Below are positions 1 through 64,000 of a DNA stretch of 64,000 nucleotides, one piece after another. Position numbers and translations under genes: made by a program. The notes under the pieces were generated by a model, which did no database searches, was not told where the DNA came from, and saw only the letters and a program-made list of their open reading frames with translations. This stretch comes from Diphasiastrum complanatum (Eukaryota > Streptophyta > Lycopodiopsida > Lycopodiales > Lycopodiaceae), in assembly GCA_029204225.1 (NCBI GenBank), contig CM055092.1, positions 60,813,527 through 60,877,526 on the forward strand, in the 5' to 3' direction. Position 1 is the stretch's first letter, and the number at the start of each line of letters is the position of its first letter.

Positions 1-1600
1 CAAACTCGTACCTTGTCAAATACGACATCTTCGTATTTTTTCTCCTTGAATGAGACGACGTCAAAACAAAGACCAATGACTAATATCTGATCTCACAGAT
101 TAGAAATCATAACCTCCGAGAGGTAATAGACTTCATATCTACCACCATCCTCGTGAGTTCCCATTGCCAATTGTGCATATCCAAGCTGATCATGGTTATG
201 ATAACCAAGTTGATCATGGTTGTGACAACCCTAACACAATCTATGATTGGGCTATAAATCTGATCAAAGAACTACAAGCTTCTTTCAAACGCTCGAACAG
301 GATCACCTCCGGTGGCCTCCTTACAGCCCTCGCCATAGTCCACTTAGAGAATCTAGAAATCTAATCACCTCTCCATCCTACCCAACTAGCTGGCCCATCC
401 TAATCACCTTCCAAAGACACGATCGGTGCAACTTGAGGCTAGCCAAAAGTCGCCGATCTTCACCACATCCCCTACTCCATCTCCCATCCACGCACATACT
501 AGCCTCACTCGCACAAGCCTCCTCCACACATCTCCCATTTTCAATGTCACATCCACTACCCCCAGCCCATCGGCCATCTATCATTTCACCAATCATCTCA
601 ACAATTGCGATCTTCACCTCTTCCTCCATCACAACTCTGGCCATCACCACGTCCCCTTCCACCACCGTTACCCTCCCACTCTCTTCCTCTCCTATTCGCC
701 CAACCATAACCGCCATCGCCACCCCTCTCATCACCACCATCTCTCTGACCGTACCACTTCCTCCACCCATTATAACCATGCCACTTTCAACCAGCTAGAA
801 CACTCAACTGCTGGGTTCCTGGACAGCCTTAACGGGCCTCCAACAACAACTCCACAAGCTGCTCACTAAAAGAGCTATTAAACAATCTTGCGGCCAACTA
901 GTGACAGAGCGAACGCTGCAGCCCTTGACTGATCAAGCCTTGCTGTTGCAAAAAGAGAGAGAGAGAGGGAGAAGGAAACGAGCCGAGCCTAGGTTCAAGC
1001 CCTTTAGGACCAAAACAAAGCAAATATGGCAGCTCAACAACAAAATCAGCTCGTGCAAAACCTCAAGACTGAAGCTTGATGTAGAGAAGACGGCCCCCGA
1101 CAGACCTACTAGTCAGATCAGAAGCACCTCGTGCTGAAATCTAGGGAGCTGGAACTAGAAAGAGAGACTCTCAAAACCAATGAGAGGTTTCTAAAAGATT
1201 TGATCTATACCTTGGAGCGTAATGTCTCCAGGAAAAAGACGATAGCAGCTCGAGCCCAAGAGAACTTTGCCTTCCAACAGGCAGCCCTGGAACTCAAAGT
1301 CCAGCAAGAAGAGCAACTGGTGTAGGCATTCCATGCTGCCCTTGATTAGGTGGTTGCTGCTATTGAGGAAGAGACACGGCCGCTCCGAAGCTCTAGAAGA
1401 AGAGGGCCAAGTATTATCTCTGAGCTCGATCGATCTAGCTCCACGAGGCCATGCTCAACTCATGAGACACCGAGGTGGCGACTCTACGTGTCATTCTCCA
1501 AGAAGACAAGCAGGCCCTCAAGGATGCGGAGGACGAGCTGAAGGTATTGAAAAAATAGTTCACCGTCGTTCTAGAATTTTCCACTACTCTAGACGATAAT
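1..1600 (+). other. Degenerate coding remnant with a coiled-coil stretch
   Basis: I recognise no gene here. The stretch 1131-1325 reads as about 64 residues rich in E, L, K and R (for example LELERETLKTNERFLKDL) and would form a coiled coil. After an in-frame stop at about 1323, similar charged sequence continues in other frames to about 1600. The upstream part (about 370-870) is C-rich with many His, Ser, Thr and Pro codons and reads open in several frames, so its openness is weak evidence of coding. It is most likely a decayed gene or the gag-like part of an old element. Confidence 0.25.
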
Positions 1601-3245
1601 TTACCCCTTATTTTTCATTATTGAATTAGACTAGCTTTCTATTATTTTTCTCTACCATTCCTAGCTGCCCCCCTCTCAAATTTTGAGCTTATTTGCATTT
1701 TTTGAAATTGCTTCAAATGAGTGAAAACAAGTCTCTACCACCAATCTTCGATGAATTAGAACACAAGCCCCCAACCACAAAATTCAGAGATCTATGGCTT
1801 GATTTAGAAGTCTAAAAGGACTACCAAAAGGATTGGATAAACTCCATAGGTGATTCCTTTACAGTTTCGAAGAATCAAATTTTCAAAAAAGCATAAAAAT
1901 CAACAATTTTTAGCTTGTTTTTAACCTTGCACTACAGTTCTTCCTTTGACTGTTACTGATATCACAACTTCAAATGATGTTGGAAAAAATGCATGCAAAG
2001 TTTCTAAGCATTCCATCCATTGTACGCATCAAAAAGTAGAAAAACCTTTCAAAGAAACATGGTTTTTTAATACTATTTTCTAGGTTTTTCACTATGTTCT
2101 AACACATAAAACCCTCATGCAACCACTTACGGATCATTAGCAACTCTAAAAAAATCTGTATCAATCTTCAATTGTTTCGATTTTGCTAGATTATTTCTTT
2201 TACTACCCATTTTTAGTTAAAAAGCCTTCAGAAACAAGATTTTGACTAAATCATACATATTTCTTGTGTTTATATTGTGCTATTTCCTAATCTCTTGCTT
2301 GGTGGCGACTGCAAAGGAACATGACAACAAAAGCTTTTAAGGGGGGGCTTTTGTTTTAAAGGGCAAGTCTCTACAGTCCTAAGTATTTTTTGTAATGTTG
2401 ACCTCTTTGCAAACTTCTTTGACCAACTTGTACACAAAGTAGCATATTTGCAAGCCAAGGCAAAATATATGGTTGAGTTGGGATTGTGCAAAAGTATTAC
2501 CACATCAAACCTAGTGAGGACTTTTTGTTCTTCTCACTCGAGGTCACGAGTTTGACTCCAATTTCCACTAGAAATGAGAACATACAAGAACATAAAGAGA
2601 GTAGAAACATTTCATGATTCCAATTCCCCAGGACATGACGAATTTAAGAGATTAGAACCACTTCATGATTTCCATTGGCCTAGAAACAAGGATATATTAA
2701 AAAAGAGAAAAAGACTAGAACCACAAGAGCTTCAATGTCCATATCTCAAGAAGGCTCTCCATTTAGAAATGGATGCCCATATGCAAATGAATTTTTTTAA
2801 TGTATACCTGCTCAAGATCACAAATTAATATTCTTGGCTTATTTTATTTTTGACTTTTGTTGCAACTTCAATCTACAATAATTAAATTCATGAGCTCACA
2901 AACTAATCCTTGATCACATATTTTGTTTGACTTTTGTGGCATTTTAAGGTAACTTGGTAAACATAAATACAAGTCTACGCTATATACAATCTTTTGTTTT
3001 TTCTAACCACTTGTAAGGCATTGGGAATATTTATGAAGTGTACAATGTTAGGGTAAATGTAACTAGGCTCAACTCCGAACATGTCACCAACATGTGGAGT
3101 TTGAGCCTACATCATAATGACAAGAAGTTCTCTTATATCCAACAAGCCCCACATTAGTCCTTGACTACAGTCTAGTTTTACATAACATTACTACTATGTG
3201 CTTCTCATAGCCATATGAACTCCAAACAAATCACGTGAGCAATAG
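1600..3245. other. AT-rich non-coding DNA
   Basis: I see no gene, RNA or element boundary. Short degenerate repeats occur at about 2600-2740, where an AGAACCACTTCATGATT-like phrase recurs. The rest is AT-rich spacer. Confidence 0.5.
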
Positions 3246-3330
3246 GTGGAGCTCGAGCCTACATCATTTTGGCAAGAAATTCTCTCTTGCCTAGCTAGCT
3301 CTACATTCCTTGAAGGCAATATTCTTCTTA

Positions 3331-3544
3331 CGTAATGGATTTTTGGTGACTATTCTGCCCATTTTTTAACAGATTAAAAGCAGAATAGTCACCTGTTTTT
3401 TTTTAAAAGTTTAGTGCAGATTCTGCATGAGTCTGCCACGTGGCAGCATAGGATTGGTCTCAAACTTTTTTAGTGCTGATTTTGCTTGCGCCTGCCATGT
3501 GGCAGCAAAGGATTGGTTTAAAAAGGGTCCAAAAATCCATTACG
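3331..3544. mobile_element. MITE-like foldback element with 16-bp inverted ends
   Basis: The left end CGTAATGGATTTTTGG (3331-3346) is the exact reverse complement of the right end (3529-3544). Inside, TGACTATTCTGC is answered by GCAGAATAGTCA about 30 bp later. An imperfect tandem pair of about 70 bp contains TCTGCCACGTGGCAGCA and its variant CCTGCCATGTGGCAGCA. It has no coding capacity. I found no convincing TSD, so the superfamily is open. Confidence 0.55.
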
Positions 3545-3547
3545 CAA

Positions 3548-3682
3548 TGGAAGGGGCCGGGCAGAGGCCATTCTACCCGGTTCGGATTTTCAAAATTTTT
3601 TAGGCTAAGCTCGTCCGGGCCTCACCTAAAAAAATTCTGGAAATCCTTACCGGGCATAATGGCCTCTGCCCGGCTCCTTCCA
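3548..3682. mobile_element. Palindromic MITE-like element
   Basis: The left arm TGGAAGGGGCCGGGCAGAGG (from 3548) and the right arm ending at 3682 are reverse complements over about 38 bp with a few mismatches, leaving a loop of about 60 bp. It abuts the previous element three bases away. It has no coding capacity and no clear TSD. It could instead be a hairpin-forming end of a larger, lost transposon. Confidence 0.55.
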
Positions 3683-4159
3683 TAATACATACATTAGTGG
3701 AGTTTGAGCCTACATCATTTTGGCAAGAAATTTTCTCGTGCCTAGCTAGCTCTACATTCCTTAAAGGCAATATTCTTCTAACATACATAACCATTGTTTG
3801 TTTCTCATAGCCATACACCTTTTCTTTGATTTCAAAAAGATATAAATATCTAGTCAATTGAGGTGATTATGTTATGACTCATCTACACGCATTTTGTACC
3901 AAAAATTTATATTAATTTTTTACATACATTACAATTGTTTGATTCTCATAGCCATACACCCCTTCCCCTTGACTTTATTTAAGAAAAAAACTCGTAGTCA
4001 ATTGACGTAGTTATATTATGACTCGTCTATACACATTTTGTAACTAATGTTTTAAATAAAAGGATAGTGACCAATTCGAATGTCCATGTGCACGTGGGCA
4101 TGCACGTAAGCAACCGTGGATGCCAGTGCAATGACATGTCCCACACGAACACTAATCCA

Positions 4160-4330
4160 AAGTTGGTGGTGTGCTTGAGTGGTCTAAGCATCAACTTTTA
4201 AGCATCCATCTCCTTTGGATGAAGTTGGTGGGCTGCGAGTCACAAGTCACAAGTTGGAGCAACGTATTTTCAACTTGCACTACTAGGGTAGTTGTGAGCT
4301 CCCCCTTGATCCAAGGATGACGAACACTAT
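4160..4330 (+). repeat. Possible tRNA-derived SINE head (tRNA-Leu/Ser-like)
   Basis: The phrase TGTGCTTGAGTGGTCTAAGC at about 4170 resembles the A-box of a class II tRNA gene. It is followed by a TTTTAAGC anticodon-loop-like segment, a short variable-arm-like hairpin, and a weak B-box-like GCGAGTCACAAGT near 4237. The order fits a tRNA-Leu/Ser-derived SINE head, but the B-box is poor and no poly-A or TSD is evident. Confidence 0.3.
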
Positions 4331-4830
4331 GAAGATTATAGCTTTCACCCATCGAGCCTTTGTTGTTGCATTTGGAGGATGGGGACAACCGCACGTCGCT
4401 TATTTTCACCCACCACCAAGCCCTCGTTGGGACAACCGCATGACATTTGTGAGTAGAAGTTCAGTGCTCCTATCACAATTAGCTATACACTCACGATATG
4501 CTCATACGTGCAAACTCAACTAAGAGTTCGTAAGTCGCGGGACTCGGTCCCATGCTTACAAGGCAATGGGCAAGGTCAAGGTCCGGTACCATAAGATATC
4601 CCTGCATAAGGAAAAGGAAAAGAAAAGCCAACGTGGAGTCCATTCCCCTCAAAGAATCTATACACGTGGCAGTAGGAGATTGGGCAGACCCATTTCGTGC
4701 CATTCCCCTCACAAAAAGCGGTTGCCCCTGGCACCCAAAAAAGGGATACTCTAGGAGTCTTGGAGCCCACCTTGGCATCGACCGCCCACTCTATAACTTC
4801 CCTTTTCCCGGCTTCGACGCCCTCCAAATG

Positions 4831-5190
4831 TCGGTGCTATTTTTAGCTGGTTGCACGATTCGCTCAGAAAAGCAGCGACAAGCCTAGACGGTCCTTTACC
4901 TGTCACATGAGGCCCACAGAAAAAAGGGAATTTATAAGATGGTTGAAAGTGGGTCCCACCGGCGGCTTCTCTCTCTCGCTAAAGCAACAGCCACCCTAGA
5001 AGGTCATTTTAGTATGAGGGCAGAGAGGAGGGGGGAAAAGGAGTTTATAGGGTTGGTGCGTGCGTGAAGTGGAGGGTCCTACTGCTATCTTCCTTGTTCC
5101 TCAATTTTCTTCTCGGGAGAGCAGCAACAATCTTAGACGTTCCCTTGAGAGTGAGTTAGATGCGATAAGATTACGAAACTTTATAGGGTT
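4831..5190 (+). promoter_or_regulatory. Degenerate tandem repeats upstream of the PUF gene
   Basis: Two phrases alternate at roughly 110-140 bp spacing. One is of the type AGCAGCAACAATCTTAGACG (about 4873, 4983 and 5120). The other is a TTTATAAG/TTTATAGGG box followed by GTGGAGGGTCCTACTGCYATCTTCC (about 4931 weakly, 5043 and 5181). The TTTATA cores could serve as alternative TATA boxes. The array ends just before the (CT)n tract and leader of the Pumilio gene, so it probably spans its core promoter. The promoter role is inferred from position. Confidence 0.4.
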
Positions 5191-5245
5191 GTCGCGGGCT
5201 TCTTAGTGGAGGGTCCTATTGCCATCTTCCTTCCTCATATTTCTG

Positions 5246-5279
<34 letters not shown>

Positions 5280-5840
5280 GTTTTCCCGTTTTCTGCTTTG
5301 CAGCGCCAGCGAGCGAGCGAGCGAGAGGAGGTGCACCGCCGCTCATCTGCTGCTGCTTCTCAGCCCATCAATCGATCGTCTCCGCTTTTATCTGCCTTCG
5401 ATCGGCACTCCGGAAGCTTTCCCATCTGTTGCTGGTTTTTTGCTGCTTGCAATCTGAGGGCCTACGCAACCCGCATTGCCGAAGGATCAATACCCGCCTT
5501 TCCATTCAGAGTCTGCTCTTTTTCAGTCTAATCGGTGCTTTTTACCTTCCTATGGCCCCTTTACTGATTCCTCAGCTTGTTGCAAGCTCAAAATTTGATG
5601 TAGTATTCTCTGTTTTATTCTTTCTGATAGGATCAAGCACCTGATTTGATTAATAGTTGCTTTGTGCTGCCTGCGAGATGGTTTCGATTCAGCTAGATTG
5701 AGAGTTTCGAGTATTGGGTTGCCTTTTGATTCTTGAGTTGTGTTTGTTCTTGTCGGGTTAGGTTGATGGCAATGCATCTTGGTCAATGGAATAGCTGTTG
5801 GTAGGAGCAATGTGAGAGCGACTGTGTATAGGCAGCAGGC
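5191..5840 (+). promoter_or_regulatory. Putative transcript leader of the PUF gene with (CT)n tract
   Basis: A CT dinucleotide tract runs from about 5242 to 5280. About 560 bp of GC-richer sequence without a long convincing frame then leads to the ATG at 5841. (CT)n tracts near transcription starts are common in plant 5' UTRs. The leader may contain an intron (a GT-rich, T-rich stretch lies at about 5600-5800), but I cannot place its ends. Confidence 0.45.
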
Positions 5841-7510
5841 ATGGATCAGGATGATGTGGAATTTGAGCAGCTGCTTGGGGAGATTCCTCGCGCTACCTCA
5901 GCACCCCCACAGGTGGAAGAGCATCACAGAGGCCACTCTTCCGGGCTTTTCTTATCAAGTAGCGATGTTGGCAAGCCTTTTTCAGCCACGCGCAGAAGCG
6001 ATGGGCCCGTTGAGGGCTCCGCGCACATCTTTTCTCGTGAAAAAAAGCTAATATATTCTTTGCCTCAGCAGCAGCAGCAGCTGCTAAAAGACGATCATGC
6101 TTTGGCTTGCAGCTTTGGAAGCCTCAGTTTGAACTCCAATCACCATCATCGGCCTCACAATGAAGGGATGATGCATGCACAAGGCATCGACGGGCAAAGG
6201 AGCAATGGGTTTGCAAATGGCAACTCTTTTGCTGATGAAACCGTTATGGCTTTGCCGCAGGAATTCTCCCTTGAAACAACTGGGCAGCCTATTCAGAAGC
6301 TGCTTAAGGGGGGGAGGGTTTCCAGATCCAGCCCAGTTGATGCATATGCAGCGTCAGTACACAATCAGCACCATCTTCACAATCAATCTATTCATGCAAG
6401 TAGTTTATTTCCAAATGGATCAGCATCTAGCAGTAATCTGAGCACCAACTTTTCAAAGCAGCCAGATTGGAACCCTTTTACAGTGCCTCATGAGCACCTG
6501 AGACATAGCCAGCTTTTGCAAGACCAAATTTCATTACAGAGGCGTGTCCACGAAGACCAGATCCAGGCACAGCTTTATGCCAGTTTACAGAGCCAGGCAT
6601 CTGTTCCTGGATTTGCAATGATGCCAGTTTCCAGGATGCATTCGTCCATGCAGACAATGCAGCCTGCCTTGTTTCAACCATGCATCCATTTAGGTGATTA
6701 TAATCAGCAGCTACTGTACAAGCAGCGTCAACATTTGTCACCAGTGCAGCAAGTGAATTGGGGTGGTCTTCATCCCCAGGTAGGGCCAACAGCTTCAGCC
6801 CCAGAGCCTTTTCACCTGCCACAAGTCGGAGGACTTTGTTGTTCCAGTCAGGGTTACTGTTCTCAGGACGAATCCTGCTCCTCTGCTCTAGCACACAGTG
6901 AAGCTGCCCCAAGAAATTCTGATAGTCATCTGCTGCCTGGTTCACATTTGCCAACAAAATTGTTTCCACAATTCAATACTAGTAACACATTCCAAGCAGC
7001 TATCCCAGGCACAAGAATCAAAGCGGGATTCTCAAGGTCTAAAGCTGGATCGGTGTCAACTGGAGGGGAGCTCCTATATCCGACCCACGAATTGCAAGCA
7101 TCTTTGCATTCTGCTACATTGCTTTCTGAGATGTACCCTAAATCGCAATCCGTAGCCCAAGTGGAGGTGGAGGCAGAGGGCACAAGGCACTTCAATGCTG
7201 GCACATCTCATTTGCAGCAACAGCCTAAATACAGCAGTCTTGAAGAAGTCAAGGGCCAGATTTATGCCATTGCAAAGGACCAGCATGGATGCCGCTTTTT
7301 GCAAAGGAAATTTGACGAGGGTAGTGTGGAAGATATCAAGACAATATTTTCTGAGATTTTTGACCACATTGTTGAGCTTATGACAGATCCATTTGGTAAT
7401 TACTTGATTCAAAAGCTTCTTGAGGTTTGCACAGAGTCGCAGCGCATGCAATTTTTACTTGTGGCGACACAAAAAGCAGAGCTTGTCTCAATCTCACTAA
7501 ATATGCATGG
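5841..7510 (+). CDS. PUM: PUF gene exon 1 (N-terminal region and repeats 1-2)
   Basis: Opens at ATG 5841 and ends with CATGG before GTAAGC, in phase 2. It codes for the disordered N-terminus, which includes a poly-Gln run near 6067, and for Pumilio repeats 1 and 2. Repeat 3 is split by the first intron at the Gly before TRAVQ. Confidence 0.9.
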
Positions 7511-10500
7511 GTAAGCTTTTGATAGTGATGAGTTTAAGCAATGATGAATGATTAGTTGCTGTTGCCTTTCACCATTCAACCCAAATCTTTGTGGAAGGTA
7601 CTTAGAAGGCTTCACATTGCAAATCATACTTGATGTAAGGTTAAGTTTGATATGTTTTGCTGTGTTCTAACCATGATGATGCTAAAAATTGAATTTATGT
7701 GGTATTCGTGTAAATGTTGTTCAGAACTCGGGCAGTGCAGAAGTTGATTGAAACACTGACATCACCAGAGCAGGTAGACATTGTGATAAGGTCACTTCAA
7801 CCAGGAGTTGTGAATCTTATCAAGGACTTGAATGGAAACCATGTTGTTCAGCGTTGCTTGCAGCATCTTAGCAATAAGGATAGTCAGGTACTCTGCCTGC
7901 CAACAATCAATCTCAGTTATGTATAATGTACCTCTTGCAGTTTCCTAAATTCTCTGCTACAGGATGATTCTCAACTTGATTAGATCTTTTTACTGACACA
8001 AATACAACATGTCAAAGAGCACCCTTTGAAACACTATTATCCAGGTTCATGAGGATTCATCATGTGAGAATCTGATAATTTTTTTGCTGTTTTGTAGTTT
8101 ATTTTTGACGCAGCAGCATCTCATTGTGTTGAAATAGCAACACACAGGCATGGTTGTTGTGTCCTTCAACGGTGCGTTGATTTTTCATCGGGACCTCAAA
8201 GAGATCGTTTGTTTTCCGAAATTGCTGCCAACGCGCTTGTTCTATCACAGGATCCCTATGGGTAGCTCCATCCACCTTTGTTGAGACAGCAGCTCTGATC
8301 TCGGTTTAGTGTATTTGTTACAAGATTTTTTGTTTAAATGTCTTTTAGTTCTTTCAGCTATCAAGACAGACTGTTGTACTCATGTTTGTTTCATGTTGAT
8401 ATAAGGGGCTTTAACTTTTTTTTGAATGTGAATATCATCTCAGGAATTACGTCGTGCAATACATTTTGGATCTTAACATATTGTGGGCCTCAAATGAAGT
8501 GATGGTAAGATTGGGAGGGAATTATCCACAGTTGGCAATGCAAAAGTTTAGCAGTAATGTTGTGGAGAAATGTTTGAAGTTGGCGGATGAAGAGAATAGG
8601 ACCCGAATCATTCACGAGTTGATAACGAGCTCATCTCTTGGCCAATTACTGCATCATGAATATGCCAATTATGTCATACAGTGCGCCCTTTCAGTGTCCA
8701 AGGTGTGTCATGCTCTTGAGATTGTCTTTGAAGTGTATGGCTTCTCAAGTTATTGTGCTGTAATTCTCATGTATTTTTGTGTATGTTCTTCAATGTTTCA
8801 ATATCAACTTTCAAAGGTTTTCTCTTTCTTTTTTGTTTATACGTCTTTTTTTCCTGACAGAAACATGTGTTCTCCTTCCATTAACCTTTTGTTGACAATT
8901 ATGAGCATTTTAAATGATGCTTGGGTGAACTGTAAAATTCAGATGTTGGCAGCATAGAAATCCTTGCATTTTCTATCCATTTAGCTTTCCATTTACGATT
9001 TGTGCATTTCAACGAAGCTTGACGAAAGTTGGGAAGTTGGAAGTATGACATTGCGCGTTATATGCTCCTAACTACGTAATTTGTTCTTATGTCATGTGGG
9101 CACTCAAGTATTGAATTGCATAGTTTCTGTTAGAGGGACCAAAAGCTTTATGTTTTCATTAAATTATGTGTCAAGTTCAGGCCACACATATCAGCTGTCA
9201 TATTTTCTTAGCAAGGTAGTAATGTGGAATATTCCGTAGCTTGCCTGAAACAATGCACATACGTCTCGTGTCTCAACAGTCTTGCTCATCTAGTCTCCAC
9301 AAACGGTCCCTTAGAACTCATCATTATATCCTCATCTACCATAGTAATATTCTGATCTCATCAATTCTTTGACGCTAAGCCATCCAACATGAATTCATGA
9401 AGACGATGGAGCGAAACCAAAACCGAGGCTAACCACTAACTTCGAAGAAACGAAATCAAGTAAAAAATGTAGTGCACACAGATGGAAACCACCCAAAGAG
9501 CAAAACAAAGTCTCAAATAAAAGATTTGCAAGGGTCTTGGCGCCAACCCACCATCAACAAATATTTTTAGTGGTAGTCTAGCATGGATTAGCTAGACTCC
9601 ACTCAGTCGTGCTGCTTAAGGAAATTCAAACTCAAAGCCACTACACTAGTGCCAAACCTCTTCCGAGGCCCCTTTTTGTGGAGGAGATCTGGCTTATAAG
9701 GGCTGGACTTCTGGATTATCCGTTCAAAAAAACCTTGTAGAAAGTTACTACTATTACTAGCTTTGTGATCAACAATAACCATCAAGATGAAAAACCGTGT
9801 AAGATCAAAATTTCATAAATATATCCAATTACAATAGCAAGGGGCATAATTCAGTTCATTTGTAGAAAAGCAAGAATCTACAAATCTGCAAAGAACTTTT
9901 CAAAGTTTGAGAGGATGAATGGTAAGAGGATCAATATTGTCAACAACAATGATTGGAACAACATTATTTGTCAAGTTTTTCAACAATCTGGTCGAGGTTA
10001 CAATGGAGACTATGTGATGGGGATAAGAAGAGAAGAAGAAAGGAAAATGGGGAGATATTATAAGATCAAAGATGGAATGAAATGTGCTATGTACTGCATG
10101 TAACTAGCCCATGTGCTTAATAAGTACTGCTTTGCATAATCGTGGTGCCAAGTTAGAACATGACTAGTTAACTAGGATAGTTAATAAGGAGGCTAGAACA
10201 ACCGTGCTATATTATTGAATAGTGGGACTCCTAATAATAATGCCCAAATTAGGCTGATAAGGCCCCAAACTCATAATAGAGACACAAAGGACCACCATAA
10301 ATAGAGGAGGTCATGCTAATTTGGAGGCTATTCTACATTTGTCTAACTTTGAATTCTATGTGTTTTGAGAGCTTCTCTTTGAGAGCTATGGCTTTTGCCA
10401 AAGGATGGTTCATGTGCCACAATCACTTGAGAGCTTGATCATGCTCTAGCTTAAGGCTTGATGTATTGAATGATCAATAATAATGATGAATCTTACCTTT

Positions 10501-13500
10501 CTTTAACCAATTTGGTGAAGGTTTCTTCAATTTCTCTAGTATCTTGATTTCCTGCTTTCAAAATTCACCATGCTAATTTGATGTTTAAGAATGGAATATT
10601 GTTTGGATCCTTTTCTCGTCGGATTTGGTGTTTTCTCAAAGTTTGGTAGAGTTTCTTTTCACTAGTTAGATAGTTTTCTTGATTTTTCAATTTCTAGAAT
10701 TGTTTCAGTCAATTTGAGATCAATTAATCTTCGTTTTTTGTATGATTTGTTTTAGATCATTAGCCCTTCCTCTTATCTTCTTGGAGTTATGGCCATTTTA
10801 GTGAAACCATACCAATGTTATTTAGTTATGATTTTATTGTCTGTTTTCCTCTATTTTTGGCTGTACTTTTAGTCGAATATACTACATCTGAGTCTGTGGA
10901 TCAGTAGAGTTATGCTTAGATACAATTTGAATCAATTTTCTCATTTTGGTTAAATTTTGAGGAAGTTATGGAGTTTCTTGTGGACAATAGTGTGAAGAGG
11001 GATATTTTGAAACCAGATTTTTGATTGTCTTTGACTTCAAGACTTTTACATTTGTGACTCTAAATGTTAAGAACAAACCTAAAAGAATTATAAAAGAACT
11101 AACCCTGCTTTCACCAGCCCTAACCCTACCCTTGTAGGGCTAGTTAACTTTATGTAGGAAAGCAAGAGTCAAGTCACCAAGATCTAGTTATCAATCAATC
11201 TCCACAGAAAACAAGAGAGAAGAGGCTGGGCGCCCAACTCTAAGAGAGAGAGAGAGAGAGAAAACAACAACAAGAGCAATGCTTAGCCAAACTGTAAAAA
11301 TGGAATACACAATGAGCATCTAAGTACTCTACCTGGATGTGACCAAATGCCACCAAACCCTAAGGTTAACCACTTACTAAATGTAGGGCACCCCCAAAAG
11401 TCAAGATAGGGCCCCTAAACAAAATTAGACCCCTAAGGACCCACGAGTCAGTACATGACCAAAATTGGGTCCAACTGAACTTAAGACAAACTTAAGATGG
11501 CCTAAATAACTAAATACCCATGGTTACACAAATCTCGACCTTTTTGGTCAAAGTAACCTATGGATTAACTTTAGCATAGTCATTTATTTCTAACACCCTC
11601 CTTAAATGACAATGCAAAAACTGAAATCTTCACTATGTAACAAAACCAACACGTGGTATCAAATTTAAGCTTTGCATAAAGCTTCAAATCTGACTCTAGG
11701 CAACGCCTTAGTGAAGAGGTCCGCAATATTATCCTCCGTAGGACAATATTCAAGTAAAATGTCGCCATCATGAAGTCTCTCCCGAACAAAGTGATAATGG
11801 ATCTCGATGTGCTTCGTCCTCGCATGAAAAACAGGATTCCGTGCAATGGCAATAGCACTTTGACTATCACTCAAGATAAGAGTGGCTGAGGGCTCGCCAA
11901 ACTTCATGTCGACAAGTAGTCTTCTCAGCCATAAACACTCTGTTGTGGCTGAAAGTATCGCTCTATATTCTGCCTCACTAGAAGAAGTAGCAACAGTGGG
12001 CTGCTTTTTACTTGACCACGAAATTGCAGAATTTCCATAGAAAAAGCAATGTCCACTTGTAGAGCGTCTAGTGTCTTGATCTCCACCCCAATCCGAGTCA
12101 TTAAAACCAACCAAACATGCAGGAAAAACCAGTCCATGAGTTCTTGTTCCTTGAAGATATCGAAAGATCCTCTTCAACGCTTTCCAAGGAAATATCATCA
12201 GGGCATGCATGAATTGACTCATGAGTGAGACACTATAAGAAATGTCCGGTCTTGAATTACATAGGTAAATGAGATAGCTATATGAAGTAGTGTCAAATGA
12301 TTCACCATCACCTTGACTACTTAATTTCAGACCTGTGTCCATAGATGTAGCAACCGGCTTGCAATCTTCCATCTTGAACCGCTTCAAAATCTGCCCAATG
12401 TAGCGTTTTTGAGAGATGAAAATTCCAGCTCCTTGTACAAATTCAAGACCAAGATAAAAGTGCAATAGGCCTAAATCTGAGCATGTATCTTTTGATACCA
12501 CATCCTCGGAGCTTGCTTCAGTGCATAAAGTGCCTTCTTGAGAAGACAAACTTTATCTTCTTTATGTCAAGTTGCCGTAAACGCCAACCAAAGTGGGCAG
12601 CCAAAGAGGTCACTACCTTCACGGTAGTCATCCGAGCAGTAGGAGAAAAAGTCTCCTCATAATCAATCCCCTTTTGCTGAGCATAACCTTTGGCAATGAG
12701 CCTTGCCTTGTACCTTTCAATGGTACCATCTGCCTTATACTTGATTTTGTATACCCATTTAGAACCAATTGCCTTCTTCCCATGAGGAAGATCAACAAGA
12801 ACCCAAATCTGGTTCTTCATAAGTGAGTCATACTCATCTTGCATCGCATCCTCCCAACATTTTACTCCCTTGGCCTGCTCATAGAAAACAGGTTCTTCTG
12901 CAACATCTCCATGAGATGTAAGAGCAAAATCTGAAAAATCAGCATAGTCCGCTGATTTTGTAGAGGCACGTGTCTTTCCATCATAAAATGAACTTACTTT
13001 GCTGTCCCGCAAAGTCGACAACAGCCACCGTGGGACTGTTTTGGGCTGTCCAACAGCCATGTCTCTTCTTACAATTTGCTATCCAAGATCCTCCGACACC
13101 GCACTTGGCTGTCCAAGATCTTCCAAAACTGGTCCTTGCTGTCCAACAGTTCCTGCAGGCTGATTATGAGCAACAATGGGCAGTTCTTGATGAACATTAG
13201 GCTCTAAACTTGACGAGGTGTTGGGCAAGTCGAAATTGGTTGATTGCTGCCCCTTATTTCCAGCAATAGAAGATGGTACCAAATCTGGAAAAAGTTCAAC
13301 ATTCACACTATGTGGGCTGTCCTCTCCCCCTTCAAGATATGAGTTGGGGCCACATCCAATGAATTCTTTTCATCAAAATGCACATCACGACTAACAATAA
13401 TCTTGTTAGTGCTTAAATTGAACAGCCTATAGCCTTTGCTTTCACTACTATAGCCAACAAAAATGAATTTAACTCCTTTATCCTCAAGCTTTGTACAAAG

Positions 13501-16500
13501 TTTATTTGGAACAAAAGCATAAGCCGTACAACCAAAAATGCGAAAGTGAGAGATTGTAGGCTTCTTTTCATACCAAACTTCATAAGGAGTTAATACTTTC
13601 AATGCTTTAGTAGGACAACGATTGCTTATGTATGCTGCCCTTATAACCGCTTCAGCCCAAAACTTGTGAGGCAGCCCCTTTGCTTTGAGCATGCCACGGG
13701 CCATCTCCATAAGTGTGCGATTCTTTCGCTCGGCAACACGATTTTGTTGAGGCGTATAGGGAGTTGTCATTTGATGTAGAATTCCCTTTTCTCGAAGAAA
13801 TGCACTGAACGTATTCTTAATGTATTCCCCTCCTCGATCGGTGCGTAGGGTCTTCAAAGAATGCCCAAACTGATTTTCCACCATTGCTAGAAAATCTTTA
13901 AAACTTTGAAAAACTTCCGATTTAGCCTTCATAGGATAGATCCATGTAAAATGGGAAAAGTCATCAATAAAAGTCACAAAATAGATGCACTTTCCAATGG
14001 ATTCGGTCCTCATTGGACCACAAACATCACTATGAACCAAATCAAATTTATCAAGAACCCTTATAGTTCCATCAATTGGAAAAGGTTTCCTTTGAAACTT
14101 TCCAAGTATGCACCCCTCGCATACATGCCCTTCCGGCTGCTCAATAGTAGGAATGTCTTCTACCATATTAAATGTCTTCAGCTTCTTCAAACTTGCAAAG
14201 TTGAGATGCCCAAACCTTGCGTGCCACAATTCAGCCAACTCCAATGATTGTGATGTAGAAGCAACAAGACATGTAGAGGGAATTCGTCGCTCATAGGTAT
14301 CCATAATGAATAAGCCAACATGCATTGTTCCCGAAACAATAATCAAGAGTGATTTTTTAGGATCCTTGACAAGACACTTATCTTCTTTGAACTCAACAAC
14401 GAGTCCTTGCTTCAACATAGTTGAAACCGAAAGAAGATTCTTCTTGATTCCCGAAACATAAAGCACATTCTTAATGTACTTTTCTTCACCATTAGGCAAA
14501 ATGATGGCTACAATTCCAATTCCATGAATAGAATAAGATGCATCATCCGCACATTTTACCTTACTTCCATTTTGCACTTTCACTAATTTAGTGAATGCTT
14601 CTTTACGAGAACCCAGCATTTCCCTCATACCGGATGGGATGCTCTACCACTGAGCTATCCGCCCTGTTTGATAGTTCTCTCTAGAGTGTGGATTGATATT
14701 CCAACACCCCCCCTCAAGCCACACTTGGTTGGGGTCCTAGCTGTCACCTGCCCCACAACTTGGTTCACCTAACCATGGCTTTGACACCATGAACTATTAG
14801 TTCTAACTTGGCTCTGATACCATGTTAGAAATCCATAAATCATAATATGGATGGACAGACTAGGATTCGAACCCAGGACCTCCCTCATACCGGATGGGAT
14901 GCTCTACCACTGAGCTATCCACCCTGTTTGATAGTTCTCTCTAGAGTGTGGATTGATATTCCAACACCCCCCCCTCAAGCCACACTTGGTTGGGGTCCTA
15001 GCTGTCACCTACAAAGTTTGGCCTCATTTGCTCCTCTTGAAGAAGCAGCCCAACAAGTTCATCAAAGGAGAGTTGTTGTCCCCTAAGAGAGATACTCAAA
15101 GATGAAACAAATGGAAGATAAGATGAAGGTAATGAGTTGAGAGTAATGAAAACAAATTGAGCATCCTCAATTATCTCATCAATATTGAGAAGCTCCTCAC
15201 GAAGATCCTTGATCTTCGTCAAGTGATTGGTCACTTGATCTCCTTCTTGCATCTTCAACAAAGAAAGCTGATTTCTAAGATACACCACTCTTGCTGGATT
15301 TTTGACTCTATACATAGTATAAAGTGTATCCCACGCACTTTTAGATGTCTTACAAGACCTTATATGAGGTAAGATAGATCTTTTCACAGCAAGAGCAACC
15401 ATAGAATGTGCTTGTGCATCCCTTCTATCCCACTTCTTTTGTTCTTCCGAAGATGTAGAAGATGATGTTGATGATGATGATCCACGAGGTGTAGGAGGTG
15501 CCAAAGACGGAGGCCTTTCCTTATCACCATTGACCAAATCCCACAGCCCTTTCGCTATGAGAAGATTCCTCATCATGTAACTCCACAAGGATTAGTTTGT
15601 GCCATCCAACCGATCTTCACTAAACAAAGAACCGATAGCTTCCGATTCTTTAGCCATTACCTCCAACAAAATTTCAGCTTGTAGTAGATAGGAAAGAGAG
15701 CCTTTCCACAACTAAATCTACTCAAAAATTTGCAGCAAACAAACAGCTGAAGGTAGGAGCACAAGATGTCTTTCAATCTGCAACCAAAGTGCCCAAAAGA
15801 TAATGGATAGATGGCTGTCTTTCTGCCACCTAGGACTCACATGTGCGAGTTCAAAACAACCAACTAAGCTGTAGGAGGGCACACTTTTTCTAGACCAATT
15901 CTGTCAAAAAACATGCAAACACATAACCAAGCTTAAAATTGATGATCCAAACAGTCTTAAATGGTTAAAAAGTGTTCCATGAAGCTTTCATACAGATCCT
16001 ATGAAGCAGTATGGGCTGAGAACCATGATTTCTTGGTTTTTAGAAGTCAAAATTGCTACAAACTTGATGGAATTAAAACATAAGCCTCAACCCATCAATT
16101 TATAGGTCTGATAGCTTGCTGGAAGGTAAAAATGAATACAAATCATGCTGGAAAAAATCCAGAATGATTGTCTTATGGATTTAGAGAAATCCATCCCCCA
16201 AAATTCACCAAAATTGGTCATGGGCTGTTGAAAGCGCCCTACTACTTGCTGAGAATCTGCAAATTTCCAGCCACAAGTTGACCTAACCCTGAATAGGGTT
16301 TGCTGAATTTTGGGCGCCCTCTTACACAAATGCAAACCTGAAAACAAAAATAGCAAGATAAGGAGACACCACAACCAAAAGTCAGTAGCAGATTTTTGGG
16401 CGCCCTCCTCCAAACAAAACTTGCTGAAAACTGGTTGCATAAAAATCAGATTTGAGATTCTGATTTTTGGGAGCCAAAAATTGCTCCTCTAAGATCTTTG

Positions 16501-17202
16501 ATGGCCGCCCTCCAACCTGAAAAGAGACAAAAAAGCTGATCCAAACTCCACTTGAAAAGATCAGCAAGATGTTGAAATTTCACAACAAAAAGCAGAGAAG
16601 CTCCTCTTTTGGTAGGGCGCCAACAAACAAGCTTGCTGCAGATCCGGTAGCTCTGATACCATGTAGGAAAGCAAGAGTCGAGTCACCAAGATCTAGTTAT
16701 CAATCAATCTCCATAGAAAACAAGAGAGAAGAGGCTGGGCGCCCAACTCTAAGAGAGAGAGAGAGAGAGAGAAAACAACAACAAGAGCAATGCTTAGCCA
16801 AACTGTAAAAATGGAATACACAATGAGCATCTTAGTACTCTACCTGGATGTGACCAAATGCCACCAAACCCTAAGGTTAACCACTTACTAAATGTAGGGC
16901 ACCCCCAAAAGTCAAGATAGGGCCCCTAAACAAAATTAGCCCCTAAGGACCCACGAGTCAGTACATGACCAATATTGGGTCTAACTGAACTTAAGACAAA
17001 CTTAAGATGGCCTAAATAACTAAATACCCATGGTTACACAAATCTCGACCTTTTGGGTCAAAGTAACCTATGGATTAACTTTAGCATAGTCATTTATTTC
17101 TAACACTTTCACAATCAAGGCTAAAAAAAAAGTGAAGAACACCAGGAAACTTTTTCAAAATTTACAAAATTTAAAAATAATAAGAACTAGAAGCTAACTC
17201 AA

Positions 17203-17247
<45 letters not shown>

Positions 17248-20200
17248 CCATGCCTCCTCACCGCCCCGCTCCCCCACCTCACCTATGGCTGATGTGTCTG
17301 CGTTGGTTGCCACATCAGCACATCAAGAAAATGGCAGCGTTGCCTACCTGCGCGGCAGAGCTGCCTGCCACGTAGGCATCCACCTCCTGTGTGCCGCCTA
17401 TTGCTCCTCTTACCCTGCTATTGCTGCTCCTGTCCTACCGCTTGCTGATCCTACAAGTTCTACCCCTATTCTTCCCACTCCGATCACCTATACATCTGCT
17501 GCCAGCTCTTCTTCCCTCCAAGAACCACAACCTACAATAGGTATCCCATATACACCCTCTAAATCAACTGAACTTTTTTCATGTTGGCAGATCGATCAAA
17601 TCAAGGCAGATTTCCAGATTTTGAGGCAAGAAATCTCACAATTGAAGGGAATGGTAACCCCTTTGATCAATGAGAAGAACATGTTGCAGTCAAAAGTTGC
17701 ATCACTTGAGCAAGCAATTGGGACCAAGCAGGCTGCAGTTTCGGAGTCCACTACCACTATGATACGGGAATTAGAAGCCAAGATCGAGAAGTAGAAAGAA
17801 GAGGCCCTTTCTTGGGCATCAGTTTTGAAGAAAGGCATCAAACCAAGTGCCCCATCTCCTCTGCCACCATTTCGGAAGAGAAATCTCGAGACCAAAAAGC
17901 CCACAACATTAGGGTTTGCGGGATCCTGGATACACAGGATGCCTTGGCTGAAGCCAAACGTTTCCTTGACACCACACTAGGGCACATGTTAGATGGACTA
18001 GATACCGCATGGAGGACCACCAGAGATGTAGCCACACTTATTATCCGTTTCACTTCCCTGGAGAGCCGCAGAGATGCTCTGCGGTGCAGAGCTAAGCTAC
18101 GTGGTACCACTATCTATATGGATGATGACCTCACATATATCCAGGTGGAGGAGAGGCGTAAGGCCTTTCAGGTAGCCCGTAAGTCTAGCAGACGAGTTAT
18201 CTATCGGGATGGCGGGTGCGCTTTTTTGATAGCGCTCCTAGCAGCTCTTAGTGTTAGGGATTTGGGGTACCTGGGTTCGGGAGTGCCACGGGGCCCCATC
18301 CACACCATCTCCAGATTAGAGTATGGAACTGTGATGGTATACACTCATCATCCACAACTAGAGACCTAATTGATTTCATCACTAGCAGAGATGTATTGCT
18401 TTTCATGGAGACTCCCTACTTTCCCAGGATACAGATGGGATTCCGTGTACAGACCTGAGACTAGATCAGCTAGTGGTCGTGGATCCGCAGCTGTTGCATG
18501 CCTTTATAGGGAGTCTCTTCACCCAAGCATCGAGTTCATCAGACATGACGAGCATGCCCGTTATATTTGGATTCGTATTGTTGAACAGGATATTGGTTTG
18601 GACCAGGACATCCTTATGGCGGCATGCTATTTCTGTCTAGTGTCTTCAACTTTTGTTGAGGGCATAGGTTCACCCTACCTTGATCTATCATTCGATATTG
18701 TCAAATTCTCAAAGCGAGGGCATATTTTTCTCACTGGGGATTTTAATGCCCGAACCTCCTCACGACACTCAGAGTTTTATGACATCACCGACCAGCTCCG
18801 CGTTCATGCCCTTGACAGTGATGAGATGGGAGTTACTAGGATTTCGGAGGACAACTTGGGACCTATTACCCCCTATGGTGAGCATTTATTGCAGTTTAGA
18901 GAGGCCCATGGGTTAGCTATTTATAATAGCCTAACTTACTGGCCAGATTCAGGCAGATATACTTGTCATCCTCACAGTGGCGGACAAAGTGTCGTAGATC
19001 ACCTTAGGGGTCACAATCCTCCATACCTCTCATCTTTGATTTTCATATCTCTCCCACCACCCTCTCTGATCATTCTTTTCTCTCCTTCGCTATTGGTCAC
19101 CTCCCACCTCCCCAGTCATCCTCCCATCTCGTGCTTACCCGTGCACCTAGATATACATTCAGCTCTATATATATGCCAGTTTACCAGGAGTCTTTGGCCT
19201 CCTTACTCCAGTCCTTTCCCCATGACAATACAGTCGAGACACAAGCTTCTTTCCTTATCACCTCTCTTCATACCGCCGCTTCTCTAGCCTTTCCATCTAA
19301 GCCCCATAAAGGGAAACACACATCCCTCATCGCTCCGTCCTCTACATCCCCCGTGGTATGATACCGAATGTTGTTCTCTTCATCACCTTGTCACCCATGC
19401 ACGTACTCATCCTCCCCACCTTCTCCGCTCCGCCCAACGCTCTTACCATCGCACACTCCGCTGTAAACGCGTGCTTATTATGACTCTGAAGGAAAGCGTC
19501 TACCGTTGACCATATCTTTACACTTCGAGCTTTATTTGAGGAAGCTAAGTACAGGAAAGAGAAGGTTTACTGTTGTTTTGTGGACTACAGGAAAGCCTTT
19601 GATTCTGTACCACGCTCCCTACTCATTAAGAGACTTCGGGACCTTGGCTTCTCCACTGATATTATCCTGGTAGTGATGGCTCTCTATGAGAGAGTTTTGG
19701 ATGTTTTAGACATGGTAGTGGCATTTCTGTGCACATTTGGAGCACCATTGGGGTGAAGCAGGGTTTTACTCTTTCACCAATTCTTTTTGGATTGTACATT
19801 GATGAGCTAGAGAGAGTCATCTCACAGTGTGGCGGAGTTGGTTGCAGACTTGGTGATATTCTGATTGTCATCCTCCTTTATGCGGATGATGTGGTACTAG
19901 TATCTCCAACCAGAGAGGGGTTACAGTGGCAGTTGGATTGTTCACAGGACTTTTGTACCAGATGGGGATTGGGGGTGAACATTGCGAAGACCAAGGTTAT
20001 GGTCTTCAACACTTCTTGAGCTTTCATGCTGCGTCAGGAGCTCACTCTTGATGGATACTACCACTCGACTTGAGAATGGGCATTCCTCCCTTGTTCAACT
20101 AGAGCGGTTTTACTTCAGGAAGTCCATTCGAGATGCTCGCAGTAAGTGTAGACTTTTTGATACCATTGTCACCCCCACAACCTTGTATGCAGCAACGACA

Positions 20201-23200
20201 TGGTGTACTGATCTTCCCTCATCACACTGGTCCAACATCTCACGATTACAGACCACCATGTTAGCTCGTATGATTCGGCGAAGCCCTCTGTTCCACACGA
20301 GATCCTATTTGCGAAGTTTGTTGTTCCATGTATCATCACATCAGCTAGCTATTGAGACTGGGAGGTTCCATGGTATTCCGAGAGTGGAGTGGATTTGCTA
20401 GTTATGTTCCTTGGATGAGGTGGAGTCGGAGGAGCACTTTATCTTTAGGTGTTGTGCCCTGTATACTATGAGATCAGAGGGAGATACCATTGCCTGTTTC
20501 ATGACACGCCTGCCACAGTACGATCGCTCATAGCCTACGAGGACTCCCGATGCATTGCACTCATGATACGAGAGATGTTCCTACTGCAACAGGACCTATG
20601 TTAGACAGCCCAACAGAGTCATGTTTCTCAGACTCAGATTACCTCCTTCTGTAGGAGAAGACAACGGGATCTAGCATTTGATGATGATGATGATGATGAC
20701 CTACCTACTCATAGGGATCAGAGACAGCATCCCACTCATACTCATGTTGCAGCACGAGCTACTCGACCTATCACAAGGAGACCTCATCCCCCTAGACGGC
20801 GTCAGCGACCACCAGCGGCCCTTCATTCTGCAGCTCATATTATATCTTTCTATGGCATCAACAGGACATGACTGGATGATAGTGTCATTCCTCATTCATG
20901 ACATTTAGCCATACCTATTTGGAGGTCTTGGCTGGAAGCCATGCATAAACATTAAGGGGTTGTACCTAGTGGCAAAAGCTTATGACTGTTGTAAGCACAC
21001 TTAATCAATAGAAGGATCATCAGATTCATGATGATGAGAGCAACCAACACGTAAGGAGGTTTCTAACTTCTAGAACACATAAGACCAAAAGTGTTATGAA
21101 ATGACCATCTCTTTTGTTCACCACATTTGATGGCAATCTAAAGACTTCACACAACCTAAAAACAAATGATCAATCTAAAGCTTTAGTTGTCATCTTCACT
21201 GGGATAAAGGTAGCTAGTTTAGTGAGGCGATCCATATTGCATCATTCTCTTTTTGCATCCAAGGAAGACAAACTACAAAGTCCATTGAGATAGTTTTCAT
21301 CTCTTATTGGGAATTATATCGATGCAATAGACCATGTGTCATAGGTGTTCAAGTTTATTGAGTACAAGAACTCTTTATAGTTGAGTACGTATGACTCCAT
21401 GAAGGTTTTCATGTTTGGCCAACGAAAGTACCTCTATACCAAATTGAAGGTCTTGTGTATGCTTGGGTGCTTGACACCCTGAATCATGACACATGTAGGA
21501 TCTAACCACCTATTGTATCATTTTTTGGCTCACACCCCTTACTATCCTTAAATTGTAATCCAAAATGGATGTGATACATATCTATTATACTTACTTCCCT
21601 TTCAAAAGATAAGCTTCTTGAAGCAGTTGACCTTGTAGTAGGGTTTAGGGTTTAGTTCAAACCCTAAACCCTAAACCAGATTGAAGTGCCAAATGGATCT
21701 TTTGCAAGGATTAGCAGTGCTAACTTTAATATCTCGGTCACATTATTTCGGACTGTGAATTGGAAATTGAACCTAAAAAGGTTTGTAAGGTTCGTGAGTG
21801 GCCCATTTTCTAGACTAAACGTGAGGTCAAGTCTTTTCTCGGCTTCACTGGGTTTTTCCACATATTCATCTTGCATTATGCGATAATTGTATTACCCCAA
21901 AGGGGCGAAGAAAACTAGCTGACATAGTAAGTATAGTCCTCCGGTTACTTGGACTGAAGAGTTCAATCAAAGTTTTGGAACTTTGAAACACTGTGTCTCT
22001 ACAACTTCTAACAAGCCGTAGGATCCAAGTTTGTGGTAGGGGTAATTGTAATAGATCCTAACACCACAGTAGGGCAAACACTAACTGATCCACCCAACCT
22101 TGCCTACTCCCTGATATAGAGTAAGCCCCTCCTAGCCCAGTGTGCGATGATCAACAATGGAATACACCTATTGTGACAAGAGGAAGGAAGTGGAGACGAA
22201 CTATAAACATCACGAAAATCATGACATGACAGAGAAGCAAATGGTAAATTATCAAACCATGAGGGGATGGTAGCAACAAGACTGTCTAACAAAGTTGGTA
22301 GACGGGACAAAGTGTCAGCAACAATATTTGACCGACCAGGGCGATAAAGAATTGCAAAATGAAAAAACTGCTGCAGAGTTCGCTGAGATTTAGCAAAAGC
22401 GTCTCTGCGTTCGTTGTAAGAGTCCTGATCACTTTGCCTGTGATTGTCGTCAGCCTCCTCCTGCTGTTTTCTATCATGAGGGCGTTGATGTCGATGAGTC
22501 TGATATTTATATCCAGATCCTTGATGAGCTTGACCATGCTTCTGAGACTCCTACTGAGACACTTCCCGCTACCTGCCATGCTCAGCTTGCTTATGCTACT
22601 TGGGCTGGGCGTCCTGTGGTCCTCGCTCTATTCGGTTACGTGTGCGCATTACCGGGCGAGAGTATATTGCTTTGGTCGACACGAGCAATACTCTTTTCTT
22701 TATCAACAATTATATTTCCAGTCGGATTCGTGCTTCACCTATTTCAGCTCCATAGACTGTTAGTATTGAGGTTGCCAGTTCTCATTCTTTTACTAGTTCT
22801 CAGATGTTTTAAGGTTTGGACTACTGTATTGGGTCGTATGTTTTTCGGCTTAGCCACTCATCTTCGTCGTCCTGTACGACATTTTGCCATTGTGGTCGCT
22901 CCCCTTCATGCGCTCTTGAAGAAATCCCGTTCCTTTTTATGGACTCCTGATTGTCAAACAACCTCTGATACCCTTTGTCGCACTGTTATTGATGGTGCTG
23001 TTATGTGTTTACCTCAGTTCATTGTTGAGACTGATGCTAGTTCTGTTGGTTTAGGCGCCTTACTTTGTCAGTCCCAATGTGTTATTGCTTATGAGGTGTG
23101 CCGTCTTCACTCTTATGAGCAACGATACTATATATATGAGAAAGAGCTCCTAGCTGTGAGAAAGAGCTCCCAGCTATCATCATCATCTATGCTCGTAAGA

Positions 23201-24173
23201 AGCGGCGTCATTATCTTTATCGTGTTTCTTTTGACATAGTTACTGATCATCAGTCTCTCCGATATCTTTTTACACAGCGTGACCTTAGTGAGTCGTTCTG
23301 CAAGGAGTCAATCTGTGACTGTAGAGAGGCAAAGCCAGTCATGACAACATCTAAACATGAAGAAATCCCGGAAATAGTACTCTCAATAACTAGCTAAATG
23401 TGATCCTATAATGCTTCCTGAGGAGGCTCAATAGTAGATGGAGAGGTGGTAGCCATCAACTAAGTAGTGATAAGGTAAAAAGTAGTCTATCTGAAAAATT
23501 AGAAACTCAACAAGGAGAAAGGAGAAAGGAGACGCAATGTATGAGCAAATGGACATTTTGAAGGAGAGGACATAAGTCGTCACAATAGATAAGCCAAAAG
23601 AACACACAAAGGACTCACTCAAGACATGAATATGAGAGGAAAAAGAAAGCTGGAAAATATGGCATAAAACATAGACAGAAGTAACGTCGTAAATAGCAAT
23701 AAAACAATGCTGGAAAAGTACCTCTGAATGTCTGAGTAGCTGAAGTAAAGTGTCCACACGCCAATTAAGAAAAACCTGCAGAAACACCGAAAAATATGTC
23801 CAGAAATAGGCGCTAACAGAAGATGTAGCTGGGCGTTGGATATGGCTGGAAATAGGTGCTGAAAATGGGCAATGGGCTGGCTGAAAATGGGCGTTGGTCC
23901 TCCTCCAAACGACGACGAAAACCTGTTGGAAATGGGCGCTTGTCGTCCTCAAAATGACAACAAAAACCTGCAGAAAAGTAGCTCTGTAGGTTGAGAATGT
24001 AAGCTGCAGATGGGCGGCCTCCTGGAGAAAATCATATATGAAAATGTGCGCCAACCTTCTACCAATGAACGTGCTCTAATACCAAGTTATGAACTGATTC
24101 ACGATAGATCAATGGCTAAGCTAGAAAAACAGCGCATAAGTAACTAGTCTAAAAATCAGGAAAGAAAATGCTT

Positions 24174-24222
<49 letters not shown>

Positions 24223-27200
24223 ATCCACATAGAAGCCCTAAAAGGGAGCCCTCAATGGATAAGATTGACGAAACCAATCTCTAAGAGGGATAATAGTGCG
24301 CCCTCCAGATAGGGTCTGTGACCCCCCCCAGATGCCCCCCCCTCATCAGTGCATGACCAAATATCAAATAGGGTAATAATATCAAACCGAGGTGGCGTAA
24401 TTCATTCCAGCCAAGATGATTGTCAAATCTTTTGAACTTGCTCAGCTTTTCATAGAGAAGTTGTTGGGGTTGTTTGGTTTGCCAAATGCTATTCTTAGTG
24501 ATTGGGATTCAAAGTTCACTGGCAATTTTAAAAAATATCCACATTTTCATTAAGTTTTATGAAAGCGTCGTTGTGCATGAAAGATAAACTATGAGTCTTA
24601 TGGTCTTTCTTTAATGACTCATTATGTACATATAACCATTCTTTTTCAAGTATTACATCTACTTTGTCCAGATTCATAATGTGAAAGTCGAATTTGCAAT
24701 CCGGTCCCACATTGGCTTTTTGCTTCTATGGCCAGCTTCACCACATAGCAGTCCTCACTTTCCTTTGTTTCCACCTTTAGCTTTTACAACAATTTAGAAT
24801 TAATAAAATGCAGAACAATCATCAAACAAAATTGTCACGACTTGGCCACCTATGGTCCCATTCATCCAAATTAGGTCATGGGGACCAAAAACTGTCTTAT
24901 TTAAACAACAATGCTCACAAACTGAACTATCAGTAAAGGACAATGTTAGGTTCCTTGGCATCTTAAATAAAGCCCCTTTAACATTCTTCCTTTTCTTCGG
25001 TCATTCCTTTGCGACATGTCTTGGCTCCATGCAATTAAAGCATAGATTGTCACTCTTGGCCCTAGCAAGGGTCTCTTGATCCATGGTAGACCATTTCTTT
25101 GGTCCATGGGTTCTTGTAGAGGTATCCTTTGCCTTTTTCTTTTCCTTTTTTTTGAAAAGAAAGTGGACTTTTTACCCTTTGCCTCGGGTTGTTCAAGAGT
25201 AGAACCATCACAAAATAAGCTTGCACCCCATATTCTCTTTGCCCTTGGTCTTATAACCCTACGGTTGCTCCATGTATATACCTTCTCTTGTAATTGCCCA
25301 CTCTTGACATCCATTTGCTACATGTCCCAACCAAAGTATGTTGCTAAGGCCAACAAAGTTTTGATAGATGTCATATTCCCAAAAAAGCAAATATTTCATC
25401 ATAGTGTGACCCTTCCTACTATGTGAACTCTTTAGCATCAACTTCGCCTTATGCTTATCAACAATTCCATCCATAGTTGCAAGCCTATTCGAATCGGCTG
25501 ATTTGATCCAATTTGAACCGGCTAGCTGGGTTTGAATCGGGGAGCGGTTCGAATCGTTTGTTATTAGTTTCTTTTTGGGGCAAAAAACGGTTCAAACCGG
25601 AAACCAATTCGGACCGGTTCTGAACAATTCGGTGGTTTGAACCACCGTTCGATGCAACTATGATTCCATCAACTAGGAAAATAAACCCACTTGCAACCTA
25701 TGGGCTCCTTTCCTTCTAGCAAACCAATGAGCTCCCATGTCTCATGTTGCATGATGGAGTCACACTCCTACATGGCATTTTGCTATACCTTCTCTTTCAT
25801 GGCTTTGTGAAAAGTGCGTGACTCATGTAATTCTTGGATGGTTGACATAAGTGCAAAGCTACTTTCTTGCCTCTCATTAGGATGTCTATAAGACCTTGCC
25901 CCTTGGTTGTTATTTTTTGGCTCCAAAACGATTGGAAGCCCACGTAATCAAGATCCTCTCTTTTTCTCTCTCTTGATACCCATATTGTCTGCAATTTTTA
26001 TTTTTAATTTCAAAAAAAAAAAGTACCAACGAATCGTGACCTCCCAACGAACCGCGGGTCACGATTCGGATCATTGTCCGACTACATCTTTGATCCTAGG
26101 GGCTAGGTGATAGTGAGGCCTACATCCTCTATTATCTCCAAAACAAAATAGAGATCCTTAAAAAAGAGGTTGAAGAGCATGAAAAGCAAGGCGCTAGCAA
26201 GTTCCTTCCCCTCGTTGATTCCAAAGAGGAAGTGATTAGCCAAGACGCTCATGAGTCACAAGAGCAAGAGCAAACCACTTCTGATGACTCAAGGAAGCGC
26301 AAGACAAGTATAACACCATGGGACACTTGGTCTCCATTTTCCTCACCAACAAAGTTGCCAAGGCAGTATTGTGAAACAATCAAGGGGCAAATTTTAGAAC
26401 AAGGTGAAAACTCTCTCTCTCTCTCTCTCTAGTCGCCCTCCAGCGATGGCGCTCTGCTGCTGTTCGCGGGTCTCTTCATTATTGGCACTCTGTTGCTCGT
26501 AGGTCTGAGCTCCCTCCTCCATCGCCATGGTGCTGAGATGTTACCATTCTCCATCGCGGGTCCGATCGCTGGCGCTTGCTGATTGCGGACTTGCCTGCGG
26601 AGTTCTGTGGACCTGGTGCGAGCGCTAGTTGCAGCCCCATCTTTGGTTTATTGCCAACTACCTGTTCCAACGCCCTGCTTCCTGCTGCAGTTCCGGTGGG
26701 TTTCTACTTGTTTGAAGGTTTTGAACTATGGCCAGGAATAGGAAAGAGGGTGCACCTAGCCGTGCTCCTCAAACATCCTCTTCGGACTCCACCTTCTTCT
26801 TCCATTTTAGACCCACTTTCTATGCACGTGGCAATCCCTGTCTCTCTGTCAGATTCTATTCTCGTTAACAGTGATTTCACTGTAGCCCTTCCTTTGACCC
26901 CTGATAATGCAGAAGCATCTCTGCGTCCGTCCTTTATGATCTTTGTCATTCGCGCAGAGCAACTACATTCATATGAATATCTTAACAGCCATCGAGAAAA
27001 ACTTGTTTCTCTTGAGTCCATGATCCATGCCGTGCAATCTCACCTTTAGAAACTGAATACGTCCAGCTTAGATATTGCATTTTTGAGTCTCTTCACAATT
27101 GTGGCACTTAATTTTTTTCATACTTTTGTGTCCTAGGGGGAATTTTGGATCATTTTGTTTCCCATAGTAAGACACCCCTAATGCACTCAAAATTTTGTGA

Positions 27201-28308
27201 ATTCAATTTCTGTAAGTCAAGATATTGAATGCACTTTTTTTTACTAATTTTTGTTTGTTCTATTACTTTTGCACCTCTCCCTTTTTTTTTTGAGTCAGTT
27301 TTTTGACTCTTTTAGATCATTCATCTTGCTACAATGAGTCACTTCTATTGTACTTTACAGATCTAGATTTGGATCACACTCAAAGCTCTAGTTCAATATT
27401 GTGTCCAATAAGTCTCATCTAGTGTAACAAACTTGCATATCACATCTCATAATTGTAAGTGGGGGCTGAAGAGAATCTCTGTGTAAATAAGCCACTCCAT
27501 TTGATTCTTTGCCATCTGCAGTCCTCACTCCCTTTACATATATTGACGCCCTTGCGGAACCAGAAAAGGTAGGTGGACCTCGCTCATGACTCTTGTGTGC
27601 CTTTGTAAAAAATAATCTCTTCATCCTCCATGAAATTCTGCAAACAGCCCACAAGGTGAGCCTCATCAGGAAGACACCGACTCTCAGACATTTCTCAGCA
27701 TGCCTGACAAAAACCCAGGTTTCCCATAGATGCCATGTGGAATAAGGCAGACTCAGCTAGGAGTCAACGACCACCTCCCTGTCCTGACCAGTGGTAGGCC
27801 TCTGCTATAGCAACCAGTGTAAACCTTGGATGTGGAGCCCTTGCCAGTGTACACTTAGTCAAAGTGGGCAGCGGTGAAACAAAACTAAGCCAATGTATAT
27901 TCTTAGGCAGCGATACAAGGCCACAGGTACAAGGTTGTTGCGGCCAGAATTCTTGTTTTCTTGGGATGCAGTAGAATTCAGAAGAGTTGTTGGCAGAGAT
28001 GGTGAACAATGATGGAGACGGTGGTTAACGTTAGAAATATGGCAATGGCAAGCAATGGAGAGAGAGAGAGAGAGATAGAGATAGAGAGAGATAGAGAGCC
28101 CTTGCCAGTGTACACTTAGTCAAAGTGGGCAGCGGTGAAACAAAACTAGGCCAACGTATATTATTAGGCAGCGAAACAAGGCCACAGATACAAGGTTGTT
28201 GCTGCCAGAATTCTTTTTTTCTTGGGAAGCAGTAGAATTCAGAAGAGTTGTTGGCAGAGATGGTGAACAATGATGGAGACACTGGTTAACGTTAGAAATA
28301 TGGCAAGC

Positions 28309-28376
<68 letters not shown>

Positions 28377-29043
28377 CATTTAAGCTACCCAAGGTATGCT
28401 GGAATCCTTCTCTTTAGGTTACTCGACTTCTCAGACCCTATACTAAATTCTACTTTAGGTGTCCAAACAACATTATGTAAGCTGTAGGGCCCTGTGGGTA
28501 TAAATACCCGAATGATAGCTCGTTAATTGCAAATCATAAGCTCCCAAATAGTTGCCTACCAAACTGATAGCTAACATTTACGTACTTCTCATGAAATCTT
28601 TGAATACTTTCTTAGCTGGTCGTAACAAGTAAGTGCTAGAGATATCCTTTCTTGTTGAGGAATCTAGCGCTTGAAGTTTACAAGTTCCTTGGCCTCAAAC
28701 TTTTTCCGGCTTTGGAATAGTAGAGCAAATTCTCCGCTTATATCTTCTAGAAATATCATTACAGATGTAAAAATCTAACGGAAACATTCTAATGAAAGCA
28801 ATTGGGAGATACTTGAAACTTGAAACTTGAAAGAGAGTATATCGATTGAATTGCTTCTTACACACGTTGCTTCTGCTCTTGCTCATCTTTGGTTGCACAT
28901 TGTTGGCTGTTTCTGACTGACTATTTGTGTTTCAGGGTGCACTTCATACCAATTTAGTTGAAGCACTACGTCCGCATCTTCCTGCTTTACGGAGCAGCCC
29001 TTACGGCAAAAGAATCCTTTCAAGGACTAATTTGAAGAAGTAA
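5841..29043 (+). CDS. PUM: Pumilio/PUF-family RNA-binding protein, five coding exons, 787 aa
   Basis: The spliced frame joins exons 5841-7510, 7725-7887, 8098-8261, 8444-8702 and 28936-29043, all with GT-AG introns and matching phases. The start MDQDDVEFEQLLGEIP has the acidic opening I associate with plant PUF proteins. Residues about 20-460 are Q/S/H-rich and probably disordered. The Pumilio homology domain spans about 464-787. The base-reading helices of repeats 1-8 show CRFLQ, NYLIQ, TRAVQ, NHVVQ, CCVLQ, NYVVQ, SNVVE and NYVIQ, followed by the SSPYGKR cap. This side-chain order fits a UGUA-type 3' UTR target. PUF proteins bind mRNA 3' UTRs in the cytoplasm and repress or destabilise them. 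All repeats look intact, so the gene may be active despite its giant last intron. Confidence 0.9.
7725..7887 (+). CDS. PUM: PUF gene exon 2 (repeats 3-4)
   Basis: Acceptor TTCAG before 7725 and donor CAG/GTACTC after 7887. It encodes TRAVQKLIE and NGNHVVQRCL and ends in phase 0. Confidence 0.88.
8098..8261 (+). CDS. PUM: PUF gene exon 3 (repeat 5, start of 6)
   Basis: Acceptor TTTGTAG before 8098 and donor GG/GTAGCT. It encodes FIFDAAASHCVEIA and HGCCVLQRCV and ends inside the Gly of GNYVVQ. Confidence 0.88.
8444..8702 (+). CDS. PUM: PUF gene exon 4 (repeats 6-8)
   Basis: Acceptor ATCTCAG before 8444 and donor AAG/GTGTGT after 8702. It encodes NYVVQYILDL, SSNVVEKCLK and ANYVIQCALSVSK. Without splicing the frame continues into the intron and stops at 8957, which would replace the last 35 residues with an unrelated tail. 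Confidence 0.88.
11153..11595 (-). repeat. Copia 3' LTR
   Basis: 443 bp, TG to CA, with an internal (AG)n tract of about 20 bp at 11242. The polypurine tract lies at 11596-11603, read on the minus strand. Confidence 0.93.
11665..12515 (-). pseudogene. Copia RT C-terminus and RNase H, YVDD lost
   Basis: It opens directly with DLGLLHFYLGLEF after the KQAPRMWY helix, so the palm segment with the catalytic YVDD is deleted. It continues through QKRYIGQILKRFKM, PDISYSVSLMSQFM, the RNase H opening VGFNDSDWGGDQDTRRSTSG, SSSEAEYRA, SDSQSAIAIARNP and the TKHIEIHYHFVRE motif, and ends at the usual KALPR region. RNase H looks complete. RT activity cannot be. Confidence 0.88.
12518..13306 (-). pseudogene. 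Copia reverse transcriptase, N-terminal part with deletion
   Basis: The stretch 13306-13079 codes for a low-complexity linker. From 13060 the RT begins with WEDAMQDEYDSLMKNQIW, GSKWVYKIKYKADG, RYKARLIAKGYAQ and YEETFSPTARMTTV, then RQLDIKK. The usual AFLNG...EEIYM segment is missing: the sequence jumps with a frame change to VCLLKKALYALKQAPRMWY near 12545. RT copies the element RNA into DNA. Confidence 0.85.
13303..14620 (-). pseudogene. Copia integrase and flanking pol, N-terminally truncated
   Basis: The frame runs in the order of Copia pol. The residual region after protease (KEAFTKL) comes first. The GAG-pre-integrase zinc finger follows, with WHARFGHLN and the CEGCILGK pair. The integrase core has DLVHSDVCGPM, the second Asp in TFIDDFSHFTWIY, and the Glu of PYTPQQNRVAERKNRTLMEM. 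It ends with the FGCTAYAFVPN region. The protease active site (D-S-G-A) that should precede it is gone, replaced by the TRIM fragment. Integrase would insert the cDNA in the nucleus. The frame is open for about 440 codons, which agrees with a recent insertion. Confidence 0.88.
14621..15010 (-). mobile_element. TRIM-like miniature LTR element fragment inside the Copia
   Basis: A 144-bp LTR (14823-14966, TG to CA) is preceded on the left by a 116-bp internal part (14707-14822) and the last 86 bp of a second LTR copy (14621-14706). On the minus strand the internal part starts with the primer site TGGTATCAGAGC directly at the LTR and ends with CTTGAGGGGGG, a polypurine tract, directly at the other LTR. 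A partial second internal copy follows (14967-15010). No protein is encoded. These are the hallmarks of a terminal-repeat retrotransposon in miniature. It replaces the Copia zinc knuckle and protease core, and the LTR-internal-LTR-internal order suggests rearrangement rather than clean insertion. Confidence 0.75.
14853..14924 (-). tRNA. tRNA-like cloverleaf within the TRIM LTR (probably not a real tRNA gene)
   Basis: On the minus strand 72 nt fold as a tRNA. The acceptor stem is GGGTGGA with TCTGTCC (7 pairs including wobbles). The D arm is GCTC-AGTGGTA-GAGC. The anticodon arm TCCCA/TGAGG has one mismatch and loop TCCGGTA. A short variable region follows, and the T arm is CTGGG-TTCGAAT-CCTAG. 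Pol III boxes A (TAGCTCAGTGGTAGAGC) and B (GGTTCGAATCC) are intact. Position 33 is C instead of U and there is no clear T-run terminator. A second copy at 14621-14675 lacks the T arm. Its place inside an LTR argues for a captured tRNA domain. Confidence 0.7.
14998..15657 (-). pseudogene. Copia gag (capsid part), one in-frame stop
   Basis: The frame starts at ATG 15657 with MAKESEAIGSLFSEDRLDGT. It meets a TAA near 15595, where related proteins have Tyr in the N-Y-S-L-W motif. It then continues as LWSYMMRNLLIAKGLWDLV and the Copia gag (UBN2-type) helices to QEEQMRPNF. At about 15010 it breaks off into TRIM sequence. The CCHC zinc knuckle that should follow is absent. Gag would form the intracellular particle. 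Confidence 0.85.
15658..16661 (-). other. Copia untranslated leader
   Basis: About 1 kb lies between the primer site and the gag start and has no coding frame. A GGGCGCC-type phrase recurs (about 16311, 16396, 16614, with a variant near 16503) and also occurs in the LTR (16738), which suggests a structural or packaging element. Confidence 0.6.
16662..17105 (-). repeat. Copia 5' LTR
   Basis: 444 bp, about 98 percent identical to the other LTR. It is followed on the minus strand without a gap by the initiator-Met tRNA primer site. Confidence 0.93.
17285..18369 (+). pseudogene. LINE ORF1 protein (coiled coil plus RNA-binding domain)
   Basis: The first frame (to 17794) ends in a coiled coil with heptads in the QIDQIKADFQILRQEISQLKG region. 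After a frame change the second part (17812-18369) carries NIRVCGI, a strand-helix pattern, then LRGTTIYMDDDLTYIQVEER, typical of the C-terminal domain of L1-type ORF1 proteins. ORF1p coats the element RNA and acts as a chaperone. Confidence 0.65.
18316..19100 (+). pseudogene. LINE endonuclease domain
   Basis: It starts in one frame with RVWNCDGI and DVLLFMET (Asn and catalytic Glu). A frame change near 18420 leads to GSAAVACLYRESL, then IFLTGDFNARTS (the GDFN motif with catalytic Asp/Asn). After another frame change near 19010 it ends with a TTLSDH motif (the final Asp-His). This is the exonuclease-endonuclease-phosphatase fold that nicks the target DNA. Confidence 0.75.
19500..20920 (+). 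pseudogene. LINE reverse transcriptase and C-terminal knuckle
   Basis: RT motif A is seen as CCFVDYRKAFDSVPR (about 19590). GVKQGFTLSPILFGLYIDEL and the catalytic LLYADDVVLVSP (about 19880) follow, then GLGVNIAKTKVMVF. The N-terminal fingers are missing. Past 20390 a C..C...E.EEHF.F.C knuckle, an Asp run near 20680 and a PRRRQRPP tail complete the ORF2 C-terminus. Stops and frame changes are scattered. Confidence 0.75.
21639..21677. repeat. Inverted telomere-like repeats (TTTAGGG / CCCTAAA)
   Basis: TAGGGTTTAGGGTTTAG is followed after a few bases by AACCCTAAACCCTAAACC. The two plant telomere-type arrays face each other and form a perfect hairpin of about 17 bp. Confidence 0.75.
22047..22144. 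repeat. 98-bp fragment of the 36-kb Gypsy family LTR
   Basis: The first 98 bp of the LTR at 36089 (TGTAATAGATCCTAACACCA onward) are present almost unchanged, then identity stops. It is a truncated LTR end in the PUF intron and shows that this family has inserted here too. Confidence 0.8.
22350..23270 (+). pseudogene. Gypsy gag-pol relic: zinc knuckle, protease, RNase H
   Basis: In order: a CCHC knuckle CVRCKSPDHFACDC (about 22400), a protease-like ALVDTSNTLFFIN (about 22670, with DTSN instead of DSGA), and, after loss of most of RT, the thumb/RNase H junction PLHALLKKSRSFLWT, ETDASSVGLGALL and LHSYEQRYYIYEKELLAV (22900-23160). The order is that of Ty3/Gypsy. Frame changes and the RT loss mark it as old. 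Confidence 0.75.
23330..24380 (-). mobile_element. Worn LTR and leader related to the young Copia
   Basis: A degenerate primer site TGGTATTAGAGC (reverse complement near 24070-24081) separates a leader-like part (23330-24065, with GGGCGTT/GGGCGCT phrases) from an LTR-like part with a (GA)n tract (24176-24219) and the phrase CAGTGCATGACCAAATAT, which resembles the Copia LTR. No coding part remains. It is probably an older relative of the 11-17 kb element. Confidence 0.45.
24528..25440 (-). pseudogene. Gypsy gag zinc knuckle and protease-downstream relic
   Basis: On the minus strand the frame MDQETLARAKSDNLCFNCME (about 25085-25030) followed by PRHVAKE gives a CCHC knuckle whose last Cys is now a stop. 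Farther on, 24710-24528 reads LDKVDVILEKEWLY, the conserved D-V-I-L-G-x-x-W-L region after Gypsy protease. Everything between is frame-shifted. Confidence 0.55.
25472..25662. mobile_element. hAT-type MITE with 8-bp target duplication
   Basis: The ends CATAGTTGCA and TGCAACTATG form a perfect 10-bp terminal inverted repeat. The flanks ATTCCATC (25464-25471 and 25663-25670) are an exact 8-bp TSD, diagnostic of the hAT superfamily. The inside (191 bp) is rich in GAATCGG/CCGGTTC phrases and has no coding capacity. It sits in the broken Gypsy relic. Confidence 0.88.
25930..26075. repeat. Degraded hAT-related segment with hairpin
   Basis: TTTTTCTCTCTCTTGATACC and the A-rich tract after it match the inside of the hAT element at 42005-42665. 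A hairpin GAATCGTGACC / GGTCACGATTC (about 26033-26070) lies at the right. The ends are not preserved. Confidence 0.45.
26130..27060 (+). other. Unrecognised coding-like remnant after a (CT)n tract
   Basis: Two open stretches flank a (CT)n tract (26407-26431). The first (26160-26400) is Glu/Gln/Ser-rich and ends in WDTWSPFSSPTKLPRQY. The second (26576-27049) has no motif I know. By position after a (CT)n tract it could be the ORF1 region of another LINE, since copy 1 also starts at such a tract. I assign no function. Confidence 0.25.
27415..27666 (-). pseudogene. LINE endonuclease fragment of a different family
   Basis: The minus-strand frame contains ARASIYVKGVRTADGKESNG followed by VAYLHRDSLQPP. 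It aligns by eye with the VACLYRESLHPS region of the LINE endonuclease at 18.5 kb. Nothing else of the element is preserved nearby. Confidence 0.4.
27837..28372. repeat. Tandem duplication (about 260-bp period) ending in (GA)n tracts
   Basis: The unit starting CCCTTGCCAGTGTACACTTA (about 27838) recurs at about 28098 with a few percent difference. Both units end in GA repeats (28056-28095, and 28316-28371 with more than 25 units). It probably arose by unequal exchange between GA tracts. Confidence 0.8.
28936..29043 (+). CDS. PUM: PUF gene exon 5, the C-terminal cap, about 20 kb downstream
   Basis: After acceptor GTGTTTCAG the frame reads GALHTNLVEALRPHL, then the SSPYGKRILS cap typical of plant PUF proteins, and stops with TAA at 29041. 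The phase matches exon 4 exactly. This short exon lies beyond all the mobile DNA, and only the family signature identifies it. Confidence 0.88.
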   Translation, partial: GALHTNLVEALRPHLPALRSSPYGKRILSRTNLKK

Positions 29044-29340
29044 GATGATGCAATAGCTTATTTTGAACTTGTATCGAGTGTTCGTCTCAAAAATATGTAG
29101 CTTAAATATTGTCAATTTGATAATCTGCTAAGGGCTGTTTGATTGTTGAACATCTTGAGTTGATTCTTCTTCTTTTTAATTGACATCTTGCATCAAATTT
29201 GTTGAGAGCCCGAACCTGCTGTTTGGACATGAATAGAAACCAAGGCGTTGGTATCTCTTAACGAATGTCATTGTTTGAATAGGCGCAATGCTTATTTTGT
29301 CAAATGTATTGTGTCCATGTCTTTATTATGTATAAGTATG
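29044..29340 (+). other. Probable 3' UTR of the PUF gene
   Basis: This is AT-rich sequence after the stop, without open frames. Several AT-rich polyadenylation-type motifs lie at 29280-29340. The exact end cannot be set. Confidence 0.45.
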
Positions 29341-31059
29341 AATATATGGAGAGGCCACCAAGTCATATATATCATGTCATTATCGGCCTAGCCTATGGTG
29401 GTTATGGCATATAGGATAGTGGAGCTTCCTAATAGTGTGGAGGTAGTCAAAAGTGAAAGGAGGTGGAGACCTATGACGCATATTTATGTCAAAATGATGC
29501 TGTGTGCAAGTGGGTCTACTAGAAGGATCCAAGCCAGAGTACCCCCCTAGCTTTTGTAGGGTGTGGAATGATTGAAGGAATAAATATGAAGGTGCTATGA
29601 GATAGTGTAGCATGTGCAGAATCGTGAGTCGTGACTCTCCCTTGAATACTGAGGGTATGGTCATCTACTTAGTGTTCCTTTTATGTATAAAGATTTATTC
29701 TGTTGTGCTTGTGAGATATGCATTAAGAGTTTCGTATGTGATGGATCCTATGCATTTGTGTGTTGGGGTAATGCAATCCTAATCTGTATGCAAGTAAGAG
29801 TGCATGCATGAGATGCCCTACCTAATATCAAAATTCTCAGCTGGTTTGAGAACTTAGTGTTCCTGAGTGCCTCAATGATTGTATGCTTGCTTTTTGAAGA
29901 AATTTTGGTTTCTAGCTGTTTTTTTTTAAATTGAGGTGGTAGATCTCCTCAGAAGCTCATCCATGCAAGGAATGAGATCATGCGTGTGAGAAAAACCCTT
30001 AACTAATATCAAGATTGTGGTTTGTTCATGAAATATTAAACCAAAGTTGGATGTGTCATGCTTGTATGATTCATCCATTACGAATATGGAGAAATTTATG
30101 ACACCCTAAATAGCTTGTTTTGTCTTGAAGTTCTTGCTAATTGTAACTCAGGTATGAAACGTTAAGTGCGAATTTGCAAGAATTGCGCATATGTGGAGAC
30201 TATTGAGTAGACTACATGTGGAAGTGGTAAAAGTGTAGAAAATTCAGGTTGCAACCAAAACTTGTATTTTTTGAAAATGTTTTCAAAATCATCCAGTTCA
30301 ACATGTGTGAAGGGGATTAAGTACCACCACACGTGTGAAATGTACGAAAATGACAGACAATATCACATCATTAGCAGGTCACCAGATTAGTGTTTTTTTG
30401 CTAAAAATCAGGATGTTGGTAATGTTGAAGCAACAATGGTGAAAAAGTGAATATCTTGCCCATGCATGATAGGCAACCTAAGCTTGGGACAGACTGCATA
30501 GATGGTACGTGAACCAAAATGGTAAAGGAATCCCATCTTATGAGGATGCTTTAGTTGTGAAAATGGTAGCACATACTTCATGCATATAGCATTGACATGT
30601 TCATGGAAAAAGAGCTTATGCATGCAATAGAATATGCTAAAGTTAGATTTTACATCTCGTAAAAGCATTCACACTCGACTCACAATGAGGGGTCAAGATG
30701 GCTGCCTCCCCCGTTAGGGAAATCTTATTAAGCAATCAACCAATGATCTTAATTGGTTACAAATACTTTCAATGGAATAGAGGTCTCAACTGGGATTCAT
30801 GCTTGAGAAAACATAAACCAATGTGTATGTGCAGTCAACAGTTTCATTCTAACATCCCAAATTGTCACTCACGCATTCTCAATTTGAGACTAGTTTCATG
30901 TCGTGTTAAAGGTAGATACAAAGGGTGAAGAGAGAGGTTGGCAGAGAGATAAAATGAAGGTGGTAAAGAGAATTTGGAGGCTTGAGAGAGAAAAGGATGG
31001 GTGGAAATTTGAGCCAAGAGGGAGAAGAGAAAGAGGAATAGGGGGCCGTGTAGGAAACA

Positions 31060-31063
<4 letters not shown>
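29341..31063. other. Spacer downstream of the PUF gene
   Basis: I see no gene, RNA or intact element here. Open frames are short and lack motifs. Confidence 0.45.

Positions 31064-31124
<61 letters not shown>
31064..31124. repeat. (GA)n microsatellite, about 60 bp
   Basis: Pure GA repeat directly followed by the 3' region of LINE copy 2. Other tracts of this kind occur at 5242, 17202, 24176, 26407, 28316 and 41877. Confidence 0.9.
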
Positions 31125-31128
<4 letters not shown>

Positions 31129-31129
31129 G

Positions 31130-32440
31130 AGAGATTTATTAATGTTTTTTCATGCCAAAAGGCATATAAGACTAATAAATGTACATGTCAAGTATGTGAT
31201 ATTAGTGAGAGCATATGAAAATGTCTCCAAAGTAGTGACGAAAGAAAATAACATAACTAAATACTATGTATTGAAATGAGTGAGATATGTAGGAGTATGA
31301 ATGTTGCTAGATACACTAAGTGAGGTATAACAGTATCAGTATCATCATGTCTGTTGCTTAAGAAGAAGGATGTGATGAGATCTGCAATATGAGGTAACTT
31401 AACTCAGGTAGCCACTTACATCGTCTAGGAGGATGAGAAGTGTGTCTCCTCATGATAGGACGGGTAGCTCAGGCTGCGACATGCCTATGGAGTGTTGTCT
31501 CTGATCTCTGTGAATAAGTGTATCGTCGTCGTCCACATCATCATCATCGGAGTTTGGGTCCTAGCATAGTCTTCTTCTAGAGAAGAAAGAGGTAATCTGA
31601 GACTGAGAACTAGGATGAGTTTTCTGAGTTGTCCGACATATATCACATCGTAACAAGAACATCTCTTGTAACATAAGGGCAACACAACGAGAATGTTCAT
31701 ATGCTATGATTGATCGAAGTGTGGTGGACATGTCGTGAAACAAGCAGTGGTATCTGCCTCTATCTCATATTGTATAGGGCATTTGAAGATAAAATGCTCG
31801 TCAGACTCCACCTCCCTCAAAGAGCTTAACTGGCATATCCGCTTGTTAGACTCTCTCGTACTGCATACCTCCAGGTGCCGGTTAACCACAAGAGACCGAA
31901 CGATTCACGTGTCACCCTGCCATAGCACCCAATCCAGGTCCACCTTCTGTGCCTTGGTCTGTGATCGTAACAAGCAAGATCCGACTTCCATCCTAGACAG
32001 TGTCCCATACCACTGCCTAGGCTCTCAGCCATCTCCTGCCTCAAGCTAGCACTCATCCTGGATGTGCACACCGCTCTCCATCCACCTTCTCCTAGGTAGA
32101 TAGAATGGATGGCAAATGAGTCCCCCTCCCTTGTATACCTCCAAGGTGGGAGACTTCAAGCCATGCGCACGTCCTAGATTACGACATGTGGCAACCATGC
32201 AGGTTCATGAGTCACAGGTCAAGTCAACAGGCCCAGTAATATCGTCTAGTGTCAAGTTAGGTTTGGGACCCAAGGGAGTTGGGTCCCTAACACCGCTCCC
32301 CTCTCGGGAAACCATGGAACCTCCCAATCTCAATAGTCAATTGATGTGATGATACGCAGAGCTGGCCCAATGTGAAACTAAGACTATGTGAGCCCGAGTC
32401 TAAATCATAGAATTGGGAACCTTGCTATGTCCAGCTCTAG
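31130..32440 (-). mobile_element. LINE copy 2 (3' part), split by a solo LTR
   Basis: On the minus strand it carries the ORF2 C-terminus with the EVESDEHFIFKCP knuckle (about 31790), the Asp/acidic run and the 3' tail, as in copy 1 and copy 3. The sequence ACCATGGAACCTCCCA, continuous in copy 3, is separated here from the rest by 31844-32292. Upstream parts are absent. It lies head to tail with copy 3. Confidence 0.7.
31844..32292. mobile_element. Solo LTR (449 bp) with perfect 5-bp duplication
   Basis: It begins TGTTAGAC and ends CCCTAACA. CCGCT flanks it on both sides (31839-31843 and 32293-32297). The interrupted LINE continues on both sides, which confirms the borders. Recombination between two LTRs of a full element would leave this state. 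Confidence 0.85.
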
Positions 32441-32469
32441 GAAATTGATCCGGTAGTAGTTAGGCTTAA

Positions 32470-34117
32470 CACCCAGCTGACGCCACCAAGTGCAATCAAG
32501 GTATGCTCTATATAAAAAGCCTCAAATATACTAATGAGTACATGTAACAACAACAAAAATAATATATCTAAATACTGTGAACTGAAATAAATGCGATGGG
32601 TATGAAATATGAAATATGTGGGAGCATAGATACAGCTAAATGTCATGAGTGAGGTATAGCACTATCATCCAATATTGTTTTGCTAATGCTATAGTTAGAT
32701 GTGATCCGAGCTGCAGCATGGGGGAACTCTGGTGGTCGCTGACGTCGTCTAGGAGGATGAGACCTCGTGATAGGTCGAGTAGCTCTTGTTGTAACATGAG
32801 TATCAGTGGGGCGCTGTCTCTGATCCCTATGAGTGGGTATGTCATCCTCCTCATCATCATCATCACCAGGCTCTAGGTCCCATCGCCTTCTCCTAGAGAA
32901 TGAGTAGGTAATCCGAGGCTGAGAAGCATGACTTTGCTAAGCTCTCTGGCATTGGTCTTGTCGTAGTAAGAGCATCTCTCGTGTCATAAGTGCCACGCAG
33001 TGGGAATTTTCATAGGCTATGAGTGATCGTAGCATGGTGGGCATGTCGTGTAACAAACAATGGTATCTCCCTCTGATCTCATAGTATATAGGGCACCTAA
33101 AGATAAAGTGCTCCTCAGACTTCACCTCATCCAAGGAGCATAACTGACAAATGCTCTCCTCTCTCGAAATACCATGGAACCTCCCAGTCTCAATGGCCAA
33201 CTAATGTGATGCGGAGCTGTCCTAATCATGAGAGGCTGTATCCCTGATCATGAAGATAGTGTGAGGAAGCAAGTGCTATTTGTCTATATCTCCCATCTGC
33301 ACCTGAAAGTGCCTGAACTCTCTAAATATACGCAATAAGCTGGAAAACTGCGACTATCTGTATAGGTGGAACAACAAATTCAGCAAGGAGGATCTCATGT
33401 GAAACAGAGGGCTTCGCCCGAATCATACGAGCTAACATGGTGGTCTGTAATCTCGAGATACTGGCCCAGTGTGATGAGGGAAGACTGGTACAACTTGAGA
33501 AGTGCTGAAGACCATAACCTTGGTCTTCGCAATGTTCCAATCCCCATCTAGTACAAAAACCATGTTAGCAATCCAGCTGTCTCTGTAATCCCTCTCTGGT
33601 CGGAGATACTAGTACCACATCATCGTCATAAAGAAGAATGGCAATCCGAATATCGCCAAGTCTGCAACTAGAGCCGCCACACTGTGAGATGACTCTCTAG
33701 TTCATCAATGTATAATCCAAAAAGAACCCTGCCCGTCTCCTAGATTCCACCTCTGAACTCACTGCCCAGACTAAAGTATGATACCATATAGCTTCGCGAG
33801 AACATGTCCAATTCTGATGGCCAATCATGATGGTGCAGTAGTTACCAGGAATCATGGGGTCACCATTTTTATGGATAGGGTGGATGATGGGAAGCTAGAT
33901 ACAAGAGAAGAGTGGCTAATGTGGGAGCAAGGAGGTCGACAGCATGGGTTAGGAGTTCAGATTCAAGGTACTCAGTATCTCTCGCCTTGTGGGACTTCAT
34001 TCTCTTGATGGCCGCAAGTACCATGTTAGAGGTGAACTCAGAAGGCCGGGGAGGGATAGAGATGGGTGAGTCAGTGGGTATAGTATATAGGTTGGTGGCA
34101 TAGTTAGCCCATATCAA
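32470..34117 (-). mobile_element. LINE copy 3, RT and 3' part, degraded
   Basis: The minus strand starts with an RT N-terminus (MVLAAIKRMKSHKARDTEYL, 34030-33960). It continues with VISQCGGSSCRLGDI and RIAILLYDDDVVLVSPT (about 33660-33600), where the usual YADD reads YDDD. It ends with the ICQLCSLDEVKSEEHF knuckle (about 33150-33100), acidic run and Arg-rich tail. Frames are broken several times. Confidence 0.75.
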
Positions 34118-34636
34118 TGTTTCATGGGGTCGTTTTGTACGTCGTTTCGAAATGTGTTTGAAACGGCTGGTTCAGGTTTGAATCGAGAATTTTTTTTAAG
34201 TTTTTTTTTTAATGTGTTTTAAAGGGTCTTTGGGGTTTACACATGTCATAGAAAGTCTAGTACCAAGTAGATACATCCAATATCACGAGAATGCTCTAGA
34301 GAATGCAATTTAAAGAGGAGAAACTGTGTATGGTGACTATGGTCGCTTTCCTTAGTCAATCATTGATATTGTCATGGATAGGTTATTAGGTTGCGAGAAT
34401 TTGTTCATGCCCACTGCCAGTACAAAGCTTATGGCCCTTGAGAAATCATGCTCAAGTCACACGTGCATTCAGGAAGTATACAAAGACATGACCATCATCA
34501 TCTTTAGAGTCTTGTAACTTGTAAGTACTAAGAGAACAAGAAGTTTAGCTCGTGAGGGTTTGCATGCCCATTGCCACATGGTAGCAGGTACTCGATAACG
34601 TGTCAACAATCACACTTTTATGCACGCAACACATCA

Positions 34637-35007
34637 TGTTAGAGTTAATGTTTACGTTAGTACCCCTAATGTTATTATCTGGTTAACTAGGATTGTTGGG
34701 CCATGCCTGCGTGCTAATTCTGGGGGCCCTTACTTATATCTAGTAAAAGTCAAGTTAGACTATTGTTAGACAAGTTTTGCTATAGATAGGTGTTGGTGCT
34801 TTTACCATATATAGAGACATTAATTAAGCAATTGCTTTTAGGTTGCTTTTGCTTTTGCTTTTCGACATAGACCAAAGTCTATGTAATGGGACATAGTTGG
34901 AGTACCTTCATCATTGTTGTTCTCTCTCATGTGTATGACTATTGTCTATAACAACAATAGGAATCTTGTCTTGGGTTACTTGTATGATCAAGTCGGTTTT
35001 CTAAACA
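34637..35007 (+). mobile_element. LTR with primer site of an otherwise non-coding element
   Basis: A 371-bp segment runs from TGTTAGAGTT to TTCTAAACA and is followed at once by TGGTATCACAACG, a variant of the initiator-Met primer site. No second copy is in the window. The following sequence (35008-36088) is leader-like, without gag or pol, and is cut by the Gypsy insertion. Confidence 0.55.
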
Positions 35008-36088
35008 TGGTATCACAACGTGGTTCAAGATTCAAGAGAACAAGGAGGTACTCCAACGAATAGAATCAATTCACAAGGAATTGATTTGGCCATCATCTTC
35101 AAGGAGAAAAACAGGTGCGGGTGGTGTCCCTAGCCAGCTCTCAAGTTTGTTTTTCAACTACAACGGTGGCAGCTTTGTGGGCAAAGATCCGGAGATTATG
35201 GAATCTCCCTCATATTTTAGGTTGTTGTAGGACAGCAAAGCATGGAGTCAATGTTGCCAGGAGGACAACGTGGATCTGTGGTAAGATCTTGGTGAAATTC
35301 TGTGGAGATCATTGCTGCATGTTGTTTGCTGGAGGACAAATCACTGGAAGGCTGCTTGTCAGAGTGCTATTGTTCCCTGCAGGTTTATTGATCAGATTGC
35401 TGAGATTTGTGTAAAATATAGCTAGTTTTGTTGTGGTAAGTTTGATACAATACTGCAAATTCAAGCGCTTAAACAGTTTGCTGGAAATTGTTTGTTGGAC
35501 TGAGCTAGGACTGCTCGCTGGTCTGCTGAATAGTGATCATTGTTGGATCTAGATCACTACTACTGTATACAGATGCTGTATGGACAGGGATGTTGTTGGA
35601 AGATTATTGTTGCATAGCTATTCGCTATTGAAAATCACAGAAGGTTGTTGGATCTGGACAACAAAGAGTTTTTGAGTTAGTTCACTAGATCTGCAAGGCA
35701 GACAACTGATTGTTTGGAGAAGAGACAACCGTGTTAGCTGATTCATTGGAAGAGAACAAATTGTTGAAGGAGAACCAAGCTATCTTTGCTGACCATTGGA
35801 AAGGTCGTTGCCTAAAGATGGAGTTCAATGCTGGAAATCGTAGCAAGGACATTGTTGTTGTCCGTTGGATTCTTGCTACTGGAAATCGTTCTTGTTACTG
35901 AGATTGCTGCTGGTTGCTTGTCGATAGTTGCAAAGCCACTATCGGATGCTGCCAGATCATTACTGCTTCTACTATTGAAGATTGCTACAAGATTGGTCGC
36001 TGGAGAAGGGTTTGTTGCTGGAAATATTGAACTTTATCAATAGGCGGCCAATTTTCATGCTGTGAAAAGCCAAAGGTGGGTGCCCTGG
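35008..36088 (+). other. Leader-like non-coding DNA after the LTR
   Basis: It has repetitive TTGCTGGAA/TTGTTGGA phrases and only short meaningless frames. It may be the internal region of a non-coding (LARD-like) element, or simply a decayed one. Confidence 0.35.
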
Positions 36089-36446
36089 TGTAATAGATCC
36101 TAACACCACAGTAGGGCAAACACTAACTGATCCACCCAAGCTTGCCTACTCCCTGATATAGAGTAAGCCCCTCCTAGCCCAGTGTGAGGATTGGTAGCAT
36201 GCAATTGCCAAGTGTCGGCCACGTGTCACTGACGTGGCCGACTGCACGTCGAGACCCAACTGGGGGCCCTATCCTGCTGACAGGGTCCCTAGACTGTGTT
36301 AGGCCCGCCATGGCTATGGACCGTGCTGGGGCACACTACTCACACTGTCTTGCCCTGTTGGTCGTGTACGCTGGACACGACCCTGACTGTGGTATCTGAC
36401 GTATCTGTGTTCTCTAGGGTTCGGAACTGGTTACGCGCTCGTAACA
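36089..36446 (-). repeat. Gypsy 3' LTR
   Basis: 358 bp. It contains GGCCACGTGTCACTGACGTGG (36217-36237), a near-palindrome with two ACGT cores of the G-box/ABRE kind. Confidence 0.92.
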
Positions 36447-36457
36447 CTCCCTCCCCC

Positions 36458-36838
36458 TTAAGAACCGTCTTGGTCCTCTAAGACAAAGTCTGGAAAAATC
36501 TTGCGAAGGACGCTGCCTCGTTTCCAAGTGGCATTCTCAACAGGCTGATCATTCCACTTAACCAGATATTCTCGGTATAGAGTATGACGAGTCTGTGTCT
36601 CTTTACTATCAAGAATCTCCTCTGGTTCATGTGGAGGTTGCTGAGGATCCAATGGGAGAACTAGAACATTGTCCCCTACCAGATTGTTTGATCTGGCTAA
36701 GGCTTTTCGTAACTGACTTACATGAAAGATTGGAAAAATCTTACTGCTGTGTGGGAGTTCTAGTTCATAGGTGACCTCACCTAGTCTCCTACTGATGGTA
36801 AAGGGACCACAATACCTTGGAGACAACTTAGCACACAC
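36458..36838 (-). pseudogene. Gypsy integrase C-terminus with chromodomain
   Basis: The frame starts with LSPRYCGPFTISRRLGEVTY and the IFHVSQLRKA motif. It ends in a chromodomain core (TLYREYLVKWNDQPVENATW). Chromovirus chromodomains are thought to steer insertion to marked chromatin. The first aromatic-cage residue is not clear. Confidence 0.8.
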
Positions 36839-37846
36839 TCCTGATTTGAGGGTTTAGAGTCGACTGGGACTCTCAAGTAGACTTTCTCACCAACGGAGAA
36901 CTGCACATCCCGTCTGTGCAGATCTGCATAATGCCTGGCTCGATCCTGGGACTGCCTGATGCTACGCTTAGCATGTTCTATCATCTGGTTTAGGTCCTCT
37001 AAAAAGTTTCTGGCTGCTTCAACTTTTTCTTGTTTAAACCCTACAGCTGTGGGTGAGTGTGGCTGAAAACCGTACATCAGCATAAATGGGTTGTATCCCG
37101 TAGCTGAATGTTTGGTACTGTTGTAAGCAAACTCTAATATTGAGAGATACTCCTCCCAATTAGTCTGCCTCTTGCTGACGTATGCACGAAGCATATCCTC
37201 CAGCACCTGATTTACCCTTTCTGTTTGACCGTCCGTCTGTGGATGGTCGGTGGTACTCATATTTAGTATGGAGATGATGGAATACTGCCCTCCAAAAATT
37301 TCCAGTAAACTTACTGTCCCGGTCGCTGACTATGCCGGAAGGTAGACCGTACAATTTAAATAGCCCGTCTACAAACAACCTCGCTAACTCTGGAGCTCTA
37401 ACGGTTGTTTTGGTCGGAATGAAATGAGCCATTTTGGTCAGACGGTCAACTGTGACCCATAGAGCATCATTACCCTTTTGGGTTTTAGACATGCCTACTA
37501 TAAAATCCATGGAGATACTCTCCCATTTACCAGCTGGTATTTCTAAGGGCTGCAACAACCCTCCCCTTTAAACGCTCTGCTTTGTTTACTTGACATTTCT
37601 GGCAACTGGTTACATACTGGTGGACGTCCTTTTTCATACTGGGCCAGAAAATTGCCTACGAAGAAGCTCATAGGTCTTCTGTATGCCTAGGTGTCCCGCA
37701 CTAGGATTGTCATGACATTCATATAGGACCTGCTGCCTATAATCCTCTGAATTGGGGACACATACTCTATCTCTATAGAGCAAGTACTCATCCTGAATGG
37801 AATACTGTTTCCATTTGAATCCTTGAGTCAACTGACCCTCAACCAC
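36781..37846 (-). pseudogene. Gypsy integrase
   Basis: The zinc-binding H2C2 start is partly seen (HDNPSAGHLGIQKTYELL near 37710). The core has ISMDFIVGMSKTQKG, WVTVDRLTKMAHFIP, GLPSGIVSDRDSKFTG and, after a frame change near 37260, STTDHPQTDGQTERVNQVLE with the catalytic Glu. The C-terminal part is FAYNSTKHSATGYNPFMLMYG. It would insert cDNA into chromatin. Confidence 0.85.
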
Positions 37847-37861
37847 TGGGGTTTGCTTGGG

Positions 37862-39200
37862 TCATACAGGCTCAGAATCCTCAATGTCATCTGACGACGT
37901 ATACTCGGACTCATCATCATCCTCAATGGAAGCTGCCATATTCTTGGATGAACTGGCACCAGCCCTAGGAACTGGTTCTGGAGTCTGTAACTGTCTGCTC
38001 TGGACTGAGTTCCAGATAGTAGAGAAGAATGCATCATACTGGCATTTCCCTCTCAAGGACTCGAGTAACTCATTACGAATCTGAGTAAAACTCAGCTCGT
38101 TTACCATAGGCATTATGTTAAGGGCGTCTGCTACTATATTGAATTTTCCCCGCCTATATCTGATAGACATGTCAAACTCTTGCATCAACTCTGCCCAACG
38201 AGCTTTCCGACCTCTAAGCTCAGGTTGATTGCAAAGGTATCTGAGACTCTCATGGTCTGTCAGGACCTCAAAGTTGGCACCATACAAATAATGCCTCAAA
38301 GTCTTAAGGGCATGGACTATATAAAAGAGTTCCTTTTCATAGGCACTGTACCTAGTCTAAGCTGGCTCGAGTTTTTTACTCTCGAACGCAACTGATCGTC
38401 CACTCTGAGTTATAGCATAGCACCAACTGCAAAGTCGCTAGCATCTGTTTCGACCACAAATGGCTGATTGGGGTCGACGACTTTTAAAACTGGTGCTGTA
38501 GCTAAGGCTGTTTTGAGAGCATCAAAGTCTCCTGCTGTGCGGACTCCCAAATGAACTCCTTTCCCTTCCCCTTATGAAGATTTGTCATGGGAACTGCTAT
38601 CTGAGCATATTCCTTGACAAATCGTCTATAATATCCCGCCAAACCAAGAAAGATCTGAAGTTCTAAAATATTCTGAGGTCTCAGCCAACTGAGTATGGCT
38701 TTAACCTTATTCGGGTCCATTTTAATCCCATCTGACGAGATAATGTGACCCAAATATGCTACTTCTTCTACGAAGAATTCACACTTGGATTGTTTAGCAT
38801 AAAGCTTATGCTTTCTGAGTAGTCAAAACACCTTTCTGAGGTGTTTTAGATGCTCCTTCCTCGTTTTGCTGTAGACGAGGATGTCATCTAAAAATACGAC
38901 TACAAACTTACCCCAGTATGGTCTGAGGACCCTGTTCATCAAGGTCATAAAGGTAGCTGGAGCATTTGTGAGCCCAAATGGCATCACCTTAAACTCATAA
39001 TGACCGTGACGAGTCGTAAAAGCTGTTTTCGAGACATCTTCCGATTTTATACGGACTTGATGATATCCCAATCTGAGGTCTATTTTACTGAAAAATTTAG
39101 CCCCGTCGAGTTGATCAAACAACTCGTCTGCCCGAGGCATAGGATACTTATTCTTTATTGTGACTTTTTTGAGGGCTCTGTAATCTACGCAAAGACGCAT
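37862..39200 (-). pseudogene. Gypsy RT and RNase H, frame-shifted
   Basis: RT reads [48 protein letters not shown] and the catalytic [10 protein letters not shown]. After breaks near 38823 and 38500 come [20 protein letters not shown] and the [15 protein letters not shown] thumb. Then follow RNase H with LYGANFEVLTDHESLRYL and RRGKFNIVADAL. The RNase H opening D-A-S is in a broken stretch near 38430. Confidence 0.85.
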
Positions 39201-40296
39201 AGATCCCTCTTTCTTTCAATAGGACTGGTGAGGCCCATGGTGAACTACTGGTCTGAATTTGGCCTTTCCCAAGATAGTCTGTTAACTGCCTAGTGATTTC
39301 TTCATCCTCTGTTCGGCTGACCCGATACGGAGGTTTAGAAACAGGTGCTGTACCTGGTACTAGGTTTATTACATGATCTACCTCTCTGCTAGGTGGTAAA
39401 CCATGTGGCAAATCTTCAGGAAAAACATCTTCAAATTTAGACAAAAAGGTTTCTAATTTACTGATTTTCTGCTGTATAGAACTGGAAATAGAAACTTCAG
39501 GAATAAACTGAAAGTCACATAAGAATACCTGATGGTCTTCGTCTTCGATTAGTTGACAGAGCTCTGAACTGCAGACCATAGGACTGTTGGGAACATCGTG
39601 CTCCCCATGCAACTGGATCTCTCGGCCTTTATCCTGAAAGGTGAGGGTGTTCTCTTGATAGTTTATGTGGAGGGAAGGTCCTAAACTGTAGAGCCAATCT
39701 CTCCCGAGAACAATATCTGTGCGATCCAGGTGCATTATCTGAAAGTTTATTTCATCTTGGTACCCCTGAATACCAAGATTTAAGTTACTTACCATAGTTT
39801 CCCATATTTTTTTATCTTCACCCTTAGCTAATGAAACTATGTACCTATGCTGACTAGGTACTTCTGGAAGTTTAAGCTTTTTAACCAGGGTGTAGTTGAT
39901 GAAATTATGGGTTGCCCCATCATCAACCATAACTCTTATTGACTGGTTACCAACTTTCCCATGCATACGTACTAGGTCATGCGGCCCAAAGCTGAAGGGT
40001 CTCGCTAGCATTGCAGAGGTCAGCTGGCAACAATGTTCATGATCTTCATGATACACTTTGATCTCGGAAGCTGCCGAGTCACTTGGGAAACTTACAATCT
40101 GAACAAGATGAACTTGTTTCTTATCTTTCTTATCTTTTTTAGTGAAAGGCCCCTTGGGACACTGTCTGACTGTGTGTCCCTTGCCCATACACACAAAGCA
40201 CAAACGTTCTTGTTTGGCTTTCTCAAAATCATCTAGTTTCAAGGGCTGTTCTGATGTTGATAGCTGCCTATCCTCGCTGGTCTGACAGCAACCCAA
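39148..40296 (-). pseudogene. Gypsy zinc knuckle, protease and start of RT
   Basis: The frame has the knuckle CFVCMGKGHTVRQC (about 40205-40160), then a protease with RVMVDDGATHNFI (DDGA at the active site), the TDIVLGRDWLYSLGP region, and the linker to RT with FPEDLPHGLPPSREVDHVI and TDYLGKGQIQTSSSPWASPV. It ends at a frame change near 39180, where RT continues in another frame. There is no capsid domain upstream. Confidence 0.85.
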
Positions 40297-40723
40297 CTGG
40301 CTCGTTTGCTTCTGATTTGAGACCCAAAAAATATTTCAATTTCTGATTTTGGTGTCTCTCTACCCTCGCTGGCTGGACAGTGACCTATTTGCTCCAAAAA
40401 ACTTTGATTTAAAACCAAAAATGGTTCTGGAAATCAGAAAAGATGTGGGTATTGTCAGTGCTGGATCAGCACCACTCTTCCTCTTCAAAATCTGATTCTA
40501 ATTCCCGAATCTGATGGCAAAAATCAAAGATGAAAGCTGGAAATGCAGCGCTGGACCTGCTCTAGAAACTTTTAGCAAGCTTTTCTACACACTTCTGATC
40601 GGTAGAAGGCTATTCCTACAACGCTGGCCCTGCTACTCTACTTTCTGAAAATTTTAAGAAGTTCTGAGCAATCTAGCTACTTTCTAACTGAATTCCCTAA
40701 GATGGAGATGGCTCTGATACCAG

Positions 40724-41081
40724 TGTAATAGATCCTAACACCACAGTAGGGCAAACACTAACTGATCCACCCAACCTTGCCTACTCCCTGATATAGAGTA
40801 AGCCCCTCCTAGCCCAGTGTGAGGACTGGTAGCAGGCAACTGCCAAGTGTCGGCCACGTGTCACTGACGTGGCTGACTGCACGTCGAGACCCAACTGGGG
40901 ACCCTATCCTGCTGACAGGGTCCCTAGACTGTGTTAGGCCTGCCATGGCTATGGACCGTGCTGGGGCACACTACTCACACTGTCTTGCCCTGTTGGTCGT
41001 GTACGCTGGACACGACCCTGACTGTGGTATCTGACCTATTTGTGTTCTCTAGGGTTCGGCACTGGTTACGAGCTCGTAACA
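40724..41081 (-). repeat. Gypsy 5' LTR
   Basis: 358 bp, about 97 percent identical to the other LTR. It has the same ACGT-box pair with one change, and the primer site is next to it at 40706-40722. Confidence 0.92.
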
Positions 41082-41086
41082 CCTGG

Positions 41087-41873
41087 TGAGGAAGAAAGGT
41101 CACCATAGGGCCGTGGACTGCCACTATCAAACTATGGCACTGGAGCTAGGGTTTTCTAGAGGAAAATCACTTTTTTGAAGCAGTATGAGATCATTGTGTG
41201 TAGAAGTGGCCAGTGGCCGATGGAGATGAAATGGAAGCACATAAATAGCTAGAAGCGTTGGATCAGGTCCTGAATGCAATGACCCTCCAGATCGCGCTGA
41301 TGAGAATGGATCTTGGCTGTTGGTTTGGAAACAACCATTAGATGACTTGAAGAGAGCTTTTGAAGGTGGCCCTAAAGAGTTGAAAGGGAATCCACCCTTC
41401 AACTTCATTAAAAATTTTGATTTAGAAATCCAAGATTGGACCCGACTGGTGAATTTGGGATTGAAGGGAAGGAGTTCTTCATAATGAGGAAACAGTTCAT
41501 TTTTGAACCTATTTCCTAAGGCCACTTTGGAAGGGCCTAATTTTGGCTAGAAGAGGGTTTTTGGGACCAAATAAAGGCCAAATCGGAGCTCTTTGCATGC
41601 AAGTGAAAGTACAACAGACAATCACATACAAGTGGGAAATTATCACATGCAATTTGAGGATGATTACATGCAAGGAAGCATGGACATACACAGATTGCTA
41701 GGATGCAATGGCTGTCTTGTAGTAGGAGGTCACTGAGGTTTAGGAAGGGAAAGAACCTTGATGCATGCTAAAGGAGGTCTCAAGAGTAAGGATCAGCCTC
41801 TCGTTCCGGAACGGAACACATTCCAAAACGCGTTCCGTTCCGGAACGGGCAACTAAGCTCTAAAGTCATTAGT

Positions 41874-41917
<44 letters not shown>

Positions 41918-42004
41918 CATCTCCTTCTCTTTGTCTCATCCTCCCACCATCATGGCCCCCAAAAGGTGATGCATGTAACTCAAGATGAATCTATTAGTTC
42001 ATAC
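41087..42004. other. Spacer right of the Gypsy element
   Basis: I recognise no gene. A minus-strand frame at 41127-41525 is open for 132 codons but has no motif. A hairpin-rich spot CGTTCCGGAACGGAACACAT (about 41813) and its partner CGTTCCGTTCCGGAACG (about 41842) may be a decayed MITE end. A (TC)n tract lies at 41877-41912. Confidence 0.4.
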
Positions 42005-42665
42005 CATAGTTGCAGCGACCCGCAATTCGCTGGGTTTCGCGATTCGTGAATCGCAATTCGCTACAGCAAATCGCCAAATTATTTTTATTTTATTTTATTT
42101 TTTTGCTGCTTGGAAATTTTTTTGGTCCTGAATTTTTTTTTAGTACTGGGTTTATCCCCCTTACGACAAGAACATACTGCACAGCCAAAAACTAATATCT
42201 CGATCAGAGTTGTCATTCTGAAGTTGACACCAACTAGATTGTTGAAATATCAGTAGGGTTGTTTACAGTTCAGTACGGTTTTGTGTGGTTCAGTAGGATC
42301 TGCTCCAGTTCAGTAGCATTGTCTGCAGTTTAGGGTTCGGCTTAGTAGGGTTTGGCATGGTTCAGTGTGCATTTCACTCCGTTTCAGTAAGGTTAGTGCC
42401 AAATGTCCGTTCAACAGTATTTGTGGAATTTTTGTCACTCCGGTTTATGTAATCAATCAAGATTTCACGTAACTGCTTGTGGCGGACCTGAACCTATTGG
42501 AGACTTGTCTATCTGCAATCCTCTAATTTTTCTCTCTCTATCGATACCCATATGGCCTGGTTTAAAAAAAAAAACCAGCAATTTGCAGTGAATCGCTGTT
42601 TTTTTGGACAACCATTTGCGAATCGCGAATCGATTTACGATTCTAGAATCGCTGCTGCAACTATG
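42005..42665. mobile_element. hAT-type non-autonomous element, 661 bp, 8-bp duplication
   Basis: The ends CATAGTTGCAGC and GCTGCAACTATG form a 12-bp terminal inverted repeat, extended imperfectly by GATTC/CGC phrases. GTTCATAC flanks both sides (41997-42004 and 42666-42673). It shares its end sequence with the 191-bp MITE at 25472, so the two belong to one family. No transposase is encoded. Confidence 0.88.
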
Positions 42666-42935
42666 GTTCATACATGTCATCGTAGGACAAGTCATGCATG
42701 CATCTCAAGGGAAGTTAAATTTAGAATAAGCTTGTGCACAGAAAAGCATAATCTATGTGGCAGTTAATATGTGCCAAAAGCAGGGATATCAAGGTGCGGT
42801 TACTATGATTAAGTGAATGTTAGGTAGAGCATGCGCTTGTTGGAACTTAGCACCATGAAGTTTAAGGTTGTTGCAAGTCATTGTTTAAGCATAGTAATCA
42901 GGGTCAGGTTGACAGGTCGCTCTTGCCCAATGGCA

Positions 42936-42937
42936 TT

Positions 42938-43006
<69 letters not shown>

Positions 43007-43014
43007 ACACAAAC
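42936..43014. repeat. Compound (CT)n(CA)n microsatellite
   Basis: A CT repeat of about 35 bp passes directly into a CA repeat of about 40 bp with a few changes. Confidence 0.9.
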
Positions 43015-43833
43015 ACATACACGCACATGCACACGCGCACACACACATGCTAACTATATATATATGTAGCACAATCCTTTCAATTTTCCACAAAATGTGT
43101 GAAATTGACATCTGCATATTCTTGATGGCTTCAGTGGATATATGCACACAGTCTAGTTCCTTCTCTGTGCCACATAAACTGCATATTCAAGAATGCACAT
43201 GGTGGTTGGTTCTCTAGGAGACTGCATTATGTAGTTGCTGCATGTAGTCCTCTGTAACCAGCACTTGGATCTGACATGTGGAAGATGTAATGTTTCTGGT
43301 AAATTTTCCCTTCCAACCTACACGAGCTTTTCAGTGTGCTAGATCTTGGACCATAAGTTTAAACAAGCCTGATCTGTAAGATGCCATTGTCCGTTTTCTC
43401 TTGATACTATGCTCTCTCAGACTGTTGTACAGTTTTTGTTTTGGGTTCTCATTTAGTGGTAGTTCTATATGGCAAGTTAATAATATTTGCCTTGTTCCCA
43501 AAGCCTTAGTCCTCTTCTCACATGGGATGATGGCTAGGAACCTAGCCACATTTGGTGACATCTTTTAGATTGCATTCAGAACAGTAGCCCGGAGATTTCA
43601 TTATAAAGAGGTTTGTTTTTTCATGTTTGGAAGGAGTGAGAATCCATGTCCTTCTAACTAAATTCTGGACAGACAAGCTCTTATTTTTTTTCTTGCATAT
43701 ACAATAAAATTTCAATTTTTTCAAAGGCGCTGTTTGATTGATCATCCTTTTTTCAATCTAAGCTGACATATGCCTTAATCTGTGATATCTTTAATCCTTC
43801 TGACTTTTTCTGTTGTTTGTTCTGTTGCATATT

Positions 43834-43909
43834 AGGATGCAATTTGTTCGCGCTTGATCAGACTTCCATGTCTTATTCCACCTACTTATGCTGCTTACGG
43901 TGGAAAATA
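43834..43909 (+). other. Possible terminal exon of an unknown gene
   Basis: After an acceptor-like TTGCATATTAG the frame reads DAICSRLIRLPCLIPP and TYAAYGGK, then TAG at 43907. The sequence is compositionally coding-like and the following 500 bp look like a 3' UTR. I do not recognise the protein and found no upstream exon, so this is weak. Confidence 0.2.
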
Positions 43910-46340
43910 GTTCAATCTAGAAACCATTAGGGTTTATTAGTATTTTTGTGTCACGGACTGTTTTCAGCTCAAGGTATATATACTTGTAAAAGATGGGGAC
44001 AAAATTGCTCATAATCTGCTGAGGTGAATATCAGGTTTTTGTTCATAAACTGGACAGTCTCTGTGGTGGTGATCCATTCAACAATTGGGCCATCCGTGTT
44101 TTGTACTGGAATGTACAGAGATTATAGCTATGATAAGTTCGATGTAAACTAGGTTTATGTAAGAGCTTTACAAGGAGTCGGCATTGTTTTTAGATATTAG
44201 GTAGCTAACCCTTGTGGTAGCAAGTATAAACAGTCCCCATAATGGACTTTGGACTTTGGCAAAAGAGAGGAAGGTCAGATATGCTGACTGCCCTGACTAT
44301 GAAGGTATCTGGCACCATGAAATCATGGCGGAGCCTTCTCTCTAATCACTTCATAGGGAAATCACACCAACGCTTGGGCAGTTTCACTGAGCAGCCCTTT
44401 GGGATGTTTTCAGTTTTTGAAAATTTTCTGTTACATAGGTTGTATCTTCACACAGAAAATTCTTTTCATTATACCTTAGGTACGACTTGAACTTTCTGGT
44501 TTTCCAAATTACAAAATGACAAGCAGTGTAACTGATCAGGCTGAACATTAAGGAAAATGCGATGTGTTGTTGCACAACTCTTATTAGAAATTTTCTTGCA
44601 TCTCAATGTTTTGAGCTTATTCCATTGTCCTTTAATTAAATGTTCCATGTTGGATGCTATTTTGCTGTAAGTAGTTGTTAGCAGGATCTACTGACATGTC
44701 GTCATCCATCTCTCTTTTGAAGTTTGTAGACATGTATCAATTTTTAAAGTTTGTAATCATGTATCATATTTTTATGTAGTCATTGACAAGTACAAAATTA
44801 TGAGTAAGGTCAAAGATGGGTCGCTGTATTTATACCTCCCACACTAAATTTTTTATTAATTACTTTACAATAAGTTGGATAGAAACTGGTCCACACGCTG
44901 TAGGGTGTATCATGCTTGGGTTGTGGGCTTGCTCATCCAGATTCGATTCTCTGCTCTCTTGTGGGCTGACAGAACAATTTCCCGTTGCCTGCTGAGTAAC
45001 ATGTACCTGTTTAAAGGCTACTGGAAACCTTAGAGATAACCATGTGCATAATTCATAGTATTTCACATGGCAGCAAAAACACAGGTGTTCAAAATCTATG
45101 AAGTTGGCATTCTATTAAACTCTGTGGACAGACTGCATAAAGCTGAAAATTGGATGTTTGTGCTTTATTAACTTAAATGTAATAAATAATACAATACATA
45201 GATATATTCTGGTGTGGCAAGGGTATTTCTTCAGAGAGTTCATAATTTTGCTTGATGTGTTGGCCTCTTGCTTCAGAATTCAGAAAAATATGAGGCTTTG
45301 CACTTCGATGTTGAGTTGCCTACTATGAACTCCTGCAGAAGCAATAATCTTTGAGGTGGTTCAAGTGAGCTGTTAAAACTAGGTTCTGTAAATTAAAACG
45401 CGAAAGGTTTTAATTGAGAGGTAAGAATGATGTCCACACTTCCACTTTGCCACTTTGCTAGACCAAGAGTGCTAGAAGGAAAATAATATGCACAAGTGAG
45501 AGCAATTCATCAATCTGCATCTTGAAATTTTAGTAATGTTCAAGATATTACAAGTCAGTTGATAGATCAGCGTGATGAGGAATATCCATATGAATATTAG
45601 TTAGAGCTTGCTGTACATGAGGCACAAGTCAAGGATTAGTGTTATGAGGTGAATGTCAATACTTGCATTTTAGGATCTCAAAAAAATCTACAAGTGTGAG
45701 AGATTGTACACTCCAAAATTATGATGATCAAACTTGGATTTTAGAGAGCCATCAAACTAGTTTCAGATTTTGGCAATGCTCTTGTACAGAAATAGAGATT
45801 ATCCATCAAAATCAAGCAAGAAACAAGTACATAAGTGAAAAATCTAAGTATTTTCATTAGTGTCAACCATTTGAGAGAGTAAAAGGCAAAGTTAGAGAGA
45901 GAAAATCCTTGTTCTTGGGGTTCTACAACGAGATTTCAATGACTCAAAAATTCTATGCCCCAAAAGTATGTACAATGAGCTTTCCATTAAGCATATAGTG
46001 AGAGCTTGAGTTTCTACCTAAATTAGCATGCTTTATTATGAACCTCAAAATGTGATTGGAGCCCATGATTCAATATGATGAGAGTGCCAGAATGAGATGC
46101 ACCACTTCCACTTTTGCATCATTACAAAATAGGCCATGTGTAGACTCTCCAAGGAGCTCAAGGTTAGGTTCACAATATCTATGCTTAATCAAAGCTTGAT
46201 TGTGCTCATGATATTTACCAATGATGGCAGTCCAACCTCATGATTACACATCATCAAATAACTAGTTGGCTTTTATCATTTTTCACACTCCATTAAAGAG
46301 AGGTAGTTATGTAACATAGATCTACTAACAACTCCTAGGG
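43910..46340. other. Low-information spacer
   Basis: AT-rich and without recognisable genes or element borders. A B-box-like GATTCGATTCT near 44941 could be a SINE trace, but the A-box is poor. Confidence 0.4.
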
Positions 46341-46345
46341 ATGAT

Positions 46346-47055
46346 CTAAGGAGCTTTAAGCAATGGTTTAGTGAGAAGATCAATGACACATGATGTATCC
46401 ACATGCTTCGAGATGATGTCTTTTGCTTGCACCTTTTCTCTCACAAAATGATGCTCCACCTTGATGTGCTTGCTCCTTCCATGAAAGATAGGATCTGAAG
46501 TAAGGCCTTGGGCTGAAATGTTGTCACACTTAATAATGGGAATGTCTTCAGATTTGATGCATTTGAGCTCTGCCATAAGTCACTTGATCCAAAAAATCTC
46601 TTTGGTAGTAGTAGTGGTTGGTGCTTTGTACTTAGTGTCAGTGAATGAGAGAGATATGGTGTTCTACTTCGAGAGCCAAGAGATGGTTCTTTCTCCAATG
46701 AATATAGCAAATGCACTTGTGGACTTCCTATCAATCTTGTTAGCTGCAAAATCCAAATATGGATAACCAATCAAGCCCCTCTATAGTAGAGTATGCCAAA
46801 ATCTAGAGTGTTAGAAATGTACATAAGCACCCTCTTGGCCAATCTCGAATGATGGATTGAAGGAGATTGCATATATTGACTCAACTTATTGACACAAAAA
46901 CTTAGATCAGGTCTGGCGAGCCAAATCAAGGAGCCTATGAGACTCTTATAAAGGGTGATGTCCTTGAAGTATCTTTCATCACCATCTATTGGATCTCTTA
47001 CATAGTGCTCCATATGAGTGTCAATACTTTTGCACTTATTTGTGAGAAATTTCAA
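46346..47055 (-). pseudogene. Copia RT C-terminus and RNase H relic
   Basis: The minus-strand frame 47055-46771 reads KCKSIDTHMEHYV, LYKSLIGSLIWLARPDLSFC and VLMYISNTLDFGILY, the RT-RNase H joint. 46576-46346 has IIKCDNISAQGLTSDPIFHG and SKHIKVEHHFVREKV, the RNase H end. The piece between is frame-shifted. No LTR was found. Confidence 0.75.
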
Positions 47056-47960
47056 CTAGTTTAGTCAATATTGGTCATAGTTGATAAAATTGCCAAATAC
47101 ACAAGGTTTTTTTTTCTCTCATCTCATTTCATGCTTATACATGAGTTCTCTTGGGTTCATCTATCCATTGGTGCACTATATTGGTGATATTTTGCAATCT
47201 TGTGTAGAATGCTCATATTATGCTATATTCGGATCCACACGTGTGAAATACAATAGCTTATTGTTTTTGTACGGACAACAACTTCATTTCATCTTATGTT
47301 TGATGTTTGATCAAGTTCTTATTGAGTTTGTATCTCTTTCATTAAGTAGAAGCAGATTTTTCTATGATGCAAAAGTATAGATAGTGTTGACTTTCATACC
47401 AAAGATAAAAAGACAAATTTGGATCTTAGTGATTCATATTTTTTCACTTGGTATCAGAGTTTGTGTTACAAGTTATGAAAGGATCAATCACATTCTTTTG
47501 TAGATCAAAACTCAATTTAGGTTTATGAACTTGATGAATTCCGATTTCACACTTGGCTTACTAGATTTGGCCAATTTTTTATGCATTAGGAAGGCTTCAC
47601 TGGAGGCTACAAGATTCTAGATCAAGTTTTAGGCAATTGCATGTAGAATTTGAAATATTCAATTTTTTGTGATTTTGTCAAAACCCTAATTTTGATTGGA
47701 TCCCTATTTTGTGAGGTTGCTGGACTACAATAGAGTGTGTTTCAATCTTAGGAAGTAGCAAGATTCATTATATTGTTGGTGGATCATAGGTTGATCAAGA
47801 TTTCTACATTCTATGTGTTGATTTGCTAGTTATAAGTGCAAGAAGAGAATTGAGAGGTTCCATATCTTTGTGATTTCTTTTTGGAAACATTTGTTATATT
47901 TCAAAATAGTGCTTTGTGCATTGGAACATGTTGAAAAAGAAAGATTAGGTCATTGCAACA

Positions 47961-48840
47961 TGGCTACAATGAGTGGATTCATGTTGGAAGACAATGACAA
48001 GCTTACCTCATCCAACTACTCTACATGGAAGGTGAGGATGGAATCACTTCTTGAAATGCATGAGTTGATGAATATTGTTGTAGGGTTGGAGGAGAGACCC
48101 CTGGTTCAACAAGAGCAATTGAGGTATGGCAAGAGAGCTAAGAAAGCTCTACACATGATCAAGATGAATGTTACCAATAAGCTACTCAAGGAGATTGGTA
48201 AGTCCAATTCATCTTGAGAGGCTTGGGAAGCTTTGAAGAAGCTTTATGAATCTAAGTCTCCATCTAGAGTGTTGACTCTAAGAAGAAAAATCTTTCAAAG
48301 CATTCAAAAGAAAGAAGAGAGTCCTAATACTTTTGTTTTGAGAGAAGGCTTTAAGATGAGTTAGCTTGCATTGATGAGCGCATTAAGGAAGGAGAGATTG
48401 TTCAAGTTATTCTTAATGGTTTGTTGGATGCTCATGCTAACATTGTATAAAGTCTTACTATTCAAAAACCTTTGCCAAGTTTGGCGGATCTTCAAGAGAT
48501 CTTGATCAATGAGGAATATAGGCTTCAAGGAAGAGGTGGATCTACATCAACATCTCAAGATGAGGAGGCCATGTTCATCAAAGGCAAGTTCAAGGGCAAA
48601 GCAAGGTCAAGTGGTCTAAAGATCATGGCGAGTCTTCTTCTTTTGGTAAGAAGAAAGATAGGTCAAAGTTGAAGTGCTTCTATTGTGGCATCAAGGGGCA
48701 TTTTGCAAGTGATTGCTACAAAAAGAAGAGAGATCAAGGAGACAAGCAAGGTAATCTAACTCTTGATGAGGATGGTGTTGATGCTCAAAACACAAATGAT
48801 GATGCTTTTGAAATCTTCATGTTTGAGTTCTATTGTTGGA
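47961..48840 (+). pseudogene. Copia gag with CCHC knuckle
   Basis: The frame opens with MATMSGFMLEDNDKLTSSNY and STWKVRMESLLEM, the usual Copia gag start. A TGA near 48216 and a frame change near 48360 break it. The knuckle CFYCGIKGHFASDC is intact at about 48675-48720. Confidence 0.75.
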
Positions 48841-50440
48841 GATATTGATCCATGGTGAATTGATAGTGGAGCAAGCTCACACATGACTTTTCACAAAGAG
48901 TATTTCACTTCTTTGTTGGCATATGGAGATGACAAGAGGGTGATCTACACGGCCAATAATGGTGAGTGTGCAATCCAAGGGAATTTCTATTCTCTCTCTA
49001 CAAATAGGAATGTTCATTTGAAGGATGTTTTATTCATTCTATCTATTACTAAGAACCTACTTAGTGTGAGTCAAATGCTAAGAAATGGTCTTAATGTTGA
49101 GTTTGATGGAGATGCTTGTATGATCAAAAGGAAGGATGTCTTGATTGCAAAAGGTAAAAGGCAAGGGAATTTATTCAAACTAGATGCTTGTGTTATCGCT
49201 AACCAAGTTGGATGTGTGGCGAGTGAGCAAATACCTATTCAAGAGGTTTGGCATAAGAGGATGAGGGATCTCAACTACAAGACATTGGAGGTAATGGCTA
49301 GAAAGCAAGTTGTGAGTGGTCTTCCAAGTTCCTTAACTATCATCAATCATGTTTGTGAGTCTTGTGCTTTGTCAAAGTCACATAGGCTACCTTATACTAG
49401 ATCTACAGCTAGATCTACAAAGCCTTTTCAAGTTGTACATTCGGATATTCATAAAATTACTACAATTAGCAATAGTGAAGCTACTGAGATGTATGTAACT
49501 TTCATTGATGATTTTAGTAGATTTTGTTGGATCTATCTACTAAAGAGCAAAGATGAAGTGTATGATGTCTTTGTGAAGTTCAAGAATGCAAGGGAGAATC
49601 ATTTTTTCACAAGGATCAAGTGCTTGCGGAGTGACAATGGTGGTGAGTATATCTCAACCGAGTTCAAGGCCTTTTTGTGATGAGCATGGGATCAAGAGGG
49701 AGTACACAACTCCAAGGACACGACAACAAAATGGAGTGGCTGAGAGGAAGAATAGGACTTTATGTGAAAGTGCCAAAGCCATGAGGTTAGGAGCTAATCT
49801 CTCAAAACCATTTTGGGATCAAGCTTTGTTGGGTGCTAATTTTTTATGCAATAGGTGGCCGAGTGCTATATTGGATGGAAGGACACCTTTTGAAATGCTC
49901 TTCAAGAGGAGGCCGAGTGTCAAGGTTTTTAGAACTTTTGGATGCACATGCCATGTTAATATAGCTCTTGATGATAGGACAAAGGAGGATTCATCTTCAA
50001 GGAAAGGTATATTTATTGGATATAGTGAGGTGAGTAAAGACTACAAGGTCTACATTCCTACAACCAATGAGGTGATTATTGGTAGACATGTCATTTTTTA
50101 TGAGGGGAACATTTCAAAAGTGTCTTCAAGTAATGATGATGTGGATGGATCTAACAATCTTGATGATGATGTTATGGATCCTAATTTAGATGGTGATGAT
50201 GAATCTTCATCAAATCAAAAGCCAAGGAGAACAAAGGTAATCAAGTGGTTGTTGGAACAAACTTTGCTTTCCTAAGCTCTTTTGATGACCCTACATGTGT
50301 AGATGAAGCAAGGAACAAAGAGGAGTGGATCCAAACAATGGATCTTGAGTATCAAGCTCTTATGAAGAATGGAACATGGAGATTGGTGGAATTGCCTAAG
50401 GACAAAAAAGCTATTGGATGCAAATGGATCTTTGTGGAGG
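48841..50440 (+). pseudogene. Copia protease, integrase and RT start
   Basis: Protease is seen as IDSGASSHMTFHKEY at about 48856, with a stop where the preceding Trp is expected. Pre-integrase has HKRMRDLNYKTLE and CESCALSKSHRLP. Integrase has QVVHSDIHKI, YVTFIDDFSRFCWIY and, after a frame change near 49680, PRTRQQNGVAERKNRTLCE. RT starts with DEARNKEEWIQTMDLEYQAL and stops after GCKWIF. Confidence 0.82.
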
Positions 50441-50446
50441 CCTATG

Positions 50447-50836
50447 ATTCCACATTATCCAAGTTAATTGTTATATAGTGTAAATTTTTCAATTTTTGCA
50501 CATGTAAATATGCGATATTGCCTAAATCAATGCAAAGGCCTATTTGCACCTTGTAAATTCATTGTAATTATAAAACTCACGACGTTCTCAAGCGACATTC
50601 TAGAGAGACATGTAGTTGTTCCCAACCGATACCTTAGGAGCAACGCTAAGAGCCTGGTGTTCGTCTCTATAAGGGCGACACTTAGTGCCATTGTAATTAC
50701 ACAAAGATTTAGCTATCAATAGAGAGAGCCAGTCTATAAGCTTGTGCTTTCCTTCCATCTGTTATTTGTTATAGTTATTTAGATCTAAATCTAATTCGGG
50801 CCAATCGTGGTCTTGATTTTCTATGGTCTCAGAGTC
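50447..50836 (+). mobile_element. LTR-like start and primer site of a Gypsy element
   Basis: TGATTCCACATTATCC marks the point where the Copia coding sequence is cut. At 50824-50836 stands TGGTCTCAGAGTC, a variant primer site. The stretch between has LTR character (a TATAAGG-like box at about 50667), but there is no second LTR in the window. Confidence 0.45.
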
Positions 50837-51182
50837 TACTTCTATCCTTTGGACTACCATGTCAGTGTTAGTGTGTTTTCTAAGCGACTTCTTCGGCTTT
50901 TTCTCCATAGAATTAAGTCGTGCTAACAGTCTTGTGGAATAGCTTATAAGTTCCTTATCTGAACACATAGCTCATTCAGAATTAAAGGAGGTTCTGTTTA
51001 GAGTTATGCTTTTAGGCTCCGGCTAATTCCCTGCACACATTAGTTAGAATTGTCGCTCTTGGATGTCGCTTGTAAATCCACATTAGAAAAATCTGAAATT
51101 CAATACAAAGTGAAGAATGTGTTGCAGACATATGCGTATCAAGATCAATTATAGAATAACTCTCAGTGTGTTCGCTCAGCAT

Positions 51183-54000
51183 ATGAGTTAGGCATTCATC
51201 ATAGAATAGTGCCTACACTTAGACATCTGAGATTAGCAAATGCAACTAGAAAAACTCCAATAGGGGAGTTGTCTCAGGTACAGTTTACATTGGCGACCAT
51301 AAGCTTTTTGATGGACTTCATTATATGAAGACCACTAGGGAATCATCTTACAAAGTCTTACTAGAGAGACTATGGCTATATCAAGCCGATGTTATTACCC
51401 ACCTTCTGAGACCAGATGGCTACATCCGAAGGAAAGAGCCATAAACATATTACTGTATCTTGGAAGAAGGATGAATATGAAGGCGAGATGCCAACATCTT
51501 CCTCAAGTTGCATTTCAGAAGATGAAGGAGTTCGTTTTGTAAGGATTGAGGTAAGGGAGAGGTTTGTTACATTATCCATACCTGCATATAATAATAGAGT
51601 AGAATATGTAGATAAAGGAGACTGTCGAGTCCCCGAGATAAGTGCCATTATAGGAGGCCATACTATTAATAGAATACTAGTAGACTCAGGATCTAGCATC
51701 AACTTAATGATTGAGAAAATGGTTAAGGAGTTAGGATTAGAAGACCAGATCCAGCCTACTACTCATCATGAAATCCATTTAGCAGATGCATTTAGATGCA
51801 CACCAATAGGAGAGCTGAGGGGTGTAAACGTAAATATAGAGATATAGACTTTCATTATGAATTTCTTTGTCATAAACCCATTAGATATGCCACCATACTC
51901 AATATTATTTGGAAGGCCATGGTTATACCAGGCAGATGATATTATAAATTGGTCTACCAAACAAATATTTTTTCCAAGCATTCTCACAGCCAGTCCATTA
52001 GGAGGTCACCTTATGAGATAGAGTGAGAGGATAGTAGAACCTACAGAATCCCTAGTCAATTTCATAGAATGTTATGAAATAAATGAGGAAGAAGCAAATG
52101 AGTTTCCAATATCTGAGTCAAGGGAAGTTATGGGTGAAACCAGAGCAAGCTTGACTGAGAGAATGGTAGATAAGACTAATTATGTAGAAATAGAAGTTAG
52201 TAAAGGTAAAATTATGATTTTGTAGAAACACCGGGAAGAGTACATAATACTCCTTCAAAGTACCAGAATCTATTCACTTGGTCAATGGAAAATTGAACTA
52301 GTATACCGATTAAATGGGGAGAACATAGAATAGACTTGATCCAGGGTGCCATACCGGTTAGACAAAGACAATATAGGTTAAATCCGAAGTATTCATTATT
52401 AGTTAAAGATGAATTAGATAAATGCATAAGAGCATGTATCATATACCATGTTCTAAGTAGTGAATGGGTATCACCTATTGTGATAGTTCCCAAAAAGAAG
52501 ACAGGCAAAATTAGGGTATGTCAAGACTTTAGGAAGTTAAATGCTGCCACAACAAAAACTATCATCCATTACCATATACAGACCTGATCCTAGACCAAGT
52601 AGTTGGTCACGAATGATATAGTTTTTTAGATGGTTTTTCTGGTTACAATCAAGTCTTCATTAAAGAAGAAGATAGATTGAAAACCACTTTTACCACTGAT
52701 CAGGGGACTTACACTTATACGCGTATGCCCTTCGGTCTGTGTAATGCGCCTGCAATATCTCAGCGCATGATGACAAACATTTTTCAAGATTTTTTTAAGG
52801 AAATTTTTAGAAATCTTTATGGATGACTTTTGTGTTTACTCATCTACTAAAGATCATTTAGATGCATTAGAAAAGACTTTAAGACGATGTCAAGAGACAT
52901 CTCTTAAATTGCATCCATCCAAATGTTATTTTGGCATGAGGGAAGGCATTTGGTTAGGCTACAGAATTTTGAAAGATGGCATTCAAGCTGATATCGAGAA
53001 AGTTAAAATGATTTTAGAATCGGATGAACCAACTAATCTACGGGAGCTTAGGGAATTTTTAGGCCAGATAGGATACTATCGCAGAATAATAAAAGAGTAT
53101 GCTATAGTAGTTACTCCTTTAACAGGATTATTAAAGAAATCTGTTGAATATCACTGGTCACAAGATCACCAGGACGCTTTTGAAATACTAAAACAGTCCT
53201 TAGCAGAAGCAACTGGAGTTAGACCTCCAGATTGGGCGAAGAAATTTCACGTATATGTATACACTTCATCATTTGCAATCGGTGTAGTGCTTAGCCAAAA
53301 AGATGATTAAAATATTGATTATCCAATTTATTATGCTGGTAGACAATTAGCAGCATCTGAAAAAAATTATTCCGCTACAGAGCGGAAAGCATTAGGCATT
53401 ATCTACTAGGATATTCTTTTAATTTCCATGTAGACCACTATGCATTAAAGCGTCTAGTAAATAAACCTGACCTTTCAGGAAGGATAGGTAGATGGGTTTT
53501 ATTATTAGATGAATTTGATTATCAAGTAGAGTTAAGGAGGGAAAAGGACCACCAAAATGCAGATTATATATCACGACTTAAAACTAAAAATCAATTTGAA
53601 CCAATATCAGAATTCCCAGATGAGCACATAATGCACATTCAAGCGAAATCATCTATTTATACAAACATCATTATTTTTTTACAGGATCAAATTTATTCAG
53701 ATCACTTCAATAAACAGTAGAAGATAGTTTTTCTTGCAAAAGTAGGACCCTACACGATTATAGATAAGGTACTATATAAATTAGGAGCCGACGATAACCT
53801 TCATCGCTGTCTAGAACCCACCGACATCCCCACTGTAATAAGTGCACTACATGAAGAAGATTCGGGGGGCCATTATGTCCTTAAAAATACTATCAGAAAA
53901 ATTCTAAATGCTAAGTATTGGTGGCCTACACTTTATAGAGATATTAAAATTTTCATTCAAAAATGTGATGCATGTCAGAGGATGGGGAAACCCAGCTTTG
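51183..54000 (+). pseudogene. Gypsy pol relic (protease, RT, RNase H, integrase start)
   Basis: A protease-region fragment (51183-51410) is followed by a second, different protease (RILVDSGSSINLMIEKM near 51675, then ILFGRPWLYQADDI). RT follows with WVSPIVIVPKKKTGKIRVCQ, LDGFSGYNQVFI and MPFGLCNAPA, then MDDFCVYSS instead of the expected tyrosine-containing box (52819). RT thumb is IGYYRRIIKEYA, RNase H VYVYTSSFAIGVVLSQ, and the integrase zinc finger HEEDSGGHYVLKN with CDACQRMGKP (53850-53990). Stops and frame changes are frequent. It ends abruptly at about 54000 against a minus-strand Copia piece. Confidence 0.78.
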
Positions 54001-54002
54001 CG

Positions 54003-55678
54003 ACACACTCCTTGGTGAATGGTATACGTGACATCTTGCCTTTGTTACAAACATCGTAGGACTTCAAGCATGTTGCATCTTTGATATTGACTCCAGTGAA
54101 TACTCCACTCCGACTAGCGTTGTATAGAGCAACTGTATTGATGTGATACAGTCTCCTGTGCCATAGAATATCTATCGATTAGTTGATCTAGTGACCTTGC
54201 TCTGAAGGTACTCGGATTCTGAGGTGATACAGGTTCTCCTTTCACTTTCCTGTGGTGACAAGTTGAGTGGTTGCGGATTCAACCACTTTGCATGTATCGC
54301 CTTCATCAGTGATTGTTAGTCCTGCATCTACCATCTTAGCAACAGATAGTAGGTCCTTCTGAAGAGTGGGCACATATAGAGTGTCATTGAGCCTTCTGTC
54401 TCTTCCTCTGGTGCTTAATCATAGTGCTCCAGTTCCGCTGACTTTGTGTCTGGAACCATCTCCCATGATTATATATCTGAAAGATTCTAATTCTTGATAA
54501 TCAGTGATCATGTGTCTTGTTGCCAGGAAGTGTGATGTTGCACCTGAATCAAGAATTATTTCTTGTGTATCTGAAGTTGATGTCACACAAACATCAGTAC
54601 ACAGGTAAGCTAATGGGTTCTTGCCGTTGTTGGCTCTGTCTTTGGCCATCTTCGAGGACTCGGGTTCCTCCACGTAGGATGAGCTATTGTTGCTCTCTCG
54701 TCTGCTCAGAGCTCTCCTATCTGCTCAGAGCTTTCTTGTTTCTGGAATTTTAGTAGCAGTCAACAACCGTGTGACCCTTTTTGTGATAGTGGATGCACTC
54801 TATCTTTGGATTGAGCCATCACTTATCAATAGTGTGGTCTTCTCGTGTGCATCTCGTGCAGGTCTTCTTCTCACCATTCTGTTGTCTCGATTTATTTCTG
54901 CTCTTCCATTTGTCTTATTTGGCTCTCTCTAACTGCTACTTTCGATCTTGTCTTTGGTCTGACTCCCTCTTAGGCTTGAAATTCTTCTTTTGCTTCTCTT
55001 TGTTGTTGTAGAGAGCTTGATCAGAGCTATCCTTGTCATCAAGGTGTTCATGGGCTTCCACCTCTTCTCTGATCTCGATTACAGCCTTTTCAAGGGTCAT
55101 ATGTGGATCTTTAGCAAGCAATATTTGGATCATCTGAAACGATCTTGGTAGAGTTCGCAGCAGGTATGTGAGCTGCTTTTCTGCTGAGACTGCATTGTCT
55201 ATTCCGGAGTTGTGTAGTGAAAGGAATAGGTCCTTCATTCTTCTGATGAAGGAGGTGAGGTCTTTACCATCCCATCTCAGATTGGTCAGCTGATCTTCAA
55301 GAAGTATAATTTGGCTTTGTGATTTCATTTGAAATCTAGTCAGCAAAGTATCCCACATTTCTCTCACATTCGAGAGTGTGGCTAGATCAAGCCTTAAGCT
55401 GTCTTCGATGGAGGAAGATAGGACGACTGCTTCCTTGTCGTTTCTTTCTCTTTCCCGTAGCTCTTTGCCAGTAGTTGTGGCATCTATTCTGTGCCACCAA
55501 CCCAGGGCCATAGACCTTCTCCTTCTAGTATTAGAGAAGTCTTCACCTTCCATGCTAGGAAGTTTGATCCTGAGGAGTCAAGGATCGTGCATATCTTTGA
55601 TTGAATGTTGCTAATGGATGCCATAGCCTAAAAGAATCAGGCAGTGCTATGATAGAGCTGAATAGTGCTCTGATACCA
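54003..55678 (-). pseudogene. Copia gag, protease and integrase start, minus strand
   Basis: The primer site TGGTATCAGAGCA (reverse complement of 55666-55678) marks the upstream end. Gag (55553-54936) includes SLRLDLATLSNVREMWDTLL and QLTNLRWDGKDLTSFIRRMK. The knuckle near 54770 has its second Cys changed to Tyr (CIHYHKKGH). Protease is EIILDSGATSHFLATRHMI (54560-54500). The pre-integrase end KMSRIPF sits at 54030, and the element is cut there. Confidence 0.78.
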
Positions 55679-55679
55679 T

Positions 55680-55990
55680 TGATGGAATTCAATCGTTGCT
55701 TGGTACCACTGATGGGAAGTTGGGATCTCGGGTTAAACCGGAGATGAAAGCCAGATAGAGCCGACTTGGTAGTCGTAGCTACTGCTACCTAATTCTCTTC
55801 CAAGCCCTAGATCGCTTTTGACGATTTGTTGTAAAATTAAACTTGTAAACAGCGGATAATGCTAAGTAAAACAATAGCAAAAAGTTATCTACTGCTAGCA
55901 TGCATTCCAATATTGTAGATCATATACATTACACAATAGAACATTACGAAAATCGCTTCTCTTAATTTACTATATTTTCTTGAGCGCTAT
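55680..55990 (-). other. Probable LTR of the preceding Copia piece
   Basis: It begins at the primer-site border with TGATGGAATTCAATCG. A near-copy of the border (GGTACCACTGATGGGAAG) follows 30 bp later. The right end cannot be fixed; Gypsy sequence resumes at about 56000. Confidence 0.4.
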
Positions 55991-56010
55991 TTGTTTCCCA
56001 GATCAGTGCG

Positions 56011-56785
56011 TTGGCGATAAAAAGAAAACTAAGAAGGATAAAAATGCGAATTCAGCAAAAAATGCGAAAAGCACAAAAAACCACGACAATCAAGACACAA
56101 ACTGCAGAACAATCTGCAGAAATTCTTAAAGACCCAGACTTTGATAGATCTAATGAAAAATACTATGAACCAGATATCAATTTAGAAGCTAAGATGATGA
56201 AACGAAGAAAGTTAATAAAGTAACATTTTTAGATCCAATAATAAGTAATGAGATACCTAGAGATCCATCCCCACTTAGACATCGTTCATATGATATAGTG
56301 GAAGATTTTACCTCTAGAATGCCCAAAATAACTTTCAAATAGTTATTAGAGATAATCAGTACTATAAGAAAGAGATTAAACAATTCTTACAAAAAAAAAA
56401 AAAAAGGAAAGCTAAGTTGCCATTGGTTGATGTGGGACTGTAAACCTTGGTGACGAAGGCCCATTTGAAATCCAGATAATAATAAAAGGCTGCATCTTAG
56501 ATAGTGTATCCATAGATTTTGGATCCAGTGTAAATATAATGACTGAAGAGACAACATACGATTTACGCATTCATCATAGAATAGCGCTTACACTTAGACA
56601 TCTGAGATTAGCAGATGCAACTAGAAGAACTCCAATAGGGGACTTGTCTCAGGTTGCAGTTTACATTGATGACCATAAGTTTTTGATGGACTTCATTATA
56701 TTAAAGACCACTAGGAAATCATCTTACAAAGTCTTATTAGAAAGATCGTGGCTATATCAAGCCGATGTTATTACTCACTAGAGGA
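56011..56785 (+). pseudogene. Second Gypsy fragment (gag end and protease)
   Basis: A Lys/Arg-rich frame (56011-56220) is followed by a degenerate protease with IDFGSSVNIM (about 56515) and then ALTLRHLRLADATRRTPIG, FLMDFIILK and SWLYQADVI. The part 56560-56780 is about 90 percent identical to 51183-51410, so the two come from the same family. Confidence 0.72.
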
Positions 56786-56799
56786 AGTACTGTAGCAGA

Positions 56800-58400
56800 A
56801 GGCTGTCTCTCAAATATTTCGTCTTCTGATTTGTCAGTCGAATGCAAAGCGACTCGAAAATTTTCATTTTTGTGTTCGTCTTCTGTTCCCTCTGTCACTG
56901 GTGGCAGATCTTAGTACTGTATTTCTAGAACTTCATAGCTGACATGATTACCATTGGCCATTGTCCTGCTCTCATCAAATCTGACATCTCTCATTGTCTT
57001 TATAATGTTCGTGTTTGGCTTTTAGACTCTATAGTATGACGAATTATTGTCATATCCTACCAGGTATCCCTGTTTAGCTTTCTTGTCAAGCTTCTTTCGA
57101 AGCTTATTAGGGATATGTGCATAAGCTGCACAACCAAAGATTCTAATGTGAGACAGGTTGGGCTTTCTACCCCACCATAATTTGTGTGGTGTCATGTGAG
57201 GGACACGAGACTTCCCTGTCTTATTTTGGATGTATGTAGCTGTAGCTACTGCTTCAACCCATAGTACTCTTGGAGCTTTTGAGTAGGCCATCATGCATCT
57301 GACAGCTTCCATCAGGGTCCTATTCTTCCTCTCAAACAATTCGAGATGTATTCGCCACCTTGATCTATCATGATCTGCTCCACTTTGTTGCCAGTGCATC
57401 TCTCTGCCCAATTCACATACTCTGTGAATTTATCAAATGTTTCTGACTTATTCTGAATGAAATACACTCTGGCAAATTTACTATAATCATCAATGAAGGT
57501 TATGTAATATTTTGAGCCTCCTACTGAAATCACACTGAAAGGCCCACAGATGTCAAAATGTACTAACTCCAGAATCTTGGTCGTTCTGTAGGAGTCATTG
57601 ACAAATGGAGTGCGAGACATCTTACCCTTCAGGCATGCATCACAAGTGGTCGAATTGTTCAAATTCGAGATGCTGACCCCTATTATTGCTCCATGATGAC
57701 TTGCTTGGTAAAGTGCCATTGAGTTCATATGGCATAGTCTCCTGTGCCACAAAGTGTCTGGCGAATCATCATGAGTCTAATGCACTTGATCTGCAGGCAG
57801 GCGTACCTTCAGGTGATATAGATTACCTTTTCTTCTGCCTTGACTGATCAGGGTATTGGTACTGGATCAATAACATTGCATGCTTTGTCATAAAACGTCA
57901 GACGCATCCCTGCATCAGCTATCCTTGCCACAAAAAGCAAGTCATGCTGTAGTGTAGGCACAAACAGGACTTCTTTGAGTCATTTGTCTCTATCATTCGT
58001 GTTGAGCCAATACCGTTCACTTGGTATTTGGATCCATGTCCAAGAACAATGAATCATGAAGAATCAGCACTTCGAAAATCAGACGTAATTTGTCTTGATG
58101 TCACAAAGTGTGAGGTAGCTCTTGAATCTAGGATCACTTCTTGTGTGTCAAGTGTTGACACTGCACACACATCTGCACAAATGTAGGTAGCCGAACAATT
58201 TCTGTTCGATCTCTCTTCGCCCATTTTTGAGCTCTCTGGCTCCTTGACATAGGATGACCTGTTACTATTTTTCTATCTGTTTTGTGCTGATTTGTTCCTT
58301 CTTGGGTTCAAGCGGCAGTCCATGGCTGCATGACCTTTCTTGTGGCAAAATCTTTTGAGGGATTGACTTGATTGAGTGATAGGAGAGTATGAGCATTGTT
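56800..58400 (-). pseudogene. Second minus-strand Copia piece (integrase, protease, knuckle)
   Basis: Integrase is in two overlapping frames. 57752-57312 has LWHRRLCHMNSMALYQ, CDACLKGKMSRTPF and LVHFDICGPF (where HSD is usual), and VEQIMIDQGGEYISN. 57411-57022 has FERKNRTLMEAVRCMMAYS and FGCAAYAHIPNKL. Upstream on the same strand (58200-58060) lie a protease remnant EVILDSRATSHFV and a knuckle end CHKKGHAAMDC (about 58340). It resembles the piece at 54.0-55.7 kb. Confidence 0.75.
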
Positions 58401-59076
58401 AATGGACAATAGAATTTTTGATTTGTGAATCTTACTTCATGAATCAGATATGTAACTTATTATTCATTCATTGGATGATTATAGGTTTAAACAGAATCTT
58501 CTTCTTCTCTACTTTTGATCTTCATTTTTATACATTACATTTATTAACAACCTAACAAATGATAATATATTATACATTATCTATTAAAATAATAGTGTTC
58601 CCAGGCTGCTCACACTGTCTGGGCCCGGGACCCTTTTTTTGAGATTTTCTTCATGTTTTCTTTTTCGGGCAGTGGGTGCGCTGCCCCACGGACAACCCTG
58701 ACCCTACTTAGAAGAAAAAAATTTCCATTTTAAAAATTTTTAACCCTCTCCTCTGCCCACCCGCCCAAAACCCTATCTTGCCCGCCCAAAATGCCTGGCC
58801 GCCCGCAAACTTGCGGGCTCACATCGCTAGTTATAATATATAATAACATATTAAGTATTAATATGATATATAAAATTGTAATATTTAGTAATACAATAAT
58901 TAACTATTTTATTCCAAAGGAATAACTAACTGAAATTTTAAATTTAAATTACCTATTGCATTTTTGTAAATCCAATTGTTGAAGCTACACGAAGAAAACA
59001 CATTGATGTAAATACAATGCTATTATTTATCAATCAAATAGTACATTCCATATAAATTTCGAAAAATTATTCTTCA
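58401..59076. other. AT-rich and GC-rich spacer; possible left end of the next element
   Basis: 58440-58600 and 58840-59070 are very AT-rich. Between them lies a GC-rich block (58610-58830) with GGGCCCGGGACCC and repeated GCCCGCCC phrases. This block might be the terminus of the transposon that follows, but the other end is outside the window and cannot be compared. Confidence 0.3.
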
Positions 59077-59220
59077 TTGTCTATGTCACCCACTAATGCC
59101 AAGTTTGCTTGTGCACTTTCGATTACTTTGGAAGGAATTTTCACAGTCTTTAACAAATCTGGATGTCGACGTGGCCTCCAACTCCATACTATTACTGATG
59201 TTGGCTCCCAACGTTGTGGA

Positions 59221-61875
59221 TCAGAAGGATTGCTTCTCCATTGCTTTCCAAGAATCCTTGTATCTTTCTACAATAGAAATATTACCTCTAGCTATTGGAG
59301 CCCAATATTGGACTGATACTTTCATATAGTTTGGTGAATCTTTGTCTTGATCAACATCAGAAAGTGTATCACCTAACCAAATTGGATAGACATTCTCATT
59401 TGGTCGCACTAGCACAAATTGGTCTTTTTGTACATCCATGTGAGGCTTGAAAGAAACTTTTGGCTTCCCTTTGGCTGGTCCGCAGTAGTGTTCATCATCA
59501 TCATCTTCTGCTTCCACACCATGTCGATCTTCCATATCATCATGCATCCAACTAGTTTTTGGCCAAAAACCATCCATCAATTGTGTGTTGTTGGTGACAT
59601 TGACACTCTCAAGCACATTTGTAATGTCATCCCAATATTTAATAATAGGAGAAATGAATTTTTTGAATGATGGGTTGACAATTTTACTCTCAATAGACCT
59701 TCTCCAAAAACCAAGGTACTTACTTAAACCATCCATGATGTTATTTTGATCCTTGAGAGTCTGTAGAAGTGGTACTGCAAGTGGATCTCCTTTTGGCAGC
59801 ATAGGATGACCGTCAGGATCTTGCATCCATAGTCGTATACCTTCTTGTGGTTTCAGTGTCTTCATTGTTGGATTCATCATGTATTGCATGATAAGAATGC
59901 CATCTCTAACAAAAAACGAAACTGTAGAGGTTGCTTGTGGCCAACCAATGCATCTGTCCCATCACATATGTACCCTTCAATAAAGCTTTTGAAGTTTGGT
60001 ATCTCTTGCATCAAGTACGACACCGGAGAAAAGCACAAGCTCTCGATGAAGACATCCATCAAGTGGCAAAGTGAGAACACACAATTTGAACGAAGCCTTT
60101 CTGAAAGCCTACTGAACATTGCATCAACATCCTCATGTGTGTGGCCAACCATTAAGAATCCAAGATGCACAATCTCAAATATGCCCCTTGCTGTGAGAAG
60201 GGAGAGAAATGCAAAAACATATCGATTTTTATTTTCAAAACCACAACTGTCAAGTTGCAAGAACAAGACTCTTGGTAGGGCATTAAAACTATCATTTTCT
60301 ACTTGATTAAGGCATTGCACATTCATCATTGCATTATCAACTTGTAGTGGAGAAGTTCTTGGAATTTCAAGTAGAGAAGAACCCTCTACATGTGTTATTA
60401 CATTACTATTTTTGACTGAAGAAAATCCATCTACACTCAACTGTACACTAACATTTCTAGTATCTTTGTTTTTGTTCTTTTGCAACTTTCGATGAATATC
60501 GTATGCATCTTTTGATAGTAGGCTACCAAAAATGGCTTGTTGTGGCACCTCTATAAAATTGACATCTCCTTTAACATCCTCATTTGGAAGATCCAAATGT
60601 GTCAAACATCTTGCAAGTGACCCCACTGTGAAATTTGGATCAGATGGCCAATATCCCATTGCAAAATGACTATATCCACTCCTCTTATGTCCATGGACTA
60701 ACATCCCTGTCAAGGAAATTGGAAGCTGCATGACACAACTCAGGCTTTTAGGATGGGGCTCTAGCCGAAGTATGCATGTCTTTACTTGATCCATTTTATC
60801 ATGAATAATACACACATATTTGCTAGGATCACAACAAGCTTTTTGCTTCCAAGAATAGTACAAATTATGACATGTCATTTGTGCAAGCATGTGTTTTCTC
60901 TTTTCCATGAACAAATTTGCACGATCTTGTACCACCTTGGTTGATGCCAACTTCATCTGTATTGAAGTACAAATGTCACATTTTGAAAATGAGCTAGACG
61001 GATGAGTAAATGCATGATTTCGATTTGAAAGTAAACTTCTAAAACCATGCACTACAATATATATTCATTATGAAATCCTAAGCTTGAGAATGTGATGTTG
61101 ACTTCACGCAAAATATCTTGTTGCTTATAAACTCCTGCCAAAATGAGTTGATTGTCCCTATCGCCCTCAAATGTTGTTCTGCTCCTATGAGGCATAATTT
61201 ATGCATTGTTATCCACATAGTCTTGGATAATTGCTTTGGCCATATCCATGTGTTCCCATGCTCGTCGTATTATTCCTTTGTTTCCATGTGTTGCTTTTCT
61301 AGTCCCTTGCTTATAGGAAGCTTTTTACCTGTGAAATGAAGCCTTTGATATTCCATGTATTGTGTACCATGCTTTTCCACATATAGTCCCCCCACAAATT
61401 AACATAGTTATACCTCTTTGTTTTCCTTCCTCGTTCTGTGAGGCTTGAAGCATATCATATACATATGTAACCCTGCCAGACGAATTTTGTTCCCAATATT
61501 GTTGTCGAGCTTCTTCAATCTTTTTCCTCTTCACATGTTGACAACAATTCTTATCACAAAAATCAACAACTGAAACTGCACGAATGCTTTCAGACATCAA
61601 GAGACATGGAATCTTTGACGAATTTGAGTTACTCTCATGTTTTGATGTCTTTCTATTGACCTTTCCAGACCTTCTTTTCCTTGCAACTTGTGTTGATTTT
61701 GTAGTATCAATTTGCATAACTGATAACATATCTTGTTTGTGTAAGTCAAAAATGGTCTCATCCTCCTGTTGATGGTCAATAAGCTTACTGCCATCCTCCA
61801 GTGTCACCAAATCTTTCAGAATGGATTGTAGATTCTGGACTCTCTTCTTGTGAAGATATTGTTGAAAGATTTAAA
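59221..61875 (-). pseudogene. Transposase-like gene (DUF7869-type), broken
   Basis: Read on the minus strand. An N-terminal zinc-binding part (61810-61325) has DFCDKNCCQHVKRKKI, RVTYVYDML, then ICGKAWYTIHGISKASFHR. It continues in the same frame past a TAA near 61325 as THGNKGIIRRAWEHMDMAK and, past a second TAA near 61205, MPHRSRTT. After a frame change, 61052-59877 carries CDICTSIQMKLAS, LQLDSCGFENKNRYVF and GFLMVGHTHEDVDAMFSRL. The last two are the core I associate with DUF7869 proteins, probably an RNase H-like nuclease fold. A slip in a T6 run near 59920 leads to the C-terminus (VRDGILIMQYMM, QFVLVRPNENVYPIWLG). The family name is from memory. Confidence 0.6.
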
Positions 61876-62333
61876 AAGGTCAAAGCTAAGCAACTTGAAG
61901 TAGGAAGAGCTCCTTCTTCTAAAGTTTATTCTAGTATTTTAAAAGATGCACTAAAGGGAAAAAGACCACATACGTTGGGCAATGATGTTTTTTCTAGGAG
62001 AGACATTCAATTGGTAGAGGGAGATCTTACTTACAGGTATTATGTTGTCTCTGGTCAACACTCTATATTAGTTGCAAGAAGAATAGTGGAGTCTCCAACA
62101 TGTCCACAACATCTAAGAGACTGTTATAGTACTAGAAATTCAAGGATACTAGGTGCACAAAATTATCTTGAAACTTTTTTGAAGCTTTCAAGATTCATGA
62201 ATCAACTCCATCAAGAGGTTATGGTAAAGACTCCATATCAAGATGCTCTATCACAAGCAAGAAAACAATGGGAATACTTTGGTTGTCTGCCAAAGCCACA
62301 AGAGGGCACTCCATAGCAAACTCAAAATGGAAG
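61783..62333 (+). pseudogene. ParB-like domain part of a ParB-methyltransferase gene
   Basis: The frame is open from 61783 and has no clear ATG, so an upstream exon or loss is likely. Residues include IVDSGLSSCEDIVERFKKV, then DIQLVEGDLTYRYYVVSGQH followed by SILVARRIVES. The Y-x-V-x-G-Q-H-(R)-x-x-x-A-R pattern is that of the ParB/sulfiredoxin fold, with Ser where Arg is usual. It ends in frame at a TAG (62314), but a shifted frame reads GHSIANSKWK to the donor AAG/GTGATC at 62333 and joins the next exon in phase. ParB-like domains bind or cut DNA and hydrolyse CTP; what this one does is unknown. It lies head to head with the transposase-like gene, slightly overlapping. Confidence 0.45.
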
Positions 62334-62469
62334 GTGATCCTTGTACTTAAGCTATGTTTTTTTTTTAATCTTTTTTATTACTAGATTTTAAGTAATAAAG
62401 ATTTATTCATGCATTTCTAAATTGTAAGTGTGTTTATGATATTTCCTTGTCTTACGAAATGTTGTGTAG
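62334..62469 (+). other. Probable 136-bp intron of the ParB-methyltransferase gene
   Basis: Starts GTGATCC, is T-rich with stops in all frames, and ends TTGTGTAG. Joining its flanks gives SKWK-EFMEAIK in one frame. Confidence 0.45.
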
Positions 62470-63042
62470 GAATTCATGGAAGCAATAAAGGTTACATTGA
62501 AGGCAATAAACGCAAGAAGTGACTTGCATATGCTTTTGAGTAGCGAGTTTATTTTCAATAGGTGGTTTGATATTATAGAGAAGTACATAATCGGGGAAAT
62601 TGCAAACAACAGGGGTGAGCATTCCAATAAGAATTCAAATGAGGTTGCAAAAGGTAAAAAGATACAAGTGGATGGTACCACACAATTATCTCCCAGCATG
62701 TTTCGTTGTATTCAAGGGTTGCTTGATGATGAGGTTTTAAAGATACAAGAAATGATATTTCGTGGCACCATATTGTTAAAAAAGGCAAAATTAGTAACAG
62801 AGTACAAAGACATGGAGGATGTGGCTACAAGTTTCAAGTATAATAGAGTATTGAAGAATGGAATTGAAAAGTACTTAAAGAGCATCTCTGGTGAGGAGAA
62901 GCTACAATATGATGAGATTGCAAAAAAATACAATATCACAAAAGAGCTTTATGATAAGATGTATAGTTGGAGCAAAGATTGGATGACAAAAAACCAATGC
63001 ACATGCGAATACATTTGGAGTACAACAACGTCTACATTTTGA
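62470..63042 (+). pseudogene. Middle domain of the ParB-methyltransferase gene
   Basis: The frame is open from the acceptor and begins EFMEAIKVTLKAINARSDLH. It is charged and helix-rich, with a possible helix-turn-helix-like patch at YDEIAKKYNITKELYDKMYS. I know no family for it. Near 63000 the frame slips, and the neighbouring frame reads LEYNNVYILKGLGGFS, which leads into the methyltransferase part. Confidence 0.4.
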
Positions 63043-64000
63043 AAGGCCTTGGAGGATTTTCAACACAGGGGAATTAATTTCATGCTTTACAGATGTGATA
63101 GCAGCATGTGGTGATTCTAATGACATTGGGTTAGTGCTTGTAGACACTACATCACAAGGGCCTCCATACGAGTGGACCACAGATGCTTTAGAAAGGTTGG
63201 TGGAATGCATTTCTAGCATTATCTTGGGTGATTCTTATGTCTTGGTTGCATTAGTACCTTATGGACCAGTTTTGAGTGCTTTGGATACTACTTTACGACA
63301 CATTGTTGGTTCTGTTCATCTAGAGTATGGATCATACACTAGAGGGGATGCATGTAAAAAAAGATACACAGACAGAGGACAAAACCATATGGGATGCTCT
63401 TATTACCAATGAAGTGTCGTCCATTATATATGATGAAGATGAAAGTGAAGAGGAAAAAGAATCACCATCAAAATCAATGTCAATTTCAAAAACAAAATTT
63501 GGATTGTTTGAGAAGCCTATAACATATGAGAGTTGTGCACTAAGCGGAGGTTGTACCAGCAAATATCCCAAAGACTGCACATTCTTTTCTATGCTTATTT
63601 CCTCCTTTTTCCAGCATGGAAAAGTTGTTGTAGATGCATTTACTGGAGGATTCGCCATGAGAGAGGCCCTACGTAACGAGAGGAAGACATTTGTGTTTGT
63701 AAGTAGCTCTTCTGAGAAAGATGTGCTTGAAAGTTATGCTTCCATGATGGTTGAAAGCTTTTCTGAGGTTAATGCCTTCTATAAAAGCTTGGGGGGGGGG
63801 GGAGATGGGAAGTGCAAGTCAAAGTGCAAGCCAATTACCTTCTTCATGTCAAGCTCAGCCACTGCTTGCAGATTTCCTTAAAGATATTGCTGACTCCTCA
63901 AAGGACATTGAATTGTTCCATATGCAAGAACGTTATGTTGGCCTTGATGATGTTATTGAAGATCATAATAATAGCACTTTGATTGAGGATGAGAGGCATG
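63043..64000 (+). pseudogene. Beta-class amino-methyltransferase-like domain, cut by the window edge
   Basis: From about 63071 the frame reads ELISCFTDVIAACGDSNDIG, then LVLVDTTSQGPPYEW, a strand with DTTS where DPPY (motif IV) is expected. A helix and the strand DSYVLVALVP follow. After a slip in an A7 run (63356-63362) an acidic linker leads to GKVVVDAFTGGFAMREALRN, like the motif I F-x-G-x-G segment. Motif IV before motif I is the permuted order of beta-class N4-cytosine/N6-adenine methyltransferases. A G12 run (63790-63801) shifts the frame again, and an open frame then runs past 64000. Degenerate motif IV suggests no catalysis, or a different role. Confidence 0.45.

Follow-up and report, generated by a model that had tools for sequence, protein, structure and literature searches.

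Two broken genes on opposite strands appear to start at the same point in a 64,000-nucleotide stretch of the Diphasiastrum complanatum genome (the window), which raises the question of whether they are parts of one transposon or repeats that lie together by chance. The initial annotation proposed a transposon in which a DUF7869-like transposase gene stands head to head with a ParB-methyltransferase gene on the plus strand. The analysis indicates that the region is very probably what is left of a cut-and-paste DNA transposon that carried DUF7869 and a second gene, now decayed, while the identity given to that second gene holds only in part.

The window copy and its deletions

The features of the region are collected in Table 1. 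The DUF7869 reading frame is broken near 61.07-61.33, 59.9 and 59.24 kb, and it lacks N-terminal codons that match P0014 elsewhere (11 to about 60, depending on the copy). The second gene is also broken, starts directly at 61807 and runs beyond 64000; its relatives, P0048-P0051, were found among the best 7999 candidates by shared words. The copy has no left terminal inverted repeat (TIR), and a Copia remnant abuts there, with Pfam matches to gag_pre-integrs, rve and SH3_retrovirus in 57022-57752. At the other side, similarity to other copies extends about 449 bases past the window end (L018 extension) without reaching the right TIR. A TIR search inside the window sequence alone gave nothing above shuffles; the TIRs of the element are visible only through other copies.

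Table 1. Features in and beside the window copy, with the evidence for each
Feature	Position	Strand	Evidence
Copia retrotransposon remnant, outside the element	57022..58349	-	Pfam; upper limit = start of element similarity (blastn)
Truncated two-gene transposon copy (very probable)	58349..64000	.	blastn vs E23, E32, E26, E24, E27; right extension L018
DUF7869 pseudogene (predicted transposase)	59073..61807	-	Pfam PF25273 E 1.7e-42; tblastn of P0001, P0014; predicted structure
Conserved motifs QLDSCGFENKNR and GFLMVGHTHEDVD	60123..60257	-	Sequence; invariant alignment columns; residues in copies
Deletion junction between DUF7869 gene and second gene	61806..61809	.	blastn vs E23, E24
Second gene, first-part remnant	61807..62030	+	P0051 residues 136-208
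Second deletion junction, inside second gene	62027..62030	.	4 bases shared at the junction; loss of about 0.72-0.75 kb, copy-dependent
Second gene, SGQHS-part remnant	62027..62316	+	ParB-like by eye only
Methyltransferase-like exon, frameshifted	62476..64000	+	P0048-P0050 alignments

The two genes do meet at about 61.81 kb, but this point is a deletion scar and not an original shared start; its flanks lie 5.6 kb apart in the reference copy E23 (C5:57551001-57566900). The junction, W 5807 in the alignment, joins E23 positions 4887 and 10530, and the absent 5.6 kb contains, per E23, second-gene codons 1-135, N-terminal DUF7869 codons and tandem arrays; in E23 itself about 5 kb with such arrays separates the genes. 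Against E24, which is itself shortened, the same point joins 4995 and 6003 and about 1.0 kb is missing. The intergenic region has thus been deleted from the window copy, and the two genes are therefore in contact. Furthermore, the 61801-62316 ORF is a chimera, because the deletion at 62027-62030 fuses two parts of the second gene.

Gene pairing and element ends across the genome

The second gene occurs at no fewer than 64 merged loci in the D. complanatum genome. DUF7869 lies upstream and divergent in 10 of the 20 loci examined (window included) and is absent in three, the remaining seven not having been followed far enough to score it. Order and orientation of the pair are repeated on C1, C3, C5, C7, C8, C12 and C14, with differing internal deletions.

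Two copies, X22 and Y32, with sizes of 10.6 and 15.2 kb, are delimited at both ends, and in each the TIRs enclose DUF7869 and a 5'-deleted second gene. The TIRs (sequence AAGACATGTTTAGT...) agree at 31/32 positions in X22 and 26/28 in Y32, and the termini, AAGACATG, are of the AA...TT type. Both copies are flanked by 4-bp target site duplications (TSDs), GAAG and TAAA, where a random 4-mer would match by chance in 0.6% of cases. Left ends were also found in E23 and E26, and the left-end core is exact in nine of 11 small sequences and one base different in the other two. The left-end set used 34 of 48 rows, leaving out 11 short ones (query 1-28, adjoining the same ends) and three internal second matches, and includes haplotig duplicates. 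The search for TIRs and TSDs around the pair, as the initial annotation advised, succeeded in two other copies (28-32 bp TIRs, 4-bp TSDs).

These data bear directly on whether two repeats are merely nested, a DUF7869 element lying in or beside a repeated methyltransferase-like gene with later joint segmental duplication. Second-gene similarity does begin sharply at 61807, exactly where the DUF7869 frame ends, and some copies are indeed duplicates (L019 and L029, 98.5% identical over 9.9 kb; also the window and L033). However, the identical arrangement on seven sequences with different internal deletions argues against nesting, as does a single TIR pair enclosing both genes at two sites with different flanks and TSDs. 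The two both-end copies largely refute nesting, which is left as very improbable. The 61807 junction had also been considered as proof of chance nesting, a reading overturned by comparison with other loci. The pattern of copies consistently lacking the partner gene, with element ends at about 61.8 kb, was looked for from the second-gene loci and does not hold, because the element ends lie outside both genes. The head-to-head transposon is thereby upheld by the pairing and by the two TIR-bounded copies.

A predicted transposase and its partner

The DUF7869-like identity of the minus-strand gene is borne out by its Pfam match, and the core motifs reported for it, QLDSCGFENKNR and GFLMVGHTHEDVD, lie within the pseudogene; they are predicted to hold the active site's second aspartate and its E/D helix. 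Homologues numbered 47 among 2170 candidates, and DUF7869 (PF25273) proteins are found in liverworts, molluscs and sea urchin, with the domain and conserved acidic residues in common. The predicted fold is RNase H-like (mean pLDDT 77) with the acidic residues conserved, and a fold search with the model placed transposases and integrases at the top, the best matches being to Mos1, in a list where low rank or absence of a family does not exclude it. By fold, the protein is predicted to be a DDE/D transposase, and catalysis is inferred from the model. No DUF7869 relatives were confirmed in IMG/VR or GTDB genomes, and the PDB gave nothing convincing by sequence (best E 0.0081, an unrelated adhesin region). 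The open-licence literature searched does not name DUF7869, and the motif words returned only unrelated texts among the matches listed; the label "undescribed" in the initial annotation applies within that literature.

The second gene probably consists of two exons. GxHR is a ParB motif, which the second-gene SGQHS resembles by eye, and DPPY is the catalytic motif of phage-type ParB-methyltransferases. The ParB-like assignment was not confirmed: Pfam ParB_N is absent from the window ORF and from exons of four other loci, the sole ParB-named Pfam match (HTH_ParB in L036, at E 0.078) covers a different part of the protein from the SGQHS motif, and hhalign comparison with a ParB profile scored within shuffles. 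Across Pfam, PHROGs, NCBIfam, PADLOC, phage tblastn and hhalign there was no ParB_N and nothing above chance.

The beta-class methyltransferase-like domain fared better, in that weak N6_N4_Mtase similarity is present while a match at the cut-off and DPPY are not. Pfam detects N6_N4_Mtase below cut-off in two of six exon sequences (P0050, E 0.029; L025, E 0.0068) and gives no match in the P0048, P0049, L036 and L037 exons or the window pieces; the best score is 16.8 bits against a cut-off of 26.7. MTase_II similarity near the SAM site appears in one of three sequences (P0050, E 0.011). The window exon has a SAM-site-like VVDAFTGGF and DTTSQG in place of DPPY.

A phage-derived ParB-methyltransferase that actively modifies element DNA is an improbable identity for the second gene. 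The weak Pfam similarities around the SAM site would favour it, as would an hhalign score of 36.5 to a methyltransferase profile, where 20 shuffles gave no more than 22.8, and a match to E. coli YhdJ alone at E 0.0015. However, DPPY is missing in P0048-P0050 and in all nine loci inspected, three from divergent subfamilies; the site reads DTTS, DTSL, DMTS or NTTS in P0048 and the nine loci, and DATS in P0050. ParB similarity does not exceed chance, and neither P0048 nor the window ORF has a phage match. Judged from these sequences, methyltransferase activity is doubtful, and the "DNA-modifying cargo" of the initial annotation is unproven because the trace of the domain is weak and DPPY is missing from it. 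The structure prediction of the second protein reached pLDDT 31. Second-gene relatives outside Diphasiastrum and contigs of unstated source were absent from the matches listed, at limited sensitivity, and none was confirmed in IMG/VR.

In the model favoured here, the DUF7869 transposase gene is transcribed leftward and the second gene rightward; the transposase would bind the element ends, excise the element and make a 4-bp staggered insertion elsewhere. With its putatively degenerate, methyltransferase-like C-terminal domain, the second protein would most likely be a DNA-binding accessory factor (anti-silencing, or binding to the ends or to the 120-128 bp arrays) rather than a methylase.

Placement among known elements

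The element is rated as a TIR DNA transposon, a kind already known, having TIRs, a TSD and a DDE/D transposase, the last by predicted fold. CACTA elements have CACTA/CACTG ends and a 3-bp TSD, whereas this element has AAGACATG ends and a 4-bp TSD. That TSD length also differs from that of Tc1/mariner (2-bp TA), despite Mos1 as the best fold match, as well as from those of hAT (8 bp) and Mutator (7-12 bp), and Ginger is expected to end in 5'-TG...CA-3' rather than AA...TT.

There is about an even chance that the element belongs to the Sola superfamily with an extra gene, in which case DUF7869 would simply denote a Sola-type transposase in Pfam. In the excerpted description, Sola elements have a DDD transposase, 4-bp TSDs and TIRs of 11-1124 bp, are mostly 2-9 kb with some over 15 kb, and are present in the moss Physcomitrella (PMC10741241). 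The TSD length, TIRs and size found here match that description, and the transposase type and moss occurrence also fit, by description. Sola2 TSDs are given as 4 bp and AT-rich (PMC3627910, in part), which GAAG is not. More tentatively, DUF7869 may define its own transposase superfamily in land plants and animals, the clubmoss partner being an array reader with a dead methyltransferase fold that serves anti-silencing or transposition control.

A widespread domain, DUF7869, gains a likely function as a transposase, and both element ends are defined in a plant lineage for which little transposon literature was found. The second gene is retained alongside the transposase in many copies, and a methyltransferase-like protein that travels with a transposon and is apparently non-catalytic would, if true, be a testable new type of accessory or anti-silencing factor.

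Among known systems, the liverwort, mollusc and sea urchin DUF7869 proteins share the domain, and a second-gene relative was not found there at limited sensitivity. Phage ParB-methyltransferases (L002, L003 and L004, the last without ParB_N) have a similar order of GxHx-like motif and SAM region; the second gene differs in having no significant ParB similarity, no DPPY and probably two exons. Sola is alike in its 4-bp TSD, short TIRs, large size, DDE/D-type transposase and presence in early land plants, by description only, and a methyltransferase-like partner is unmentioned in the excerpts at hand (PMC10741241). Mariner elements of algal viruses are described in part as carrying methyltransferase genes and an endonuclease (PMC3627910); a methyltransferase gene within a transposon is the likeness, whereas the transposase and methyltransferase families differ and the endonuclease is theirs alone. 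Vandal MuDR and TET/JBP-carrying elements, as excerpted, combine a transposase with a gene that acts, or is thought to act, on silencing marks (PMC12730594). By analogy with these elements, whose second gene likewise sits beside a transposase although the proteins are unrelated, a silencing-related role may be inferred for the second protein.

Ends and gene content of the element

The DUF7869 gene, a predicted transposase, and the second gene, which diverges from it, both lie inside a DNA transposon whose copies share their ends, two of them with target site duplications (TSDs), and the divergent layout is recurrent. Copies E23, E26 and E32 have a common start sequence, AAGACATGTTTAGT, and unrelated flanks, and the inverse of this sequence is the stop point of E22, E27, E30 and E32. 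Two copies, X22 and Y32, are delimited at both ends by terminal inverted repeats (TIRs) and a 4-bp TSD, the chance frequency of a random 4-mer match in these sequences being 0.6%. Each encloses DUF7869 on the minus strand and the second gene on the plus strand; both have lost the first part of the second gene by deletion and have broken frames.

Features of the window and the two copies delimited at both ends
Feature	Location	Strand	Length	Ends or evidence
Copia remnant directly left of element	window, domains at 57022-57752			Pfam
DUF7869 gene, broken	window 59073-61807	-		Pfam PF25273, E 1.7e-42
Second gene, broken	window 61807 onward	+		relatives P0048-P0051
X22	C7:56149596-56164803		15,208 bp	TIR 31/32; TSD GAAG, flanks ...AGGGAAG|GAAGGTT...
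Y32	C3:77038565-77049175		10,611 bp	TIR 26/28; TSD TAAA

Searches of the own genome covered 1.74 Gb in 5176 contigs (window at C1:60813527-60877526), in which P0048, a relative of the methyltransferase-like part of the second gene, matched at least 82 places (73 of 459 candidates scored), merged into at least 64 loci. Twenty loci were examined for the partner, i.e. the window and 19 fetched at ~10 kb each, and ten of them, window included, have an oppositely oriented DUF7869 upstream: within the initial ~10 kb at L019, L024, L029 and L032, and after more upstream DNA at L026, L023, L025, L020 and L022, the last having been selected for its already known left end. DUF7869 was not found at L033, nor at L027 and L031 even with 6 kb of extra DNA, and none was seen in the fetched ~10 kb of seven of the 20 (L021, L028, L030, L034, L035, L036 and L037). 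L019 and L029 share 98.5% identity across 9.9 kb, and L033 (C1:59452001-59461900, 1.4 Mb from the window on the same chromosome) duplicates window 56001-58487 plus 62281-64000 at 99%, without 58488-62280, so these loci are not independent. Longer second genes lie next to DUF7869 in E19, E20, E23, E24, E25 and E26, with outer ends incomplete or outside the fetched DNA.

From 48 match rows, 34 left-end places were counted, leaving out 14 rows adjoining the same ends. For seven, a gene locus among the 64 lies within 25 kb on the same strand; for one more the distance is 34 kb, and for three the locus is on the other strand. The remaining 23 have no locus within 40 kb, and many left ends are therefore probably deletion derivatives or copies whose gene was not scored. 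Left-end sequence at C3:53997787-53997878 (beside L029) and C3:31302928-31303019 (beside L019) is on the strand opposite to the element, either because a terminus was inverted or because another element lies alongside. In many copies though not all (L052 and L054-L061, not L053), a second TTTTGAGACTTG-like repeat lies ~21 bp inward of the left TIR.

The shortened window copy

The initial annotation had both genes starting at the same point. The gene pair is genuine, but the point is a deletion scar, since window 61807 joins positions 4887 and 10530 of E23 (C5:57551001-57566900) and the 5.6 kb that separates them in that copy is missing. Lost with it were codons 1-135 of the second gene, N-terminal codons of DUF7869 and the tandem arrays between the genes. 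The second gene has lost another ~0.72-0.75 kb through an internal deletion at window 62027-62030. On the left the copy is truncated at 58349, and on the right its similarity to other copies ends ~449 bases past the window. The tandem arrays that separate the genes are of two types, one 40-44 bp and GC-rich, the other 120-128 bp; they occupy 6482-9721 in X22 (C7:56149537-56165500) and start at 7670 in E23, and the longer type is common to several copies. Elsewhere in the window, Pumilio-repeat (PUF) host gene exons lie at 5832-8954 amid Copia and Gypsy remnants.

The second protein

P0048-P0051 were the second gene's only relatives in protein searches (among 7999 candidates sharing most words); two are annotated in Diphasiastrum complanatum, and one of these, P0049 (O6H91_05G094400), lies within an ORF of L023 on C5 with 420/420 residues identical, on which basis the genome is assigned to D. 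complanatum. None of the four spans both parts of the gene. In L023 a single 456-codon open frame (4510-5877) covers the P0051-like part and continues through the SGQHS motif, with the P0048-like methyltransferase part downstream after a gap. The second gene is likely to comprise two exons, and the order and spacing of its parts suggest one continuous protein.

Pfam matches to N6_N4_Mtase were below cut-off in L025 (E 0.0068) and P0050 (E 0.029) and absent from P0048, P0049, L036 and L037, and MTase_II matched only P0050 (E 0.011) of three sequences scanned. Unrelated Pfam families also match these ORFs weakly, up to E 0.01-0.1, so the methyltransferase family match is not convincing alone. 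An hhalign comparison with nine methyltransferases from phages and E. coli gave a score of 36.5 in the SAM-site region, whereas none of 20 column shuffles exceeded 22.8. The position of the catalytic DPPY motif reads DTTS, DTSL, DMTS or NTTS in P0048 and nine loci, including L035-L037, divergent family members 40-50% identical to P0048 that each lack DPPY. The ParB assignment initially proposed was not borne out: hhalign gave 14.35 for the window ORF (shuffles up to 18.9, 40 shuffles) and 11.3 for five loci (up to 18.4, 100 shuffles), and an HTH_ParB match in L036 (residues 46-96, E 0.078) is below cut-off and away from SGQHS. Across subfamilies, dN values are 0.41-0.58 and dS is saturated (five pairs); close copies have dN/dS of 0.44-0.87 (five pairs), indicating that long-term purifying selection is probable and that recent copies are decaying.

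Proposed mechanism and known transposons

DUF7869, of which 47 homologues were found among 2170 candidates (named sources include the liverworts Riccia and Calypogeia, molluscs and one sea urchin), would carry out cut-and-paste transposition with a 4-bp stagger. More tentatively, the second protein may be an accessory DNA-binding factor, possibly anti-silencing, as transposons that encode two proteins, such as Vandal MuDR (PMC12730594), would suggest by analogy; the 120-128 bp arrays might be its binding sites.

Mariner elements of algal viruses contain methyltransferase genes, according to PMC3627910, so carrying one is not new in itself. CACTA, hAT, Mutator, Tc1/mariner and Ginger are excluded by the element's ends or TSD, going by the family features in PMC10741241. 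The same paper describes Sola, present in Physcomitrella, as having a DDD transposase, a 4-bp TSD, TIRs 11-1124 bp long and elements that can exceed 15 kb; Sola2 is also given 4-bp TSDs in PMC3627910. In these described features the clubmoss element fits Sola.
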